Shown here: positions 1 through 64,000 of the stretch, in pieces
Layout of the letters: each line of letters starts with the position of its first letter
Numbering within the stretch: the first letter of the stretch is position 1
Assembly (NCBI GenBank): GCA_015066625.1
Contig: SVOC01000007.1
Coordinates: 49,304 to 113,303, forward strand
Source of the DNA: Oscillospiraceae bacterium
Lineage (GTDB): Bacteria; Bacillota; Clostridia; Oscillospirales; Acutalibacteraceae
DNA: 64,000 bases
Reading direction: 5' to 3'
The notes under the pieces: generated by a model
What the model was told of the DNA's origin: nothing
The model's database searches: none
Seen by the model: only the letters and a program-made list of their open reading frames with translations
Translations under genes and position numbers: made by a program

Positions 1-1016
1 ATGATGTTGTTATCGGCGGCGGAATTCTGTCTTCTATCGGCGAAAGATGCGTTTCGCTTTTCGGCAAGGCCAGGGCGCTTATCGTTACCGACAGTAACGT
101 CGCTCCTCTCTGGCTTGAAAAAACAAAGGCAAGCCTTGAAAGTGCAGGTATAGCTACACTTGAATTTATTTTTACCGCAGGCGAAGATTCAAAAAGCAAA
201 GAAACCTTGTTTGAGCTTCTTGAATTCGCGGCGGAAAACCGCATTACACGCAGCGACTTTGCGGTTGCTCTGGGCGGCGGCGTTACGGGAGATATGACGG
301 GCCTTGCATCATCACTTTTCCTCAGAAGCATACCTTTCATTCAGGTGCCCACAACTCTTCTTGCGGCGGTTGACTCCTCCGTAGGCGGCAAAACCGCCGT
401 AAATCTCACCGCAGGCAAAAACCTTGCAGGTGCGTTTTACCAGCCCTCACTTGTGCTTTGCGACACGGATACCCTTTCAACTCTGCCCGATTGTGAATTT
501 GCAAACGGTATGGCAGAGGTTATCAAATACGGCGTAATTTTTGATAAAGAATTATTTGACAAAGTGCAAAACGGAGATGTAAAATCGGATATAGAGAAAA
601 TAATTGCACGGTGCGTTGAGCTTAAACGTGATGTTGTTGCAAAGGATGAGTTTGACTGCGGCGACAGACAGCTTCTCAATTTCGGTCATACCATGGCTCA
701 TTCCGTTGAAAAATGCAGTGATTTCGGCATTGCCCACGGCGGTGCGGTTGCAATAGGTATGGTTATTGCGGCAAAGGCTTCATATGCTCTGGGCTGGAGC
801 GACGAGGACTGCACCGAAGCAATTATAAATACAAATAAAAACAACAATCTGCCCGTTGAATGTGAATTTTCACCACGTATGTTGGCAGACGCCGCACTTT
901 CGGATAAAAAGCGAAGCGGCGGCAGTATAAATTTTGTTGTGCCGAAGAAAATCGGTGAATGCATACTGAAAAAAATTCCCGTTGAAGATTTATACAAAAT
1001 AGCGGAGTACAGATAA
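1..1016 (+). CDS. aroB: 3-dehydroquinate synthase, 5' partial
   Basis: Converts DAHP to 3-dehydroquinate, the second step of the shikimate pathway, using NAD and a divalent metal. The reading frame is open from base 3 with family-like sequence (VVIGGGILSS), so the gene starts left of the window and the track start at 207 (TTG) is internal. About 337 residues are visible, so probably only some 10-20 are missing. The GGGVTGDMTGL segment, PTTLLAAVDSSVGGKT, EVIKYG, NFGHTMAHSVE and HGGAVAIGM are hallmark nucleotide, substrate and metal-site blocks of AroB. The stop codon overlaps the aroA start by one base (TAATG), which suggests translational coupling. The identification is firm; only the 5' end is unseen. 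Confidence 0.96.
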   Translation, partial: DVVIGGGILSSIGERCVSLFGKARALIVTDSNVAPLWLEKTKASLESAGIATLEFIFTAGEDSKSKETLFELLEFAAENRITRSDFAVALGGGVTGDMTGLASSLFLRSIPFIQVPTTLLAAVDSSVGGKTAVNLTAGKNLAGAFYQPSLVLCDTDTLSTLPDCEFANGMAEVIKYGVIFDKELFDKVQNGDVKSDIEKIIARCVELKRDVVAKDEFDCGDRQLLNFGHTMAHSVEKCSDFGIAHGGAVAIGMVIAAKASYALGWSDEDCTEAIINTNKNNNLPVECEFSPRMLADAALSDKKRSGGSINFVVPKKIGECILKKIPVEDLYKIAEYR

Positions 1017-2245
1017 TGGATATAAGAATCACGCCTGCCTGTATCTCGGGCAGTATTGAGGGTATAGCCTCAAAATCCTTTGCACACAGGGCACTCATCT
1101 GTGCCGCACTTGCAAAGGGTAAAAGTGAAATCAGAATAAATACAACCTCTGCGGACATCGAGGCTACGGTTGACTGCCTGAAAAAATTGGGTGCCGAAAT
1201 CGGAATTAACGGCAATGTTTATTCCGTCACACCCATTAAAAAACCTCTTGATTCCGCCGTAATAAACTGCAACGAAAGCGGTTCAACTCTCCGTTTTCTT
1301 CTGCCCGTTATATGTGCGCTGGGAACAGAAACCCGTATCCACGCTTCGGGCAGACTTCCCGAAAGACCTCTTTCACCTCTCAAAGAAGAATTAATCCGCA
1401 ACGGTGCACTTATATCGGATGAATTTCCCCTTGCAGTCTCAGGCAGTATATCACAAAGGGATTTCACTCTCAAAGGCGATGTAAGCTCACAGTTTGTGAC
1501 GGGGCTGCTTATGACTCTTTCGTATCTTGGCGGCGGCAGAATAAATCTTCTTCCTCCCGTGCAGTCAAGACCCTATGTTGACATCACTTTGCAGGTTCTC
1601 CGCACCTTCGGTGCAGATATCAAAGAAGAAAACAATACATTTTATATAAATCCGGCTCCCCTTACGGGCTGTGAATTCTCCGTTGAAGCCGATTGGTCAA
1701 ACGCCGCTTTCCCTTTGTGTATGGGTGCAGAGGTTACGGGACTTGACCCTCTTTCGGCTCAGGGCGATAAAGAAATCATTACCGTGCTGAAAAATATGGG
1801 AGCAGATATTTTTGAAAATAACGGCAGTTTCAGGGCGGATGTTTCCCGACTTCACGGCTGTATGGTTGATGCAGGGAATATCCCCGATGCGGTGCCCGTC
1901 ATAGCGGCACTTGCCGCAACCGCAGAAGGCGAAACCGTTATATATAACGGCGAAAGACTGCGCATAAAAGAAAGTGACAGAATAACGACCACCGCAACCA
2001 TGCTCCGTTCACTGGGCGGCGATGTTACCGAAACCCGTGACGGTCTTATAATAAACGGCAAAGATTTCCTCAACGGCGGTGAAACCGATTCGTTCAATGA
2101 CCACAGAATCGCTATGGCGGCAGCTGTTGCCGCTTGCAGATGCAAGGGCGACGTAATCATCCGCAACGCACAAGCCGTCAACAAATCCTACCCCGGATTT
2201 TTCGATGACTATAACAAGCTTGGAGGTAAAGCAAATGTCATGTAA
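1016..2245 (+). CDS. aroA: 3-phosphoshikimate 1-carboxyvinyltransferase (EPSP synthase)
   Basis: Joins phosphoenolpyruvate to shikimate-3-phosphate to give EPSP, the sixth shikimate step, in the cytoplasm. The 409-residue protein is slightly shorter than the usual 420-440. It shows the N-terminal SKSFAHRALICAALA block, the NESGSTLRF block, RPLSPL, SSQFVTGLLM, and the late RIKESDRI motif near residue 315, followed by the DHRIAMA block. The glycine-rich block reads NESGSTLRF rather than the NAGTAMRP of enteric enzymes. I take this as the Clostridial form; its glyphosate class cannot be told by eye. It sits between aroB (1-base overlap) and aroC, whose start lies inside its 3' end. Confidence 0.96.
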   Translation: MDIRITPACISGSIEGIASKSFAHRALICAALAKGKSEIRINTTSADIEATVDCLKKLGAEIGINGNVYSVTPIKKPLDSAVINCNESGSTLRFLLPVICALGTETRIHASGRLPERPLSPLKEELIRNGALISDEFPLAVSGSISQRDFTLKGDVSSQFVTGLLMTLSYLGGGRINLLPPVQSRPYVDITLQVLRTFGADIKEENNTFYINPAPLTGCEFSVEADWSNAAFPLCMGAEVTGLDPLSAQGDKEIITVLKNMGADIFENNGSFRADVSRLHGCMVDAGNIPDAVPVIAALAATAEGETVIYNGERLRIKESDRITTTATMLRSLGGDVTETRDGLIINGKDFLNGGETDSFNDHRIAMAAAVAACRCKGDVIIRNAQAVNKSYPGFFDDYNKLGGKANVM

Positions 2246-3311
2246 TTTGGGAAACAACATTAAAATAACCATTTTCGGTCAGTCACACTCCGAGGCAATG
2301 GGTGTTGTGATTGACGGTCTGCCTGCAGGCTTTAAAATTGATACGGATAAAACCGCCGCGTTTATGGCAAGGCGTGCCCCCGGCGGCAACGACCTTTCCA
2401 CACCGAGGAAAGAAGCGGATACCGTGAAAATCATATCGGGCGTTGTTAATAATGTTACCTGCGGCGCACCTCTCTGCGCAATCATTGAAAATACGGATAC
2501 ACGCTCCGCAGATTATTCAAAGCTCCGCACCCTGCCACGACCTTCACACAGCGATTTTGCCGCAATGATGAAGCACGGCGGCTTCAACGATGTAAGAGGC
2601 GGCGGCAATTTCAGCGGCAGGCTTACCGCGCCCCTTTGCTTTGCAGGTGCGGTGTGTATGCAGATGCTTGAAGAAAAAGGCATCCGCATAGGTGCACATA
2701 TTTCCTCAATCGGCAAAGTATGCGACAGCCGCTTTGACCCCGTTAATGTGAACGAAAACGATTTCAACGCTCTTGCTTCAAGGACTTTCCCCGTCATTGA
2801 CGAGAAACAGGGCGAGTTAATGAGAAAAGAAATTTATGACGCCAAAGCTCAGGGTGATTCCATAGGCGGTACAATCGAATGTGCGGTTATCGGCTTACCT
2901 GCCGGCATAGGCGACCCCATATTTGACGGTATGGAAAACAGAATTTCAGCGGCGGTTTTCGGCATTCCTGCAATCAAGGGCATTGAATTCGGCTCAGGAT
3001 TTGAAGGCAGCACGCTGAGAGGCAGTGAAAACAACGACCCCTTTACTTCCGAAAACGGCAGAATTTCAACCGTAACGAATAATCACGGCGGTATTCTGGG
3101 CGGAATAACCTCGGGGATGCCCCTTGTTTTCCGCTGTGCGGTAAAGCCCACACCTTCCATAGGTATTGAACAGCAGACGGTCAACACCGAAACGGGCGCT
3201 GAAGAAAGCCTTGTTATCGGCGGCAGACACGACCCCTGCATCGTTCACAGAGCAGTGCCCTGCGTTGAAGCGGCGGCGGCTGTTGTAATTGCAGATTTTC
3301 TTTTGGGATGA
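2235..3311 (+). CDS. aroC: Chorismate synthase
   Basis: Makes chorismate from EPSP with reduced FMN, the last step of the common pathway. The track starts at 2205, but a GGAGGT ribosome binding site at 2222-2227 sits 7 bases before the ATG at 2235, which gives the family N-terminus (SCNLGNNIKITIFGQSHSEA). The protein is then 358 residues, the normal length. GQSHSEAMGVVIDG, RRAPGGNDLSTPRKE, RPSHSDF, DVRGGGNFSGR, NNHGGILGG and RHDPCIVHR are the conserved FMN and EPSP binding blocks. The start lies 11 bases inside aroA, so the two are probably translationally coupled. No FMN-reductase domain is present, so an external reductant is expected. Confidence 0.96.
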   Translation: MSCNLGNNIKITIFGQSHSEAMGVVIDGLPAGFKIDTDKTAAFMARRAPGGNDLSTPRKEADTVKIISGVVNNVTCGAPLCAIIENTDTRSADYSKLRTLPRPSHSDFAAMMKHGGFNDVRGGGNFSGRLTAPLCFAGAVCMQMLEEKGIRIGAHISSIGKVCDSRFDPVNVNENDFNALASRTFPVIDEKQGELMRKEIYDAKAQGDSIGGTIECAVIGLPAGIGDPIFDGMENRISAAVFGIPAIKGIEFGSGFEGSTLRGSENNDPFTSENGRISTVTNNHGGILGGITSGMPLVFRCAVKPTPSIGIEQQTVNTETGAEESLVIGGRHDPCIVHRAVPCVEAAAAVVIADFLLG

Positions 3312-3321
3312 GGTCAAAAAA

Positions 3322-4458
3322 ATGGATTTGAATGAACTGAGAAACAAAATAGACAGTATAGATAAAGAACTTGTAAAACTCTTTAAAGAAAGAATGGAAA
3401 CTGCCGCCGAAGTGGGCAGATTCAAGCAGGAAAACGGCATACCCGTTTTCAACCGTCAGCGTGAAAGAGAAATTATCAACAATGTAACGGAAAGCGTACC
3501 CGAAGAGCTTCAAAGCTACGCAAAAACTCTTTATCAGACCCTTTTTGAGCTGAGCCGTTCTTACCAGAAAAGAATAATTTACCCTCAATCCGATTTTTCA
3601 AAAATGATTGAAGAAGCAACCGCAGGGGAACCCTTGCCGATGCCTGAAAGAGCAACCGTTGCCTGTCAAGGTGTTGAAGGTGCGTATTCACAGTTTGCCT
3701 GCGATAAGATGTTTGCTTACCCGTCGATTATGTATTTCTCGGGATTTGAGGATGTTTTCAAAGCTGTTGACAGCGGTCTGTGCCGCTACGGCATTCTGCC
3801 CGTTGAAAACAGCACCGCAGGCTCCGTCAACAAGGTCTATGACCTTATGAACAAATACAAATTCTACATCACTCACAGCCTTAAGCTTTTTATCGGACAT
3901 ACACTTCTTGCGCCCCGCGGCGTAAAGCTTGAAGATGTTAAAGAGGTTTTCTCTCACGAGCAGGCACTTAATCAGTGCAGTGAATATCTTGCAAAGCTGG
4001 GAGTTAAAATAACCGTGTGTGAGAATACTGCTGTTGCGGCAAAGATGGTTGCCCAAAGCGGAAGAACCGACTGCGCTGCCATCGGCTCAAAGGATTGTGC
4101 CGAGCTTTACGGTCTTTCCGTGCTCAAAAGCGGAATTCAGAATACGGATAATAATTACACCCGTTTTATCTGCATATCCAAAAAGCTTGAAATCTATGCA
4201 GGCGCCGACAAAACCAGCATAATGATGACCCTTCCCCACAAGCCCGGTGCACTCTATAACGTAATCTCGGGCTTTGCAGCTCTGGGGCTTAATATGACAA
4301 AGCTTGAAAGCCGACCTCTGCCCGGCACAAACTTTGAATTTATGTTTTATTTCGATATTAATGCCTCCGTATATTCGGAAAACCTGCGTGTTCTTCTTAA
4401 CGAGCTTGAACACGATGCGGAGCAATTCAGTTATCTGGGAAGCTATACGGAGGGCTGA
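3322..4458 (+). CDS. pheA: Bifunctional chorismate mutase / prephenate dehydratase (P-protein)
   Basis: Turns chorismate into prephenate and then phenylpyruvate, the committed route to phenylalanine. The ATG at 3322 (MDLNELRNKIDSID) is preferred over the track start at 3289 because it gives the classic mutase N-terminus and follows a TGAGG site overlapping the aroC stop. Domains in order: AroQ-type mutase (about 1-85), dehydratase (about 105-285, with the NNYTRF catalytic threonine block and GILPVENSTAG), and a C-terminal ACT domain (about 295-375) with GALYNV and LESRP. These last two are the motifs used for phenylalanine binding, so feedback inhibition by phenylalanine is likely. The position inside the shikimate operon is consistent. 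Confidence 0.95.
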   Translation: MDLNELRNKIDSIDKELVKLFKERMETAAEVGRFKQENGIPVFNRQREREIINNVTESVPEELQSYAKTLYQTLFELSRSYQKRIIYPQSDFSKMIEEATAGEPLPMPERATVACQGVEGAYSQFACDKMFAYPSIMYFSGFEDVFKAVDSGLCRYGILPVENSTAGSVNKVYDLMNKYKFYITHSLKLFIGHTLLAPRGVKLEDVKEVFSHEQALNQCSEYLAKLGVKITVCENTAVAAKMVAQSGRTDCAAIGSKDCAELYGLSVLKSGIQNTDNNYTRFICISKKLEIYAGADKTSIMMTLPHKPGALYNVISGFAALGLNMTKLESRPLPGTNFEFMFYFDINASVYSENLRVLLNELEHDAEQFSYLGSYTEG

Positions 4459-4460
4459 AA

Positions 4461-5684
4461 ATGTACGGACTTTTAGGCAGAAAGCTGGGTCATTCCCTTT
4501 CACCGCAGATTCACGCACTTCTGCATGACTATGAATATAAGCTTTATCCCACTGAGCCCGAAAATCTTGACGGCTTCTTTTCCGATACCCGTCTGAAAGG
4601 CTTCAATGTTACCATTCCTTATAAAGTCGAGGCATTCAACCGCTGTGACCGCCGCTCGGAAACCGCCGAAAAAATCGGCAGCGTGAATACGGTTATCCGC
4701 TGTGCCGACGGCTCACTTTACGGCGACAATACAGATTACTTCGGCTTTGATTATATGGCAAAGAAGTGCGACTGTGATTTCAAAGGCAAAAAGGTGCTTA
4801 TCCTCGGCTCAGGAGGTGCAAGCCGCACGGTTTATCATGTTGCCCGTGACGGCGGCGCAAAAGAAATTGTTACGGTTTCACGCTCGGGAAAAAATAATTA
4901 TTCCAATATAAACCTGCATTACGATGCGGATATCATAGTCAACACCACACCCGTAGGAATGTACCCCGACAACGGCGAAAGACTTATTGACCTTTCACGA
5001 TTCACCAACTGCAAAAAGGCTCTTGACCTTATCTATAACCCTGCACGCACGGTTTTTTTACTTGACGCTCAAAAGCTTGGCATTGACTGCATAAACGGTC
5101 TTTATATGCTTGTTGCTCAGGCACTTCGGGGCGCGGAAATATTTACGGGCAAATCCATTCACCTTTCACGGGTTGATGAAATTTATGATAAAATAATTTC
5201 AAATCAAAAAAACATTGCCCTTGTGGGTATGCCGGGCTGCGGCAAATCCACCTGTGCCGCCCTGCTTTCGCAAATCACAGGCAGAGAATGTATTGACACC
5301 GACAGCCTTGTTGTTGAATCATCGGGCGAAACCATTCCCGATATTTTTGAGAAATACGGCGAGAATGAATTCCGCAACCGTGAAACCGAAGCTGTCCACA
5401 TAGCAGGAAAGCTTTCGGGCAAAATAATCGCCACAGGCGGCGGTGCAATCCTCCGTGAAGAAAACCGCATTGCACTGCGAGAAAATTCCACGGTGATTTT
5501 CCTTGACTCAAATCCCGATACTCTCGCCACCGACGGCAGACCCCTTTCGAAAGATGCGGAAACCTTGCACAGAATGCTTGAACAAAGACAGCCTTTCTAT
5601 AAGGATGCGTCAGATTTCACCGTCAGTGTTGACCCCGACCCCCAAATAACAGTAAGGAGAATTTTAAAATGCATATACTTGTAA
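4461..5684 (+). CDS. aroE-aroK: Fused shikimate dehydrogenase - shikimate kinase
   Basis: One polypeptide that should carry out two consecutive steps: NADPH reduction of 3-dehydroshikimate and ATP phosphorylation of shikimate. Residues about 1-245 are AroE, with GHSLSPQIH, NVTIPYK (catalytic lysine), GDNTDYFGF (catalytic aspartate), LGSGGASRTV (nucleotide loop) and NTTPVGMYP. Residues about 250-407 are AroK, with Walker A GMPGCGKST, the DTDSLV shikimate-binding aspartates, FRNRE and ATGGGAI. Both halves are near full length and neither shows a broken motif, so the fusion looks functional. It lies 2 bases after pheA and its last 16 bases overlap aroQ. A sequencing artefact joining two genes is unlikely, since there is no stop or start signal at the junction. 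Confidence 0.95.
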   Translation: MYGLLGRKLGHSLSPQIHALLHDYEYKLYPTEPENLDGFFSDTRLKGFNVTIPYKVEAFNRCDRRSETAEKIGSVNTVIRCADGSLYGDNTDYFGFDYMAKKCDCDFKGKKVLILGSGGASRTVYHVARDGGAKEIVTVSRSGKNNYSNINLHYDADIIVNTTPVGMYPDNGERLIDLSRFTNCKKALDLIYNPARTVFLLDAQKLGIDCINGLYMLVAQALRGAEIFTGKSIHLSRVDEIYDKIISNQKNIALVGMPGCGKSTCAALLSQITGRECIDTDSLVVESSGETIPDIFEKYGENEFRNRETEAVHIAGKLSGKIIATGGGAILREENRIALRENSTVIFLDSNPDTLATDGRPLSKDAETLHRMLEQRQPFYKDASDFTVSVDPDPQITVRRILKCIYL

Positions 5685-6097
5685 TAAACGGACCCAATCT
5701 GAATATGCTGGGCATAAGAGAACCAAATATATACGGAAGCAATTCCTATGAAAATCTCTGCTCAATCATTCTTGACTACGCCGCAGAAAAAGGCGTTGAA
5801 GCCCAGCTTTTCCAGTCGAATCACGAGGGAGCAATAGTTGATGCCATTCACGAAGCATACCGTGACGAGGTTGACGGAATAATCATCAATCCTGCCGCCT
5901 ACACCCACACCAGCATCGCAATTCTTGATGCACTTAAAGCGGTTGCAATCCCTGCGGTTGAGGTGCATATTTCAGATATCAGCACCAGAGAATCTTTCAG
6001 ACAGATGTCATATGCAGGTATGGCATGTGAAAAATCATTTGTCGGTCTGGGCTTTGACGGATACCTTCGGGCAATTGATTATCTGATAGGCAAATAA
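5669..6097 (+). CDS. aroQ: 3-dehydroquinate dehydratase, type II
   Basis: Dehydrates 3-dehydroquinate to 3-dehydroshikimate, step three of the pathway. The 142-residue length is typical of the type II (dodecameric, flavodoxin-like) enzyme and not of type I AroD. Visible blocks are INGPNLNMLGIREPNIYG (lid with the Arg and catalytic Tyr), QSNHEGAIVD, INPAAYTHTS and VEVHISDISTRESFR (catalytic His). The start lies 16 bases inside the aroE-aroK frame, after a GGAGA site. It is the last gene of the operon and is followed at once by a strong terminator hairpin. Confidence 0.96.
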   Translation: MHILVINGPNLNMLGIREPNIYGSNSYENLCSIILDYAAEKGVEAQLFQSNHEGAIVDAIHEAYRDEVDGIIINPAAYTHTSIAILDALKAVAIPAVEVHISDISTRESFRQMSYAGMACEKSFVGLGFDGYLRAIDYLIGK

Positions 6098-6100
6098 AAA

Positions 6101-6136
6101 AAGCGTACGGTCACCAAAACCGTACGCTTAATTTTT
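6101..6136. terminator. Bidirectional terminator between aroQ and jag
   Basis: A perfect 10-bp stem AAGCGTACGG / CCGTACGCTT (6101-6110 and 6120-6129) with a 9-base loop is followed by ATTTTTA on the plus strand and preceded by an A-run that reads as T on the minus strand. It can end both the aro operon and the convergent rpmH-jag operon. Confidence 0.9.
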
Positions 6137-7052
6137 AGTCCTTATTGATTTCAATCTTTCCGTAAAGTGAACCTGCTGAATCCGAGCGGGGTGCTCTTGC
6201 AGGTGCTGCGGGTGCATCGGAATCGTTGCGTCTGTTGTTATAGCCGCCTCTGTTACCGCCGCGGTATCCGCCTCTGTTGCCGCCCTTGTTGTAACCGCCG
6301 CGGCCTCTGTTGTTGTAGCCGCCGTTTGTGGGCTTAACACCCTCTTCAAGGGTAATAACAACCTTTCTGTCGCTGTCGCTGCCTACTGAATGTGAGGTAA
6401 CGCCTTCGATTTCCTGAACGGTTGTGTGAATGATTCTTCTTTCGTAGGGGTTCATAGGCTCAAGTACAACATTTCTGCCGTATTTTCTTACCTTTGCCGC
6501 ATTCTTGCGTGCAAGTGATCGGAGAGTGTTTTCTCTCTTTTCTCTGTAATTGCCTACATTGATTGAAACTCTCTTGAATTCTTCGTTGCCTCTGTTGATA
6601 ACAAGGCGTGTAAGATACTGTATAGCATCAAGAGTTTCGCCTCTTCTGCCGATTACCGAACCGTAATCGTCGCCGCAGCTGATCGAGAAACGAACTTCTT
6701 CATCATCTGCTTCAACTGTAATCTCAGCTTCTTCAACACCGAGATTTTTGAGAATTGTAAGGATGTAATCCTTTGCTTTGTCAAATGAACCGTCCTCAAC
6801 AGCAACCATCTTTTTGGCTGCGGGAGCAGCCTTTTCTTCAGCGGGAACGGGCTCAGCGACGGGCTCGTCCTCTGCTTCGTAGCTTACCTTTACCTTTGCG
6901 GATGAACCGCCGAAAATACCGAAAAGCTTAGCCTTGGGCTGTTCCAGAACTTCATATTTAATATCTGCATCTTCGGGGGCGTTAAGCGCCTTCAACGCAG
7001 CGTCTTTTGCTTCTTCAATAGTAGCACCTGTACCGAATGCTTCTTTTATCAA
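6135..7052 (-). CDS. jag: Jag/KhpB RNA-binding protein (Jag-N, KH, R3H) with RGG-repeat tail
   Basis: Single-strand nucleic-acid binding protein; in Firmicutes, Jag/KhpB partners a KH protein and affects cell elongation and sporulation. Domains in order: Jag-N (about 1-55, with KLFGIFGG), an acidic linker, a KH domain (about 95-175, with GDDYGSVIGRRGETLDAIQYL) and an R3H domain (about 185-250, with MNPYERRIIHTTVQ). The last 50 or so residues are Gly/Arg/Asn/Tyr-rich and contain four RGG motifs (for example RGGYRGGNRGGY), an extension not usual in Jag. The start is a TTG at 7052 after an AGGTGG site; no better ATG exists. It is the last gene of the rpmH-rnpA-yidD-yidC operon. Confidence 0.93.
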   Translation of the reverse strand: MIKEAFGTGATIEEAKDAALKALNAPEDADIKYEVLEQPKAKLFGIFGGSSAKVKVSYEAEDEPVAEPVPAEEKAAPAAKKMVAVEDGSFDKAKDYILTILKNLGVEEAEITVEADDEEVRFSISCGDDYGSVIGRRGETLDAIQYLTRLVINRGNEEFKRVSINVGNYREKRENTLRSLARKNAAKVRKYGRNVVLEPMNPYERRIIHTTVQEIEGVTSHSVGSDSDRKVVITLEEGVKPTNGGYNNRGRGGYNKGGNRGGYRGGNRGGYNNRRNDSDAPAAPARAPRSDSAGSLYGKIEINKD

Positions 7053-7074
7053 AATGTTTCACCACCTGAATGTG

Positions 7075-8040
7075 TTAGTTGTTCTTCTCTTTTCTTTCAA
7101 CAGTCTGCTTCAGGTTATTTTCTCTTGAACGGCGTGCTACCGTTTCATCGACCATAAGCTTTGCAAGCATCTTTTTGGGGTTATAAATCTGTCCGATAAT
7201 AACTGTTGAAATAAAACCGAAAATACTGGATGCAATCCAGTAAATACCGATACCTGCAGGATAGTTGACAACAAAATAGAGTGAGAACAAAGGCATACCT
7301 AAGGTCATACAGCCTGTCATCATAAAGTTGCTTGCCATGGCAGGATTCTGCTTCTTCTGCTTAATCTGTGAGTAAAAACCCGTTGCCATTGATGAAACAA
7401 ATGAAAGCACGGGGATTGCCCAGATAACATGAAGACCCTTGAAATCCATAGGCACATCGCCCAATGAGAAGAGACCGAAGAAATCGAAATTAATGCCTTT
7501 GATAGCGTTAATTGCAGCTTCGCTTACGCCTGCAACGCCCTGCAAGGATTCAATATTCTGAATGATAATAAGCTCAACAAGGTGAGCACTCCTGGTGTTA
7601 CCCGCAAGACCAAGATCCTGAACTGCTTTTGTGAGCAGTGCAATTTCTTCCTTTGTGATTTCACTGTCGTAAAGGAAGTTGCTCAGAGGATAATAGATTG
7701 CACCGATAAGACCGAAAAGAAGAACAAACTGAACAAGCATAGGTGCACAGCCTGCGCCCATGGGGTTAAAACCTTCCCTCTGATAAAGAGCATTGGTTTC
7801 TTCCTGAATCTTCTGCTGATTTCCTGCATATTTGGTTTGAATTCTGCGAAGCTTTGCCTGCATTCGCTGTGTTTTGACCATACCCTTCTGCTGGCTGATT
7901 GATGAAGGAATCATAAGGATTCTTGCAAATAAAGTCAGCAAAACAATAGCAACGGCATAGTTGCCCATACCTACTGTATCGTAAATAAATCTGAGAATAA
8001 ATCCGAAAGGTACGCCCAGAATTTCATAAATACCGGTCAT
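7075..8040 (-). CDS. yidC: Membrane protein insertase YidC/OxaI family
   Basis: Inserts and folds inner-membrane proteins, alone or with SecYEG. The 321-residue protein lacks the large periplasmic domain of Gram-negative YidC and has no lipobox, so it is the short non-lipoprotein Clostridial type. It shows an N-terminal membrane segment, the conserved hydrophilic-groove arginine in LLTLFARILMIP, a charged cytoplasmic hairpin (QAKLRRIQTKYAGNQQKIQ), the GAGCAPMLVQF segment, and late membrane segments ending in a basic tail. The start ATG overlaps the yidD stop by 4 bases (ATGA) after GGAGGAC. The order rpmH-rnpA-yidD-yidC-jag is highly conserved in bacteria. Confidence 0.95.
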   Translation of the reverse strand: MTGIYEILGVPFGFILRFIYDTVGMGNYAVAIVLLTLFARILMIPSSISQQKGMVKTQRMQAKLRRIQTKYAGNQQKIQEETNALYQREGFNPMGAGCAPMLVQFVLLFGLIGAIYYPLSNFLYDSEITKEEIALLTKAVQDLGLAGNTRSAHLVELIIIQNIESLQGVAGVSEAAINAIKGINFDFFGLFSLGDVPMDFKGLHVIWAIPVLSFVSSMATGFYSQIKQKKQNPAMASNFMMTGCMTLGMPLFSLYFVVNYPAGIGIYWIASSIFGFISTVIIGQIYNPKKMLAKLMVDETVARRSRENNLKQTVERKEKNN

Positions 8041-8279
8041 TTTTTGTCCTCCGAATGGCGGTGCTTCTTAGGCGGTACCGGGTCGTATCCGCCGGGGAAA
8101 AGTATGTTGCACCTCATTAATCTGAATAAAGTTAAAAGGGTCCCCCGGATTGCTCCGTGAACCTGAATTGCCTCTACGGCATAGTGTGAGCAGGTGGGAT
8201 AATACCTGCACATAGGGGGGAACAGCGGGGAAATACGCTTCTGATAAAAACGTATTGCGGAAAGCAGAAATTTTTTCAT
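8037..8279 (-). CDS. yidD: Membrane protein insertion efficiency factor YidD
   Basis: Small membrane-associated helper of YidC-dependent insertion. The core RYYPTCSHYA with its neighbouring PPMC is the YidD signature, and GGYDPVP follows as expected. The ATG at 8279 is chosen over the in-frame TTG three bases upstream used by the track; it overlaps the rnpA stop by one base (TGATG). This gives 80 residues, the usual length. The 3' end overlaps yidC by four bases, so rnpA, yidD and yidC are tightly coupled. Confidence 0.93.
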   Translation of the reverse strand: MKKFLLSAIRFYQKRISPLFPPMCRYYPTCSHYAVEAIQVHGAIRGTLLTLFRLMRCNILFPGGYDPVPPKKHRHSEDKK

Positions 8280-8635
8280 CAAAATTCAGCCCCCACACTG
8301 CCGCTTACAACGCCGAGCTCCGTTAAATGACTTCTCATAACGGGTTCAAGGTCGCTGCTTTTGAGCTTTTTTGTTTTGAACCTTGCAACAAACACAATGT
8401 CGTAATTCCCCGAACACTGAGGGTAAATTGAGGAGAATGCCGCCCTTATGATGCGGCGGCATCTGTTTCTCTCAACTGCACTGCCGAGCTTTTTTGCGGC
8501 AGTAATGCCCATACGGATACCCTGACCTCTGTTTTTTACAACATAGGTCACGATTGACGGGGCGGCCTTGACCTTACCCCTGCCGTAGGCACGGTGGAAT
8601 TCGGTGTTCTGCTTTAAGGTTACCGGTTTCTGCAT
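8279..8635 (-). CDS. rnpA: Ribonuclease P protein component
   Basis: Protein subunit of RNase P, which trims the 5' leader of pre-tRNA together with the rnpB RNA (not in this window). The basic 118-residue protein carries the signature GSAVERNRCRRIIRAAF, equivalent to the RNR-x-x-R RNA-binding box, and the FHRAYGRGK and VARFKTKKL blocks. The ATG at 8635 (MQKPVTLKQ) is preferred over the ATG at 8644 because the only good ribosome binding site, AAGGAA, lies directly against the upstream ATG but about 10 bases from this one. Second gene of the rpmH operon. Confidence 0.93.
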   Translation of the reverse strand: MQKPVTLKQNTEFHRAYGRGKVKAAPSIVTYVVKNRGQGIRMGITAAKKLGSAVERNRCRRIIRAAFSSIYPQCSGNYDIVFVARFKTKKLKSSDLEPVMRSHLTELGVVSGSVGAEF

Positions 8636-8659
8636 CTTCACCATTTCCTTTTTTAAGGA

Positions 8660-8794
8660 TTAGTAAGTGAGCTGCTTTCTGCCCTTTGCTCTGCGACGGG
8701 CAAGAACCTTGCGGCCGTTTCTGTCAGCCATTCTCTTGCGGAAGCCGTGTTCCATCTTGCGATGACGCTTCTTGGGCTGGTAAGTTCTTTTCAT
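8660..8794 (-). CDS. rpmH: 50S ribosomal protein L34
   Basis: Small, very basic large-subunit protein. The real gene is the 44-residue [20 protein letters not shown] product, a textbook L34; the track adds 21 spurious N-terminal residues. The ATG at 8794 follows a GGAGGT site with 7-base spacing. It is the first gene of its operon and diverges from dnaA, the standard arrangement in Firmicutes. Confidence 0.97.
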
Positions 8795-8955
8795 TCTGCT
8801 AACCTCCGTTTCACTTTTTGTGTATTTTCCGACCTTTTCGGGGTCTGAAACAATCAAAATTAAATGGGGTGAATACCACGCAAATAAAAATGATTATTAA
8901 GCAAAAACATAAAAAAATGCATAACAAACCAAGGGGCATACCCCTCAGAGTACAC

Positions 8956-8985
8956 ATTATATAACAAACATGGTGCCAATGTCAA
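8956..8985 (-). promoter_or_regulatory. Sigma-A type promoter for rpmH operon
   Basis: On the minus strand, TTGACA (8985-8980) and TATAAT (8961-8956) are separated by 18 bases: perfect -35 and -10 hexamers. The leader to rpmH would be about 155 bases. Confidence 0.85.
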
Positions 8986-9088
8986 CAATTTTTTGAATTT
9001 AATCGTTATTTTGGAGCTTTGCGGCAAAAATTATGCACAGGTTTTCCACCTGTGCGTGAAAACTTTTCGGTTTTCGGGTAATTTCTTC

Positions 9089-9117
9089 TTGAAATAACCG
9101 TCGCTTTGTGCTATAGT
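9089..9117 (+). promoter_or_regulatory. Promoter for dnaA
   Basis: TTGAAA and TATAGT with a 17-base spacer lie about 80 bases before the dnaA start. The DnaA-box pair at 9031-9050 is just upstream, which would suit autoregulation by DnaA; that is inference. Confidence 0.65.
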
Positions 9118-9198
9118 GTATTATGTATCGTTATCGTTAGAATGCGAAAGAATGCGCTAAAATAAAAGACTACTGTAAAATCGGAGGAAAAGAAAGAT

Positions 9199-10521
9199 AT
9201 GGAATCTCTCAAAGAGATGTGGGCTCTCGTGTGTGAAGAGCTCAGAGCATCATGCGGCGATGTTATTTACTCAAGCTGGTTCAAGCCCCTTGAAATTATC
9301 AGCTTTGACGGTGCGAAAGCAGAAATCGGGGCAAGTGAATTTGTAAAAAGAATTATCGACCAGAGATTTTCGGACGATATTGCACAGGCGTTCAAAAAGG
9401 TTATGGGCTTTGATGTAGAAATCATCATTGTGGATACAAATGCTGTTGCAAAGGCCCAGGCTGCTGCAGCTCAGGCGGCGGCAAATGCAGGCGGTTCATC
9501 ACTGAGCATTGAAAAGAACACATTCGAAACCTTCGTTGTAGGTTCATCAAACAAATTTGCCCACGCAGCGGCTCAGGCGGTTGCGGCAACTCCCGGTGCG
9601 GCATACAACCCCCTTTTCATATACGGCAATTCGGGTCTGGGCAAAACTCACCTTCTCTGTGCCATCGGCAACGAAATAAAAAGCAAAAATCCCAAAGCTG
9701 ATATCATTTTCACCCGCGGTGAAGATTTTGTAAGCCTTATTGTTGACGGCATCAAGGAAAAGTCAATGAAGGAAATTCATAAGAAGTACAGAAACTGCGA
9801 TGTTCTCATCGTTGACGATATTCAGTTTATCGCAGGCAAAGAGTCAACTCAGGAAGAATTTTTCCATACATTTAATACTCTTACTCAGGACGGCAAGCAG
9901 ATTGTTCTTGCTTCCGACCGTGCACCCAAGGATATCGAAATTCTTGACGAAAGACTCCGTAACCGTTTTGAGTGGGGACTTCTTGCAGATATCCAGCCCC
10001 CCGATACCGAAACAAGAATGGCGATTATCCAGCGTAAGGCAGACACCCTCGGTCTTGAACTTCCTCCCGATGTTGTTCAGTTCATTGCCGATAAAATCAA
10101 ATCAAACATCCGTCAGCTTGAAGGTGCGGTTAAGAAAATCAATGCACTTGTCAACATCGAAGGTGCTTCAATCAACATTGCAATGGCACAGAATGCTATC
10201 CGTGATATTATGACCGACAGCAGACCTGTTTCGTCCATTGTAAGCAGTATCATTTCAGAGACCTCACGCACCTTCGGAGTTCCTCAGATGGATATAATTT
10301 CCAAAAAGAAGGATGCCAAAACCGCAAGAGCAAGACAGGTTGCAATTTACATAGTCAGAGAAATCACCGACCTCACACAGAAGGAAATCAGCGAATTCTT
10401 CGGCGGCAGAGACAGAACAACAATTCTTTATTCGGTCGAAACCGTTGCAAAGGATGCGGCAAACGATTCCTCACTCAAAAAGACTATCGAAAAAATCATC
10501 AAGAATGTGCAGGAACAGTAA
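9199..10521 (+). CDS. dnaA: Chromosomal replication initiator protein DnaA
   Basis: Binds DnaA boxes and melts the origin. The 440 residues run through domain I (about 1-75), an Ala-rich linker (about 80-105), the AAA+ ATPase with Walker A NSGLGKTH near 145 and Walker B VLIVDDIQFIAGK, and domain IV, the helix-turn-helix DNA-binding region (about 345-440). The signature TQKEISEFFGGRDRTTILYS has Arg where the motif normally has His (GGRDHTT), a residue position known in E. coli to face the DNA. The start follows TCGGAGGA. Unusually, dnaN, recF and gyrBA do not follow; ftsY does. gyrBA are 25 kb away. Confidence 0.96.
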   Translation: MESLKEMWALVCEELRASCGDVIYSSWFKPLEIISFDGAKAEIGASEFVKRIIDQRFSDDIAQAFKKVMGFDVEIIIVDTNAVAKAQAAAAQAAANAGGSSLSIEKNTFETFVVGSSNKFAHAAAQAVAATPGAAYNPLFIYGNSGLGKTHLLCAIGNEIKSKNPKADIIFTRGEDFVSLIVDGIKEKSMKEIHKKYRNCDVLIVDDIQFIAGKESTQEEFFHTFNTLTQDGKQIVLASDRAPKDIEILDERLRNRFEWGLLADIQPPDTETRMAIIQRKADTLGLELPPDVVQFIADKIKSNIRQLEGAVKKINALVNIEGASINIAMAQNAIRDIMTDSRPVSSIVSSIISETSRTFGVPQMDIISKKKDAKTARARQVAIYIVREITDLTQKEISEFFGGRDRTTILYSVETVAKDAANDSSLKKTIEKIIKNVQEQ

Positions 10522-10555
10522 ATTACGCAATACATTAGATATATAGAGGTACGCT

Positions 10556-11479
10556 ATGGGACTTTTCAAAAGAATCAACAGAGGTCTGAAAAAGACCCGT
10601 GACAGCATGAGCGGCGCAATCAATGCGGCTCTCTACGGCAAAAACGAAATAGACGACGATTTTTACGAGGAGCTTGAAGAAATTCTCGTTATGGCAGATG
10701 TTGGCGTAACCACCGCCGCCGAAATCGTTGACAGACTCAAAGACTCCGTATTTAAAAAGAATCTCCGCAAAGCCAAGGATGTGAAGGAAGAAATCCGCAA
10801 TATCTGTGCAGACCTTCTCAGCGGCGGCGAGGAGCTTGATATGATAACCGTACCCTCGGTTATCCTTGTTATCGGCGTAAACGGCGTAGGCAAAACAACA
10901 TCAATCGGCAAAATGGCGGCGATGTTCAAGGAAGAAGGCAAAAAGGTTATCCTGGGTGCCGCAGATACTTTCAGAGCCGCAGCTATTGACCAGCTTGAAA
11001 TCTGGGCTGACCGTGCAGGCGTTGATATCGTCAAGCACAAGGAAGGTGCAGACCCTGCCGCAGTTGTTTTTGATACAATTTCCGCAGGCAAGGCAAGAAA
11101 TGCGGATATCATCATCTGTGACACCGCAGGCAGACTCCACAATAAGAAAAACCTTATGGAAGAGCTTGCCAAGATTTACAGAGTAATTGACCGTCAGCTC
11201 CCCTATGCAGACCGTGAAATTCTGCTTGTGCTTGATGCAACAACCGGTCAGAATGCAGTCAATCAGGCAAAAGAATTCAAGGATGTTGCCGAAATTACGG
11301 GTATCATCCTCACAAAGCTTGACGGCACCGCAAAGGGCGGCGTTGTGCTTGCAATCAAAAACGACCTTAAAGTACCCGTCAAGTTTATCGGCGTAGGCGA
11401 AGGCATTGATGACCTGAGACCCTTTAATCCTGCAGCTTTTGCAGAAGGTCTGTTTGAAGAAGACAAAGACGAGGAATAA
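10556..11479 (+). CDS. ftsY: Signal recognition particle receptor FtsY
   Basis: GTPase that docks the SRP-ribosome complex on the membrane translocon. The 307-residue protein is only the NG domain: an N four-helix bundle (about 1-85), then the G domain with GVNGVGKTTSIGK (P-loop), DTFRAAAIDQL, DTAGRLHNKKNLM, TKLDGTAKGG and GVGEGIDDLRPF. The long acidic A domain of enteric FtsY is absent, as usual in Gram-positives. It lies 34 bases after dnaA and 5 bases before rdgB, so it is probably in one transcript with both. Confidence 0.95.
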   Translation: MGLFKRINRGLKKTRDSMSGAINAALYGKNEIDDDFYEELEEILVMADVGVTTAAEIVDRLKDSVFKKNLRKAKDVKEEIRNICADLLSGGEELDMITVPSVILVIGVNGVGKTTSIGKMAAMFKEEGKKVILGAADTFRAAAIDQLEIWADRAGVDIVKHKEGADPAAVVFDTISAGKARNADIIICDTAGRLHNKKNLMEELAKIYRVIDRQLPYADREILLVLDATTGQNAVNQAKEFKDVAEITGIILTKLDGTAKGGVVLAIKNDLKVPVKFIGVGEGIDDLRPFNPAAFAEGLFEEDKDEE

Positions 11480-11484
11480 TATAT

Positions 11485-12084
11485 ATGGATTACATTATTG
11501 CTACACACAATATGAAAAAGAGGGACGAAATGCAGCGCATTCTTGCTCCTCTCGGCATAAGAGTGCTTCTTGCTGAAGAGGCAGGCATTGAGCTTACCGA
11601 CGCTGAGGAAACAGGCACGACTTTTGAGGAAAACGCATTTATCAAGGCGGAAAGCGGATGCAGAGAAAGCGGTATGCCCTGCATTGCCGACGATTCGGGT
11701 CTTGCCGTTGATTATCTTGACGGTGCACCCGGTGTTTACTCTGCAAGGTATGCAGGTGAGCACGGCAACGATGAAGCCAACAACGAAAAGCTTCTCAAAG
11801 CCCTCGAAGGTGTTGATCCCGCCGAAAGAGGTGCCGCTTATGTCAGCGTTGCCTGCTGTGTATATCCCGACGGCAGAAAGCTTATCGCAAGAGGCGAATG
11901 CAGAGGCACCATCGGTTACGAAGAAATCGGTAACGGCGGTTTCGGCTATGACCCCCTTTTCCTTCCCGTTGAATACGGCGGAGAAAAGACTATGGCACAG
12001 CTTACCGCAGACGAAAAAGATGCAATCAGCCACAGAGGTAAATCCGTGCGTATGCTTGCAAAGCAGATTGAGGAGGACAACTGA
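11485..12084 (+). CDS. rdgB: dITP/XTP pyrophosphatase (RdgB/HAM1 family)
   Basis: Hydrolyses non-canonical purine triphosphates (dITP, XTP) to monophosphates, keeping them out of DNA and RNA. At 199 residues it has the family length and motifs: IIATHNMKKRDEM at the N-terminus, DDSGLAVDYLDGAPGVYSAR with the metal-binding aspartates, GFGYDPLFLP, and DAISHRGKS near the end. It starts 5 bases after ftsY and its stop overlaps the yhbY start (TGATG), so it is in the dnaA-ftsY transcript group. Confidence 0.94.
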   Translation: MDYIIATHNMKKRDEMQRILAPLGIRVLLAEEAGIELTDAEETGTTFEENAFIKAESGCRESGMPCIADDSGLAVDYLDGAPGVYSARYAGEHGNDEANNEKLLKALEGVDPAERGAAYVSVACCVYPDGRKLIARGECRGTIGYEEIGNGGFGYDPLFLPVEYGGEKTMAQLTADEKDAISHRGKSVRMLAKQIEEDN

Positions 12085-12518
12085 TGACCGGTAAGGAAAG
12101 AGCCCAGCTCAGAGCACAGGCAAACGGTCTTGAACCCCTTTTCCAGATTGGTAAGGGCGGCATTTCCGATGCACTTGTTGCCCAGACTGCCGATGCACTG
12201 AGAAAAAGAGAACTTATAAAGCTTAAAGTGCTGCTTGAAAGTGCACCCGAAAGCCCCAGAGAATTTGCCGATAAGCTTGCAGAGGCAACAGGCAGTGAGG
12301 TTATTCAGGTTATCGGCGGCAGTATAGTTTTCTATAAGGAAAACCCCGATAAAGATAAGGAAGAAACCAAAAAGAAGCCCGCAAAAAAAGGCAAGCCTCT
12401 CTCAAAGGTAAAGGCAAAAAGAGCACTTGCCGCCAAGCGTGAGGCTGAGGAAAAGAAAAGAAAAAAAGATTTTTACGCCAAAAAACGTGTTTACGGCAGC
12501 AAAAACAGCACAAAATAA
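12084..12518 (+). CDS. yhbY: YhbY-family CRM-domain RNA-binding protein
   Basis: Ribosome-associated RNA-binding protein of the CRM family, thought to act in large-subunit maturation. Residues about 1-95 form the CRM fold with the signature IGKGGISDALVAQTADALRKRELIK and a late VIQVIGGSIVFYK strand. The final 45 residues are an extra Lys/Arg-rich tail (KKKPAKKGK, KRALAAKREAEEKKRKKD) that would add RNA affinity; classic YhbY stops at about 97 residues. The start overlaps the rdgB stop. Confidence 0.9.
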   Translation: MTGKERAQLRAQANGLEPLFQIGKGGISDALVAQTADALRKRELIKLKVLLESAPESPREFADKLAEATGSEVIQVIGGSIVFYKENPDKDKEETKKKPAKKGKPLSKVKAKRALAAKREAEEKKRKKDFYAKKRVYGSKNSTK

Positions 12519-12596
12519 TGTGTAGGCATCCTTTCGGTGACCGTAAATCTTTGATTTTCTGAAATTTTTTGATTTCTTTGCAACAAAACTGGGATA

Positions 12597-12626
12597 TTGA
12601 CACACTTATTTAATGTGTGGTATAAT
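12597..12626 (+). promoter_or_regulatory. Promoter for smpB
   Basis: Perfect TTGACA (12597-12602) and TATAAT (12621-12626) with an 18-base spacer. The spacer holds a small inverted repeat CACAC-N9-GTGTG, possibly an operator. The 78 bases between yhbY and this promoter show no clear terminator. Confidence 0.85.
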
Positions 12627-12650
12627 CCCAATCCGTGAAAGGTACAAAAA

Positions 12651-13118
12651 ATGGAAAAAAACAGCGGCATTAAAATTATTGCCCAGAACAAAAAAGCATA
12701 TCACGACTATTTTGTGCTTGAAAAACTGGAAGCAGGCATTGAACTTTTCGGCACGGAGGTTAAATCCATACGTCAGGGTAAAATCAACCTGAAAGATTCC
12801 TGGTGCTTCGTGAAGGACGGCGAAATGTTTGTCAACGGTATGCACATCAGCCCTTATGAACACGGCAACATCTTCAACCGTGACCCACTGAGGACAAAAC
12901 GTCTTCTGCTTCACAAGAAAGAAATCAGAAGATTTTACGCTCAGGTTAAGCAGGAGGGTCTTGCAATCGTGCCCCTCAGCGTTTACTTCTCCAAAGGCAG
13001 AGCAAAGGTGGAAATCGGTCTTTGCAAAGGTAAAAAACTCTATGATAAACGAGAAGTTGCGGCGAAGAAAGATGCTCAGCGAAACATCGCCAAGGCGATG
13101 TCAATTCGCAATTCGTAA
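12651..13118 (+). CDS. smpB: SsrA-binding protein SmpB
   Basis: Partner of tmRNA in ribosome rescue: it binds the tRNA-like domain and its C-terminal tail reads the empty mRNA channel. The 155-residue protein has the beta-barrel core (IAQNKKAYHDYFVLEKLEAGIEL, GTEVKSIRQGKINLKDSW, NIFNRDPLRTKRLLLHKKEI, GRAKVEIGLCKGKKLYDKR) and a basic tail (KKDAQRNIAKAMS). The final residues IRNS and the stop codon are encoded by the left inverted repeat of the downstream cassette, so the native last residues were probably replaced. The tail keeps its basic helix and the protein is probably active. Confidence 0.95.
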   Translation: MEKNSGIKIIAQNKKAYHDYFVLEKLEAGIELFGTEVKSIRQGKINLKDSWCFVKDGEMFVNGMHISPYEHGNIFNRDPLRTKRLLLHKKEIRRFYAQVKQEGLAIVPLSVYFSKGRAKVEIGLCKGKKLYDKREVAAKKDAQRNIAKAMSIRNS

Positions 13119-13122
13119 TGCG
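13103..13122 (+). repeat. Left terminal inverted repeat of the S23 cassette
   Basis: Twenty bases identical to the reverse complement of 13511-13530. It overlaps the last codons and stop of smpB. Confidence 0.85.
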
Positions 13123-13153
13123 CAATTCGTAATTATTCAGAGGTGTCTGTGTG

Positions 13154-13507
13154 ATGTCAGAAAAAAATATTATTGTCGAAAAAAGCAAGGCTTTTGCTTT
13201 AAGAACAATAAACCTATACAGATATCTGACTGAAAATCATAAGATTTACCCCATTGCAGTTCAGGTTTTGAGAAGCGGTACGAGTATCGGTGCAAATGTA
13301 CGTGAAGCCATACGTGCCCAAAGTAAACCTGATTTCTATGCAAAAATGAATATTGCTCTCAAAGAAAGCAGTGAGACCGAATATTGGTTTGAACTTCTTT
13401 ATGAAAGCAATTATATAAATCAGGAACAATTCAACAGCATTCACTGCGATTGCCGTGAACTCATAAAAATCCTGATGTCCATAACAAAAACTCAGAATAA
13501 TCCGTAA
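13154..13507 (+). CDS. Four-helix-bundle protein, S23/IVP-like
   Basis: A 117-residue, all-helical protein resembling the S23 family: the 23S rRNA intervening-sequence proteins, and by fold the Avd accessory protein of diversity-generating retroelements. The blocks VEKSKAFALRTINLYRYL, QVLRSGTSIGANVREA and KMNIALKESSETEYWFELL are typical (helix 1 with RT..Y, the RSGTSIGANV turn, the SxTEYWFELL helix). The biochemical role of stand-alone family members is not known. The ATG at 13154 follows AGAGGTG with 8-base spacing; the track uses the GTG one codon earlier. It lies inside an inverted-repeat cassette between smpB and ssrA and is unrelated in function to either neighbour as far as known. Confidence 0.85.
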   Translation: MSEKNIIVEKSKAFALRTINLYRYLTENHKIYPIAVQVLRSGTSIGANVREAIRAQSKPDFYAKMNIALKESSETEYWFELLYESNYINQEQFNSIHCDCRELIKILMSITKTQNNP

Positions 13508-13510
13508 TTA

Positions 13511-13530
13511 CGCATTACGAATTGCGAATT
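13511..13530 (-). repeat. Right terminal inverted repeat of the S23 cassette
   Basis: Exact reverse complement of 13103-13122, ending just before ssrA. It may have replaced the original ssrA promoter region. Confidence 0.85.
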
Positions 13531-13546
13531 ACGAATTAATATATAC

Positions 13547-13895
13547 GGGGATGAAAGGATTTCGACGGGGAATCTGAGCCCGGATAAGCGAGTAGCGGGG
13601 CGGGACCGCTATAAAATCCGTAAAATTCAAATTTAAACGACAACAATAAAGTTGCTCTTGCTGCTTAACTAAGCAGCCGTCTCTGTGCGGAGGACTGCGG
13701 CCGCACAAGAGGCGTCGATCAGCAGTGAACGTGAACGGGTAACGGCCGGTAGCCCGTCACGGATAATCGGTCTACCAAGCTCCCCAGCCTGTCCGCCGGC
13801 GTGGGAGTAAGGGAATGTGAAAAGACGGAATACACTCGTAGAAAGTCCCTGCAAGGGTTTTTCGGACGCGGTTTCGATTACCGCCATCTCCACCA
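13547..13895 (+). ncRNA. ssrA: Transfer-messenger RNA (tmRNA)
   Basis: Rescues stalled ribosomes and tags the nascent chain for proteolysis. The 5' GGGGATG pairs with 3' CATCTCC, followed by an encoded ACCA end. The 5' tRNA-like part has the GGATTTCGACGGGG block, and the T-arm reads GCGGTTTCGATTACCGC. The tag frame ends NDNNKVALAA-stop (13636-13668), and the stop is followed by the GCAGCC pseudoknot region. The codon before AAC in frame is TTA, so the resume codon is not the usual Ala and needs checking. The 349-base length is standard. The gene follows the S23 cassette with no clear promoter of its own. Confidence 0.96.
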
Positions 13896-13940
13896 TTCAA
13901 AAATAATTTTTCGGAATAAATAAAACAGGAGGAAAGAAAG

Positions 13941-15002
13941 ATGAAAAAATCAGCAAATCTCGCAGTAATCGCAGTTGCGGTTGTGGCAATATGCGTTGCC
14001 GCCATTGCAGGTGTGCTTGTTTTCAAGGCAAACAACGGCCCTGCCGTAGAGCCTGACAGCACATTCGATTCAACAGAATACGCTTACGCTCCCGTTGAGC
14101 CCACCACCGAGCCTTCAACATTCCAGGCAATCATTGACCTGACAACTCAGGTTCTTACAGACACTTATGTGCCTTCAACACAAAAGCCTGCCGAAAAGCC
14201 CACTCAGGCTGAAAGCACAACAAAGAAGCCCGCTGAATCAACAACAAAAACCGAGGAAACAACAGCACCCCAGAAGGGCGAGCTTGACCCCGACGAAATG
14301 GAACATTCAAGCGGCACAAAGCGTCCCGTTACTGCAAGCAAAAACCTGCCCAAGGATATGAGCCTTGCCGGTCTTTACGGTTCGGGTTATGACGTTATCG
14401 GTCTTAAGCCCTACATATTCAACGATGATAAAGACCCCAACTGCATGCAGAGACACTTCGGCTATAACCCCGGTTATGATGCGGGCGCAAGCCTTATCGA
14501 CTTCACAATCGAAACTACAAGAATTGATTTCAAATACGAAAACAAGCCTTACAGAATTCAGCTCTGGAAGGGTCAGTATATTTCCGGTGATATCGGTACC
14601 GTAGGCGGTGAAATCGGTCTTTACACCAGAACTCCCGGTAAGATTTACCTTATTCCCGAGCATTACGACTGTGCTGCGGAAGAAGATTGGCTTAAAATGG
14701 AAATGACTATTTTCTGGAATGAGTTTGACGACGGCAGATATCTGCCTCAGCTTACCAGAAACTATGATGATTTCTGGTGGCCCACAGGATTTGTTGACGG
14801 TCAGCTCAAAAACAGATTTGACTCCAACGACCTTCAGCTTCTCGGCAGAATCACTTTTGAAAGCGAAGAGCAGGCACAGCTTTTTGCAGAGGCTCTCGGC
14901 AAGAAGGGATTCACCAAAGTTTCGACCTTCAATCCCACAGTTGCAGATACCTATAAGATTTACGGCAAAGATGTTATTTTCATCTGGCAGTACATCAGAT
15001 AA
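13941..15002 (+). CDS. Membrane-anchored extracytoplasmic protein, DUF4474-like (paralog 1)
   Basis: Function unknown. A 353-residue protein with an N-terminal signal anchor (about 7-30), a Thr/Pro/Lys-rich linker (about 45-120, repeats such as TTKKPAESTTKTEE), and a C-terminal domain (about 130-353) that I match tentatively to the DUF4474 family. Shared landmarks with the paralogs at 15075 and 27424 are IQLWKGQY, GGEIGLYTR, HYDCA-x-EDWLKMEM and a WWPTGFVDGQL aromatic block. The linker resembles a cell-wall spanning stalk, so the C-domain probably acts outside the membrane. It starts 45 bases after ssrA with AGGAGG. No catalytic motif was recognised. Confidence 0.85.
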   Translation: MKKSANLAVIAVAVVAICVAAIAGVLVFKANNGPAVEPDSTFDSTEYAYAPVEPTTEPSTFQAIIDLTTQVLTDTYVPSTQKPAEKPTQAESTTKKPAESTTKTEETTAPQKGELDPDEMEHSSGTKRPVTASKNLPKDMSLAGLYGSGYDVIGLKPYIFNDDKDPNCMQRHFGYNPGYDAGASLIDFTIETTRIDFKYENKPYRIQLWKGQYISGDIGTVGGEIGLYTRTPGKIYLIPEHYDCAAEEDWLKMEMTIFWNEFDDGRYLPQLTRNYDDFWWPTGFVDGQLKNRFDSNDLQLLGRITFESEEQAQLFAEALGKKGFTKVSTFNPTVADTYKIYGKDVIFIWQYIR

Positions 15003-15074
15003 CCAAGGATATTTACTCCGTATGAGGAGTTAAAATATACAAAATATCAGCGGAAATCCGCAGGAGGAAAAAAC

Positions 15075-16154
15075 ATGGGTAAGAAAAAAATTCTCATCCT
15101 CGCCATCTGCGCCGCAGTTGTAATTGCAGGCTCCGTAGCAGCCGTTGCAATTCTCAGAGGCGGTCCCGGCAAAGCAGGCGACGAAACAACAACCTCATCA
15201 ACAGCTCCTCAGACCGAATACGATTATAACAACTATAATCCCGGTGTTTACGAGCCCGTTGATACATCCGACACATCGGATGACAACATTCTCACAACAT
15301 TCCAGCAGATTCTTGACGTAACAAAGGATGCCGCAAGCAAAAAACCCACCAAGGCAAACTCCAACAAGAATCCCACCAAGGCGAATTCCAACAACAAAAA
15401 GCCCGCCAACACCACTACAACCAAGAAGACAGGCACTGTTTCATACCCCGGTGATGACAAGCTCGTTGACCAGGTTATCGGTCCCGACGGTGATGAGTTC
15501 CTCGGTTACAGATACGATGCCGCAGGCGACTTCTACTACACCGACGATAAGGACTGCTGGCAGTCAAACGCAGGCTTCAACGAAGTTTACGACATTATGA
15601 CACCTGTGACCGCTATGTATATCGACGTTCTTCGTATCCGCTTTACATACGGTGACAAAGACTGGATGATTCAGCTCTGGAAGGGTCAGTACGGCTTCCT
15701 TCTTGTAGGTGCCGAAATCGGTGTTTACACCACAGATGCAGGTACATATGACGGCGAAATCGGCGATGTTAACCACTATGACTGTGCCGATAAGGAAGAT
15801 TGGCTTAAAATGGAAATGACCTGTTACTGGAAAGAAAACAACCAGGGCTCATATAAGAAGGCATTCCACAGAGAATACACCGAATATTGGTGGGCAACAG
15901 GCTTCGTTAAGGGTCAGCTTAACAAGTATACAGCTCCCAGAACAGAACTTAAGATGAAGGCAAGAATCACCTTCAAGTCAGAAAAAATGGCTGACCTCTT
16001 CACAATGGGTCTCAGACAGTCAGGCTTTGCACGTGCACTCGGCTCAAATCAGCTTGCCGACGACTCATTCTATCAGAGCGGTGCAGACGTATGGTTCCTC
16101 TGGCTCACCAAGAACCACGAATGCTTCCCCGGTTATGAAGGAAAAAATTCATAA
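15075..16154 (+). CDS. Membrane-anchored extracytoplasmic protein, DUF4474-like (paralog 2)
   Basis: Function unknown; a tandem paralog of the preceding gene. The 359-residue protein has a signal anchor (about 4-27), a low-complexity stalk with a short duplicated unit (KPTKANSN twice) and poly-Thr, then the shared C-terminal domain with GDKDWMIQLWKGQYG, GAEIGVYTT, HYDCADKEDWLKMEM and YWWATGFVKGQL. The C-domain ends in WFLWLTK, matching the VFIWQYI end of paralog 1. The ATG follows GCAGGAGG. It lies 72 bases after paralog 1, so the two are probably co-transcribed. The sheltered aromatic-rich fold suggests binding, but the ligand is unknown. Confidence 0.85.
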   Translation: MGKKKILILAICAAVVIAGSVAAVAILRGGPGKAGDETTTSSTAPQTEYDYNNYNPGVYEPVDTSDTSDDNILTTFQQILDVTKDAASKKPTKANSNKNPTKANSNNKKPANTTTTKKTGTVSYPGDDKLVDQVIGPDGDEFLGYRYDAAGDFYYTDDKDCWQSNAGFNEVYDIMTPVTAMYIDVLRIRFTYGDKDWMIQLWKGQYGFLLVGAEIGVYTTDAGTYDGEIGDVNHYDCADKEDWLKMEMTCYWKENNQGSYKKAFHREYTEYWWATGFVKGQLNKYTAPRTELKMKARITFKSEKMADLFTMGLRQSGFARALGSNQLADDSFYQSGADVWFLWLTKNHECFPGYEGKNS

Positions 16155-16257
16155 ACACATTTAAGTGAATCTGTATTATTTTTAGGTGTTTAGTCAATTT
16201 TGATTAAAATATTTAAAATGCACTTCATTATTTATACACTTTTTGTTCCGAAAAGTG

Positions 16258-16286
16258 TTGACAACATTGCATCAATATGTTATTAT
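16258..16286 (+). promoter_or_regulatory. Promoter for the 149-aa secreted protein gene
   Basis: TTGACA (16258-16263) and TATTAT (16281-16286) with a 17-base spacer. The transcript would have a leader of about 45 bases. Confidence 0.8.
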
Positions 16287-16337
16287 TAGGTAACAATTGT
16301 TGCTCTTGCAATAAAATTTGAAAGGAATGGTTCGAAA

Positions 16338-16787
16338 ATGAAGAAAGTACTTGCAATTGTTCTCGCACTTGTTATGGCTCTTTCAATGAGCGCTATGGCA
16401 TTTGCAGCAGACGCAGCGGCTGACGTAAACGCTATCCTTGATGACATCGTTGATGTAGCAGAAGACAGCGCAACAGCTTGGGACGCAGTTGAAGGCGCTA
16501 TCATCAAGGTTATCGATGCTATCGAAGACAGAACAGCTGATCTTGCAGCAGTTGAAGGCGAAGTTATCAACCTTGAAACAGTTCTCGACGGTATCCCCGG
16601 CGTTGACGGTCTCCTTGATTCACTCAAGTCAACAATCAAGGGTCTCTATGCAGGCGAAGTTGCTACTGTTCCCGAAACAACAGCAACAGAACCCGCTTCA
16701 ACAGGTTCATCAGTAGCCGGTATCGCAGTATTCGCAGCAGTTTCAGTTGCAGCTGCAGCAGCATACGTTTGCACAAAGAAGAACTAA
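16338..16787 (+). CDS. Small secreted protein with C-terminal membrane anchor
   Basis: Unrecognised. The 149-residue, alanine-rich acidic protein has a clear signal peptide (MKKVLAIVLALVMALSMSAM, likely cut after AFA), a helical acidic middle (about 25-110), a short Thr/Glu/Pro linker (VPETTATEPASTGSS), a hydrophobic stretch of about 20 residues and a CTKKN end. The end looks like a cell-wall sorting signal without a recognisable LPXTG box, so it may simply be membrane anchored. It has its own strong promoter and terminator, so it is a monocistronic, probably well expressed surface protein. Codon use (GCA, GAA, GTT) is that of a highly expressed gene. Confidence 0.8.
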   Translation: MKKVLAIVLALVMALSMSAMAFAADAAADVNAILDDIVDVAEDSATAWDAVEGAIIKVIDAIEDRTADLAAVEGEVINLETVLDGIPGVDGLLDSLKSTIKGLYAGEVATVPETTATEPASTGSSVAGIAVFAAVSVAAAAAYVCTKKN

Positions 16788-16842
16788 TTTAGTTCAACCC
16801 TTTATTTAATTGAATTAGCGCAAGAATTTAATTAAATAGCTT

Positions 16843-16878
16843 AGCGGCATATCTTCGGATATGCCGCTTTTTGTTTTC
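16843..16878 (+). terminator. Terminator of the 149-aa protein gene
   Basis: Perfect 10-bp stem AGCGGCATAT / ATATGCCGCT closed by a stable CTTCGG loop and followed by TTTTGTTTT. Confidence 0.92.
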
Positions 16879-16948
16879 GTCAACTCACACAAAAACGCAA
16901 AGTGTTTTTAGTGGAAAATGTTGTCTTTAAAAAGCAAAGTAAAAGTGT

Positions 16949-16989
16949 TATAATACATATGTAGGTTCTCGTATATTATATGAGAGCCT
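16949..16989 (+). promoter_or_regulatory. Minus-10 box and 5'-leader hairpin before the MFS gene
   Basis: TATAAT at 16949-16954 (with a weak TTTAAA 17 bases upstream) is followed by a 27-base near-palindrome at 16963-16989, AGGTTCTC...GAGAGCCT. As RNA it can pair fully using two G-U wobbles, which favours a leader hairpin at the very start of the mRNA, although an operator is also possible. Confidence 0.55.
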
Positions 16990-17015
16990 GTTAAATTCGT
17001 ATAGGAGAAAAAACT

Positions 17016-18506
17016 ATGAACAACACCTTTTTCTGTGCAAGAGAAAACGGCAAGCTTCACCGCCCCAGAACAATTCTGACGGGCTTCGGCTTTATGGCTT
17101 CCTCTATTGCATGGGCAATCTATGACCCCTACATCACAAAAATTCTCGAAAAACTGCTTAATGCCTCCGCTACCATTACTCAGTGGAGTGCAGAGCTTAA
17201 CGAAATGTTCCCCGTTCTTGCAAAATTTGCAGAATCCCAGGGCGAGAACGTTGTTACCGAAGCAGGCGGCATTACCCTTGTTCCTCTGTTCATCGGTATT
17301 ATAATGACCTTCGATAATATTTTCGGCGTTATTTTCCAGCCCACCTTCGGCAAGCTGTCTGACAGATGCCACTCAAAGCTTGGCAAACGCCGTCCCTTCA
17401 TCGTATTCGGTGCACCTGCATCAGCATTTCTTTTTGCTGTTATTCCCTGGGTCGCCCTCAGCGGTTCCCTTCCCCTGACAATGCTCTTCATCATCCTTTT
17501 TGTTTTCTCAATGTCGCTGTGGAGAGCTCCCGTTGTTGCCCTTATGCCCGCCCTTACTCCTCCTGCTCTGCGCAGTGAAGGTAACGCAATTATCAACCTT
17601 ATGGGCGGTATCGGCAGTGCAATCGGTATGGTTGCAGGTACAATCGTAGGTGCAATTTACACTGCCTTCACAGGCGTTAAAATCACAACAGCCAACGAAC
17701 AGGTTGCATTCCCCTATGTTTTCCTTACCGGTGCAATCGTTATGGTTATCGGTATGCTTGTTATTCTGTTCTTCGTAAAAGAGCCTTCAAGCAAGCTTGA
17801 AGCAATTGCAGAGCAGAACAAAGCCGCAGATGCAGCCGCAAAAGCAAAGGCTGAAAAAGAAGCAAAGAAAGCCGCAAAGGCTGCACAGAAGGCACAGAAG
17901 CTTTCAAAAAGCGAAAGAAAGAGCCTTGTATTTATGCTTGGCGGTCTGTTCTTCCTTTTCTGCGGTACAAATGCAATCACAACCTTCTTTGCACTTTTTG
18001 CCGCCGAAGTTTTGGGCAAAACCACATCGGAAGCAACTATTATGACAACTCTCTTTGCCGTTTGCTCCGCAGCAGCAGCTATTCCTGCAGGCTATATGGG
18101 TAAGAAAATCGGCAGAAAGAAGACCATCCTTATCGGTCTTGTAGTGTTTATGGCAGTATTTGCCCTCTATGTTCTTACTCAGAGTATGGCACTTATCTGG
18201 GTTGCTCTTGTTCTCGGCGGTTTTGCAAATATGCTTATAACCGTTAACACTCTTCCCCTTGTTCTTGAAATCGGCGGTATTGATAAGGTCGGTACATTCA
18301 CAGGTTATTACTACACCGCAACATTCTCGGCACAGATTGCATCACCCATCATCTACGGTGTTGTTCGTATGCTTTCGGGCACATACCTTTCACTGTTTGT
18401 ATACAGCCCCATTATGTTTGTCCTCAGCATCCTTTGCATCCTCTTCGTTAAGCACGGCGAAGCTCTTCCCGAAGCAGTTGTAAAGGCTGCGGCTGAAGAA
18501 GACTGA
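17016..18506 (+). CDS. MFS transporter, glycoside/sugar:cation symporter-like
   Basis: Twelve-helix membrane carrier of the major facilitator superfamily, 496 residues. The loop GKLSDRCHSKLGKRRPFIVFG, between helices 2 and 3, is the D-x3-G-K/R-R-RPF type found in glycoside-pentoside-hexuronide and sucrose carriers, which suggests sugar uptake with a cation; the substrate is not evident. A long Lys/Ala-rich cytoplasmic loop (about 255-305, KAKAEKEAKKAAKAAQKAQK) separates the two halves. A second signature, GYMGKKIGRKKTILIG, lies in the C-half. It is monocistronic, with its own leader hairpin, and is followed by a hairpin terminator. No neighbouring glycosidase is present to help assign a substrate. 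Confidence 0.88.
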   Translation: MNNTFFCARENGKLHRPRTILTGFGFMASSIAWAIYDPYITKILEKLLNASATITQWSAELNEMFPVLAKFAESQGENVVTEAGGITLVPLFIGIIMTFDNIFGVIFQPTFGKLSDRCHSKLGKRRPFIVFGAPASAFLFAVIPWVALSGSLPLTMLFIILFVFSMSLWRAPVVALMPALTPPALRSEGNAIINLMGGIGSAIGMVAGTIVGAIYTAFTGVKITTANEQVAFPYVFLTGAIVMVIGMLVILFFVKEPSSKLEAIAEQNKAADAAAKAKAEKEAKKAAKAAQKAQKLSKSERKSLVFMLGGLFFLFCGTNAITTFFALFAAEVLGKTTSEATIMTTLFAVCSAAAAIPAGYMGKKIGRKKTILIGLVVFMAVFALYVLTQSMALIWVALVLGGFANMLITVNTLPLVLEIGGIDKVGTFTGYYYTATFSAQIASPIIYGVVRMLSGTYLSLFVYSPIMFVLSILCILFVKHGEALPEAVVKAAAEED

Positions 18507-18588
18507 TCCCGTCGGAATATAACTCCGTAAGGCATTCCGCAGCCTTCGGCGAAATTTTCCGACACAATTCATACATCCTTCTATAAAA

Positions 18589-18645
18589 GCAAAAGACATC
18601 GGTTCCGCACCGGTGTCTTTTGCTTTGCAATATTGTATTTTTTTA
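18589..18645 (+). terminator. Terminator downstream of the MFS gene
   Basis: A 14-bp stem GCAAAAGACATCGG / CCGGTGTCTTTTGC (one G-T pair) with a 7-base loop, and a T-rich tail a few bases on (TTTGCAATATTGTATTTTTTT). Confidence 0.75.
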
Positions 18646-18661
18646 CAATATATGATACTAT
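18633..18661 (+). promoter_or_regulatory. Promoter for comM
   Basis: TTGTAT (18633-18638) and TACTAT (18656-18661) with a 17-base spacer. An 8-bp inverted repeat ATATTGTA-T6-TACAATAT (18630-18651) overlaps the -35 and spacer and could be an operator or a second terminator arm. Confidence 0.55.
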
Positions 18662-18690
18662 ATTCCCATAAATACTCAGGGAGTGATTGA

Positions 18691-20220
18691 ATGTTTGCCC
18701 GCATAAACAGTATGGGTCTTTTCGGCATAGACAGCTACATGGTAGGCGTTGAGGTTGATTACGGCCAGGGTCTGCCCAGAATAGATATTGTAGGTCTGCC
18801 TGATGCCGCCGTTAAAGAGGCTCAGAACAGGGTTCGCTCCGCAATCAAAAACAGCGGTTACGACTTCCCCCAAAGCAGAATTACAATCAATCTCTCTCCT
18901 GCGGATATACGCAAGGAAGGACCCGTTTACGACCTGCCCATTCTCATTGCAATTCTGAAAGCAGGCAATCAGCTTCCCTTTGATATCGACGACTGTGCAT
19001 TTATCGGCGAATTATCCCTTGACGGACTTGTCCGCCACATCAACGGCGTACTGCCTATGGTTATCAGGGCACAAAAAAGCGGAATAAAACGTGTTTTTGT
19101 TCCTTCGTCAAACGCACTTGAAAGCTCCGTTGTTGAAGGTATTGATGTTTATGCGGTTGACACCGTAAGTCAGGTAATATCACATATCAAGGGTGAAACT
19201 ACCCTTGAACCCGTCAGATTCAGCCCTGATATGCAAAACCGTAACCAGGCTTACCTGCCCGATTTCAAGGATGTCATGGGCCAGATGGAGGCAAAATATG
19301 CGCTGGAAATTGCGGCGGCAGGCGGTCACAACATTATTATGGTAGGTCCTCCCGGTTCGGGTAAAAGTATGCTGGCAAAGCGTCTGCCCTCAATTCTTCC
19401 CGATATGACCTTTGAAGAGAGCCTGCGCACAACCGAGCTTTATTCTATAGCAGGTGCACTGCCCGAAGGTGTATCGCTTATTACGGAAAGACCTTTCCGT
19501 GCACCTCATCACACCGTATCCCCTGCAGGTCTTTCAGGCGGCGGTACAATACCCAGACCCGGTGAAATTTCACTTGCCCACAACGGCGTGCTTTTCCTTG
19601 ACGAGCTGCCCGAATTTTCGAGAGTTGCAATGGAGGTTCTTCGTCAGCCCATTGAAGACGGCAGGATTACCATTTCAAGAGCAAACGCTTCCTTCACATA
19701 TCCCTGCTCCGCAATGGTTGTGTGTGCAATGAACCCCTGCCCCTGCGGATATCTTGGTCATCCCAAGCGTGAATGTACCTGCCCCGAAGGCTCGGCAAGA
19801 CGCTATGTTTCCCGAATTTCAGGCCCTATGCTGGACAGAATAGATATACACATTGAGGTGCCGCCCGTTGATTTTGAAAAGCTTTCAAGCAAGGTGCCTT
19901 CCGAAAGCTCCGCCGAAATCAAAAAGCGTGTAAATGCCGCAAGAAAAATTCAGATTGAACGGCTTAAAGGCTCGGGAATCACCTGCAACGCAAAAATGGA
20001 TGCGGCAATGACCCGTGAATTCTGCCGTCCGACTGCGGATGCACTTGTTATGCTTGAAAGGATTTTCAACAAGCTTGATTTTTCCGCAAGGGCATATGAT
20101 AAAATTCTGCGCGTATCAAGAACGGTTGCCGACCTGGAAAACGCTCAGCACATCGAAGCTTCCCACATAGCCCGGGCGGTGCAATACAGAAGCCTTGACA
20201 GAAAGCTGTGGCACAGATAA
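18691..20220 (+). CDS. comM: YifB/ComM family Mg-chelatase-like AAA+ ATPase
   Basis: AAA+ ATPase related to ComM, a helicase-like branch-migration factor used in natural transformation and recombination. The 509 residues comprise an N-terminal Lon-like fold domain (about 1-170, with VEVDYGQGLPRIDIVGLPD and ITINLSPADIRKEG), the ATPase with GPPGSGKSML (Walker A), FRAPHHTVSPAGLSGGG, LFLDELPEF (Walker B) and a zinc-like CAMNPCPCGYLGHPKRECTC segment, then a C-terminal lid domain (SFSARAYDKILRVSRTVADL type). Length and motifs are standard. In Clostridia a link to competence has not been shown, so 'YifB family' is the safer name. Confidence 0.93.
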   Translation: MFARINSMGLFGIDSYMVGVEVDYGQGLPRIDIVGLPDAAVKEAQNRVRSAIKNSGYDFPQSRITINLSPADIRKEGPVYDLPILIAILKAGNQLPFDIDDCAFIGELSLDGLVRHINGVLPMVIRAQKSGIKRVFVPSSNALESSVVEGIDVYAVDTVSQVISHIKGETTLEPVRFSPDMQNRNQAYLPDFKDVMGQMEAKYALEIAAAGGHNIIMVGPPGSGKSMLAKRLPSILPDMTFEESLRTTELYSIAGALPEGVSLITERPFRAPHHTVSPAGLSGGGTIPRPGEISLAHNGVLFLDELPEFSRVAMEVLRQPIEDGRITISRANASFTYPCSAMVVCAMNPCPCGYLGHPKRECTCPEGSARRYVSRISGPMLDRIDIHIEVPPVDFEKLSSKVPSESSAEIKKRVNAARKIQIERLKGSGITCNAKMDAAMTREFCRPTADALVMLERIFNKLDFSARAYDKILRVSRTVADLENAQHIEASHIARAVQYRSLDRKLWHR

Positions 20221-20227
20221 ATAAATG

Positions 20228-20256
20228 TTGATAATTACCGAATTATATTGTATAAT
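20228..20256 (+). promoter_or_regulatory. Promoter for the sufC-sufB operon
   Basis: TTGATA (20228-20233), a 17-base spacer and TATAAT (20251-20256). The palindromic element at 20276-20426 lies between this promoter and sufC, giving a structured leader of about 200 bases. Confidence 0.7.
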
Positions 20257-20275
20257 ATATTGATACTTTTTGAAA

Positions 20276-20426
20276 GGATAGGCTCCGCCCATGACCTTCT
20301 TAAAGTGAAAAGTTAAAAGTGAAGAGTGAAGAGTTTCGGATAGGCTCCGCCTATGACCGATTATATAAATGGGTAAGGGCAAAGCCCTTCCATAACTATT
20401 CACTTTTCATTATTCACTATTCACTG
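20276..20426. repeat. Palindromic MITE-like element in the suf leader
   Basis: Outer imperfect inverted repeats of 33 bases (20303-20335 and 20394-20426, 26 of 33 matching, GTGAA/TTCAC-rich) enclose two small hairpins: ATAGGC-TCC-GCCTAT and AAGGGC-AAA-GCCCTT. A 21-base unit GGATAGGCTCCGCC(C/T)ATGACC occurs twice (20276-20296, 20338-20358). It has no coding content; the frame runs open through it, so the track extended sufC upstream. It looks like a non-autonomous repeat element. Confidence 0.7.
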
Positions 20427-20462
20427 TTTCAAAAAATATATTTTTATATATGGAGAAATAAT

Positions 20463-21191
20463 ATGTTAAGACTTGAAAATGTATCTTTCAAGGTTGAGGC
20501 TGAAGGCTCAGTCCTTGAAATTATCGATAATGTCAGCCTTGAAGTACCCGACGGTGAATTTGTTGTCATCACGGGTCCCAACGGCGGCGGCAAATCCACT
20601 CTTGCACGCCTTATTATGGGCATTGAAAAGCCCACAAGCGGCAAGATTTATTACAACGATGTTGATATAACCGACCTTTCCGTAACCGAGAGAGCAAAGC
20701 TTGGCATCGGCTATGCATTCCAGCAGCCACCACGATTCAAGGGGCTTACCGTTCGCAGGCTTCTCTCCCTTGCAGCAGGAAGTGAGCTTCCCGTTGACGA
20801 ATGCTGCGGATATCTTACAAGCGTAGGTCTTTGCTCAAAGGATTACCTTAACCGTGAAATGGATTATTCCCTTTCAGGCGGCGAGGCAAAAAGGATTGAA
20901 ATTGCAACCCTTATGGCACGCAAGCTGGGTCTTGCAATTTTTGATGAGCCCGAAGCAGGAATTGACCTGTGGAGCTTTTCAATGCTTGTTGAATCCTTCA
21001 AGGCAATGAGCAAGGGCAGCCACAAAAGCGTTATCATCATCTCTCATCAGGAGCGTATTATGCAGCTTGCCGATAAGATGGTGGTTATTGCCGACGGCAA
21101 GGTAAGAGATACGGGCACAAAGGATGAAATCTTCCCCAGACTTATGGGCGAATTCAACGAAAACTGCGGTTTCAGAGGTAAGGAGGGTTAA
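20463..21191 (+). CDS. sufC: SufC-type Fe-S assembly ATPase (minimal SUF/SMS system)
   Basis: ABC-type ATPase that drives Fe-S cluster assembly on its SufB partner. The ATG at 20463, after TGGAGAAATA, gives MLRLENVSFKVEAEGS and 242 residues, the normal SufC length; the track start at 20319 reads through a repeat element. Visible are Walker A GPNGGGKSTLAR, the Q-loop FQQP, signature LSGGEAKRIEIATL and Walker B LAIFDEPEAGIDLWSF. The last block differs from the DEIDSGLD of classical SufC and fits the short two-gene form of strict anaerobes and archaea. sufB follows after 3 bases; no sufD, sufS or sufU is nearby. Confidence 0.9.
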   Translation: MLRLENVSFKVEAEGSVLEIIDNVSLEVPDGEFVVITGPNGGGKSTLARLIMGIEKPTSGKIYYNDVDITDLSVTERAKLGIGYAFQQPPRFKGLTVRRLLSLAAGSELPVDECCGYLTSVGLCSKDYLNREMDYSLSGGEAKRIEIATLMARKLGLAIFDEPEAGIDLWSFSMLVESFKAMSKGSHKSVIIISHQERIMQLADKMVVIADGKVRDTGTKDEIFPRLMGEFNENCGFRGKEG

Positions 21192-21194
21192 TCA

Positions 21195-22112
21195 ATGGAA
21201 AGAATAGACAGCCAGCTTCTTGAATCCGTTGCAGACCTTCACGAGGTACCTGCAGGAGCATATAATATCAGAAAAAACGGCGAAGGCTTTGCAAGGCAGT
21301 CCACCGCCAATATAGAAATCGTGTCAAAAACGGACAAGCCCGGCATTGACATCATCGTTGCACCCGGCACAAAAAATGAAAGCATTCACATCCCCGTTAT
21401 TATCACCGAAGCAGGTGTAAACGACCTTGTTTACAATGATTTTTACATCGGCGAGGATGCGGATGTGCTTATCGTTGCAGGCTGCGGAATTCACAACAGT
21501 GGTGACGAAAAGTCACAGCACGACGGTATTCACACCTTCCATATCGGCAAGAACGCCCGAATCAAGTATGTTGAAAAGCATTACGGTCAGGGCGACGGCA
21601 AGGGCGAAAGGATTCTCAACCCCGTAACCTATGTTGAGCAGGATGAAGGCTCCGTCTGCGAAATGGAAATGGTGCAGATAAAGGGTGTTGACTCCAGTAT
21701 CCGTGACACAAAAGCTCATCTTGCCGCAGGTGCAAAGCTTATTGTTACAGAGCGTCTGCTTACCCACGGCAATCAGTATGTACGCTCGGATATGGATGTT
21801 TACCTTGACGGTGAGGATGCTTCTTCACAGATTATTTCACGCTCCGTTGCCAAGGATAATTCAAAACAGATTTTCCATCCCAACGCCATCGGCAATGCAA
21901 AGTGCAGAGCCCATGTGCAGTGCGATTCAATTATTATGGACGATGCAACCGTCAGCTCAATTCCCGCAATCACCGCAAACTCGGCGGATGCGCAGATTGT
22001 TCACGAGGCGGCTATCGGCAGAATCAATAACGACCAGCTTATCAAGCTTATGACCTTCGGAATGAACGAAGAAGAGGCAGAGGAAGTTATTATTCAGGGT
22101 TTCCTTAAGTAA
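21195..22112 (+). CDS. sufB: SufB/SufD-type Fe-S scaffold protein (minimal form)
   Basis: Right-handed beta-helix scaffold that with SufC builds Fe-S clusters. At 305 residues it is much shorter than classical SufB (about 470) and lacks its N-terminal extension. The conserved core is present: DVLIVAGCGIHNSG, QHDGIHTFHIGKNARIKYVEKHYG, HLAAGAKL, HVQCDSIIMDDA and IVHEAAIGRINNDQLIKLMTFGMNEEEAEEVIIQGFL. The Cys in VQCDSI and the Glu in VHEAAIG correspond to positions thought important for cluster building. Together with sufC it matches the two-component SUF-like minimal (SMS) systems of anaerobes. Followed by a terminator. Confidence 0.88.
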   Translation: MERIDSQLLESVADLHEVPAGAYNIRKNGEGFARQSTANIEIVSKTDKPGIDIIVAPGTKNESIHIPVIITEAGVNDLVYNDFYIGEDADVLIVAGCGIHNSGDEKSQHDGIHTFHIGKNARIKYVEKHYGQGDGKGERILNPVTYVEQDEGSVCEMEMVQIKGVDSSIRDTKAHLAAGAKLIVTERLLTHGNQYVRSDMDVYLDGEDASSQIISRSVAKDNSKQIFHPNAIGNAKCRAHVQCDSIIMDDATVSSIPAITANSADAQIVHEAAIGRINNDQLIKLMTFGMNEEEAEEVIIQGFLK

Positions 22113-22120
22113 AAAATAAC

Positions 22121-22150
22121 GCAGGTATCAATACGATACCTGCATTTTTA
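22121..22150. terminator. Terminator between sufB and ogg
   Basis: Nine-bp perfect stem GCAGGTATC / GATACCTGC with loop AATAC, followed by ATTTTTATT. The A-rich stretch before it (AAAAAATAA) makes it usable for ogg on the opposite strand too. Confidence 0.88.
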
Positions 22151-22969
22151 TTGCGTTCTCCGCCAGTGGAATAAATATTGCTGTGCGATACCCCGAACAC
22201 CGTTTGTGCATTCGGGCAAACCGTCGGGATACATTTCCGCCATAATACGCTTTACCCACACATCAACGGGAAATGCATCAACCTTACCGAAGCCGTAGAG
22301 AAGGGCGCACTGAGCAACCTTTTCGCCTACTCCCTTGATTTTTATAAGCTCATCTCTGCCCTCATCAAGACTTGCAGCATAAATCTTTTCAAAATCAATT
22401 TCACCGTTTGCAACCTTCTGAGCCGCATCAACAATATATTTTGCTCTGAATCCTGCCCTTATGGGTGCGATGCCCTCTGTTCCCGCCTCAGCTACCTTTT
22501 CGGGTGAAGGGAATGAATAATCATCACCACCCAGATGCTCACCCAGCAGTCGGCAGAGGCGGTCAATGATACCTTTTATACGGGGTATGTTGTTATTTGC
22601 GGAAATTATGAATGAACAGATTGCCTCCCAGGGCTCCTGCCTGAGAAGGCGGATTCCGCTGCATTCCTCAACTGCTTTTTTCAGGTGAGGGTCTGCCGAA
22701 AATCTTTCACAAAGTGCTCCGTAATCACGGTCAAGGTCAAAATAAGGCTTCCATATGTTTTCAAAATCTTCAGCATTTGTGCCTTTGAAGTTTATTTCAT
22801 CACCCTCCTGCACAAGCGTAAGCGGTCTGCCGAAAGCAACGCCGTGCCACTCATTTTCGCCGGTTTGTACCCATCGGAATGCCTGACCGCAATCGAGAGT
22901 CCGTGCAAGGTCAAAGCAGGAATTTTTTACTGATATCTCTTTTTCACAAGTCAGAATTTCAGTATTCAT
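22148..22969 (-). CDS. ogg: 8-oxoguanine DNA glycosylase / AP lyase (OGG1-like)
   Basis: Removes 8-oxoguanine from DNA in base-excision repair. The 273-residue protein has the N-terminal FDLARTLDCGQAFRW block of bacterial OGG1 homologues and the helix-hairpin-helix IKGVGEKVAQCALLYGFGKVDAFPVDVWVKR, containing the catalytic Lys (GVGEK) and Asp (PVD). The track start at 23116 would add 49 unrelated residues and run through DnaA boxes; the ATG at 22969 (MNTEILTC) follows GGAG with 6-base spacing. It diverges from a small membrane gene, and nth, another HhH glycosylase, is just 0.6 kb away. Confidence 0.9.
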   Translation of the reverse strand: MNTEILTCEKEISVKNSCFDLARTLDCGQAFRWVQTGENEWHGVAFGRPLTLVQEGDEINFKGTNAEDFENIWKPYFDLDRDYGALCERFSADPHLKKAVEECSGIRLLRQEPWEAICSFIISANNNIPRIKGIIDRLCRLLGEHLGGDDYSFPSPEKVAEAGTEGIAPIRAGFRAKYIVDAAQKVANGEIDFEKIYAASLDEGRDELIKIKGVGEKVAQCALLYGFGKVDAFPVDVWVKRIMAEMYPDGLPECTNGVRGIAQQYLFHWRRTQ

Positions 22970-23287
22970 CACATTCTCCATTTTGTAATATTTTAGCATT
23001 GTCCACAAAAAAGTTGCTATAAATCCAGCGACTTTTCTCGACATTTTGTAAAGTTTGTATAACCTTTGGTATATTCTTTTATAGAAAAATAAAGTTTTCC
23101 ACACTGATTTTTCCACAAAAACAAGGCTTTTCAGGGGGAGTTATCCCCCTTTTCCACACGGTTATCCACTTTTTCTGTGTGAAAAGCCGGCTATACAGTT
23201 TGTATATTTATCTTCCCGTTTTTGCAGAATAATTACACTTGGTTTTGCCAAAAATAACATAGAATTGCAGTGAAAGGGGAAGTATTT
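22970..23287 (+). other. DnaA-box array in the ogg upstream region
   Basis: This gene-free stretch holds three perfect TTTTCCACA boxes (23095-23103, 23109-23117, 23150-23158), TTATCCACT (23162-23170), TTGTCCACA (22999-23007) and a weaker TTATCCCCC (23141-23149), all on the plus strand. An AT-rich stretch (about 23041-23094) borders the array on its left. This is denser than the region beside dnaA. It could be an origin, a DnaA titration or regulatory site, or a DnaA-controlled promoter region. Confidence 0.7.
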
Positions 23288-23560
23288 TTGATTAAAGGTG
23301 TTAACCGTCAGGTGGTTGAAATTTCGCAGACTCAGTGCGAATATTTTGAAAAGGTTCTGTTTTTCATAAAGCCCGAATATTCTGCCGTCAGCGAAGGTGA
23401 TTTGAGGGAACGAGCCTCGATTATTGCTCAGAGTGTGGGTATACCTCCTGCGGCAAGGCTGAGAAAAAGCAGAATCCGTCTTGCGCTGAGCATGAGTGCC
23501 GCCGCCTGTGCGGGTGCAGTAGTCAGCGGTACGATTTTTCTTCTGACCTCATTCTTTTGA
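23288..23560 (+). CDS. Small conserved-looking membrane protein
   Basis: Unrecognised, 90 residues. The N-terminal part (MIKGVNRQVVEISQTQCEYF, then KVLFFIKPEYSAVSEGDL) looks like a small alpha/beta fold, a basic region RLRKSRIR follows, and one membrane helix (about 68-88) ends the protein, so the N-terminus is probably cytoplasmic. The TTG at 23288 has an AAAGGGGA site 8 bases upstream and is preferred to the track GTG at 23270, which has no such site. The last 12 bases overlap the 3' end of nth on the other strand. It lies next to the DnaA-box array. No function is proposed. Confidence 0.65.
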   Translation: MIKGVNRQVVEISQTQCEYFEKVLFFIKPEYSAVSEGDLRERASIIAQSVGIPPAARLRKSRIRLALSMSAAACAGAVVSGTIFLLTSFF

Positions 23561-24178
23561 GCTTTTGCAGAAATTCTTCATAACGCATTCTGTGCACTTG
23601 GGTCTGCCCGAAACGCAGGTGTCCCTGCCGTGAAGCACACAGCGATGGCAGAAATCGTTGCTTTCTTCGGGAGGAAGAATCTCACGAAGCTTCATTTCCA
23701 CCTTGTAGGGGTCTTTTGTTGAAACAAGACCCAGAAGATTTGAAATTCTTATCAGGTGTGTATCCGCAACAACGGCAGGCTTGCCGTAAACATCGCCCAC
23801 AATAAGATTTGCGGTTTTTCTGCCTACTCCGGGCAGACTTGTCAGGTCTTCGATGTTATCGGGCACCTTGCCGTCGAAATCCGCAAGCATTTTTTGGCAC
23901 ATTCCGATTATATCCCGTGCCTTTGCCCTGAAGAATCCGCAGGAATGAATAATTTTCTCCACATCCGCAACATCTGCGGCGGCAAAATCTTCCATAGTTT
24001 TATATTTTGCAAACAAATGCGGTGTTACAAGATTGACCCTTGCATCTGTGCATTGCGCCGAAAGTCGGGTAGCAATAATCAGCTGCAGAGGGTTTTCTGC
24101 GTTCAGGGAGCATATGGAATCGGGGTATTTTTCTTTCAGTGCATTAACTGCAAGCAAAGCTCTTTCTTTATCTGTCAT
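23549..24178 (-). CDS. nth: Endonuclease III
   Basis: DNA glycosylase/AP lyase that removes oxidised pyrimidines. The 209-residue protein has the HhH motif LTSLPGVGRKTANLIVGDVYG with the catalytic Lys in GVGRKTA, and the catalytic Asp in VVADTHLIR. A C-terminal [4Fe-4S] loop has the spacing C-x6-C-x2-C-x5-C (CVSGRPKCTECVMKNFC). The ATG at 24178 is favoured over the GTG at 24187 because GAGG lies 8 bases before it. The cluster ties the enzyme to the Fe-S machinery encoded 2 kb upstream. It converges with the small membrane gene, with a 12-base 3' overlap. Confidence 0.95.
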   Translation of the reverse strand: MTDKERALLAVNALKEKYPDSICSLNAENPLQLIIATRLSAQCTDARVNLVTPHLFAKYKTMEDFAAADVADVEKIIHSCGFFRAKARDIIGMCQKMLADFDGKVPDNIEDLTSLPGVGRKTANLIVGDVYGKPAVVADTHLIRISNLLGLVSTKDPYKVEMKLREILPPEESNDFCHRCVLHGRDTCVSGRPKCTECVMKNFCKSSKE

Positions 24179-24288
24179 TTTTCGCACCTCACATTCACAT
24201 CTGACAACAATTATATTATAATGAGTGAAAAATTTAAAGACATAATTTAAAATTACTGTGAATTTTCAGCATATACAAATAAAAACAG

Positions 24289-24317
24289 TTGATTTTGACC
24301 CGAAATTATGTTACGAT
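24289..24317 (+). promoter_or_regulatory. Probable promoter for the 643-aa lipoprotein
   Basis: TTGATT (24289-24294), a 17-base spacer and TACGAT (24312-24317), about 40 bases before the start. The hexamers are moderate matches. Confidence 0.5.
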
Positions 24318-24356
24318 AAATTACAACTGTTATTATATATAATAGGGGGATTACAT

Positions 24357-26288
24357 ATGAAAAACAAATTCACTGCAAGACTTTGCATCGTAATGTGCCT
24401 TGTTCTTGCAATTTCGTGCTTTACCGCTTGTAAGGTAAAGCCCGATAACGGTTCCACTACTACCCTTGCAGGTGACGATTGGCAGCCGGATTCAGGCTAC
24501 AACAAAGTTGTAATCAGCCAGGCTGAGCTTGTTGACCTTGTTGAGGATGCTCTTGGCACGGATATGCCTGAAAACTTCAACGGTGATCTTAATACTCTCA
24601 CTCCCGAACAGCTTGAAAAGGTTGAAAACCACGCTAAGGATGAGGGTCTTACCGTTGAGAAGGATCAGAACGGCGACACGGTTATCAAGAAGGAAGAAAT
24701 TCCCGTAACCGAAGCTCCCAAAGAAGAGGTTGAAGATCTTTTCAACAAGCTTTCAATCAAAGACCCCAGCAACCTTTCAAGCGAAGAATTTGAAGAGCTT
24801 TCAAAGGCTGCAGGCAGCGAAGGTCTTATTGTTCAGACAAAGCCCGACGGCGAGGTAGTTGTTGTAAAGCCTGTTACCACCACAAGAATCATCACTCAGG
24901 CTCCTGCAGAAACATCAAACAAAGTGAAGCCCCCCAAGACCACCAAGGGCACCACTTCAGTTTATAAGCCTCCCGTTCATCAGACAGCCGCACCTATGGG
25001 CACTTCAACAGAAATTACGGTTTCATCTCTTTCCGACGGCTGGATTACCAACTACGGCATCAAGGGTCACACTGTTTTGGTTGACAACGCAGTCACCAAA
25101 GACGGCGGCACCGTTGCGGTAGGCGTTACAACCGACGGCGGCGCAGGTACCGCCATTATCGTTAAATACAACGAAAAGGGTAAGGTTCAGTGGTCAGACA
25201 CCATTGAAGGCAACAATCAGGTTTCTCTCGACGGTGTTACCGTGCTTTCAGACGGCAGCATTGTTGCAGTAGGCTGTACTCTTGCAACAAATATTGCAAA
25301 CCCCGATGAATATGTATGCGACACAACCGTTGAAGGCGTTGTTGTGAAATATTCAAAGAACGGCGACAGACAGTGGCTGAAGATTGTCGGCGGCAGTGGA
25401 AGTGACATCTTCTATTCGGTTGAATCCACACCTGACGGCGGTTTTGTTGCAGGCGGTAAAACAACTTCAAAGGACGGCCACTTCTCAGGTCTCAGCGAGC
25501 ACAACACCAAGTCTTTTGTTGTTAAATTCGGTTCAAACGGCAACATTGAATGGAAAAACTGCCTTGCAGGTAAAATCCACTGCGCAGTCCGCAGTATAGC
25601 TGTAAACTCCGCAGGTGAAATCTTCACCGTTATGGAAAACAATAACAACGACGGCGATTTTGCACAGTTCAATCTTCCCGGAAACAAGAGAATGGGTGTT
25701 GTTGCAAAGTTTGGCTCAAACGGTAAGCTTCAGTGGGCAAAAGCTCTTTATGAAAGCGGCCTCACAAATATTCACGGCGTTACATACACCGATGACGGCG
25801 GCTGCGTTGTTGCAGGTCAGTATTCCGCAACGGCAAAGGAAGGTAACATCTACAGCTTCAAGAAAATCTTTAACGGCGGTACCGGCGGCACATACGACGG
25901 TGTCATCATTAAATATAAAGCAGACGGCTCGATGTCATGGATGACTCCCCTTATCGGCTTCGAAAGCGATTTCATCACCGATATCACAAGAATCTCAAAC
26001 GGTTATGCAGTATGCGGCTACTCCGCTTCATCAAACCGTGACTTCCAGGGTCTTGGCAAGGGCGATTACGATGCTTTTGTTTACACTCTCAACAAATACG
26101 GCGAGCTTGAAAAGATTCACACCTTCGGCGGTTCAGCTCCTGATAACGCAAGAACCCTTTGTGCAAGCGGCGATATGCTCTATGTAGGCGGTTCAACCAA
26201 TTCCACAGACGGTGCATTTGCAGGGCTTACACCTGCCGCCACAACAGACCTTGCAGCAGGCGTAATGCGTTGCTACAAACTCTCATAA
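24357..26288 (+). CDS. Secreted lipoprotein with beta-propeller-like repeats
   Basis: Substrate unknown. The ATG at 24357 after AGGGGG gives a lipoprotein signal peptide with lipobox SCFTAC, so the mature protein is tethered at Cys about 20; the track start adds 33 unrelated residues. Residues about 50-165 are acidic and helical, with a repeated EELVDLV/NFNGDLNTL-x-PEQLEK type segment (about 50-95 and 120-160). A Thr/Pro/Lys-rich linker (about 170-215) follows, then about 400 residues of repeats each with a DGG-(F/S/C)-VA-x-G motif and a (V/I)KY/F-x-x-(N/D)-G-x-(V/I/L)-x-W motif. This is the pattern of SBBP-type or related propeller repeats. Probably a surface binding protein; 643 residues. 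Confidence 0.82.
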   Translation: MKNKFTARLCIVMCLVLAISCFTACKVKPDNGSTTTLAGDDWQPDSGYNKVVISQAELVDLVEDALGTDMPENFNGDLNTLTPEQLEKVENHAKDEGLTVEKDQNGDTVIKKEEIPVTEAPKEEVEDLFNKLSIKDPSNLSSEEFEELSKAAGSEGLIVQTKPDGEVVVVKPVTTTRIITQAPAETSNKVKPPKTTKGTTSVYKPPVHQTAAPMGTSTEITVSSLSDGWITNYGIKGHTVLVDNAVTKDGGTVAVGVTTDGGAGTAIIVKYNEKGKVQWSDTIEGNNQVSLDGVTVLSDGSIVAVGCTLATNIANPDEYVCDTTVEGVVVKYSKNGDRQWLKIVGGSGSDIFYSVESTPDGGFVAGGKTTSKDGHFSGLSEHNTKSFVVKFGSNGNIEWKNCLAGKIHCAVRSIAVNSAGEIFTVMENNNNDGDFAQFNLPGNKRMGVVAKFGSNGKLQWAKALYESGLTNIHGVTYTDDGGCVVAGQYSATAKEGNIYSFKKIFNGGTGGTYDGVIIKYKADGSMSWMTPLIGFESDFITDITRISNGYAVCGYSASSNRDFQGLGKGDYDAFVYTLNKYGELEKIHTFGGSAPDNARTLCASGDMLYVGGSTNSTDGAFAGLTPAATTDLAAGVMRCYKLS

Positions 26289-26298
26289 AAATAAGCAA

Positions 26299-26331
26299 AG
26301 GGCTGACTCAATTGAGTCAGCCCTCTTTTTT
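26299..26331 (+). terminator. Terminator of the 643-aa lipoprotein gene
   Basis: A perfect 26-base palindrome AGGGCTGACTCAA / TTGAGTCAGCCCT is followed by CTTTTTT. The T-run overlaps the stop codon of the small minus-strand gene, which may share the hairpin. Confidence 0.88.
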
Positions 26332-26431
26332 ATCCTGCAAGTGCGTAAAAAGCTACCGTTACTACGCCAAGCACCATAATTGCACAAAGCACGAGTGCCG
26401 TAATGCGCACAAACAAATTGTGTCCCTTCAT
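26330..26431 (-). CDS. 33-residue single-pass membrane protein
   Basis: Not in the ORF track. It reads MKGHNLFVRITALVLCAIMV followed by LGVVTVAFYALAG, one hydrophobic helix with a basic N-terminus and almost no exposed domain. Support for a real gene: a GGAGGA ribosome binding site 4-5 bases before the ATG, a good TTGACA-17-TATTAT promoter about 32 bases upstream of the start, and a terminator directly at its end. The function is unknown; small hydrophobic proteins of this size are often regulators of membrane complexes, type I toxins or stress factors, none of which can be singled out here. Confidence 0.75.
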   Translation of the reverse strand: MKGHNLFVRITALVLCAIMVLGVVTVAFYALAG

Positions 26432-26462
26432 TTTATCCTCCGATATGATTTTTCTACCTATT

Positions 26463-26491
26463 ATAATAAACCTATAATATAATATTGTCAA
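26463..26491 (-). promoter_or_regulatory. Promoter for the 33-residue membrane protein
   Basis: On the minus strand TTGACA (26491-26486), a 17-base spacer and TATTAT (26468-26463). It diverges from the promoter at 26503. Confidence 0.75.
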
Positions 26492-26502
26492 CAAAATTTC
26501 CG

Positions 26503-26531
26503 TTGACTATTTTTTTTGCATTTGATATACT
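26503..26531 (+). promoter_or_regulatory. Promoter for the 280-aa propeller-like protein operon
   Basis: TTGACT (26503-26508), a 17-base T-rich spacer and TATACT (26526-26531), about 33 bases before the ATG at 26564. Confidence 0.75.
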
Positions 26532-26563
26532 TCATACGGATACTTTTGGAAGGAGAATATATT

Positions 26564-27406
26564 ATGAGTACATTTTCGCTTATGCTTAACAAAATTCTTT
26601 CTATCATCTTTGCCGTGGTGCTGATTCCCTTTTCGGCACTGACTCACGGAATAGACCTTATTTCTGTCGGTGACAGAACAGACTCCGAAAAGACAAATGT
26701 GGTGGGAATAGGTGCATATTTCCGCTCACAGGGTATGACAAGTGACGGCGAAACCCTTTATTTTTCATCGAAAACAACTGTTATCCGCACCGAAGGCGAT
26801 GCAAAAACCCTTATTAACGCCAATTATTTTGCCATCCCCGATGAACTCAAGGAGTTTGGCATAAAACATATCGGCGGTTTAAGCTATTACAACGGATATA
26901 TTTATGCAGGTCTTGAAGACAGTAAGGTGTGGGATTACCCCATCGTAGGCATTTTTGATGCAGAAACTCTTGAACTTGTTGATTATTACATTATGGACAG
27001 TGAAAAAATAACAAGAGGTCTGCCCTGGGTATGCGTAAACAATGAAAACGGCTATCTTTACTGTACCGACCACTCAAAAAACCCCACAAAGCTTCTTGTT
27101 TATGACACCGCAAGGGAAATGGCTTTTGTTGAGGAGGTTATTCTTCAAAGCTCTCCCTATGCAATTCAGGGTGCAGAATTTTATGACGGCAAAATTTACG
27201 CCGCAACCAATGACGATACTCAGGCAATTTATATAATTGACCCCGTTACGGGCGGCGTTGAAAAGCTTCTTGACCGCAATCTCACAGGCGGCAGCGAAGG
27301 CGAAGGCATGACCTTCATAATCAAAGACGGCAAACCCGTGCTTACTGCTATGGATATGGGTCCCCTTTTCATAAACGCCTTTGTGCGTGAATATCCTTTT
27401 GAGTAA
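26564..27406 (+). CDS. Exported beta-propeller-like protein
   Basis: Function unknown. The ATG at 26564 after GGAAGGAG gives 280 residues with an N-terminal hydrophobic segment (about 6-30, LSIIFAVVLIPFSALTHG) that should export or anchor the protein; the track start is 16 codons too early. The rest has repeated strands of the type GGLSYYNGYIYAGLED, NENGYLYCTDH, QGAEFYDGKIYAATND-x-x-x-AIYIIDP, resembling YncE- or glutamine-cyclotransferase-like propellers that read as accessory binding proteins. No catalytic residues stand out. It lies 17 bases before the third DUF4474-like paralog and is probably co-transcribed with it. Confidence 0.75.
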   Translation: MSTFSLMLNKILSIIFAVVLIPFSALTHGIDLISVGDRTDSEKTNVVGIGAYFRSQGMTSDGETLYFSSKTTVIRTEGDAKTLINANYFAIPDELKEFGIKHIGGLSYYNGYIYAGLEDSKVWDYPIVGIFDAETLELVDYYIMDSEKITRGLPWVCVNNENGYLYCTDHSKNPTKLLVYDTAREMAFVEEVILQSSPYAIQGAEFYDGKIYAATNDDTQAIYIIDPVTGGVEKLLDRNLTGGSEGEGMTFIIKDGKPVLTAMDMGPLFINAFVREYPFE

Positions 27407-27423
27407 AGAAAGGAGAAGATGAA

Positions 27424-28440
27424 ATGAAAAACAAAGTGATACCCATTGCAGTGGGTGCTGTTGCCGTGGCTCTTGTTGCAATTGTTGCGGTGCTTGGCAT
27501 AAAAATGAACGTCAGCCCTGCCGTAGAGCCTGCACAGGGCACAACACAAGCCGAAACTACTGCAGAAATCACATACCCCGTTTATGAGGAAACACGGTTT
27601 TCTCTGCCTGATCTGACAGAAACCGAACAGACAACCGTAACCGAAACGGAAGCTTCATCAACCGCACCGTCAGAAACCGAAAAGGCACCGGAATCAACGA
27701 CCCTTGCCGAAAAGCTGACTCAGGTTGCAACAACGGCTGTAAACAAAGTGTTTAAAGAGGTTTTTGCACTGCCCAAAGCACCACAGTATGTGCCGCCCGA
27801 TACAGACCTTGACTTTGCAAAAATCAATCTTGCTTCATACAAATACAACCCTGACGGCAATTTTTATTACACCGATGATAAGGAATGCTGGCAGAAAAAC
27901 TTCGGCTTCAATGAAGTTTACGATGCCTTTGCACCTGTTACCATGATGTATTATGATACCGTGCGTACAACCTTTGATTACGGCGGCAAGGAATGGATGA
28001 TTCAGACCTGGAAGGGTCAGTACGGAGTAATGTTCGTAGGCGGTGAGGTGGGTGTTTACACCAGACCTTTGGGCAGTATCGGTTCCCATTATGTCTGCGC
28101 CGACAAGGAAGACTGGCTTTATATGGAAACCGCCTTTATGTGGGATGAATACGGCACCGGCGAATACCGTGCGGTTTTCAACCGTGATTACGACAAATAC
28201 TGGTGGGCAACGGGCTTTGTTGTCGGTTTCCCCAACGGCAGTCTGCGCAAAACTCTTACGGAATTCCGCCTTGTGACACACATCACCTTCAAGGATACGG
28301 AAATGGCTGATGCCTTCTGCAAATCATTTGAAGCAAACGGCTTTACAAGAGTTTCAAAGCTTAACAACAATTCACCCGACACCTTTGTTCAGGTTGGACC
28401 TGATGTTGCCTTTGTGTGGCAAAACATCAATCATAAATAG
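27424..28440 (+). CDS. Membrane-anchored extracytoplasmic protein, DUF4474-like (paralog 3)
   Basis: Function unknown. The 338-residue protein has the same plan as the genes at 13941 and 15075: a signal anchor (about 5-27), a Thr/Glu-rich stalk (about 35-100, ETEQTTVTETEASSTAPSE), and the C-terminal domain with YYTDDKECWQKNFGFNEVYD, KEWMIQTWKGQYGVMFVGGE, HYVCADKEDWLYMETAFMW and YWWATGFVVGFPNGSL. It is closer to paralog 2 than to paralog 1, to judge from the shared YYTDDK and GFNEVYD blocks. Strong ribosome binding site (AAAGGAG). The terminator immediately downstream is shared with serA. Confidence 0.85.
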   Translation: MKNKVIPIAVGAVAVALVAIVAVLGIKMNVSPAVEPAQGTTQAETTAEITYPVYEETRFSLPDLTETEQTTVTETEASSTAPSETEKAPESTTLAEKLTQVATTAVNKVFKEVFALPKAPQYVPPDTDLDFAKINLASYKYNPDGNFYYTDDKECWQKNFGFNEVYDAFAPVTMMYYDTVRTTFDYGGKEWMIQTWKGQYGVMFVGGEVGVYTRPLGSIGSHYVCADKEDWLYMETAFMWDEYGTGEYRAVFNRDYDKYWWATGFVVGFPNGSLRKTLTEFRLVTHITFKDTEMADAFCKSFEANGFTRVSKLNNNSPDTFVQVGPDVAFVWQNINHK

Positions 28441-28447
28441 ATACAAA

Positions 28448-28480
28448 AAGACCTCCGAAAAATCGGAGGTCTTGGTTTTT
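28448..28480. terminator. Bidirectional terminator between paralog 3 and serA
   Basis: Eleven-bp perfect stem AAGACCTCCGA / TCGGAGGTCTT with an AAAA loop, then GGTTTTTTT on the plus strand, and A-rich flank on the other side that serves serA. Confidence 0.9.
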
Positions 28481-28484
28481 TTAA

Positions 28485-29612
28485 TTACTTTATAACTCTT
28501 ACTCTGATTGCGCCTTCAACTGCGGTATCGAATTCTTTATCGGTATCGATTACGGTGTAACCCATATCCTTTTTGTTGGCAGTGAAGATTGAAGTAACCT
28601 CTGCGCCTGCTGCCTTTGCGGCTGCCTCCGCCTTTGTTGCGAATTCATCTGCATTTTCCTTATGGATAAAACAGGTACGCACTGCAAAGCTCTCTGCAAG
28701 ACAGGTGTTGGGAAGGTTAACCGAATTCTTGATTGCGCCTTTAAGAAGATATGCAGAAACTTCGTCAGCTGCCATCATAGCACAGTTTTCTTCACTTTCG
28801 GGAGTTGATGCGCCAAGGTGGGGAATAGCTGTTACACCCTCTGCGCCAAGCTGCTCATCTGTGGGGAAGTCTGTTACATAAGCTCCTGCCTTACCGCTTG
28901 CAAGTGCATCAATGATATCCTTTGAAGCAACAAGCTCACCGCGGGCAAAGTTGAGAATTCTTACGCCGTCCTTCATTTTTGCGATTGTTTCGGCGTTAAT
29001 CATACCTCTTGTACCGTCGTTGAGAGGAGCGTGAAGTGTGATGTAATCGCTGTTTGCAAAAATCTCGTCAAGCTCAACAAGCTTTATATCTGTCTTGCCT
29101 ACGGCAAAGGGGTCGTATGCAAAAACATCCATACCCAGTGCCTTTGCGCTCTCTGCAACAAGTGCACCGATTGCGCCGAGACCTACAATACCCAGAGTTT
29201 TGCCGAGAATTTCGGGGCCTGCAAAGTTGCTCTTGCCCTTTTCAACCAGCTTGCCTACGTTATCGCCTTCGCCTTTAAGGGTTTTGCACCAGTCAAGTGA
29301 TGCGGCAACCTTTCTTGAAGCAAGGAAAAGCGAGCAGATAACAAGCTCCTTAACTGCATTTGCGTTTGCACCGGGAGTGTTGAAAACAACTATACCCTTA
29401 TCACTGCAGGCAGGAATGGGGATATTGTTGACACCTGCACCTGCTCTTGCGATTGCAACTGTGTTTTCGCTGAGCTCCATTTCGTGCATTGAAGCTGAGC
29501 GCACAAGAATTGCATCGGGATTCTCAAATGCGTCGCCGCAGTTGAAAAGTGTGCTGTCAAGACGGTCAAGACCGTTTTTGGAAATTTTGTTTAAAGTTAA
29601 AATATTGTACAT
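28485..29612 (-). CDS. serA: D-3-phosphoglycerate dehydrogenase
   Basis: Oxidises 3-phosphoglycerate with NAD, the first step of serine synthesis. The ATG at 29612 follows GGGGAG with 6-base spacing; the track uses the GTG just upstream. The 375 residues show the substrate-domain halves, the NAD Rossmann motif LGIVGLGAIGALVAESAKALG, the catalytic Arg in FARGEL, an acidic partner in the PTDEQLG region and His in AIPHLGAST. The last 65 residues resemble a short ACT-like regulatory domain, but lack obvious serine-binding motifs. It is 12 bases after serC; serB is not in the window. Confidence 0.93.
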   Translation of the reverse strand: MYNILTLNKISKNGLDRLDSTLFNCGDAFENPDAILVRSASMHEMELSENTVAIARAGAGVNNIPIPACSDKGIVVFNTPGANANAVKELVICSLFLASRKVAASLDWCKTLKGEGDNVGKLVEKGKSNFAGPEILGKTLGIVGLGAIGALVAESAKALGMDVFAYDPFAVGKTDIKLVELDEIFANSDYITLHAPLNDGTRGMINAETIAKMKDGVRILNFARGELVASKDIIDALASGKAGAYVTDFPTDEQLGAEGVTAIPHLGASTPESEENCAMMAADEVSAYLLKGAIKNSVNLPNTCLAESFAVRTCFIHKENADEFATKAEAAAKAAGAEVTSIFTANKKDMGYTVIDTDKEFDTAVEGAIRVRVIK

Positions 29613-29627
29613 CACAAGCTCCCCTTA

Positions 29628-30707
29628 TCAGTTATTCTTCTCGAATTCAGCCATGAACTCAACAAGCTTTTCAACGCCTTCAATGGGCATTGCGTTATAG
29701 ATTGAAGCTCTCATACCGCCGACTGAACGGTGACCCTTAAGGTTAACAAAGCCTGCAGCTGTTGCATCCTTGACAAATTTTGCGTTAAGCTCTTCGCTTT
29801 CCGTAACGAATGTAACATTCATCATTGAACGGTCACTCTTCTTGACGGGGTTATGGAACATCTTGCTGTTATCAATGAAATCATAGAGAATTGAGCACTT
29901 CTTTTCGTTATGAAGCTTCATTGCTTCAAGACCGCCCAGATTCTTAATCCATTCAAGCACAAGCTTGCACATATAAATGGAGTAGCAGGGAGGTGTGTTA
30001 TAAAGTGAATCGTTATCCGCAAGCACCTTGTAATCAAGCATTGTAGGAGTATAATCCCTTGCATTGCCCAGAAGATCTTCACGGACAATAACGATTGTCA
30101 GGCCTGCGGGAGCAACGTTTTTCTGTGCGCCGCCGTAGATAACGCCGTATTTTGAAACATCCATAGGCTCTGAAAGGAAGCAGGATGAAACGTCTGCAAC
30201 CAGAGGAACATTGCCTGTATCGGGAAGCTGTGCATAGCGTGTGCCGTAGATTGTATTGTTCTGGCAGATGTAGAAATAATCTGCATCGGGTCTGAAATCA
30301 GCCTTGTCAAGCTCGGGAATGCAGGCAAAATTCTGCTCCTTTGATGAGCCTACAACCTTGATATCGCCGTATTTTGTTGCTTCCTTGTAAGCCTTTGTTG
30401 AGAACTGACCCGAAAGAACATAATCAGCCTTACCGCTGCCGTTAAGGAAGTTGAGAGGGATTGCCGCAAACTGTGTTGAAGCACCGCCCTGACAGAAGAT
30501 TACCTTGTAGTTATCGGGGATATTCATAATCTCCTTAAAGAGATCACGGGCACCGAAGATAATCTCCTCATAGACCTTTGAACGGTGGCTCATTTCCATT
30601 ACGGACTGACCGCTGCCTTTGTAATCAAGCATTTCCGCAGCTGCTCTGTTAAGAACGCTTTCGGGAAGCATTGAGGGACCTGCCGAAAAATTATAAACTC
30701 TTGCCAT
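29628..30707 (-). CDS. serC: Phosphoserine aminotransferase
   Basis: PLP enzyme that converts 3-phosphohydroxypyruvate and glutamate to phosphoserine, the second serine step; may also serve pyridoxal synthesis. The 359-residue protein has the family start YNFSAGPSMLPESVL, the phosphate loop CQGGASTQFA, DVSSCFLSEPMDVSKYG, the PLP lysine in GGAQKNVAPAGL, and the C-terminal FVNLKGHRSVGGMRASIYNAMP block. It precedes serA in the same operon and follows aspS by 35 bases. The start ATG follows GGAAGGATG. Confidence 0.96.
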   Translation of the reverse strand: MARVYNFSAGPSMLPESVLNRAAAEMLDYKGSGQSVMEMSHRSKVYEEIIFGARDLFKEIMNIPDNYKVIFCQGGASTQFAAIPLNFLNGSGKADYVLSGQFSTKAYKEATKYGDIKVVGSSKEQNFACIPELDKADFRPDADYFYICQNNTIYGTRYAQLPDTGNVPLVADVSSCFLSEPMDVSKYGVIYGGAQKNVAPAGLTIVIVREDLLGNARDYTPTMLDYKVLADNDSLYNTPPCYSIYMCKLVLEWIKNLGGLEAMKLHNEKKCSILYDFIDNSKMFHNPVKKSDRSMMNVTFVTESEELNAKFVKDATAAGFVNLKGHRSVGGMRASIYNAMPIEGVEKLVEFMAEFEKNN

Positions 30708-30742
30708 TGTATTTTCATCCTTCCGAAAAAATTTACTATATA

Positions 30743-32530
30743 TTATTCGTTTTCTGCCGTGATTGCTATTCCCAGGTCGTCAAGCTGAACACCGTCAACG
30801 GTTGCAGGGCATTCCGTCATAGGCTCACTTGCATTCTGCACCTTGGGATATGCAATAACATCTCTCAGGGATTCACTGCCAAGCATCTGCATAACAAGTC
30901 TGTCAAGACCGATACCCATGCCGCCGTGAGGAGGTGCGCCGTACTTGAAGGCATCAAGCAGATAGCCGAATTTATTGTGTGCCTCTTCGTCTGAAAGACC
31001 GAGAAGTGAGAAAATTCTTGCCTGTAAGTCGGGGTTTGTGATTCTGATTGAGCCTGAGCAAAGCTCAACGCCGTTGAGAACAAGGTCATATGCCTTTGCT
31101 CTGACAGCACCCTTATCGCTTTCAAGGTAATCAAGACATTCATCCATGGGCGATGTGAACGGGTGATGCATTGCAACAAACTGCTGTGTTTCTTCATCCC
31201 AATCAAAGAAGGGGAATTCGGTAATCCAGAGAAGATTATATTGCTTCTCGGGAATTATGTCAAGCTTCTTTGCAACAGCCTGACGGAGTGCACCAAGCAC
31301 TGAAAGCACGGTTGAATTTTTGCCGTCGCCGATAATAAGAACAACGTCGCCTGCCTTTGCATCAGCCTTTTCAAGCAGTGCATTCATTTCATCCTCGGTA
31401 AGGAACTTTGCAAATGATGAAGCCATTGTGCCGTCATCATTCATTCTTACCCAGGCAAGACCCTTTGCGCCGATACCTCTTACCATTTCGGTAAGCTTAT
31501 CAATCTCTTTTCTTGTGAGTGTATTTACAGCACCCTTTGCGGTGATACCTCTTACACTGCCGCCTGCTTCAAGTGCACCTGTGAAAACTCCGAAGCCGCA
31601 GCCCTTTACTGTTTCACTAAGGTCGTAAATTTCCATACCGAAGCGGGTGTCGGGCTTGTCGCTGCCATAGCGTTCCATAGCCTCTTTGTAAGTAAGTCTG
31701 GGCAGAGGAAGCTGAATATCAACACCAAGTGCTTCTTTGAAAACTCTTGCCATATAGCCTTCACCGATTGCAAGAACATCCTCCATATCAACGAAAGACA
31801 TTTCAAGGTCAATCTGAGTGAATTCGGGCTGACGGTCTGCACGAAGGTCCTCGTCACGGAAGCAACGGGCAATCTGCATATATCTGTCAAAGCCTGCAAC
31901 CATTGAAAGCTGCTTATAAAGCTGAGGTGACTGGGGAAGTGCGTAAAACTTGCCCTTATGGATACGGCTGGGAACAAGGTAGTCTCTTGCACCCTCGGGA
32001 GTTGACTTGATAAGAATGGGTGTTTCTATTTCAATAAAGCCGTTTTCATCGAAGTAGTCCCTTGTGATTTTTGTAATCTTGTGGCGGAGAAGAATATTTC
32101 TCTGCAAATCGGGTCTGCGAAGGTCAAGATAGCGGTATTTGAGCCTCGTAAGCTCCGCTGTCTGACAATCCTCAATGATTTCAAAGGGAGGAGTTTCGCT
32201 CTTTGCAAGAATACGAAGGTCCGTAACCTCAATTTCAATCTCACCTGTGGGGATTTCCGTATTCTTTGCGGAGCGCTCTCTTACAACGCCCTGAGCCATA
32301 AGTACATATTCGCTTCTTGCGGATGCTGCCTTTTCAAAAACATCCTTTGCGGTTGACTCGTCAAAAGCAAGCTGAACAATGCCTTCTCTGTCACGAAGGT
32401 CAATGAAGATGAGTGCGCCCAGATCTCTCTGACGCTGTACCCAGCCTGCAACGGTTACGGTTTTGCCTGCATCCGAAAGACGGAGCTCGCCGCAATAGTT
32501 TGTTCGTTTAAGTCCTGTCATAAAGTCCAT
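30743..32530 (-). CDS. aspS: Aspartyl-tRNA synthetase
   Basis: Charges tRNA-Asp (and possibly tRNA-Asn if the non-discriminating form). The 595-residue bacterial-type class II enzyme has an N-terminal OB anticodon domain (about 1-110, with VAGWVQRQRDLGALIFIDLRDR), the catalytic core with LPQSPQLYKQ, RCFRDEDLRADRQPEFTQID (motif 2), a GAD insertion domain (about 295-410) and motif 3 GGMGIGLDRLVMQML. It lies 15 bases after hisS, a common pairing in Firmicutes. No T-box leader is visible before it. Confidence 0.96.
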   Translation of the reverse strand: MDFMTGLKRTNYCGELRLSDAGKTVTVAGWVQRQRDLGALIFIDLRDREGIVQLAFDESTAKDVFEKAASARSEYVLMAQGVVRERSAKNTEIPTGEIEIEVTDLRILAKSETPPFEIIEDCQTAELTRLKYRYLDLRRPDLQRNILLRHKITKITRDYFDENGFIEIETPILIKSTPEGARDYLVPSRIHKGKFYALPQSPQLYKQLSMVAGFDRYMQIARCFRDEDLRADRQPEFTQIDLEMSFVDMEDVLAIGEGYMARVFKEALGVDIQLPLPRLTYKEAMERYGSDKPDTRFGMEIYDLSETVKGCGFGVFTGALEAGGSVRGITAKGAVNTLTRKEIDKLTEMVRGIGAKGLAWVRMNDDGTMASSFAKFLTEDEMNALLEKADAKAGDVVLIIGDGKNSTVLSVLGALRQAVAKKLDIIPEKQYNLLWITEFPFFDWDEETQQFVAMHHPFTSPMDECLDYLESDKGAVRAKAYDLVLNGVELCSGSIRITNPDLQARIFSLLGLSDEEAHNKFGYLLDAFKYGAPPHGGMGIGLDRLVMQMLGSESLRDVIAYPKVQNASEPMTECPATVDGVQLDDLGIAITAENE

Positions 32531-32545
32531 TTTATTTCTGTCCTC

Positions 32546-33895
32546 TCATTCGCCAATATTAAACAGTGCCGAAAGGTCAACGCCTTCAAGACCGCCCAGG
32601 CTTTCGCCCAGTGCCGCCGTTTCCTGACGGAGAAGGAATTCCATAAAGTTTTCGGCAAGGTCGGCAAGCTCAACTTCCGTTGCTTCGCCGCTGTCCATAT
32701 TCTTTATCTTTGCTTTGCCGGATGCAATTTCGTCATCACCCAGCACCATTGTGTACTTTGCACCGATTTTATCGGCAAACTTCATCTGAGCCTTGAGTGA
32801 ACGGCCCACAACATCGGTCTGTGCGCTGATGCCGCCTGCACGAAGGTCGGCAACAATTGCCGCCGCCTCATATGAAGCGTTTTCGCCCATGGGAGCAATA
32901 TAGATATCGCAGCCCGAGGGTTTGGGAAGCTCGATTCCCTGAGCTTCAAGGAGCATAAGCAGTCTGCCTGTGCCCAGACCGAAGCCCAGCGAGGGAACAT
33001 GAGGTCCGCCCAATTCTTCAATAAGTCCGTCATAGCGTCCGCCGCCGCAAACGGTGCCCTGAGCACCGATATCCGTTGAAACGAACTCAAAAACGGTTCT
33101 TGTATAGTAGTCAAGTCCTCTTACGATTCGGGGATTGACAGTGTATTCGATATTCATTTTGTCAAGGTACTTCTTGACGCTTTCAAAGTGATTTGAGCAA
33201 TCCTCGCAGATATAGTCGATTATTGCAGGTGCGCCTTCTGCGATTTCTTTGCAGATGGGGCTTTTGCAGTCGAGAATTCTCATGGGATTCTTTTCGAGTC
33301 TGCCGAGACAGGTAGGACAAAGCTCGTCCTTTCTTGCCTCAAAATACTCTTTGAGTGCGGCATGATAATTCTTACGGCATTCGGGGCAGCCTATTGAATT
33401 CAGCTGCAATTCAATGCCTTCAACACCGAGAAATGCAAAAATTTCGTTGGCAAGTGAAATAACCTCTGCATCTGCCGCAGGATGTGCCGCACCAAGCATT
33501 TCAACACCGAACTGCTGAAATTCTCTCCATCTGCCTGCCTGAGGCTTTTCGTAGCGGTAGCAGTTGAGAATATAGCAAAGCTTCTGGGGCAGAGCTTCGT
33601 TGAAAAGACCGTGCTCAAGGAATGCTCTTGCCGCACCTGCGGTGCCTTCGGGACGAAGAGTTATTGAGCGTCCGCCCTTATCGTCGAAGGTATACATTTC
33701 TTTCTGAACAACATCGGTTGTTTCGCCCACACCTCTCTGGAAAAGCTCTGTATGTTCAAAAACGGGAGTTCTTATTTCTCTGAAACCGAACTTTGCGGCA
33801 ATATCGCGCAAGGTCTGTTCAATAAACTGATTTTTGTAAACCACATCGGGCAGGATATCCTGAGTGCCCTTGATGGCTTTTGTCACAAGTGCCAT
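32546..33895 (-). CDS. hisS: Histidyl-tRNA synthetase
   Basis: Class II synthetase for histidine. The 449-residue protein has KGTQDILPD at the N-terminus, motif 2 within CYRYEKPQAGRWREFQQFGVE, the histidine-specific VRGLDYYTRTVFEF, GGGRYDGL, and motif 3 PSLGFGLGTGRLLML, then a C-terminal anticodon-binding domain (about 330-430, DVVGRSLKAQMKFADKIGA). A cysteine-rich insertion (CPECRKNYH ... LCPTCLGRLEKN ... CEDC) in the catalytic insertion region could hold zinc. It lies upstream of aspS in one operon. The start follows AAGGATGA. Confidence 0.96.
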   Translation of the reverse strand: MALVTKAIKGTQDILPDVVYKNQFIEQTLRDIAAKFGFREIRTPVFEHTELFQRGVGETTDVVQKEMYTFDDKGGRSITLRPEGTAGAARAFLEHGLFNEALPQKLCYILNCYRYEKPQAGRWREFQQFGVEMLGAAHPAADAEVISLANEIFAFLGVEGIELQLNSIGCPECRKNYHAALKEYFEARKDELCPTCLGRLEKNPMRILDCKSPICKEIAEGAPAIIDYICEDCSNHFESVKKYLDKMNIEYTVNPRIVRGLDYYTRTVFEFVSTDIGAQGTVCGGGRYDGLIEELGGPHVPSLGFGLGTGRLLMLLEAQGIELPKPSGCDIYIAPMGENASYEAAAIVADLRAGGISAQTDVVGRSLKAQMKFADKIGAKYTMVLGDDEIASGKAKIKNMDSGEATEVELADLAENFMEFLLRQETAALGESLGGLEGVDLSALFNIGE

Positions 33896-33925
33896 TTTGT
33901 ATCATCCTTATTCTATAAAATGACA

Positions 33926-33949
33926 GGGCCGTCTTTGATAAGACGACCC
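33926..33949 (-). promoter_or_regulatory. Hairpin in the mgsA-hisS spacer
   Basis: GGGCCGTCTT-TGAT-AAGACGACCC (one mismatch) lies between mgsA and hisS. It could be a weak terminator or a processing site; no strong T-run follows on either strand. Confidence 0.35.
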
Positions 33950-33994
33950 CGAAAATCTGCAATTCTGCCAAAAGGAGCGCCTTGCAATAACTGC

Positions 33995-34399
33995 TTACGC
34001 ATTTGACCTGACGATTTCTCGCCAATCAAGGTCGCCTCTGGCAAGTGAATGTATAAGTGCCTCAGCCGTTGCAATGTTTGTTGCAACAGGAATGTTGTGC
34101 ACGTCGCAGAGCCTGAGAAGAGTTGCTTCGTTGGGCTCGTGAGGCTTGGCTGTTAAGGGGTCACGGAAAATCAGCAGAAGGTCGATTTCATTGCAGGCAA
34201 TTCTTGACGCAATCTGCTCATCGCCGCCCTGAGAGCCGCTTAAAAACCTGGTTATGTCAAGTCCCGTTGCCTCGGCAACCATTTTACCTGTTGTGCCTGT
34301 TGCATAAATATTATGTCGGCTAAGAACTCCGCAATAAGCTATGCAAAACTGAATCATCAGTTCTTTTTTGGCATCGTGTGCAAGTATGGCAATATTCAT
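33995..34399 (-). CDS. mgsA: Methylglyoxal synthase
   Basis: Converts dihydroxyacetone phosphate to methylglyoxal and phosphate, a glycolytic overflow bypass. The 134-residue protein matches the family throughout: [25 protein letters not shown] (phosphate loop), [16 protein letters not shown] (catalytic Asp), [23 protein letters not shown] (His of the active site) and [12 protein letters not shown]. It has its own promoter downstream of gyrA and a GGAGGAACAG ribosome binding site. The hisS-aspS genes follow. Its placement beside gyrA appears incidental. Confidence 0.95.
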
Positions 34400-34456
34400 C
34401 TGCTGTTCCTCCTTGTTTATTCGTCAAAATCATACTTATTTCACTAATTCTATATA

Positions 34457-34485
34457 ATAATAACAAATATGATTTGATATGACAA
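34457..34485 (-). promoter_or_regulatory. Promoter for mgsA
   Basis: On the minus strand TTGTCA (34485-34480), 17 bases, TATTAT (34462-34457). The rest of the gyrA-mgsA gap is AT-rich with an AAGACC/GGTCTT pair that may terminate gyrA. Confidence 0.7.
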
Positions 34486-34546
34486 GACCCAAATTAAAAA
34501 ATTTTTATATTATTTTTTTCAGGTCTTATATAATTATTTTTGGGAA

Positions 34547-37054
34547 TTATTCCTCAGCGGTAGCTTCGGTATCCTCGCTGTCTTCATCGGCAGGCTCAGC
34601 GGATTCTGCAGGCTCGCCTTCGTTCTTTACCGCAACGGCAGTAATAAGCTTTTCATCGTCTGTAACCTTCATTACACGGACACCCTTTGAGGGTCTTGCG
34701 CAAAGTCTTATTGTTTCCATTGCGATACGGATGATAATGCCGTCGGAGGAGATAAGCATAAGGTCATCCGCAGGGTCAACAACCTCAATTGCCGCAACAT
34801 CGCCGTACTTGGCAACATGGTAGTTTGTGAGACCCGAACCGCCTCTGTTCTGAATTCTGTAATCCTCAATATCGCTCAGACGTCCGTAACCTGTTTCGCT
34901 GACGGTAAGCACCTTCATGCCTTCTCTGAGGATATCCATGCCGATTACGCAGTCGCCTTCTTTGAGTCTGAGAGCACGGACACCTCTTGCGGTACGTCCG
35001 ATAACTCTTGCATCATCCTCACGGAAAGCGATTGCCATACCCTTTCTGGTTGCAACGATAAGATTATCGCCGCCCTCGGTAAGCTTGACCCACACAAGCT
35101 CGTCATCATCGTCAAGGTTGATTGCGATAACACCGTTTCTGCGTACATTCTTATAAGCGTCAAGCTCGGTACGCTTGATGATACCGTTTCTTGTGAGCAT
35201 GCACAGATAATAGTTATCCTCGCCGAATTCGGGAACTCTTATCATTGCGGATACTCTTTCGCCTTCTTCAACGGGAAGAAGGTTAACGATATTCATACCC
35301 TTGCTCTGGCGTGAGCCTTCGGGAATTTCGTAGCCCTTGAGTCTGTATGTCTTGCCTTTGGTGGTGAAGAACATAATATAATCGTGGGTTGAGCAGGTGA
35401 ACATTGTTTTAACAACGTCCTCTTCGCGTCGGGTCAGACCCTTGACACCTCTGCCGCCTCTGTTCTGCTGTTTGTATTCATCCATGGGAATACGCTTGAT
35501 ATAGCCCATATCGGTGAGAGTGAACACGCAGGTTTCTTCGGGAATAAGGTCCTCAATATCAACCTCGCCCGAAACATTGACGATTTCGGTTCTTCTTTCA
35601 TCGGCAAATCTGTCACGGATGTTGAGAGCTTCTGTCTTGACGATATCAAGAACTCTTGCTTCGCTTGCAAGAATGTCATTATAATCTGCAATCTTTTCTT
35701 TGAGTTCATCAAGCTCGTTGGTGATTTTGAGAATTTCAAGACCTGCCAGCTGACCAAGACGGAATGCCACGATAGCTGCAGCCTGAGGGTCATCAAATCC
35801 GAACTGCTCCATAATGGCAACCTTGGCTTCTGCCTGACCGCCCTTACAGGCTCTGATTGTGGCGATGATATCATCAACAATATCAATAGCCTTTGCAAGA
35901 CCTTCAAGGATATGCGCTCTGTCCATTGCCTTTTTAAGGTCATATCTTGTTCTGCGGATTATAACCTCTTCCTGGAACTTGATGTAGTGACCCAGAACCT
36001 CTTTAAGAGTGAGCTGCTTGGGCTCGCCGTTGACAAGGGCAATCATTATTGCACCGAAGGTATCCTGAAGCTGTGTATAGGAGAAAAGCTGATTGAGAAC
36101 AACCTGGGGATTTGCGTCCCTTTTAAGTTCAATTGAAATCAGCATACCCTTCTTTGATGAGTAGTCGTTGACATCGGAAATACCTTCAACTCTCTTATCC
36201 TTAACAAGGTTTGCAATGCTTTCGATAAGCCTTGCCTTGTTGACCATATAAGGAATTTCGGTTACCTGAATTTCAAATCTGCCGTTTTTCTTTTCAACGA
36301 TTTCGGTTTTTGCACGCATTGTGATTTTGCCTCTGCCGGTTGCATAGGCTGACCTTATGCCTGCTCTGCCCATAATAAGTCCCTTTGTGGGGAAATCGGG
36401 GCCTTTGATATGCTCCATAAGACCGTCAAGGTCAATATCGGGGTTATCAATCATTGCACACATACCGTCAATGACCTCACCAAGGTTATGGGGAGGAATA
36501 TTGGTAGCCATACCGACGGCAATACCGACCGAGCCGTTAACAAGCAGGTTGGGGAATCTTGAGGGAAGAACGGTAGGCTCTTTAAGACGGTCGTCATAGT
36601 TTGTTGTGAAATCAACGGTATCCTTGTCGATATCCGTCAGCATTCTCAGAGCCATTTTGCTCATTCTGGACTCTGTGTATCTGTATGCAGCGGCAGGGTC
36701 GCCGTCGATTGAACCGAAGTTGCCGTGACCGTCAACAAGAATATATCTCATTGAGAAGGTCTGGGCAAGACGGACCATTGCATCGTAAACAGATGCGTCG
36801 CCGTGGGGATGGTATCGACCGAGAACGGAACCGACGGTATCCGCACACTTTCTGTATGCCTTGTCGGGGGTAAGGCCGTTTTCGTGCATTGTGTAAAGAA
36901 TTCTTCTGTGAACTGGTTTGAGACCGTCCCTTACATCGGGAAGTGCGCGGGATGTAATAACCGACATGGAGTAGTCAAGGAAGGCCTGACGTACTTCTTT
37001 GTTAAGGTCAACATTAATAATTTTCTGGGTATCTCTTGCGTCGCCGAAACTCAT
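34547..37054 (-). CDS. gyrA: DNA gyrase subunit A
   Basis: Breakage-reunion subunit of gyrase, which introduces negative supercoils. The ATG at 37054 (MSFGDARD) is favoured over the TTG at 37060 by AAGGA spacing; 835 residues. Seen are the winged-helix and QRDR block [20 protein letters not shown], the active-site tyrosine in [13 protein letters not shown], the long coiled coil, and the C-terminal beta-pinwheel with a GyrA-box-like [11 protein letters not shown]. An acidic tail ([14 protein letters not shown]) ends the protein. The position equivalent to E. coli Ser83 is Ala. It lies 18 bases after gyrB. Confidence 0.96.
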
Positions 37055-37072
37055 ATTCAATCAGTCCTTTCC

Positions 37073-39983
<2,911 letters not shown>

Positions 39984-40042
39984 AACGAACTCCTTTATAA
40001 TAACTATAATAATAAATATAGTGTTAGTATAACATATATATA

Positions 40043-40058
40043 AAGAATTATAATTCTT
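40043..40058. promoter_or_regulatory. 16-base palindrome upstream of the gyrB operon
   Basis: AAGAATTATAATTCTT is a perfect palindrome in the 240-base divergent gap before ddl, about 60 bases from the minus-strand gene start. A possible operator for the gyr operon or for ddl; AT-richness makes chance plausible. Confidence 0.3.
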
Positions 40059-40141
40059 CAAAAGAAATATAAGCTTTTTCTATTATAAATATTTGAGGTG
40101 AAGGAGCATAATATTCGTGAATTTTGCACACCCTTTGGCTG

Positions 40142-40170
40142 TTGACTAATCACCTTTGTTATGATAATAT
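40142..40170 (+). promoter_or_regulatory. Promoter for ddl-argS genes
   Basis: TTGACT (40142-40147), a 17-base spacer, TAATAT (40165-40170), giving a leader of about 45 bases to ddl. Confidence 0.7.
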
Positions 40171-40223
40171 ATTTTGATAGATAATACTATAATGGGTAAA
40201 AATGCGTTAAGGAGATACACACA

Positions 40224-41276
40224 ATGAAGACAAAGGTTCTTGTTCTTTTCGGCGGCGTTTCCAGCGAGCACGATGTTTCGCTTAATTCCGCCTGCTCCGT
40301 AATCAAAAATATCCCCTCGGATAAATATGAGGTTGTGAAAATGGGCATCACCAAGCAGGGCGAAAGCTTTGTTTACAACGGCCCTGCGGATATGCTTCCC
40401 GGCGGCAAGTGGCTTGAGGATAAAGAAAATATTGAGCCTGCCGTTATTTCAATGAGCCGTGACCATCACGGTATCATCCGCCTTTCGGAAGACAACAGAA
40501 TTGAAAAAATCGATGTGGTTTTCCCCGTGCTTCACGGCAAAAACGGCGAAGACGGCACAATGCAGGGTCTGCTTGAAATTGCAGGCATTCCCTATGTAGG
40601 CTGTAACACCGTGGCAAGTGCAATCTGTATGGATAAGGCATACACAAACGCCATGGCTGATTACCACGGAATTCCCCAAGCAAAATGGGTTGCCTTCGAG
40701 AAATACAGCTACGATAAATCAATGCTCCCCGCCGCTGCGGAAAAGCTGGGCTTCCCCATTTTCGTGAAGCCCGCAAACGCAGGTTCGTCAGTCGGTGTAG
40801 GCAAGGCAAGGACACTTGAAGAGCTTGAAGCCGCCTGCACAAACGCTTTTGAACATGACACAAAAATCGTTCTTGAAGAAGGCATTGACGGCGTTGAGGT
40901 TGAGGTTGCGGTTATGGGCAACGAAAACCCCGTTGCTTCTGTTGTCGGTGAGGTTGTTCCCTGCAACGATTTCTACGATTATGAGGCAAAATATCTTGCC
41001 AACGAAAGCGAGCTTCACATTCCTGCAAGACTTTCCGAGGATAAGCTCCTTGCGGTTCAGAATGCGGCTGTGAACGCATACAGAGCTCTGGGCTGCTCAG
41101 GCTTCACAAGAGTTGATTTCTTCGTGCGCCGCAGTGACGGTGAAATAATGCTCAATGAGCCCAACACCATTCCCGGCTTCACATCAATCAGTATGTATCC
41201 CAAGCTTTTTGCCGCATCGGGTGTTCCCTATCCCGAACTGCTGAATAAACTGCTTACCCTTGCAATGGAAAGATAA
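40224..41276 (+). CDS. ddl: D-alanine--D-alanine ligase
   Basis: ATP-grasp enzyme making the D-Ala-D-Ala dipeptide for peptidoglycan. The 350-residue protein has LFGGVSSEHDVSLNSA, VLHGKNGEDGTMQG, FPIFVKPANAGSSVGVGKA, the omega-loop YDYEAKY, and GCSGFTRVDFFV with LNEPNTIPGFTSISMYP. The YDYEAKY tyrosine is the form associated with D-Ala-D-Ala specificity, and the C-terminal block is the Gram-positive type shared with D-Ser ligases, so D-Ala is likely but D-Ser activity is not excluded by eye. No vanH/vanX or vanT genes lie nearby. First of three closely packed genes (3-base gap to the next). Confidence 0.93.
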   Translation: MKTKVLVLFGGVSSEHDVSLNSACSVIKNIPSDKYEVVKMGITKQGESFVYNGPADMLPGGKWLEDKENIEPAVISMSRDHHGIIRLSEDNRIEKIDVVFPVLHGKNGEDGTMQGLLEIAGIPYVGCNTVASAICMDKAYTNAMADYHGIPQAKWVAFEKYSYDKSMLPAAAEKLGFPIFVKPANAGSSVGVGKARTLEELEAACTNAFEHDTKIVLEEGIDGVEVEVAVMGNENPVASVVGEVVPCNDFYDYEAKYLANESELHIPARLSEDKLLAVQNAAVNAYRALGCSGFTRVDFFVRRSDGEIMLNEPNTIPGFTSISMYPKLFAASGVPYPELLNKLLTLAMER

Positions 41277-41279
41277 ATT

Positions 41280-41699
41280 ATGAAAAATGCAATAATCACA
41301 ATAAAAGACCGTCACATTCAGGACGGCGAGGAATTGACTGCCGAGCTGACCACATCGGGCAGCTTTGAGTTGACGGAAAAAGGCTGCACCGTTATTTACA
41401 AAGAAACAGATGAGGAAATGACGGACTGCATCACACGCCTTGATGTTGAAGGCACTCAAAGGGTTGCAATGACCCGCACGGGTAAATTCAACACGGAAAT
41501 GGTAATCGAAAAAGGAAGCCGTCACACCTGCTTTTATTCAACCCCCTTCGGTGAGCTGATAATGGGGATTTACGGTATGTCCGTAGAAAGCAATATGAGC
41601 GAAAACGGCGGCACACTCAGCTTCACATACACCATTGATTTCAACAACACACCGGCTTCGGAAAATCAGCTTCACATCACCGTTGCCGAAAAGGAGTAA
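41280..41699 (+). CDS. DUF1934 / YwiB-family beta-barrel protein
   Basis: A 139-residue cytoplasmic protein resembling YwiB of Bacillus, which is also encoded beside argS. It has alternating strands (IITIKDRHIQDGEELTAELTTSG, FELTEKGCTVIYKE, QRVAMTRTGKFNTEMVIEKG, FSTPFGELIMGIYGMSV) as expected of the lipocalin-like fold of this family. The molecular role is not known. It sits 3 bases after ddl and 5 before argS; the conserved ywiB-argS link suggests a role near translation, which is inference. Confidence 0.85.
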   Translation: MKNAIITIKDRHIQDGEELTAELTTSGSFELTEKGCTVIYKETDEEMTDCITRLDVEGTQRVAMTRTGKFNTEMVIEKGSRHTCFYSTPFGELIMGIYGMSVESNMSENGGTLSFTYTIDFNNTPASENQLHITVAEKE

Positions 41700-41704
41700 T
41701 AAAA

Positions 41705-43450
41705 ATGTCACTTTTAGTTAAACAGGCTGTTACAGAGCTTCGTACCGCCATTATGGAAGCGGCAGGCAGAGCGGTTGCTGACGGCGAATTCCCCGAAGTA
41801 CCTCTCAGCGATTTCATTATTGAAGTTCCGGCAAACAAAGAAAACGGCGATTATTCATCAAATGCCGCCATGGCTTGGGCAAGAGACCTGAGAAGCGCTC
41901 CCCGAAAGATTGCTCAAACCATCGTCGACAGACTTTTCCTTGAAGACACCTTCTTTGACAGATGCGAGATTGCAGGTCCCGGCTTCATGAATTTCTATCT
42001 CAAAGAGAGCTTCAACGCCTGTGTTATTCAGGATATTCTTGAAAAAGGTGCGGATTACGGCCGCTCAGATTACGGCAAAGGCAAAAAAATAAACATTGAA
42101 TTCGTTTCCGCAAACCCCACAGGCCCCATGCATATGGGTAACGCAAGAGGCGGCGCTTTGGGTGACTGCCTTGCGGCTGTTATGGATTTTGCAGGCTATT
42201 CGGTAAGCCGTGAATTCTATGTCAATGATGCAGGCAATCAGATTGATAAATTCGGTCTTTCTCTCGACATCAGATATCAGCAGATTTTCAAGGGCGAGGA
42301 TGCGGTTGAGCTTCCCGAGGACAGCTATCACGGAGCCGATATTATGGTCAGAGCAAAGGAATTTGCGGATATTTACGGCGATAAGTACATGGATGCAACC
42401 GAAGCTGAAAGAAGAAAGGCTCTTGTTGACTACGCACTGCCCAAAAACATTGCGGCTATGAAGGATAACCTTACAAAATACCGCATTGAATATGACACAT
42501 GGTTCCTTGAAAGCACACTCCACAACGGCGGAGAGCTTGCGGAAACACTTGAAATTATGAAGAGCAAGGGTCTTACATACGAAAAAGACGGTGCTCTCTG
42601 GTATAAGAACAAAGAAGTTCTTGGTGCAAGACTGGCAAGAGAAGGCAAAACTCCCGAAGAAATCGAGCGTCTTGAACTCAAAGACGAGGTTCTTATCAGA
42701 ACAAACGGCAATCCCACCTATTTTGCCGCAGATATTGCATACCACCGCAACAAGCTTGAAAAGAGAGGCTTTGAAAAGGCTATTGACATCTGGGGTGCAG
42801 ACCATCACGGTCACGTTGCCCGTATGAAGGGTGCGCTTGATGCCATCGGCTGTAACGGCGACGACCTTGATGTTATTCTTATGCAGCTTGTCCGCCTTAT
42901 GCGTGACGGCAAGCCTGCAAAAATGAGCAAGCGTACCGGCAACGCAATCACTCTTGTTGACCTGCTTGAAGATATCCCCATCGATGCAGTACGTTTCCTC
43001 TTCAATATGAGAGAACCCGGTTCACAGATGGATTTCGACCTTGACCTCGCGGTTGAAGAAAGCTCACAGAACCCCGTTTACTACTGCCAGTATGCACACG
43101 CAAGAATTTGCAGTATCATCAAAAAGCTTGCCGACGAAGGCAAAACGGCAAGAGAATGCTCAATTCCCGAGCTTGTTCTTCTTTCAGCACCCGAAGAAAG
43201 GGCACTTATCAGGCATCTTGCATCTCTTACAGATGAAATCATAAGCTCCGCAAAGAACTATGACCCTGCAAAAATCACACGCTATGCGGTAGACCTTGCA
43301 ACACTGTTCCACAAGTTCTACAACGCCTGCCGTGTTAACTGCGAGGAAGAAGCCCTTATGCAGGCAAGGCTCAGCCTTTGCCTTTGCGTCAAGAATGTTC
43401 TTTGCAATATTCTCACAATGTTCCGCATAACCGTTCCCGAAAGTATGTAA
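41705..43450 (+). CDS. argS: Arginyl-tRNA synthetase
   Basis: Class I synthetase for arginine. The 581 residues have the N-terminal additional domain (about 1-110), the HIGH-like motif in EFVSANPTGPMHMGNARGG, the FYVNDAGNQIDKFGLSL block, VDIWGADHHGHVARMKGAL, the KMSKRTGN loop, and a C-terminal helical anticodon domain (DALRY-type FNMREPGSQMDFDLDLA, QYAHARICSI). The start follows AAAAGGAG. A strong terminator follows 20 bases after the stop. A long antisense ORF in the track is a codon-bias shadow. Confidence 0.96.
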   Translation: MSLLVKQAVTELRTAIMEAAGRAVADGEFPEVPLSDFIIEVPANKENGDYSSNAAMAWARDLRSAPRKIAQTIVDRLFLEDTFFDRCEIAGPGFMNFYLKESFNACVIQDILEKGADYGRSDYGKGKKINIEFVSANPTGPMHMGNARGGALGDCLAAVMDFAGYSVSREFYVNDAGNQIDKFGLSLDIRYQQIFKGEDAVELPEDSYHGADIMVRAKEFADIYGDKYMDATEAERRKALVDYALPKNIAAMKDNLTKYRIEYDTWFLESTLHNGGELAETLEIMKSKGLTYEKDGALWYKNKEVLGARLAREGKTPEEIERLELKDEVLIRTNGNPTYFAADIAYHRNKLEKRGFEKAIDIWGADHHGHVARMKGALDAIGCNGDDLDVILMQLVRLMRDGKPAKMSKRTGNAITLVDLLEDIPIDAVRFLFNMREPGSQMDFDLDLAVEESSQNPVYYCQYAHARICSIIKKLADEGKTARECSIPELVLLSAPEERALIRHLASLTDEIISSAKNYDPAKITRYAVDLATLFHKFYNACRVNCEEEALMQARLSLCLCVKNVLCNILTMFRITVPESM

Positions 43451-43469
43451 AAAAGTGTTCAACTTTGGC

Positions 43470-43503
43470 AAACCCCTTGACTTTACCGTCAGGGGGTTTT
43501 AAA
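43470..43503 (+). terminator. Terminator of the ddl-argS operon
   Basis: Twelve-bp stem AAACCCCTTGAC / GTCAGGGGGTTT (one T-G pair), 6-base loop, TTTTAAAA end. Confidence 0.9.
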
Positions 43504-43562
43504 ATATATATTTACCAAAGTTTTAAAAGCATCAAATATAAATATAGACGGAGATGATAAAA

Positions 43563-45296
43563 ATGATCAAGGCTTTGCTTAAACAAACCAAAGGCTACCG
43601 CCTTCTCTCCCTGCTTTCGCCTCTGCTGATTCTTGTTGAGGTGTATATGGAGGTACAGATTCCCTTTGTTATGGCAGATATGGTCAACAAGGGCATTCTG
43701 GGCGGTGCAGGAATTGATTACATCGTCAGCGAAGGTCTTAAAATGGTGGCAATGGCACTTGTTTCCCTGCTCAGCGGTGCAGGTGCCGCAAGGTTTGCAG
43801 CCAAGGCAGGTATGGGCTTCGGCGCAAATCTGAGAAACTCCATTTTCTCGAAAATTCAGGATTTTTCCTTTGCCAACATCGACAAATTCAGCACTCCTTC
43901 GCTCATTACCCGAATGACTACGGACGTCAACATCATTCAGATGGGCTACACAATGGTTATCCGTATCGTCGTACGCTCGCCTCTGATGTTTGCAATGGCT
44001 TTCCGCTATGCTTACGCAATCAACGGTGAGCTTGCAACGGTATTTACCGTTGCCGCGCCTCTGCTTCTGGGTCTTCTCGGCTTTATTTACATCTTTGCAA
44101 TGCCCCGATTCAAGCGTCTTATGAAAAAATACGACGGTCTTAACGCTTCCATTCAGGAAACTCTTATCGGCGCAAGGGTTGTAAAAGCATTTGTAAGAGC
44201 AAAGCACGAAAAAGAGAAATTCAGAATTTCCAACGACGAGCTCCGCGATGCATCAATCGCCGCAGAAAAGCTTGTTATTCTGGCAGGTCCCTTTATGCAG
44301 ATAACCGTTTACGGCTGCACAATTGCAATTCTCTGGTTCGGCAGTAACCTTGTTATCGACGGCTCAATGGAGCTTGCATCACTGACCGCATTCATAACTT
44401 ATATCCACAACATTCTGATGTCTCTTATGATGATATCAATGATTTTTGTTATGGCAACCATGGCACGCACCTCAATTAACCGTGTGCTTGAAGTCATAGA
44501 GGAAGTCCCCGATATCAACGACAGCGGTGCAGACCCCTCGCTCACCGTTGCAGACGGCAGCATTGATATGGAAAATGTCTGCTTCAAGTATAAGAAAAAC
44601 GGCAAGAAAAATGTTATCGACAATATAAATATTCACATCAATTCAGGCGAAACCGTCGGCATTATCGGCGGTACAGGTTCCGCAAAAACAACACTTGTGC
44701 AGATGATTCCCCGTCTTTATGATGTTACGGAAGGCATTGTGAAGGTAGGCAGCAGGCCCGTTGCGGATTACACGCTGAAAAATCTCCGTGACAGCGTTGC
44801 AATGGTGCTTCAGGTTAACCTTCTTTTCAGCGGCACCATTGAAGAAAACCTCCGCTGGGGCAACAAAGATGCCACTATGGAAGAAATTGAAAACGCCTGC
44901 AAAATTGCTCAGGCTCACGATTTTATAACCTCATTCCCCGACGGATATCAGACAAATCTGGGTCAGGGCGGCGTTAACCTTTCGGGCGGTCAGAAGCAAA
45001 GACTCTGCATTGCAAGAGCACTGCTCAAATCCCCCAAGGTGCTTATTCTTGACGACAGCACAAGTGCCGTTGATACCGCTACGGATGCAAAAATCCGCGA
45101 AGGCTTCAAGGCAAATCACGGCGACATCACAACAATTATTGTTGCTCAGAGAATAAGCTCCGTTCAGCACGCAGATAAAATCATCGTCCTTGATGACGGT
45201 AAAATAAACGCAATCGGCACTCACGATGAGCTTATTGATACAAACAAAATCTACACAGAAGTGTATAAATCACAGCAGGAAGGAGGCAAGGAATAA
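43563..45296 (+). CDS. ABC exporter half-transporter, degenerate-site subunit
   Basis: Six-helix membrane domain (about 1-320) fused to an ATPase domain (about 335-577), part of a heterodimeric exporter of the LmrC/BmrC type. The ATG at 43563 gives a 9-base GGAG spacing; the track start lies on the ribosome binding site itself. Walker A is GGTGSAKTT, signature LSGGQKQR is canonical, Walker B ends LILDDST (Asp instead of the catalytic Glu) and the switch is VAQRIS (Gln instead of His). One composite site is therefore likely non-hydrolytic, as known for heterodimeric exporters. Its stop overlaps the start of the partner by one base. The substrate is unknown; drug or peptide export is likely. 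Confidence 0.92.
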   Translation: MIKALLKQTKGYRLLSLLSPLLILVEVYMEVQIPFVMADMVNKGILGGAGIDYIVSEGLKMVAMALVSLLSGAGAARFAAKAGMGFGANLRNSIFSKIQDFSFANIDKFSTPSLITRMTTDVNIIQMGYTMVIRIVVRSPLMFAMAFRYAYAINGELATVFTVAAPLLLGLLGFIYIFAMPRFKRLMKKYDGLNASIQETLIGARVVKAFVRAKHEKEKFRISNDELRDASIAAEKLVILAGPFMQITVYGCTIAILWFGSNLVIDGSMELASLTAFITYIHNILMSLMMISMIFVMATMARTSINRVLEVIEEVPDINDSGADPSLTVADGSIDMENVCFKYKKNGKKNVIDNINIHINSGETVGIIGGTGSAKTTLVQMIPRLYDVTEGIVKVGSRPVADYTLKNLRDSVAMVLQVNLLFSGTIEENLRWGNKDATMEEIENACKIAQAHDFITSFPDGYQTNLGQGGVNLSGGQKQRLCIARALLKSPKVLILDDSTSAVDTATDAKIREGFKANHGDITTIIVAQRISSVQHADKIIVLDDGKINAIGTHDELIDTNKIYTEVYKSQQEGGKE

Positions 45297-47230
45297 TGGC
45301 TCCCAAATCAAAAACCTCCAAGGGTAAGCCCGGCGGTTTTGGCGGACCCGTCAAGCCTGCGGATACAAAACGCACCTTCACAAGGCTTCTCAGCTATCTG
45401 GGCAGGTCAAAGCATTTGCTTTTCCTCGTCTTTATTTTCGTTGCTTTCAGTGCCCTTGCAGGCATAATCGGCACATCCTTTGTTGAGGAAATCACAGACG
45501 AAATCCTGCTTCCTCTCATCGGCACTCAGGTTACCGCCGAAGCCCTTGCACCCCTTGTGAAAATCCTTGTTTCTCTGGGATTTATTTACGCTTTCGGTGC
45601 AATTTCATCCTACGCATATTCACGCATTATGCTTCAGGTTGCACACAAAACCCTCAACACCATCCGTGCTGACCTTTTCAATCATATGATGGATTTACCC
45701 ATCAGCTTTTTCGATACCCACACCCACGGCGAGCTTATGAGCCGCTACACAAACGATGCCGATGTGCTCCGCGAATGTATCAGCCAGAGCTTTGTGCAGC
45801 TTGTTTCCTCGGTTGTCACCGTTGTGGGCACCTTCGCAATGATGATTTATTTCAGCCCTCTGCTTTCGCTGTTTGTTGTTATAATGCTGATTCTCGCATT
45901 CTTCATTATCAAGGCACTGGGCAAGCAGAGCGCAAAATATTTCAGAGCTCAGCAGCAGTGTGTAGGCAAGGTAAACGGCTACATCGAAGAATATATTGAG
46001 GGTCTTAAGGTTGTTAAGGTTTTCTGCCACGAGGACAGTGCCAAAAACAGCTTTGCACAGATTAACGATAATCTCCGCCACGCTGCAACAAACGCTCACA
46101 CCTACGCAAGCATTCTCATGCCCGTTATGGGTAACATTTCTTACATCACCTATGCCGCAGCCGCAACACTGGGTTCGCTTGCGATTCTGAAAATCCCCGA
46201 AGAATCATTTTTCAGTCTGTCAGTAGGTGCACTTTTCACCTTCCTTATTTACACAAGACAGTTTTTCCAGCCCATCACTCAGATTTCACAGCAGTTCAAC
46301 AACATTATCGCCGCACTTGCAGGTGCCGAGCGTATTTTTGAAGTTATCGATACTCCCATCGAAGCCGATGACGGCTATGTAACCCTTGTCAACGCAAAGA
46401 AAAACGAAAAGGGCGAAATCGTTGAATGCGAAGAAAGAACGGGTATGTGGGCATGGAAGCATCCCCACGGCGACGGTACTCTCACCTACACCGAATGGAA
46501 GGGCGATGTCCGCTTTGAAAACGTAACATTCAGCTATGACGGCAAGAAAACCGTCCTCAAAAATGTATCCCTTTATGCACGCCCCGGCGAGAAAATTGCT
46601 TTCGTCGGTTCAACGGGCGCAGGTAAAACCACCGTTACGAACCTTATAAACCGCTTCTATGACGTTAACGAAGGTAAGATAACCTACGACGGCATCAACA
46701 TCAAAAAGATTAAAAAAGCGGCTCTGAGGCGTTCTATGGCTATGGTTCTGCAGGATACACACCTTTTCACGGGCACAGTCAGAGATAACATTGCTTACGG
46801 CAAGCTTGACGCAACGGACGAAGAAATTGTTGCAGCCGCAAAGCTTGCGAATGCACATTCCTTCATTACCCGCCTTCCCGACGGATACGACACAATGATA
46901 ACCGGCGACGGTGCAAACCTTTCTCAGGGTCAGCGTCAGCTTCTTTCAATCGCCCGTGCCGCCGTTGCAGACCCGCCCGTGCTTATTCTTGACGAAGCAA
47001 CAAGCTCCATTGACACAAGAACCGAAAGACTTATTGAGCTGGGTATGGATAAGCTTATGGAAGGCAGGACCGTATTCGTTATTGCTCACAGACTTTCAAC
47101 CGTACGCAATTCAAACGCCATTATGGTGCTTGAACAGGGTGAAATCATTGAGCGCGGCGACCACGATGACCTGATTTCGCAAAAGGGCAAATATTATCAG
47201 CTTTATACAGGTCAGTTTGAACTGGATTAA
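45296..47230 (+). CDS. ABC exporter half-transporter, catalytic subunit
   Basis: Partner of the preceding gene. The 644-residue protein has a Gly/Lys/Pro-rich N-terminus (KSKTSKGKPGGFGG), six membrane helices (about 35-340), then an extra segment of about 45 residues (about 360-405, KKNEKGEIVECEERTGMWAW and KHPHGDGTLTYTEWKGD) before the ATPase domain. The ATPase has VGSTGAGKTT (Walker A), LSQGQRQLLS (a non-canonical signature, LSGGQ expected), LILDEATSSID with the catalytic Glu, and IAHRLS with the switch His. This is the complementary half of an asymmetric pair. The insert lies at the membrane-ATPase junction. The operon ends in a GCAA-loop terminator. Confidence 0.92.
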   Translation: MAPKSKTSKGKPGGFGGPVKPADTKRTFTRLLSYLGRSKHLLFLVFIFVAFSALAGIIGTSFVEEITDEILLPLIGTQVTAEALAPLVKILVSLGFIYAFGAISSYAYSRIMLQVAHKTLNTIRADLFNHMMDLPISFFDTHTHGELMSRYTNDADVLRECISQSFVQLVSSVVTVVGTFAMMIYFSPLLSLFVVIMLILAFFIIKALGKQSAKYFRAQQQCVGKVNGYIEEYIEGLKVVKVFCHEDSAKNSFAQINDNLRHAATNAHTYASILMPVMGNISYITYAAAATLGSLAILKIPEESFFSLSVGALFTFLIYTRQFFQPITQISQQFNNIIAALAGAERIFEVIDTPIEADDGYVTLVNAKKNEKGEIVECEERTGMWAWKHPHGDGTLTYTEWKGDVRFENVTFSYDGKKTVLKNVSLYARPGEKIAFVGSTGAGKTTVTNLINRFYDVNEGKITYDGINIKKIKKAALRRSMAMVLQDTHLFTGTVRDNIAYGKLDATDEEIVAAAKLANAHSFITRLPDGYDTMITGDGANLSQGQRQLLSIARAAVADPPVLILDEATSSIDTRTERLIELGMDKLMEGRTVFVIAHRLSTVRNSNAIMVLEQGEIIERGDHDDLISQKGKYYQLYTGQFELD

Positions 47231-47252
47231 GTTCTCATAAAACAAACAAAAG

Positions 47253-47293
47253 GGGCTGTAAAAAAACGCAAGTTTTTTTACAGCCCTCTTTTC
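47253..47293 (+). terminator. Terminator of the ABC exporter operon
   Basis: Fifteen-bp perfect stem GGGCTGTAAAAAAAC / GTTTTTTTACAGCCC closed by a GCAA tetraloop, then TCTTTTC. Confidence 0.93.
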
Positions 47294-47319
47294 AGGGGAT
47301 AGAAAAAAAGATGCAGAAT

Positions 47320-47407
47320 GAACAAACCGAACCCCCACAACGATTTTTTTCGTTGCGGGGGCTTGCCCGACGGCGTATATAGATACGCCGAGAGGTGAGG
47401 TTTGTTT
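47320..47407. ncRNA. Candidate structured element, three-way junction
   Basis: Outer 8-bp stem AACAAACC (47321-47328) / GGTTTGTT (47399-47406) encloses two hairpins: a 12-bp stem with one mismatch (CCCCCACAACGA / TCGTTGCGGGGG, 47332-47361) and a perfect 8-bp stem CGGCGTAT-ATAG-ATACGCCG (47371-47390). It lies in the 315-base gap between two convergent operons. It may be a small RNA, a MITE with terminal inverted repeats, or a second terminator-type structure. The strand is not determined. Nothing was recognised in 47408-47545. Confidence 0.5.
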
Positions 47408-47545
47408 ATAGCATAAAACATAAAAACAAAAGTCTTTTTGCCCAAAAGCTTGTATTTTACGGTTTTTTGAGCATTGCCGGCATTTCTGAATCCTTTTATT
47501 TGATTGTTTTATGCGGTCTGCGCTTTTTTACATCCCCTTTAATTT

Positions 47546-49771
47546 TTATTGCTTGATTATTATTTTGTATCCGCCCTGGGTAAGGAAGTAGTGAAGGTCA
47601 TCAAGTATCTGATAATCGTATTTGATAACATCCTTTTTCGCTTCGCTGACTCCGTCTCTTTCGGCAACAAACTTTCTGAATTCCACAAGTCCGTCAAAGG
47701 TTGTCAGATTTCCGTGGCGGCGAAGAGTATAGTTTTTGCCGTTAGTGAACTTGTCGTTTTCCTTTTCGCTGAGAATCTGCTCTTTTGTTGCAGGAACAAA
47801 GCCCTTTGAAATAAGATAGGAATTCCAGCGGTAGTGCTCAAGAATGGCCATGTTGCGTCGTCTTGAATCCGCAAAATCCAGACCGTATGCAATCAGTTTT
47901 CTGCCGCCCACAGGCGTTTTGCCGATATATTCGGGCATATCACCTGCCGCATAGATTTCAAGGTATTCCTCTTCCGTAAGTGCAGGCTCATCATTGGCAT
48001 CAATCTCACAGTAATCAAGCCCCATAAGATTGAGCTTTGCCTTTATGCTGAGCGCAACATAAATATTGGATTCGCGAACAAACCTATTCATCTCCGTATG
48101 CCATTTTTTGAACGATTCATATTTTTTCTGTGCTATGAATTCATCCGTGATTTTAACATCCGGGTCGCTTAAGGCATATTCCAGGTCATAATCTTCGTTT
48201 CGCATAAGAGCGATTTTGTGAATTTTATCGGAGAGGATCCTGTCAATATTATAAACTATTTCACTCTCATCGCCGATGAAAATACAGCCTTCGGCTTCAA
48301 GTGCATCCTGCTCCTTGGTGCGCTTATGTATTCTGACAAAGATAACAAGATTTTTGCCCCATTCACGGCGTTTTTCAACAAGCTTCTGTGCCATATCAAT
48401 GTTTTCAAGGTCTGTGCCGAAGTTGATTAACACGAAGTTCGCATCATTTTCATCTTCAACATACTTTTTCAGCTCTTTATAAAATCTTTCATCGTTGACA
48501 TCAAAAGGACAGTATGGCTCCTCCGCAGGAAGAGAAGGCAAAGGCAGATATTCTGCCGCGTTGCTATCCGCATTATCTGTTATTTCGTTGCGGTAACGGT
48601 AGTAACTGTGGTTAAGATTTTTATCCTTCTGTGCATTATCCTTGTCAAAGATATAATAATTTACCTTTTTAAGCTCAGGACCGTTTTCGCCTTCTGTAAG
48701 GAACTGGTTATTTGAAACCGATGTAAGGAAAATTTGACGACCTACCTTATCAAAAGAAAGCATAAAGAAGTTGATGTTTACATCTTTCTTTATGAGAGAA
48801 GTACCATAGTCGATTTGCTTTTCATCCATAAAATATGCAAGGGGATATCTTTCGATGAAATCCGCAGCAATTTTTTTATGCTTGTTGATAAATGTTACAC
48901 AGCCGAAACCGTCGGATTCAATATCCTCATATATGCCCTGATATTTCAGATCGCCGAAAACAAACACCTTGACGGTTCTGAAGGTTTTTTCTTTTTCTTC
49001 CTTCGTCTGAGCCGAAATCTTTTCGATTATCATTCTGCATATACGCATATTGCGTTCATCCGACTCAGTGTTGATGATAACAATATTTTCGGTTTCACGG
49101 CTGCTCTTTGCCGTGAAAGCCTTAAGCTTTTTCAAAACGGAAACTGTGCGTCTTTCTCTGAAAATCTCTTCTGTTGCCTCTTTATCCGACCAAACGGGAA
49201 TATCCGATATTTTTTTCAGATAGAAATTGCTGCGGTCATCATCCGATATTTTATCGATAATCGCTTTTGTACGGACCTTATCACTTTTATAAATATCAAC
49301 ATTCTGAGAATTATTGCCAAAAATGAGAAGTCTGTCTTTTACGCAATATTTTATTTTCGCTTCCTGCCAGAACTCCCATACCCTCTGATTGATAAATGAA
49401 ACCGTTACAAGAACAACATTGAGACCTGCCATAATAAAGCAGAAATAAACCGTTATTCTGTAAAACAGGTCGTTGTCTAAAAGCAATTCAATAGAGTCAA
49501 AATCATATTTCAGAACAACAAGCTCGATTATTTTCGGAATAGTGTTGAAAAATGCCTTTATGAAATTCTGACCCTCATACATATGACCCAGACAGTAAAG
49601 AGGAAGTGCCGCTATGTATATAACGGCAAATCTGCCTTTTTTGAATCCTCTCAGAAAGCGTATTCTTTGCAGACGCCCTTTGAAAATAATATTTATGAGA
49701 CCTCTTACGGTTTCGGCACTCAGCACTGCAAAGCATATTGCCGTTACAATCGTTATTACAATATTACTCAT
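47546..49771 (-). CDS. Membrane protein with Rossmann-like (RCK/TrkA-N) regions and RyR-like domain
   Basis: No close match recognised; 741 residues from the ATG at 49771, which overlaps the upstream rhamnosidase by 8 bases. The plan seen by eye: membrane helix about 3-20, a second about 47-65, an amphipathic stretch (about 72-100) that could be a pore loop, a third helix about 103-127, then a first nucleotide-binding-like domain (RLLIFGNNSQNVD, about 147 on), a second one (NFVLINFGTDLENIDMAQKL, middle of the protein), and a C-terminal region (AILEHYRWNSYLISKGF ... RRHGNLTTFDGL) resembling the RyR domain. Such plans occur in TrkA-RyR proteins thought to form or gate ion channels. Function here is inference. 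Confidence 0.7.
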   Translation of the reverse strand: MSNIVITIVTAICFAVLSAETVRGLINIIFKGRLQRIRFLRGFKKGRFAVIYIAALPLYCLGHMYEGQNFIKAFFNTIPKIIELVVLKYDFDSIELLLDNDLFYRITVYFCFIMAGLNVVLVTVSFINQRVWEFWQEAKIKYCVKDRLLIFGNNSQNVDIYKSDKVRTKAIIDKISDDDRSNFYLKKISDIPVWSDKEATEEIFRERRTVSVLKKLKAFTAKSSRETENIVIINTESDERNMRICRMIIEKISAQTKEEKEKTFRTVKVFVFGDLKYQGIYEDIESDGFGCVTFINKHKKIAADFIERYPLAYFMDEKQIDYGTSLIKKDVNINFFMLSFDKVGRQIFLTSVSNNQFLTEGENGPELKKVNYYIFDKDNAQKDKNLNHSYYRYRNEITDNADSNAAEYLPLPSLPAEEPYCPFDVNDERFYKELKKYVEDENDANFVLINFGTDLENIDMAQKLVEKRREWGKNLVIFVRIHKRTKEQDALEAEGCIFIGDESEIVYNIDRILSDKIHKIALMRNEDYDLEYALSDPDVKITDEFIAQKKYESFKKWHTEMNRFVRESNIYVALSIKAKLNLMGLDYCEIDANDEPALTEEEYLEIYAAGDMPEYIGKTPVGGRKLIAYGLDFADSRRRNMAILEHYRWNSYLISKGFVPATKEQILSEKENDKFTNGKNYTLRRHGNLTTFDGLVEFRKFVAERDGVSEAKKDVIKYDYQILDDLHYFLTQGGYKIIIKQ

Positions 49772-51947
49772 AGAATTTATGCACTCCTTCTCCGACTTCT
49801 GTTTCTTTGCCACCGAGGATAACCGTTGCGGTCGCACCATCGGGCACAGTAAATTCATACTCTGTTTTGCCGTTTTCTGTTTTCCATTCGGATTTTACAA
49901 GACCCTTTCTTGTGTCTATGGAGGCCTTTACATATGTAAGTCTGCCGTCGGTAACGGGAGCAAACACAATATGCTCAAAAGCAGGCTTGCTCTCATCAAT
50001 CTTAATGCCTGCGGCATCGCCGTAAAGCCAATCCGCCACACTGCCGTATGCATAGTGATTGAATGAATTCATTGATGTGCTCCACATTGAGCCGTCTTCG
50101 CGAAGGCTGTCCCAGTGCTCCCATATTGTGGTTGCACCCATTTTGACCGAGAATAACCACGAAGGATATTCTTCACGAAGAAGGAGGCTGTAAGCGGTTT
50201 CGGCATAGCCGTTATCGCTGAGTGCGTGGAGAAGGTATGGTGTGCCGACAAAGCCTGTTTTAAGGTGTCCGCACTCTGTCACAAGGTCGTTGAGCTGCTT
50301 TGCGGTTTCTGCGACATTATCCGTAATTCCGAAATGCAGCGCAAGCACGGCGGCTGTCTGGGTTTCAAATTCTGGCTTTATTCTGCCTTCACTCATAAAT
50401 TCACGCCTGAAAGCCTTGATTGATTTTTCTCTCTTCGCCCAAACTTCTGCGGCATCTTCTCCGCAAAGCTCCAGCGATTTTGCGTAAATACCGCTTGAGT
50501 AAATGTAGTAAGCGGTTGCAATAAGATTTTTCTCCGTACCCTTTGAGCAGTCCTCGGGGCTGCTGCCGTCAAGGTTAAGCCAATCGCCGAAATGCCAGCT
50601 TCTGCTCCATATGCCGTCATCCATACGGCTCTCAATAAATTCAATATAATCCTTCATTGAATCAAGCGACTCAGCAATAATATTTTTGTTTGCATAGGTC
50701 AGGTAAATCTGCCACGGACAGATTGTTGCGGCATCCGCCCACGCAGCAGAACAATCCTCGTTGGGCTCAAAAACTCCCGGTATTACATGAGGAATCGTTC
50801 CCCAATCGGTCTGATCTGCACGAAGGTCAGCCAACCATTTTATAAAGAAACGCTCAACATCGTAGTTATAGGATGCAGTTTTGACGAACACCTGAGCATC
50901 ACCCGTCCAGCCCAGACGCTCGTCACGCTGGGGACAGTCCGTAGGCACATCAAGGAAGTTGCTCTTCTGACCCCAAATAATATTAGAGAAAAGCTTGTTT
51001 ACTCTTTCGTCGGAGCACTCAAAATAACCCGTTCTCTTCATATCGGAATGAACAACGATTGCCGTGAAATTCTCTTTTTTCACTTCGTCGCTCCAGTTTT
51101 CAAGTCTGATATAACGGAAACCGTAGAAATTATAATCAGGCTTATGAATATGCTCCTTACCGTCGCAAAGGAAAACAGCCTGAGCCTTGGCACTTCTGAG
51201 ATTATCGGTATAGAAATTACCCTCTGCATCAAGCACCTCTGCATGGCTTATAACGGCTCTTTCGCCTTTGTTACCCTTTATTTTAAACTCAACATAGCCC
51301 GTCATATTCTGACCGAAGTCAATAACGGTTTCGCCCTTGGGAGTTTTTATAATTTCAACAGGAGCAAGTCTTTCGTTCTCAACCACCTTTTCACCCTGAC
51401 GGTCAAGAAGAACCTTTCTGTTCTTTTCAAAGACCTGAGCCTTTGCAGGGAAAATATCAACATAGGCAGGGTCATAAATATATCCGTTGTAAAGATTTGA
51501 ATAAACATATTTTCCGTTTTCGCAATTCCAATCGCCACCGCTGGTAATGATTTCGGTTTCACCGTCGGCATAAACAATCGTAAGAGCGAAGATTGCGGCA
51601 ACCTCATTAAATCCCAGGCAAGAATCGCCGGAATGCATTCCGAAATAACTCATAGCCTTCCAGCCGGGGGCAACACCTACCGTAACGGTGTTGTTTTTAT
51701 CCATCATATCGGTTACATCGTATGTATCAGCCTGCAAACGCTTGCTGTATGACGTCCAGCCGGGGGCAAGAATAAAGTCACCCACACGCTGACCGTTGAT
51801 TCTTGCAACATAAACACCCAATGCGGTGATTTCAAGGGTTGCGTTTATAACTTCCTTCTCCGAAACGAAGTTTTTTGAAAATACAATCTCACGGTTTTTC
51901 TGAGATTTCGGGCTTTTTATCCACTGTGCATTAAGAATATTTTTCAT
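49764..51947 (-). CDS. Alpha-L-rhamnosidase, GH78 family
   Basis: Releases terminal alpha-L-rhamnose from plant or bacterial glycans or flavonoid glycosides. The 727-residue protein has N-terminal beta-sandwich domains (about 1-270, including GVYVARINGQRVGDFILAPGWTSYSKRLQ and the FDVA-type TVTVGVAPGWK), then the (alpha/alpha)6 catalytic barrel with VPTDCPQRDERLGWTGDAQV carrying the acidic catalytic region, IWSRSWHFGDWL, TTIWEHWDSLREDGS and FNHYAYGSVADWLY, and a C-terminal beta domain. No signal peptide, so it acts on imported oligosaccharides or glycosides. No transporter or other rhamnose gene is adjacent; the downstream gene is the RyR-like membrane protein. Confidence 0.93.
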   Translation of the reverse strand: MKNILNAQWIKSPKSQKNREIVFSKNFVSEKEVINATLEITALGVYVARINGQRVGDFILAPGWTSYSKRLQADTYDVTDMMDKNNTVTVGVAPGWKAMSYFGMHSGDSCLGFNEVAAIFALTIVYADGETEIITSGGDWNCENGKYVYSNLYNGYIYDPAYVDIFPAKAQVFEKNRKVLLDRQGEKVVENERLAPVEIIKTPKGETVIDFGQNMTGYVEFKIKGNKGERAVISHAEVLDAEGNFYTDNLRSAKAQAVFLCDGKEHIHKPDYNFYGFRYIRLENWSDEVKKENFTAIVVHSDMKRTGYFECSDERVNKLFSNIIWGQKSNFLDVPTDCPQRDERLGWTGDAQVFVKTASYNYDVERFFIKWLADLRADQTDWGTIPHVIPGVFEPNEDCSAAWADAATICPWQIYLTYANKNIIAESLDSMKDYIEFIESRMDDGIWSRSWHFGDWLNLDGSSPEDCSKGTEKNLIATAYYIYSSGIYAKSLELCGEDAAEVWAKREKSIKAFRREFMSEGRIKPEFETQTAAVLALHFGITDNVAETAKQLNDLVTECGHLKTGFVGTPYLLHALSDNGYAETAYSLLLREEYPSWLFSVKMGATTIWEHWDSLREDGSMWSTSMNSFNHYAYGSVADWLYGDAAGIKIDESKPAFEHIVFAPVTDGRLTYVKASIDTRKGLVKSEWKTENGKTEYEFTVPDGATATVILGGKETEVGEGVHKFYE

Positions 51948-52030
51948 AATTTACCTCCACGGCTCTTTATAATTTTCATTTTATAACACATCACTTCAAA
52001 AATCAATAATAAAAATTTATATTTATACCC

Positions 52031-52059
52031 TTGATTGACGGTGAAATAACTGATAGAAT
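52031..52059 (+). promoter_or_regulatory. Promoter for the DUF3298-type lipoprotein
   Basis: TTGATT (52031-52036), 17 bases, TAGAAT (52054-52059), directly upstream of the GGAAGG ribosome binding site. Confidence 0.6.
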
Positions 52060-52080
52060 ACCTTTGAAAGGAAGGTTTTT

Positions 52081-52821
52081 ATGAAACGGATACTGAGTAT
52101 ATCTATGATATTTGCCCTCGTTTTTTCCCTTGCGTCCTGCAAAGGCAAAAGCAACAGCGATACAACAACCGTCCCCGCACCCGTTATTGAAGAAAGCACA
52201 CATTCGAAAGAATTCAAAGATGAAAGCGGCAGAGTAATATTTACCGTTGATGTGACGCTTCCTCAGATAAAAGATAATTGCGACCCCAAGGTTGCGGAAT
52301 ATATAAACGGAGTTGCGCTTGGTATTTTCAACAATGCCTGCGACTTTGCGGAAAGCAACCTTGAAAGTGCGGCAAAATCAAGATCACCCTGGACAAAAAC
52401 CGTTACCTTTGAAACCACACTTCTCAATGACAGATATGCCTGCTTTTTAGTCAGCGACCTTTTCAGCCTTTACGGCGATATTCCCACTCTCAGCACCGTT
52501 TGCTTTGATATTCAAAAAGGTGAGCGCTGCTACCTCAACGATTTTGCCTGCGTGCCTGAAGACCCCGAAGGCTGTTTTGAAAGTTTTCTTAACGATATTC
52601 TCGCACCCGTATTACCCGTAAGATTCCACAACCCTGAATACATTACGGAAGAAGTTCTTCAAAGACTCGACAAAATTGTTGACCCCGATAACTTCTATCT
52701 TACGGAAAAAGGTATGGGCTTTTATTTCAACAAAAATAATGTTCACTATTATTTACAGGGAAATTATAAAGTCACATTCACCTGGGATGAGCTTACGGGC
52801 TGCTATCAGTTACCCGAATAA
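52081..52821 (+). CDS. Lipoprotein, RsiV-like (DUF4163/DUF3298)
   Basis: A 246-residue exported lipoprotein with signal peptide and lipobox SLASC (mature Cys about 20). The rest resembles the DUF4163-DUF3298 extracytoplasmic region of RsiV-type anti-sigma factors: an early FTVDVTLPQIKD strand, NGVALGIFNNACDFAE helix, and the late FYLTEKGMGFYFNKNNVHYYLQGNYKVTFTWDEL block typical of DUF3298. Unlike RsiV it has no cytoplasmic anti-sigma domain, so a stand-alone binding role, for example toward lysozyme-like ligands or wall fragments, is possible but unproven. Monocistronic, with a terminator 17 bases after the stop. Confidence 0.8.
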   Translation: MKRILSISMIFALVFSLASCKGKSNSDTTTVPAPVIEESTHSKEFKDESGRVIFTVDVTLPQIKDNCDPKVAEYINGVALGIFNNACDFAESNLESAAKSRSPWTKTVTFETTLLNDRYACFLVSDLFSLYGDIPTLSTVCFDIQKGERCYLNDFACVPEDPEGCFESFLNDILAPVLPVRFHNPEYITEEVLQRLDKIVDPDNFYLTEKGMGFYFNKNNVHYYLQGNYKVTFTWDELTGCYQLPE

Positions 52822-52838
52822 AAAACTGTTTTTCTTCC

Positions 52839-52869
52839 AACTCCGTCCTGCCGGACGGAGTTTTCTTTG
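52839..52869 (+). terminator. Terminator of the DUF3298 lipoprotein gene
   Basis: Ten-bp perfect stem AACTCCGTCC / GGACGGAGTT, TGCC loop, TTTTCTTT tail. Confidence 0.88.
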
Positions 52870-52892
52870 CAAAAATCGTGATGATAGAAAAA

Positions 52893-52959
52893 TTCTCTTA
52901 ACAAGAGAAATTGTTTCAATAAACGGGTTATTGTTTCATTTTCGAAAAACTGTTATTAT
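52893..52959 (+). promoter_or_regulatory. Promoter and candidate operator for the XRE regulator
   Basis: TTGTTT (52931-52936), a 17-base spacer and TATTAT (52954-52959) form the promoter. Just upstream lie the inverted repeat TTCTCTT-AAC-AAGAGAA (52893-52909) and two copies of ATTGTTTCA 20 bases apart, the second covering the -35 box. Autoregulation is likely for an XRE gene but not shown. Confidence 0.5.
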
Positions 52960-53011
52960 CAGCTTGTAACCAACGGCCGGGTTAACTTTAACAATTGAAA
53001 GGTGATATATT

Positions 53012-54103
53012 ATGACAATATATTTCGGAGAAAACCTCAAAAAACTTCGCAAATCAAAAGACCTCACGCAGGAGGCACTGGCAGATTTTCTCGGTATGTC
53101 ATTCCAGGCAATAAGCAAATGGGAGCGCAGTGAAACCTACCCCGACATAACCATGCTTCCGATAATCGCATCTTTCTTCGGTGTTACCGTTGACAGCCTT
53201 CTCGGCACGGACATGATTGAAAAAGAAAAACAGATCAGTGAATACTGCAAAAAGTATTCCCGTTTATGGAATAACGGCAAAATCGACGAAGCAAGGGATA
53301 TGCTCAAAAATGCAATCGGTGAATTCCCCGGCAACTATGACCTGCTTGCAAAATATCTCAACGCACTTATCCATGCACAGTATGACGACGGTTATCTTAT
53401 TTCAATAAAACCGGAAGTTCAGAGAATTTATGACAACATACAGAATTACTGTACCGTTGACAGCATCAGAATATGGACAAAGAAGCTTATGTGCCGTTAT
53501 CTTCGTGACCTGAGCTTAATCAAAAACAGCGGTGTTGATATTGCCGATGCGGAAAAGATTCTTTCAGAAATGCCGATTATGCAGAACACGAGGGATTACG
53601 AAGCAATGTATATGTACCCCCATGATGACGAAAAGCGTGCGGCTGCCTGTGCAAACGGCATTTCCGAGATGCTCCGCCTTTTCGGTGAAATCATGAACAG
53701 AAAATACAAGAACTTCCTTGATGCCGACGGCGACATTTCCGAAGCGTATATCAACCTTGTTGAAAAGGTTATGCCCGACGGCGATTACGGCAAGAGCCAT
53801 TATCTTATGGTAATCAACCATCAGCGCCTCGGTGTCAAGAAATATCTTGCAGGCGATGAAAAGTCCGCTCTCGAGCATTTTGAAAAGGCACTTAAGCTCG
53901 CAAAAAGCTATGACGAAATGCCCGAAGTTCTTGTTCACACCTCAAATGCCGTTAAGGGTCTTGAATTTGATAAAACAAGAGCATACCGCTTCTGGGAAGG
54001 TTCATTCTTTGAAGATGTGAAAGAAGGTCTGATAAACAGACCCCAGCTTTCCGAAGAATTCAAAAGCAGCGAAGCTTTCAGGAGAATTACTGAAAATATA
54101 TGA
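53012..54103 (+). CDS. XRE-family transcriptional regulator with TPR-like helical domain
   Basis: A 363-residue cytoplasmic regulator. Residues about 5-62 form the Cro/C1-type helix-turn-helix (LRKSKDLTQEALADFLGMSFQAISKWERSETYPDITMLPIIASFFGVTVDSLL), a strong match to the family consensus. The rest (about 75-363) is all-helical with repeat-like segments (GKIDEARDMLKNAIGEFPGNYDLLAKYLNALI; KYLAGDEKSALEHFEKALKLAKSYDE) typical of TPR sensors that bind peptides or partner proteins. The target is unknown. It stands alone between two terminators, so probably acts on its own promoter and on distant genes. Confidence 0.9.
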   Translation: MTIYFGENLKKLRKSKDLTQEALADFLGMSFQAISKWERSETYPDITMLPIIASFFGVTVDSLLGTDMIEKEKQISEYCKKYSRLWNNGKIDEARDMLKNAIGEFPGNYDLLAKYLNALIHAQYDDGYLISIKPEVQRIYDNIQNYCTVDSIRIWTKKLMCRYLRDLSLIKNSGVDIADAEKILSEMPIMQNTRDYEAMYMYPHDDEKRAAACANGISEMLRLFGEIMNRKYKNFLDADGDISEAYINLVEKVMPDGDYGKSHYLMVINHQRLGVKKYLAGDEKSALEHFEKALKLAKSYDEMPEVLVHTSNAVKGLEFDKTRAYRFWEGSFFEDVKEGLINRPQLSEEFKSSEAFRRITENI

Positions 54104-54139
54104 TGTGTCAATCAACAGCAACACCCTGCATACGACGGA

Positions 54140-54178
54140 AAGCCCCTGCTCGTAATGAGCAGGGGCTTCTTGTTTTTA
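54140..54178. terminator. Bidirectional terminator between the XRE gene and rplQ
   Basis: Twelve-bp stem AAGCCCCTGCTC / GAGCAGGGGCTT, GTAAT loop, then CTTGTTTTTA. It also serves the end of the ribosomal operon on the minus strand. Confidence 0.9.
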
Positions 54179-54204
54179 TAGTGTTAACTATCTTATATCA
54201 AGAC

Positions 54205-54546
54205 TTATACAAGCTCGATGATGCACATCTCGGCAGCGTCGCCTCTACGGGGACCTGTCTTGATAATGCGGCAATAACCGCCGTTAACTTCCTTATACTT
54301 GGGGGCAATCTCATCAAAGAGCTTCTTTGCTACGTCTTCTTTTGTAACGTAAGCAAGAACCTTGCGCTTTGAGTGGAGAGAGTCGTCCTTAGCAATGGTG
54401 ATCATCTTTTCAGCCATTGCACGAACTTCCTGAGCCCTTGTAACGGTGGTCTCTATTCTGCCGTTTTCCAAAAGATAGGTAACAAGGCCTCTGAGCATCG
54501 ACTTGCGATGGTCACTTGTGCGGCCAAGCTTTCTGGTACCGGGCAT
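54205..54546 (-). CDS. rplQ: 50S ribosomal protein L17
   Basis: Large-subunit protein near the exit tunnel, 113 residues. [20 protein letters not shown] is the diagnostic N-terminus, [13 protein letters not shown] and the [25 protein letters not shown] end follow. It is the last gene of the alpha operon, 14 bases after rpoA, and ends before the shared terminator. The usual downstream ECF transporter genes (ecfA, ecfT) are not here. Confidence 0.97.
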
Positions 54547-54560
54547 AAGTTCACACTCCT

Positions 54561-55511
54561 TTAGTCCTCATCCCTGCGAAGATCAAAGCCAAGTGAATTG
54601 AGCTTTGCAACAACCTCATCAAGGGATTTTCTGCCGAGGTTACGAACTTTCATCATATCTTCCTCGGTTCTGTTAATCAAATCTTCAACCGTATTGATCT
54701 GCGCTCTCTTCAAGCAGTTAAACGAACGCACAGAGAGGTCAAGTTCCTCAATGGTCATCTCCAGGACTTTTTCTTTGCCGCTGTCGCTCTTAACGACCAT
54801 AACCTCCGTATCATATGCCTCACCTGAGAGGTCACCGAAGAGGTTGAGGTGCTCGTTGAGGATCTTGGCGCCGAGAGAAACGGCTTCCATAGCATTGATG
54901 GTTCCGTTTGTCCACACCTCGAGAGTCAGCTTATCATAGTCTGTAATCTGACCTACACGGGTGTTTTCAACTGTGTAGTTAACCTTTAATACGGGTGTAT
55001 AAATTGAATCAATAGCAATAACGCCGATAATGGGCTGCATCATCTGCTTGTTTCTGTCTGCAGAAACATAACCTCTGCCCTTATCACAGGTAAGCTCCAT
55101 GCTTACGTGTGCATCTGAGTTGAGAGTAGCGATGTGAAGCTCGGGGTTGAGGATTTCAACCTCTGAATCGGTCTTGATGCTGCCTGCGGTGATTTCGTCA
55201 TCGCCGTTTGCATCAATATAGATTGTTTTGGGACCGTCTCCGTGGATTTTAAGGATAACGTTCTTGAGATTGAGAACAATCTCTGTCACATCTTCCTTAA
55301 CACCGGGGATGGTGCTGAATTCGTGAAGAATTCCGTCAATCTTAACGGAGGTTATCGCGTAGCCGGGAAGAGAAGAAAGAAGAACTCTTCTCAGGCTGTT
55401 ACCCAATGTTGTGCCGTAGCCTCTTTCAAGAGGTTCAACAACAAATCTACCGTACTTTCCGTCTTCGGAAATTTCGGCTGTATCAATTCTGGGCTTTTCG
55501 ATACCAATCAT
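54561..55511 (-). CDS. rpoA: DNA-directed RNA polymerase subunit alpha
   Basis: Alpha subunit that nucleates RNA polymerase assembly. The 316 residues comprise the N-terminal assembly domain (about 1-230, with [29 protein letters not shown] and [11 protein letters not shown]) and the C-terminal DNA and activator binding domain (about 245-310, with [44 protein letters not shown]). Both are intact. It follows rpsD after an unusually long, hairpin-containing gap of 111 bases. Confidence 0.97.
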
Positions 55512-55533
55512 TCAAAACCCTCCTTTAAAACAG

Positions 55534-55586
55534 GCAGGAATATCCTGCTCAAAATGCATTCAAAAACGTGCGTCGCCATAACGCAC
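55534..55586 (-). promoter_or_regulatory. Two hairpins in the rpsD-rpoA spacer
   Basis: Read on the minus strand, GTGCGT-TATGGCG-ACGCAC followed by GTTTTTG (55586-55568 stem) has a terminator-like look, and GCAGGA-TAT-TCCTGC (55548-55534) lies just before the rpoA ribosome binding site. This could be an attenuator or processing site setting rpoA and rplQ levels relative to the upstream ribosomal genes. Confidence 0.5.
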
Positions 55587-55622
55587 TGCCGATAAACCTT
55601 GAAAGGTAAATCAAGCAGGGCA

Positions 55623-56249
55623 TTATTTTGAATAAAGTTCGACGATAAGATGCTCTTCAACGGGAACTGCAATCTGCTCACGAGTGGGCAGAGCAAGAAT
55701 CTTTGCTGAATGAGCTTCTGCATTAAGGTCAAGCCACTGGGGAACAGGGCGTGAAGCATTTGCTTCGAGAGTTGCCTTAATCTTGTCGCTGTCAAGGCTC
55801 TTGTCCTTGATTGAAACTTCGTCGCCTGCTTTGATAAGATATGAAGGAATGTTTACCTTCTTGCCGTTTACTTTGTAATGGCCGTGAGTAACAAGCTGTC
55901 TTGCTTCTGCTCTGGAGTTAGCCCAGCCGAGAAGATAAACAACGTTGTCAAGTCTGCTTTCGCAGATACGGAGCAGGTTTTCACCTGTTACGCCCTGCTT
56001 GCGCTCAGCCATAAGGAAATACTTGTAGAACTGGCCTTCCTGAATACCGTAGTAACGCTTAGCCTGCTGCTTTGCACGAAGCTGAAGACCGTATTCAGTT
56101 GCCTTCTTGCGGCTCTGGCCGTGCTGACCGGGAGCATATGCTCTGCGCTCAACTGCGCACTTGCCTGTGTAGCAACGCTCACCCTTGAGGTAAAGCTTCT
56201 TGCCTTCACGGCGGCACAGCTTGCATACAGCACCTGTATATCTTGCCAT
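55623..56249 (-). CDS. rpsD: 30S ribosomal protein S4
   Basis: Primary 16S rRNA binding protein of the small subunit, 208 residues. [18 protein letters not shown] at the N-terminus has CxxC and a later CYTGKC pair (a C+ form able to bind zinc), then the S4 domain [47 protein letters not shown]. In some Firmicutes rpsD is a separate autoregulated gene; here it is inside the alpha operon between rpsK and rpoA. Confidence 0.97.
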
Positions 56250-56277
56250 ATTGTGTTACACCTCCAAATAATTCTGG

Positions 56278-56679
56278 TTACACGCGCCTTCTCTTAGGCG
56301 GGCGGCATCCGTTGTGAGGAATGGGAGTAACATCCTTAATCATGTTAACTTCCAGACCTGCTGTCTGTAAAGCTCTGATTGCCGCTTCACGACCCTGACC
56401 GGGGCCCTTAACGTAAACCTCAACAGTCTTCATGCCGTGCTCGATAGCAGCCTTTGCTGCTGTTTCAGCGGCTGTCTGAGCTGCGAAGGGAGTTGATTTC
56501 TTTGAGCCTCTGAAGCCCATCTCGCCTGCGCTTGCCCATGAAACTGCGTTGCCCTGGGTGTCAGTGATTGTAACAATTGTGTTGTTAAAGGTGGATTGGA
56601 TATGGGCTGCGCCACGCTCGATATTCTTGCGTTCACGGCGTCTGCGGGTACCTGTTGTCTTTTTTGCTGCTTTAGCCAT
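56278..56679 (-). CDS. rpsK: 30S ribosomal protein S11
   Basis: Platform protein of the small subunit. The ATG at 56679 ([10 protein letters not shown]) after GGAGGGATATT gives 133 residues; the track adds 12 upstream ones from the rpsM end. [44 protein letters not shown] and the end [18 protein letters not shown] are the family blocks. It lies 16 bases after rpsM. Confidence 0.97.
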
Positions 56680-56695
56680 AATATCCCTCCTAATC

Positions 56696-57064
56696 TTACT
56701 TCTTCTTGTTTGCAATGGTCTTCTTGGGACCCTTGCGTGTACGAGCGTTTGTCTTTGATCTCTGACCTCTTACGGGGAGATTCTTTCTGTGACGAACGCC
56801 ACGGTAGCATCCGATTTCGATAAGTCTCTTGATGTCAAATGCTGTTTCTCTGCGAAGATCACCTTCAACTGTAAGGTTATGCTCGATGTAATCACGAAGT
56901 TTTGAAACATCTTCCTCAGTCATATCCTTAACTCTGAGGTCGGGATCTACGCCGGTTGCTGCGATAATGTCGCTTGCAGTCTTACGACCTATGCCATAGA
57001 TGTAAGTAAGAGCAATTTCAATTCTCTTCTCTCTGGGCAGGTCAACACCTGAAATACGCGCCAT
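56696..57064 (-). CDS. rpsM: 30S ribosomal protein S13
   Basis: Small-subunit head protein contacting the P-site tRNA and the large subunit. The 122 residues start [25 protein letters not shown] and contain [31 protein letters not shown], the basic C-terminal tail. It has a GGAGGTG ribosome binding site. First gene of the alpha group, after rpmJ. Confidence 0.97.
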
Positions 57065-57106
57065 TTGTCAGTTGCACCTCCAAATTAACATTGGTTTTCG
57101 TCGGGA

Positions 57107-57220
57107 TTAACCCTGACGCTGCTTGTGCTTGGGATTTTCACAGATAACCATTACTTTTCCCTTGCGCTTGATTATTTTGCACTTTTCGCAAATTTTCTTG
57201 ACAGAAGGTCTGACTTTCAT
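57107..57220 (-). CDS. rpmJ: 50S ribosomal protein L36
   Basis: Too short for the track. The 37-residue frame reads [20 protein letters not shown] and ends [11 protein letters not shown], a textbook L36 with the zinc set C-x2-C...C-x4-H (C+ form). It follows infA by 20 bases with an AGGAGGTAATT ribosome binding site and precedes rpsM, the standard order. Confidence 0.96.
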
Positions 57221-57240
57221 ATTAGAATTACCTCCTTGAA

Positions 57241-57459
57241 TTACTTAGAACGCCATGTGATGCGGCCCTTGGTGAGGTCGTATGGCGACATTTCGACCGT
57301 CACTTTATCTCCGGGAAGAATCTTGATGTAGTTCATCCTGAGCTTACCTGAGATGTGAGCCAATATTCTGTGTCCGTTTTCCAACTCAACCTGGAAAGTT
57401 GCGTTGGGTAATGACTCTACTACCGTACCTTCAATCTCGATCATGTCCTGCTTAGACAT
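57241..57459 (-). CDS. infA: Translation initiation factor IF-1
   Basis: S1/OB-fold initiation factor that occupies the A site of the 30S subunit. The 72-residue [40 protein letters not shown] with KGRITWRSK end is full length. It has a GGAGG site and follows the KOW-domain gene by 9 bases. Confidence 0.97.
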
Positions 57460-57468
57460 AATAACCTC

Positions 57469-57723
57469 CTAAGTGTTGCCGTTAATTTCTGCATTCAACC
57501 GCCCCAATGCTTTTTTCAGCATTCTGTTGGTCTGCATTTCGGATTCATTCAGTGAAATTCCGATTGACTCAACATGGCGGATATTTTTGCTTTTCGGTCT
57601 TTCAACGGGACGTTCCTTTCCGTCGCAGACAAGAACCTTTTTTTGCTCGCTTCCCACCACTGCAAGAAGCCTGCCTTTATCTCTGCCTGCCGACGATCTG
57701 ACTACCGTTCCTCTTTCAAGCAT
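57469..57723 (-). CDS. KOW-domain RNA-binding protein (L14e/L27e-like)
   Basis: An 84-residue protein whose first half (RGTVVRSSAGRDKGRLLAVVGSEQKKVLVCDGKERPVERPKSKN) is a KOW-type SH3 barrel similar to archaeal/eukaryotic L14e and L27e. This small gene is common in the map-infA interval of Firmicutes. Its target RNA is unknown; ribosome association is expected from the operon. The last 30 residues form a helix (MQTNRMLKKALGRLNAEI). Confidence 0.88.
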   Translation of the reverse strand: MLERGTVVRSSAGRDKGRLLAVVGSEQKKVLVCDGKERPVERPKSKNIRHVESIGISLNESEMQTNRMLKKALGRLNAEINGNT

Positions 57724-57734
57724 AATCTCTCACC

Positions 57735-58484
57735 TTAAATCCTTGTGAGAATTACGGGACCGTCTGCTGTGATTGCCACCGTATGCTCGAAGTGGGCGGA
57801 GAGTGAACCGTCCTTTGTTTTTATAGTCCAACCGTCAGGCAACTGCCTGATTCCTGCGCCGCCCATGTTAATCATGGGTTCAATGGCTATTGTCATGCCG
57901 GGGAGCAGGCGCACACCTCTGCCGGGTGTGCCGAAATTCGGTACGCTGGGGTCCTCGTGCATCTGCTTTCCTATTCCGTGACCCGTGAATTCACGAACCA
58001 CCGAAAAGCCTCTCTCCTCGCAATACCTTTGGATTGTTGAGCCGATATCGCCGAGTCTGCCGCCTGCGACAGCCGCCTTGATGCCTTCGTAAAGGCTCTC
58101 TCTTGTGGTGTCGCACAGCCGCTGAGCTTCGGGTGAAATATCACCCGCCGCAAAAGTGGCGGCATTATCGCCGACATAGCCGTTTAAGGTAGCGCCAACA
58201 TCAATGCTGACGATATCGCCTGCCCTGATGATGCGTTTCTTGCTTGGAATGCCGTGAATGACCTCATCGTTTATGGAAATGCATGCAGCAGCGGGGTATC
58301 CGTTATAACCCTTGAAAGTGGGTATTGCACCGCTTTTAACAATGAAGTTATGGGCAATGCGGTTGATTTCCTCGGTTGTTACGCCGGGCTCAACTGCCGC
58401 ACCCGCTGCCTTTAATGCTCCTGCAGCTACGGCTCCTGCCTCTTTCATAAGGCTGAGCTCTTTTGTTGTTTTGAGCACTATCAT
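57735..58484 (-). CDS. map: Methionine aminopeptidase, type I
   Basis: Metalloprotease that removes the N-terminal Met of nascent proteins. The 249 residues carry the metal ligands in the expected order: Asp in VSIDVGATLNGYVGDNAAT (two Asp), His in FTGHGIGKQMHEDP, Glu in AIEPMIN and Glu in HFEHTVAI. The start follows CGGAGGATTAGC. adk, which normally lies between secY and map, is missing; map follows secY by 45 bases. Confidence 0.96.
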   Translation of the reverse strand: MIVLKTTKELSLMKEAGAVAAGALKAAGAAVEPGVTTEEINRIAHNFIVKSGAIPTFKGYNGYPAAACISINDEVIHGIPSKKRIIRAGDIVSIDVGATLNGYVGDNAATFAAGDISPEAQRLCDTTRESLYEGIKAAVAGGRLGDIGSTIQRYCEERGFSVVREFTGHGIGKQMHEDPSVPNFGTPGRGVRLLPGMTIAIEPMINMGGAGIRQLPDGWTIKTKDGSLSAHFEHTVAITADGPVILTRI

Positions 58485-58529
58485 GCTAATCCTCCGTTAA
58501 ATGTAAACCGTTAAGATTTACGCAAGGGC

Positions 58530-59894
58530 TTAATCAAGGAAGCCCTTGTAGTGTCTCATCATCATCTGGCTTTCGAGCTGCTTGACTGTTTCAAGAGCAA
58601 CACCGACAAGAATGATGATCGAGGTACCGCCAAGTGAAACTGTGAAGCCCTGAGCATAGCCGAGCTTTTCAAGAATGAATGTGGCAACCTGTGAGTAGAT
58701 AATAGGCAGGAGAGCTACAACGCTCAGAAGAAGAGCACCGAGAAGGGTGATTCTGTGGATAATCTTGCCGATGTATCTTGATGTGGGCTCGCCGGGACGA
58801 ATGCCGGGGATTGAGCCGCCGTTGTCACGGATATTCTTTGACATTTCAATGGGGTTGTACTGAATGCTTGCATAGAAGTATGCGAAAGCAATGATGAATA
58901 CGAAATAAATGATGCTGTATACCCAGTGATCCATTTCAAAGATTGAGAAGAAACCTGCAAGCGCCTTATTCTCTGAAACGGTTGAGGGATTCATGAACAT
59001 CTTTATTGTGGGAGGCAGTGAAAGGATTGAGGAAGCGAAGATAACGGGCATAACGCCTGACATATTAACCTTGAGAGGAATATGAGTGCTCTGACCGCCG
59101 TACATCTTTCTGCCTACAACTCTCTTTGCGTACTGCACGGGAATTCTTCTCTCTGCACTATCCATCCATACGATGAAAGCAATCATCAGAACAAGAACAA
59201 CAGTAATGATGAGTGTGATGGGGATGTATGCACCGCCGCGGGAAATGTAACCCGTTGAGGGGCCGAGGAGCGAAGAAATGAGTGAGGGAATTCTTGAAAC
59301 GATACCTGCGAAGAGTATGATTGAAATACCGTTGCCAATACCCTTTTCGTTGATTCTCTCGCCAAGCCACATGATAAGGGCTGTACCTGCTGTGAAGCAA
59401 AGGATGACAACCAGTGCCTGGAACACTGCTGCGAAGCCGGTGAAGTCTGCGCCTGCTGCGTTCTTGGTGAGGTAACCCTGACTTCTGAGATAGAAGAAGT
59501 AAGCTGTACTCTGGAGAACACCGAGAGCGATAGTTACAAAACGAGTGATTGCTGCAATCTTCTTGCGGCCTTCTTCGCCTTCCTTCTGAAGTCTTTCAAG
59601 GGCGGGAATTGCAACTGCAAGCAGCTGCATGATAATTGAACTGTTGATGTAGGGGGTGATGGACATTGCGAAAATAGTTCCGTAGTTGAACGCATCACCT
59701 GTCATCATGTTCAGATAGTTAAGGAAAGTATTGCCCGTTGTTGCGTTTGCACCGAGAACGCCGGTTTCAGCGATAGCGGTGAAAGGAACGGGAATAGCCG
59801 AACCGATTCTGAAAACCAGAACGATAAGAGCTGTGTAGATAAGCTTCTTACGCAGATCGGCGATTTTCCATGCATTAACTATTGTCTGAAGCAC
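58530..59894 (-). CDS. secY: Preprotein translocase subunit SecY
   Basis: Channel subunit of the Sec translocon, ten membrane helices in 454 residues. The N-terminus AWKIADLRKKLIYTALIVLVFRIGSAIPVP, the ITPYINSSIIMQLL plug-region helix, LQKEGEEGRKKI and the late cytoplasmic loop DNGGSIPGIRPGEPTSRYI (SecA and ribosome contact) are all typical. The start is GTG at 59894; its ribosome binding site AGAGGTGAT lies inside the rplO 3' end, and the gap to rplO is one base. YidC and FtsY, functional partners, are encoded elsewhere in the window. Confidence 0.97.
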   Translation of the reverse strand: MLQTIVNAWKIADLRKKLIYTALIVLVFRIGSAIPVPFTAIAETGVLGANATTGNTFLNYLNMMTGDAFNYGTIFAMSITPYINSSIIMQLLAVAIPALERLQKEGEEGRKKIAAITRFVTIALGVLQSTAYFFYLRSQGYLTKNAAGADFTGFAAVFQALVVILCFTAGTALIMWLGERINEKGIGNGISIILFAGIVSRIPSLISSLLGPSTGYISRGGAYIPITLIITVVLVLMIAFIVWMDSAERRIPVQYAKRVVGRKMYGGQSTHIPLKVNMSGVMPVIFASSILSLPPTIKMFMNPSTVSENKALAGFFSIFEMDHWVYSIIYFVFIIAFAYFYASIQYNPIEMSKNIRDNGGSIPGIRPGEPTSRYIGKIIHRITLLGALLLSVVALLPIIYSQVATFILEKLGYAQGFTVSLGGTSIIILVGVALETVKQLESQMMMRHYKGFLD

Positions 59895-59895
59895 G

Positions 59896-60339
59896 TTAGA
59901 TCACCTCTGCCTTTCCTCCGGCAGCTTCGATCTTGGCCTTTGCGCTATCTGAAAAAGCATTTGCCTGAACGGTGAGCTTCTTCGAAATTTCGCCATTACC
60001 CAAAATCTTAACGCCGTCCAAAGTCTTTTTGATAATGCCTTTCTCAATAAGAGCGTCGATTGTTACGGTTGCACCGTCATCGAAATACTTATCAAGAGTA
60101 GCAATGTTTGTAATTGCCATCTCTGTTGCAAAGATGTTGTTGAATCCTCTCTTGGGGATTCTTCTCTGAAGGGGCATCTGACCGCCTTCAAAGCCGGCAC
60201 GCATACCTCTGCCTGCACGTGCCTTCTGACCTTTATGACCCTTACCGGCTGTTTTACCCTGACCTGATGCGGGGCCGCGGCCGATACGCTTACGCTCTTT
60301 TGTTGAGCCTGCTGCGGGTGAGAGATCGTGCAACTTCAT
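59896..60339 (-). CDS. rplO: 50S ribosomal protein L15
   Basis: Large-subunit protein of 147 residues. The N-terminal glycine/arginine-rich tail ([33 protein letters not shown]) reaches into 23S rRNA, and the globular C-part ([32 protein letters not shown]) is complete. The start overlaps the rpmD stop by one base (TAATG). Confidence 0.97.
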
Positions 60340-60530
60340 TAGTTTGCACCTCCTTGCTCGCTGGTCTCAATAAGGTGAGAAATCTTTCTTACCTTGCCCT
60401 GAGTAGCAGCGTTGTCCGGCTGAACTGTTACGTCGCCGATTTTATGAAGACCAAGTGCATGGGCGGTTGCAATCTGAGGCTTGGTGCTTCCAATAAGGCT
60501 CTTAACGAGCTTTACCTGAATATCTGCCAT
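60339..60530 (-). CDS. rpmD: 50S ribosomal protein L30
   Basis: A 63-residue ferredoxin-like-fold ribosomal protein: [52 protein letters not shown] is the family consensus. It lies between rpsE (15-base gap) and rplO as usual. A short extra tail (TSEQGGAN) is present. Confidence 0.96.
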
Positions 60531-60545
60531 TTTAATCCGCCCTCC

Positions 60546-61046
60546 TTAACCTAAAATTTCTTTTGCGGACTTGCCACGGATAGCGGCAACTTCTTCAACA
60601 TTGCGAAGCTTTGAAAGTCCGTCGATAGTAGCTCTTACAACGTTAGTGGGGTTGTTTGAGCGAAGAGCCTTTGTACGGATATCTTTGATACCTACTGTTT
60701 CAACAACCGCACGAACGGGGCCGCCTGCGATAACGCCGGTACCGGGTGCAGCGGGTTTCAGAAGAACAACGCCTGCTCCGAACTTACCGATGATTTCGTG
60801 AGGGATTGTTGAACCTTTAAGAGCAACCTTCATAAGGTTCTTCTTAGCGTCTTCGATACCCTTACGGATTGCGTCAGGAACTTCACCTGACTTGCCAAGT
60901 CCGAAACCGATAATGCCGTTGCCGTCGCCGACTACAACGATAGCCGCAAACTTGAAGATACGACCGCCCTTTACGGTTTTGGAAACACGGTTAATGGCTA
61001 CTACGCGCTCTGTGAGCTCATATGCCGATGCATCAATCTTAGCCAA
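60546..61046 (-). CDS. rpsE: 30S ribosomal protein S5
   Basis: Small-subunit accuracy and mRNA-helicase protein, 166 residues. [58 protein letters not shown] is the double-stranded RNA binding part; [33 protein letters not shown] the C-domain. It follows rplR by 17 bases. Confidence 0.97.
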
Positions 61047-61063
61047 AAGTATTCCTCCCCTTC

Positions 61064-61423
61064 TTAGAACTTGAGGCCACCCTCACGGGCGCCGTCGGCC
61101 AGTTCCTTAACACGGCCGTGATAGATATAGCCGCCACGGTCGAAAACGCAGTTTTCGATACCCTTATCAGCGGCACGTTTTGCCAATAATTCGCCCACCT
61201 TGTGAGCTGCAGACTTATTTCCGCCGTATTCCACGAAATCCTTCTCAACAGTTGATGCGGACACAAGGGTTTCACCCTTAACGTCGTCTATTAACTGAGC
61301 GTAGATATTCTGGAGGGAGCGGAATACATTAAGGCGAGGACATTCAGCAGTGCCTGAAATCTTGGCACGGACTCTCTTATGGCGAGTCTGTCTGGCCTTA
61401 TTGCTGTCCGGTCTGTTAACCAT
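61064..61423 (-). CDS. rplR: 50S ribosomal protein L18
   Basis: 5S rRNA binding protein of 119 residues. [34 protein letters not shown] and the end [26 protein letters not shown] are diagnostic. It follows rplF by 23 bases; the ribosome binding site is AAGGAGTG. Confidence 0.97.
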
Positions 61424-61446
61424 AATTTTTCACTCCTTAATAAGAC

Positions 61447-61992
61447 TTATTTGCCGCCCTTACCGGCCTTGCCTTCCTTGCGGCGGATGTGTTCGTCAAC
61501 ATACTTGATGCCCTTGCCCTTATAGGGTTCGGGAGGTCTCTTTTCACGAACATTAGCGGCAAACTGTCCGACCTTCTGCTTGTCGGGGCCTGAAATAACG
61601 ACCTTATTGGGGTTAGGAACTTCAACTGTGATACCCTCGGGAGCAGTCATTACAACGTCGTGTGAATAACCGATTTTGAGAGTAAGAACCTGACCCTTAA
61701 CTTCGCAACGGTAACCGACACCGTTAACCTCGAGTTCCTTCTTGAAGGTCTCGTTAACGCCTGTTACCATGTTGCTGATGAGTGTTCTTGTAAGACCATG
61801 AAGTGATCTGTTTTCCTTGTTGTCATTGGGACGGCTAACGTTGATTGTGCTGCCTTCAATTTCAACAGTGATGTTGGGATGAAGCTCTCTTGTGAGAGTA
61901 CCCTTGGGGCCTTTAACGGTAATTGTTGTGCCGTCAAGCTTCACTTCCACACCTGCGGGAATTTCAATAGGCTTCTTACCTATACGTGACAT
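61447..61992 (-). CDS. rplF: 50S ribosomal protein L6
   Basis: Large-subunit protein near the factor-binding centre, 181 residues. SRIGKKPIEIPAGVEVKLDGTTITVKGPKGTL begins it, and the C-terminal repeat ends PEPYKGKGIKYVDEHIRRKEGKAGKGGK, the standard rRNA-binding tail. It has a GGAGGTGCC ribosome binding site and follows rpsH by 13 bases. Confidence 0.97.
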   Translation of the reverse strand: MSRIGKKPIEIPAGVEVKLDGTTITVKGPKGTLTRELHPNITVEIEGSTINVSRPNDNKENRSLHGLTRTLISNMVTGVNETFKKELEVNGVGYRCEVKGQVLTLKIGYSHDVVMTAPEGITVEVPNPNKVVISGPDKQKVGQFAANVREKRPPEPYKGKGIKYVDEHIRRKEGKAGKGGK

Positions 61993-62005
61993 TTACGGCA
62001 CCTCC

Positions 62006-62404
62006 TTACCAGATGAATGCAAGAACTTCGCCGCCTACGTTGGCCTTGCGTGCGTCCTTGTCAGTCATAATACCTTTTGATGTTGAGAGGATGGCAATGC
62101 CGATACCCTTCATAACTCTGGGCATATCCTCACAATTTGTGTAAATTCTCAGACCGGGCTTTGAAACTCTGCGAAGGCCGGTGATTACCTGAGACTTGTT
62201 GGGACCGTACTTAAGAGCGATTTCAATCATGCCCTGCTTACCGTCGTCCTCAACCTTGAATCCTTTAATATATCCCTCATCAAGAAGAATCTGAGCAATC
62301 GCCTTCTTCATGTTAGATGCGGGAACCTTCACTGTATCGTGCTTAGCCGCATTCGCATTGCGGATACGGGTGAGCATATCAGCGATGGAATCAGTAATCT
62401 GCAT
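62006..62404 (-). CDS. rpsH: 30S ribosomal protein S8
   Basis: Central-domain 16S rRNA binder of 132 residues, and the spc operon autoregulator in E. coli. [42 protein letters not shown] and the end [33 protein letters not shown] are typical. It follows rpsZ by 28 bases. Confidence 0.97.
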
Positions 62405-62432
62405 ACTGTTTACCTCCTTTGCAATTGCTCAA

Positions 62433-62618
62433 TTACCAACTTGCTTTCTTAACGCCGGGGATCTGTCCTGCGTGAGCCAGCTCTCTGAAGCAGATACGGC
62501 AAACGCCGTACTTGCGAAGATAAGCATGGGGTCTTCCGCAGATCTTACATCTGTTGTACGCTCTTGTGCTGTACTTTGCAGGGCGTGCCTGCTTAACTTT
62601 CATTGATGTCTTTGCCAC
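62433..62618 (-). CDS. rpsZ: 30S ribosomal protein S14, zinc-binding type Z
   Basis: The short 61-residue S14 with two CxxC pairs ([21 protein letters not shown]), that is, the zinc-containing C+ form typical of Gram-positive bacteria. The start is GTG at 62618, 7 bases after GGAGGG. It lies between rplE and rpsH. A zinc-free paralog, if any, is not in this window. Confidence 0.97.
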
Positions 62619-62630
62619 GGTATTCCCTCC

Positions 62631-63173
62631 TTATCTTGAGAACGGAGCGCCCATAAGAGCAAGGAGCTCACGAGCCTCTTCGTCAGTATTTGCAGTTGTG
62701 ACAAAGCAGATGTCCATACCTCTTACCTTGTCAATCTTATCATAGTCGATTTCAGGGAATATGAGCTGTTCCTTAACGCCCATATTGTAGTTGCCTCTGC
62801 CATCGAATGAGTTGGGGTTAATGCCTCTGAAGTCACGAACTCTGGGGAGAGCCAGGTTGAAGAGTCTGTCAAGGAACTCATACATTCTGTCGCCTCTGAG
62901 TGTAACCTTTGCACCGATTACCATGCCTTCACGGAGCTTGAAGTTAGCAACTGACTTCTTTGCCTTACACTTAACAGGTGTCTGACCTGTGATCTGCTTA
63001 AGGTCTGAAACAATTGCATCAATTGACTTTGAGTTTGTGATTGCTTCGCCGCTTGAAACGTTGATAACAATCTTCTCAAGCTTCGGGATCTGCATAACAC
63101 TCTTATACTCGAACTTCTTCATAAGAGCAGGTGCAACATCTTTGACATACATTTCTTTTAATCTTGCTGCCAT
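62631..63173 (-). CDS. rplE: 50S ribosomal protein L5
   Basis: Binds 5S rRNA and contacts the P-site tRNA, 180 residues. [69 protein letters not shown] and [33 protein letters not shown] are the family landmarks. The ribosome binding site is GGGAGGAC. Confidence 0.97.
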
Positions 63174-63192
63174 TTGTTATGTCCTCCCTGTA

Positions 63193-63522
63193 TTATTCAA
63201 ACTCAGCAAGGCAGTCGCTCTTCTTGCAAGTGCGAACCTTCTTGCCCTTGGAATTGATCTTATGACCGGTTCTTGTGGGTCTGCCGCACTTGGGGCAGAT
63301 AAGCTGAACCTTGTCAGCGTAGAGTGCGCTCTCAGCCTTGATAAGGCCGCCGGGCTCACCCATCTTGCGGGGCTTAACGTGCTTTGTAACGATGTTAACG
63401 CCTTCAACGATAACTTTGCCTTCTGAGGGGCTGGCTTCTACAACCTTACCTCTTGTGCCTCTGTACTTACCATTGATAACAACGACTTCATCGCCTTTTT
63501 TAACATGAAGCTTATTCATCAT
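63193..63522 (-). CDS. rplX: 50S ribosomal protein L24
   Basis: Assembly-initiating KOW-domain protein of 109 residues: HVKKGDEVVVINGKYRGTRGKVVEASPSEGKVIVEGVNIVTKHVKP. The end contains CPKCGRPTRTGHKINSKGKKVRTCKKSDCL, a four-cysteine zinc-ribbon-like tail seen in many Gram-positive L24 proteins. Two adjacent ATG codons follow GGAGGTGCA; the second has better spacing. Confidence 0.97.
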   Translation of the reverse strand: MMNKLHVKKGDEVVVINGKYRGTRGKVVEASPSEGKVIVEGVNIVTKHVKPRKMGEPGGLIKAESALYADKVQLICPKCGRPTRTGHKINSKGKKVRTCKKSDCLAEFE

Positions 63523-63533
63523 TGCACCTCCGA

Positions 63534-63902
63534 TTAAAGTACTTCGGGAGCAAGTGAAAGGATCTTTGTGTAATCCTTCTCACGAAGCTCTCTGGCAACC
63601 GGTCCAAAGATACGGGTGCCCTTGGGGTTTTTGTCTTCCTTAATGATGACGGCTGCATTCTCATCGAAGCGAATGTAAGTTCCGTCGTCACGGCGAAGGC
63701 CGCTTGCGGTGCGTACTACTACCGCTTTTACAACATCGCCTTTTTTTACTACGCCACCGGGTGTTGCCTTTTTAACAGAAGCAACAACGACGTCGCCAAT
63801 ATTGGCATACCTCCTGCCTGAACCGCCGAGCACACGGATGCACATAAGCTCCTTTGCGCCGGTGTTGTCGGCAACCTTGAGGTAACTCTGCTGCTGTATC
63901 AC
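63534..63902 (-). CDS. rplN: 50S ribosomal protein L14
   Basis: Large-subunit interface protein of 122 residues: [49 protein letters not shown] and [31 protein letters not shown]-type end. The start is GTG at 63902, after GGAGGAAAACACT. It follows rpsQ by 29 bases. Confidence 0.97.
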
Positions 63903-63931
63903 AGTGTTTTCCTCCTTACACTACGGCTAAA

Positions 63932-64000
63932 TTATTTAGCCTTCTCAATGATTTCTACTACACGCCATCTCTTGTCCTTTGACAGGGGACGGGTTTCCAT
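63932..64000 (-). CDS. rpsQ: 30S ribosomal protein S17, 3' part only
   Basis: The last 22 codons (METRPLSKDKRWRVVEIIEKAK then stop) match the C-terminus of S17, including the RPLSKDKRWRV block. The rest lies beyond the right edge of the window. The position immediately before rplN fits the spc operon order, with rpmC and rplP expected further upstream. Confidence 0.9.
   Translation of the reverse strand: METRPLSKDKRWRVVEIIEKAK

Follow-up and report, generated by a model that had tools for sequence, protein, structure and literature searches.

The intergenic region upstream of ogg in an uncultured gut bacterium houses a cluster of DnaA boxes that is probably a conserved, non-origin cluster of the kind known from B. 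subtilis. Such a cluster would titrate DnaA or control initiation, and it may also regulate the local promoters. How initiation is limited in Gram-positive bacteria without the E. coli control loci is not settled. B. subtilis has six DnaA-box clusters outside oriC, whose joint deletion leads to early initiation (PMC5295017, PMC13220808). Our literature searches found little on conserved non-origin clusters outside B. subtilis, no paper linking DnaA boxes and oriC to ruminococci, and nothing relevant joining DnaA boxes with 8-oxoguanine glycosylase.

DnaA boxes in the ogg intergenic gap

The window, meaning the whole 64,000-nucleotide stretch of DNA analysed here, comes from a 2.37-Mb genome assembled in 32 contigs. 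The gap between ogg and a small gene contains six plus-strand DnaA boxes, five of them good and one weaker, which together span 172 bp (Table 1). The last three boxes form a triplet with 9/12-bp spacing. A first-pass annotation of the window had reported three perfect boxes and three variants on one strand within about 170 bases, beside an AT-rich stretch and between ogg and a small membrane gene. We found every one of these boxes, and the start codons of the two genes do lie on either side of them. The AT-rich stretch measured 20% GC (23050-23095), against 34% for the gap as a whole.

Table 1. Positions in the window of the ogg gap, its DnaA boxes, the neighbouring genes and the dnaA region
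Feature	Coordinates	Strand	Remarks
Two box-like sites, TTATGCACA (9031) and TTTTCCACC (9042)	9031..9050	+	rpmH-dnaA gap; the only ones in that gap
dnaA	9199..10521	+	GGRDRTTI recognition helix; next gene is ftsY rather than dnaN; no second copy found in the genome
ogg, 8-oxoguanine DNA glycosylase	22148..22969	-	ATG at 22969; Pfam OGG_N (E 1.7e-28) and HhH-GPD
Gap between divergent ogg (-) and 90-aa membrane-protein gene (+)	22970..23287		houses the DnaA-box cluster
DnaA box TTGTCCACA	22999..23007	+	not conserved; changed even in the closest relative
AT-rich stretch	23046..23095	.	TTTGTATAACC..GGTATATTC motifs; no DnaA-trio
DnaA box TTTTCCACA, conserved fourth box	23095..23103	+	55 bp from the second (middle) box of the triplet
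DnaA box TTTTCCACA	23109..23117	+	not conserved; the closest relative has TTTCCCACA instead of the box of this species
Triplet box 1, TTATCCCCC	23141..23149	+	weak in this genome; TTATACACA or TTATTCACA in some relatives
Triplet box 2, TTTTCCACA	23150..23158	+	
Triplet box 3, TTATCCACT	23162..23170	+	
Small-gene promoter-like element, GTGAAA-18-TATATT	23179..23208	+	consensus match only
Small gene, 90-aa protein MIKGVNRQVVEIS...	23288..23560	+	TTG start at 23288; hydrophobic C-terminus; no Pfam family
nth-like endonuclease III	23549..24187	-	Pfam HhH-GPD (E 4.9e-24)

To judge the density of boxes, we simulated the window 200 times under an order-3 Markov model. The ogg gap holds four matches to TTWTCCACW on one strand within 75 bp, where the simulated maximum was 1, and five matches to TTDTCCAC within 175 bp, where the maximum was 2. 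Chance repeats were rejected because this density exceeds that of every simulation. TTWTCCACA occurs 61 times in the whole genome, and a genome-wide scan found two of these perfect sites within 600 bp of each other nowhere but in the ogg gap. We also considered a structured RNA in the gap; this reading was dropped because all Rfam matches were sub-threshold (the best, Yfr17, scored 28.4 bits vs a gathering score of 50).

Among the aligned relatives, the ogg cluster is conserved throughout the genus and in a sister clade; more distant members of the order had no cluster at ogg. The boxes of these genomes fall into three classes: CCAC, which includes this species, TCAC, and CAAC/CGAC. The first-pass annotation had proposed looking for the boxes in sister genomes. 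There, the triplet is kept in the aligned relatives and the 23095 box in those of the CCAC class, while the 22999 and 23109 boxes are not conserved.

Position of the replication origin

The first-pass annotation had read the array as either the true oriC or a control locus like datA. An origin at ogg, or one half of a bipartite origin shared with the recR-dnaN gap, would be in keeping with same-strand boxes adjoining an AT-rich stretch, an arrangement also seen at the Firmicutes oriC2/incC with its basal unwinding system (BUS) in B. subtilis and C. difficile. One genome (G023) also has ogg and dnaN 28 kb apart on a single contig; elsewhere they lie on different contigs. However, the box-GC-DnaA-trio module of oriC2/incC is absent from the ogg gap and present in the same genome's recR-dnaN gap. 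The latter carries a separate box array, the spacing of which is conserved, and, towards dnaN, the sequence ATTTCAACA-CCCCC-TACTATTACTACTATAATTA, which consists of a box, a C-run and a DnaA-trio, the module of the BUS (PMC6669920, PMC8287927). Its trio is nearly equal to that of C. difficile, CACCTACTACTATTACTACTATGA (PMC7561715). The box-C-run-trio element was present in the recR-dnaN gap in 17 of 17 same-genus genomes scanned at both the dnaN and ogg gaps; a DnaA-trio was found in the ogg gap of none of 40 genomes scanned.

Gene content and base composition also distinguish the two sites. On contig C11, dnaN (G000:C11:74277) lies in the order dnaX, recR, dnaN, recF, and about 11-13 kb from there are mnmG, rsmG, noc, parA, parB and a pair of perfect parS palindromes (the gene names are our reading of the translations). 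The ogg site is linked to none of dnaN/recF, parS, parAB or mnmG/rsmG, all of which are on C11. In 10 of 10 genomes GC skew is higher on the right of dnaN than on its left, and C11 has a local skew minimum near dnaN; these values come from 20-kb windows in draft assemblies and are supporting evidence rather than proof. At ogg there is no consistent switch: the 20-kb difference is about 0 in four of six genomes, -0.03 in G023 and +0.06 in G008, where the right arm is only 11 kb. The neighbourhood of dnaA likewise shows no consistent switch: three genomes had differences of +0.02 to +0.04, and G021 had -0.01. Finally, the CAAC/CGAC clade has an intact dnaA-dnaN locus with its own boxes and a trio-like element, and carries the ogg cluster separately.

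Since boxes, DnaA-trio, parS/parAB linkage and skew switch come together at recR-dnaN, and the ogg gap has boxes only, we conclude that the predicted oriC is the recR-dnaN gap and does not lie beside dnaA. An origin at ogg was rejected for its missing trio, its inconsistent skew and the location of parS and dnaN elsewhere, and we regard origin function there, whole or bipartite, as very improbable. The rpmH-dnaA gap was rejected because it has only two weak boxes and no consistent skew switch nearby. Of the two readings in the first-pass annotation, the oriC half therefore falls and the control-locus half is favoured. These results correct the expected position of the origin in these genomes. 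On gene order and motif content, the usual Firmicutes dnaA-dnaN pair is split in this genus, and the putative unwinding element was left with dnaN.

In the window, the ogg cluster is 13.9 kb from the start of dnaA. Wherever both genes were found in same-genus genomes, dnaA and dnaN were on different contigs (the order is rpmH-dnaA-ftsY in the genome of the window), and in G017 and G021 dnaA is at least 200 kb from either contig end. All genomes are draft or metagenome-assembled sequences. Other members of the order (L112 in G036, L122 in G029, L127 in G026) differ from the window's genus in having, close to dnaA, dense clusters of perfect DnaA boxes in mixed orientation.

Box classes and the DnaA recognition helix

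The TCAC class comprises G004, G007, G010, G018, G019, G021 and G016, in which the triplet lies beside nth; the CAAC/CGAC class comprises G047, G049, G050, G052 and G059. When we compared the class of the boxes in the ogg gap with that in the dnaN gap across 25 genomes, the mean overlap was 0.66 vs 0.35 after permutation, and 0 of 20,000 permutations were as high, a statistic that ignores shared descent and is to be read as two events. On the Ogg tree each derived class is a single change, giving about two independent clade-level switches, with support for TCAC being weak if the long-branched G016 is included. Each switch rewrote several boxes at two or more loci.

The recognition helix of DnaA differs with box class. 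It reads G[GN]RDRTTI in the CCAC class, GGRDRTAI in the TCAC class and GRNHSTV in the CAAC/CGAC class. Base-contacting residues of E. coli DnaA include D433, H434 and T435 (PMC7561715), and their equivalents fall in the stretch of the helix that differs by class. Two genomes depart from the pattern: G019, of the TCAC class, retains RTTI, and its boxes at dnaN are mixed; G013, with a canonical GRDHTTV helix and mixed classes at dnaN, fits no class cleanly.

Because the letters of the boxes change in step at ogg and oriC, together with the DnaA recognition helix, the ligand of the ogg boxes is most probably DnaA. The repeats might instead be operators of another regulator that resemble DnaA boxes, given that other conserved motifs (TATACAnnnTGTATA, TTTACAAATTGT) lie in the same gap. 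Such a regulator would be hard to reconcile with box letters that switched with the oriC boxes and the DnaA helix in two clades, and we give this explanation very little weight.

A broader reading, which we find plausible but lean slightly against, is that DnaA recognition was rewired at least twice in this uncultured group of Oscillospirales type (RDRTTI/CCAC, RDRTAI/TCAC and RNHSTV/CAAC or CGAC), and that both oriC and the clusters outside it changed accordingly, with those clusters outliving their flanking genes. The clusters would then be a selected, genome-wide network for the control of initiation and not promoter operators. The natural variants of box and helix would provide a series for reading the DnaA-DNA recognition code. 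That the clusters are kept genus-wide while their neighbours change, and change letters along with oriC and DnaA, ties them indirectly to DnaA.

Local promoters, other clusters and a model for titration

The cluster lies between divergent genes, and the -35 side of a promoter-like element starts 9 bp past the last box. TATACAnnnTGTATA, around the -10 of this element, is conserved in the alignment of relatives. DnaA could therefore act here mainly as a local transcription factor that ties expression of ogg, the small membrane protein or both to replication status, as at sda or ywlC in B. subtilis. DnaA of that species is an activator of sda and an apparent repressor of several operons (PMC4447404). 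In the TCAC clade boxes remain upstream of ogg. The fate of the flanking genes argues against this explanation. The small gene adjoins ogg in the CCAC and CAAC/CGAC clades; the TCAC clade has lost it together with the TATACAnnnTGTATA element, so that nth is directly before ogg, and has kept the triplet. In a single genome, G016, ogg lies elsewhere; the triplet is retained next to nth with an unrelated lipoprotein-like gene after it, so neither ogg nor the small gene flanks it. Retention of the triplet in the TCAC clade and G016 suggests that the cluster does not depend on any one promoter for its persistence, and makes it unlikely that the cluster is an operator serving just the small gene or just ogg.

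Further evidence comes from sites elsewhere in these genomes. In ten genomes of the genus, tandem TTWTCCAC pairs are confined almost entirely to ogg, the dnaN gap, the gap 3' of nagA and the mutS2-ylxM gap. The two further clusters outside the origin, at nagA and mutS2-ylxM, are conserved as well. The nagA cluster lies downstream of nagA, facing the 3' end of a giant gene; the two genes are convergent, so there is no promoter for DnaA to control. One of the top DnaA sites in B. subtilis, gcp/ydiF, also lies between convergent gene ends (PMC4447404) and is a precedent for the nagA site. Where present, the nagA and ylxM clusters undergo the switch of box class in the TCAC clade as well; neither was found in the CAAC/CGAC clade. 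Genomes carry several clusters: the genome of the window has the ylxM cluster (contig C13, about 68.8 kb) besides that at ogg, with no nagA found, and relatives have the nagA cluster too. Taking these sites together with the flanking genes, we consider a mainly transcriptional role unlikely, though of appreciable weight. Given the divergent genes and the abutting promoter-like element, some of the conservation at ogg could be due to promoter control alone.

We therefore return to a non-origin cluster that titrates DnaA or controls initiation as the preferred explanation. We infer DnaA binding, titration and any transcriptional effect at ogg from sequence comparison. Several DnaA molecules would load on the same-facing boxes of the triplet and on the neighbouring box, with nucleation on the 9/12-bp triplet, and DnaA held there would be kept away from oriC. 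Together with at least one other cluster (mutS2-ylxM, and nagA in relatives), the ogg cluster would set the free DnaA available for initiation at recR-dnaN. With divergent genes on its two sides, the cluster may, when bound by DnaA, modulate ogg and the small gene as well.

The closest known systems are the B. subtilis clusters at gcp/ydiF, ywcI/vpr, ywlC, yqeG/sda and yydA, which are likewise intergenic multi-box clusters away from oriC, several per genome, at divergent promoters or convergent gene ends. The genes differ (ogg, nagA and mutS2-ylxM here), as does the position of dnaA itself, which in the genus of the window is away from oriC. E. coli datA is also a non-coding DnaA-box cluster outside oriC, a likeness that carries no claim of sequence relation. 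It acts through IHF and hydrolysis of DnaA-ATP (PMC5295017). We replace the first-pass term datA-like, which would imply datA-specific features (an IHF site and stimulated ATP hydrolysis), with B. subtilis DnaA-box-cluster-like; the control-locus reading itself is favoured by a conserved cluster whose boxes co-vary with those of oriC and with the DnaA helix.

Several minor features were observed along the way. The nagA-gap cluster (L202:4016-4415 in G020; L203-L208) is flanked by CTTTAC/GTAAAG palindromes and TATAC motifs. In the mutS2-ylxM gap (L238, L239, L234), the box cluster is followed downstream by a promoter-like element (TTGACA-TATAAT) ahead of ylxM-ffh, and the leader of the same loci contains a TGTAAAG..CTTTACA hairpin. 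Elsewhere in the window, three similar secreted or anchored proteins (13941-15002, 15075-16154 and 27424-28440) have Thr/Lys/Pro-rich linkers and a common C-terminal region (YWWATGFV or similar).
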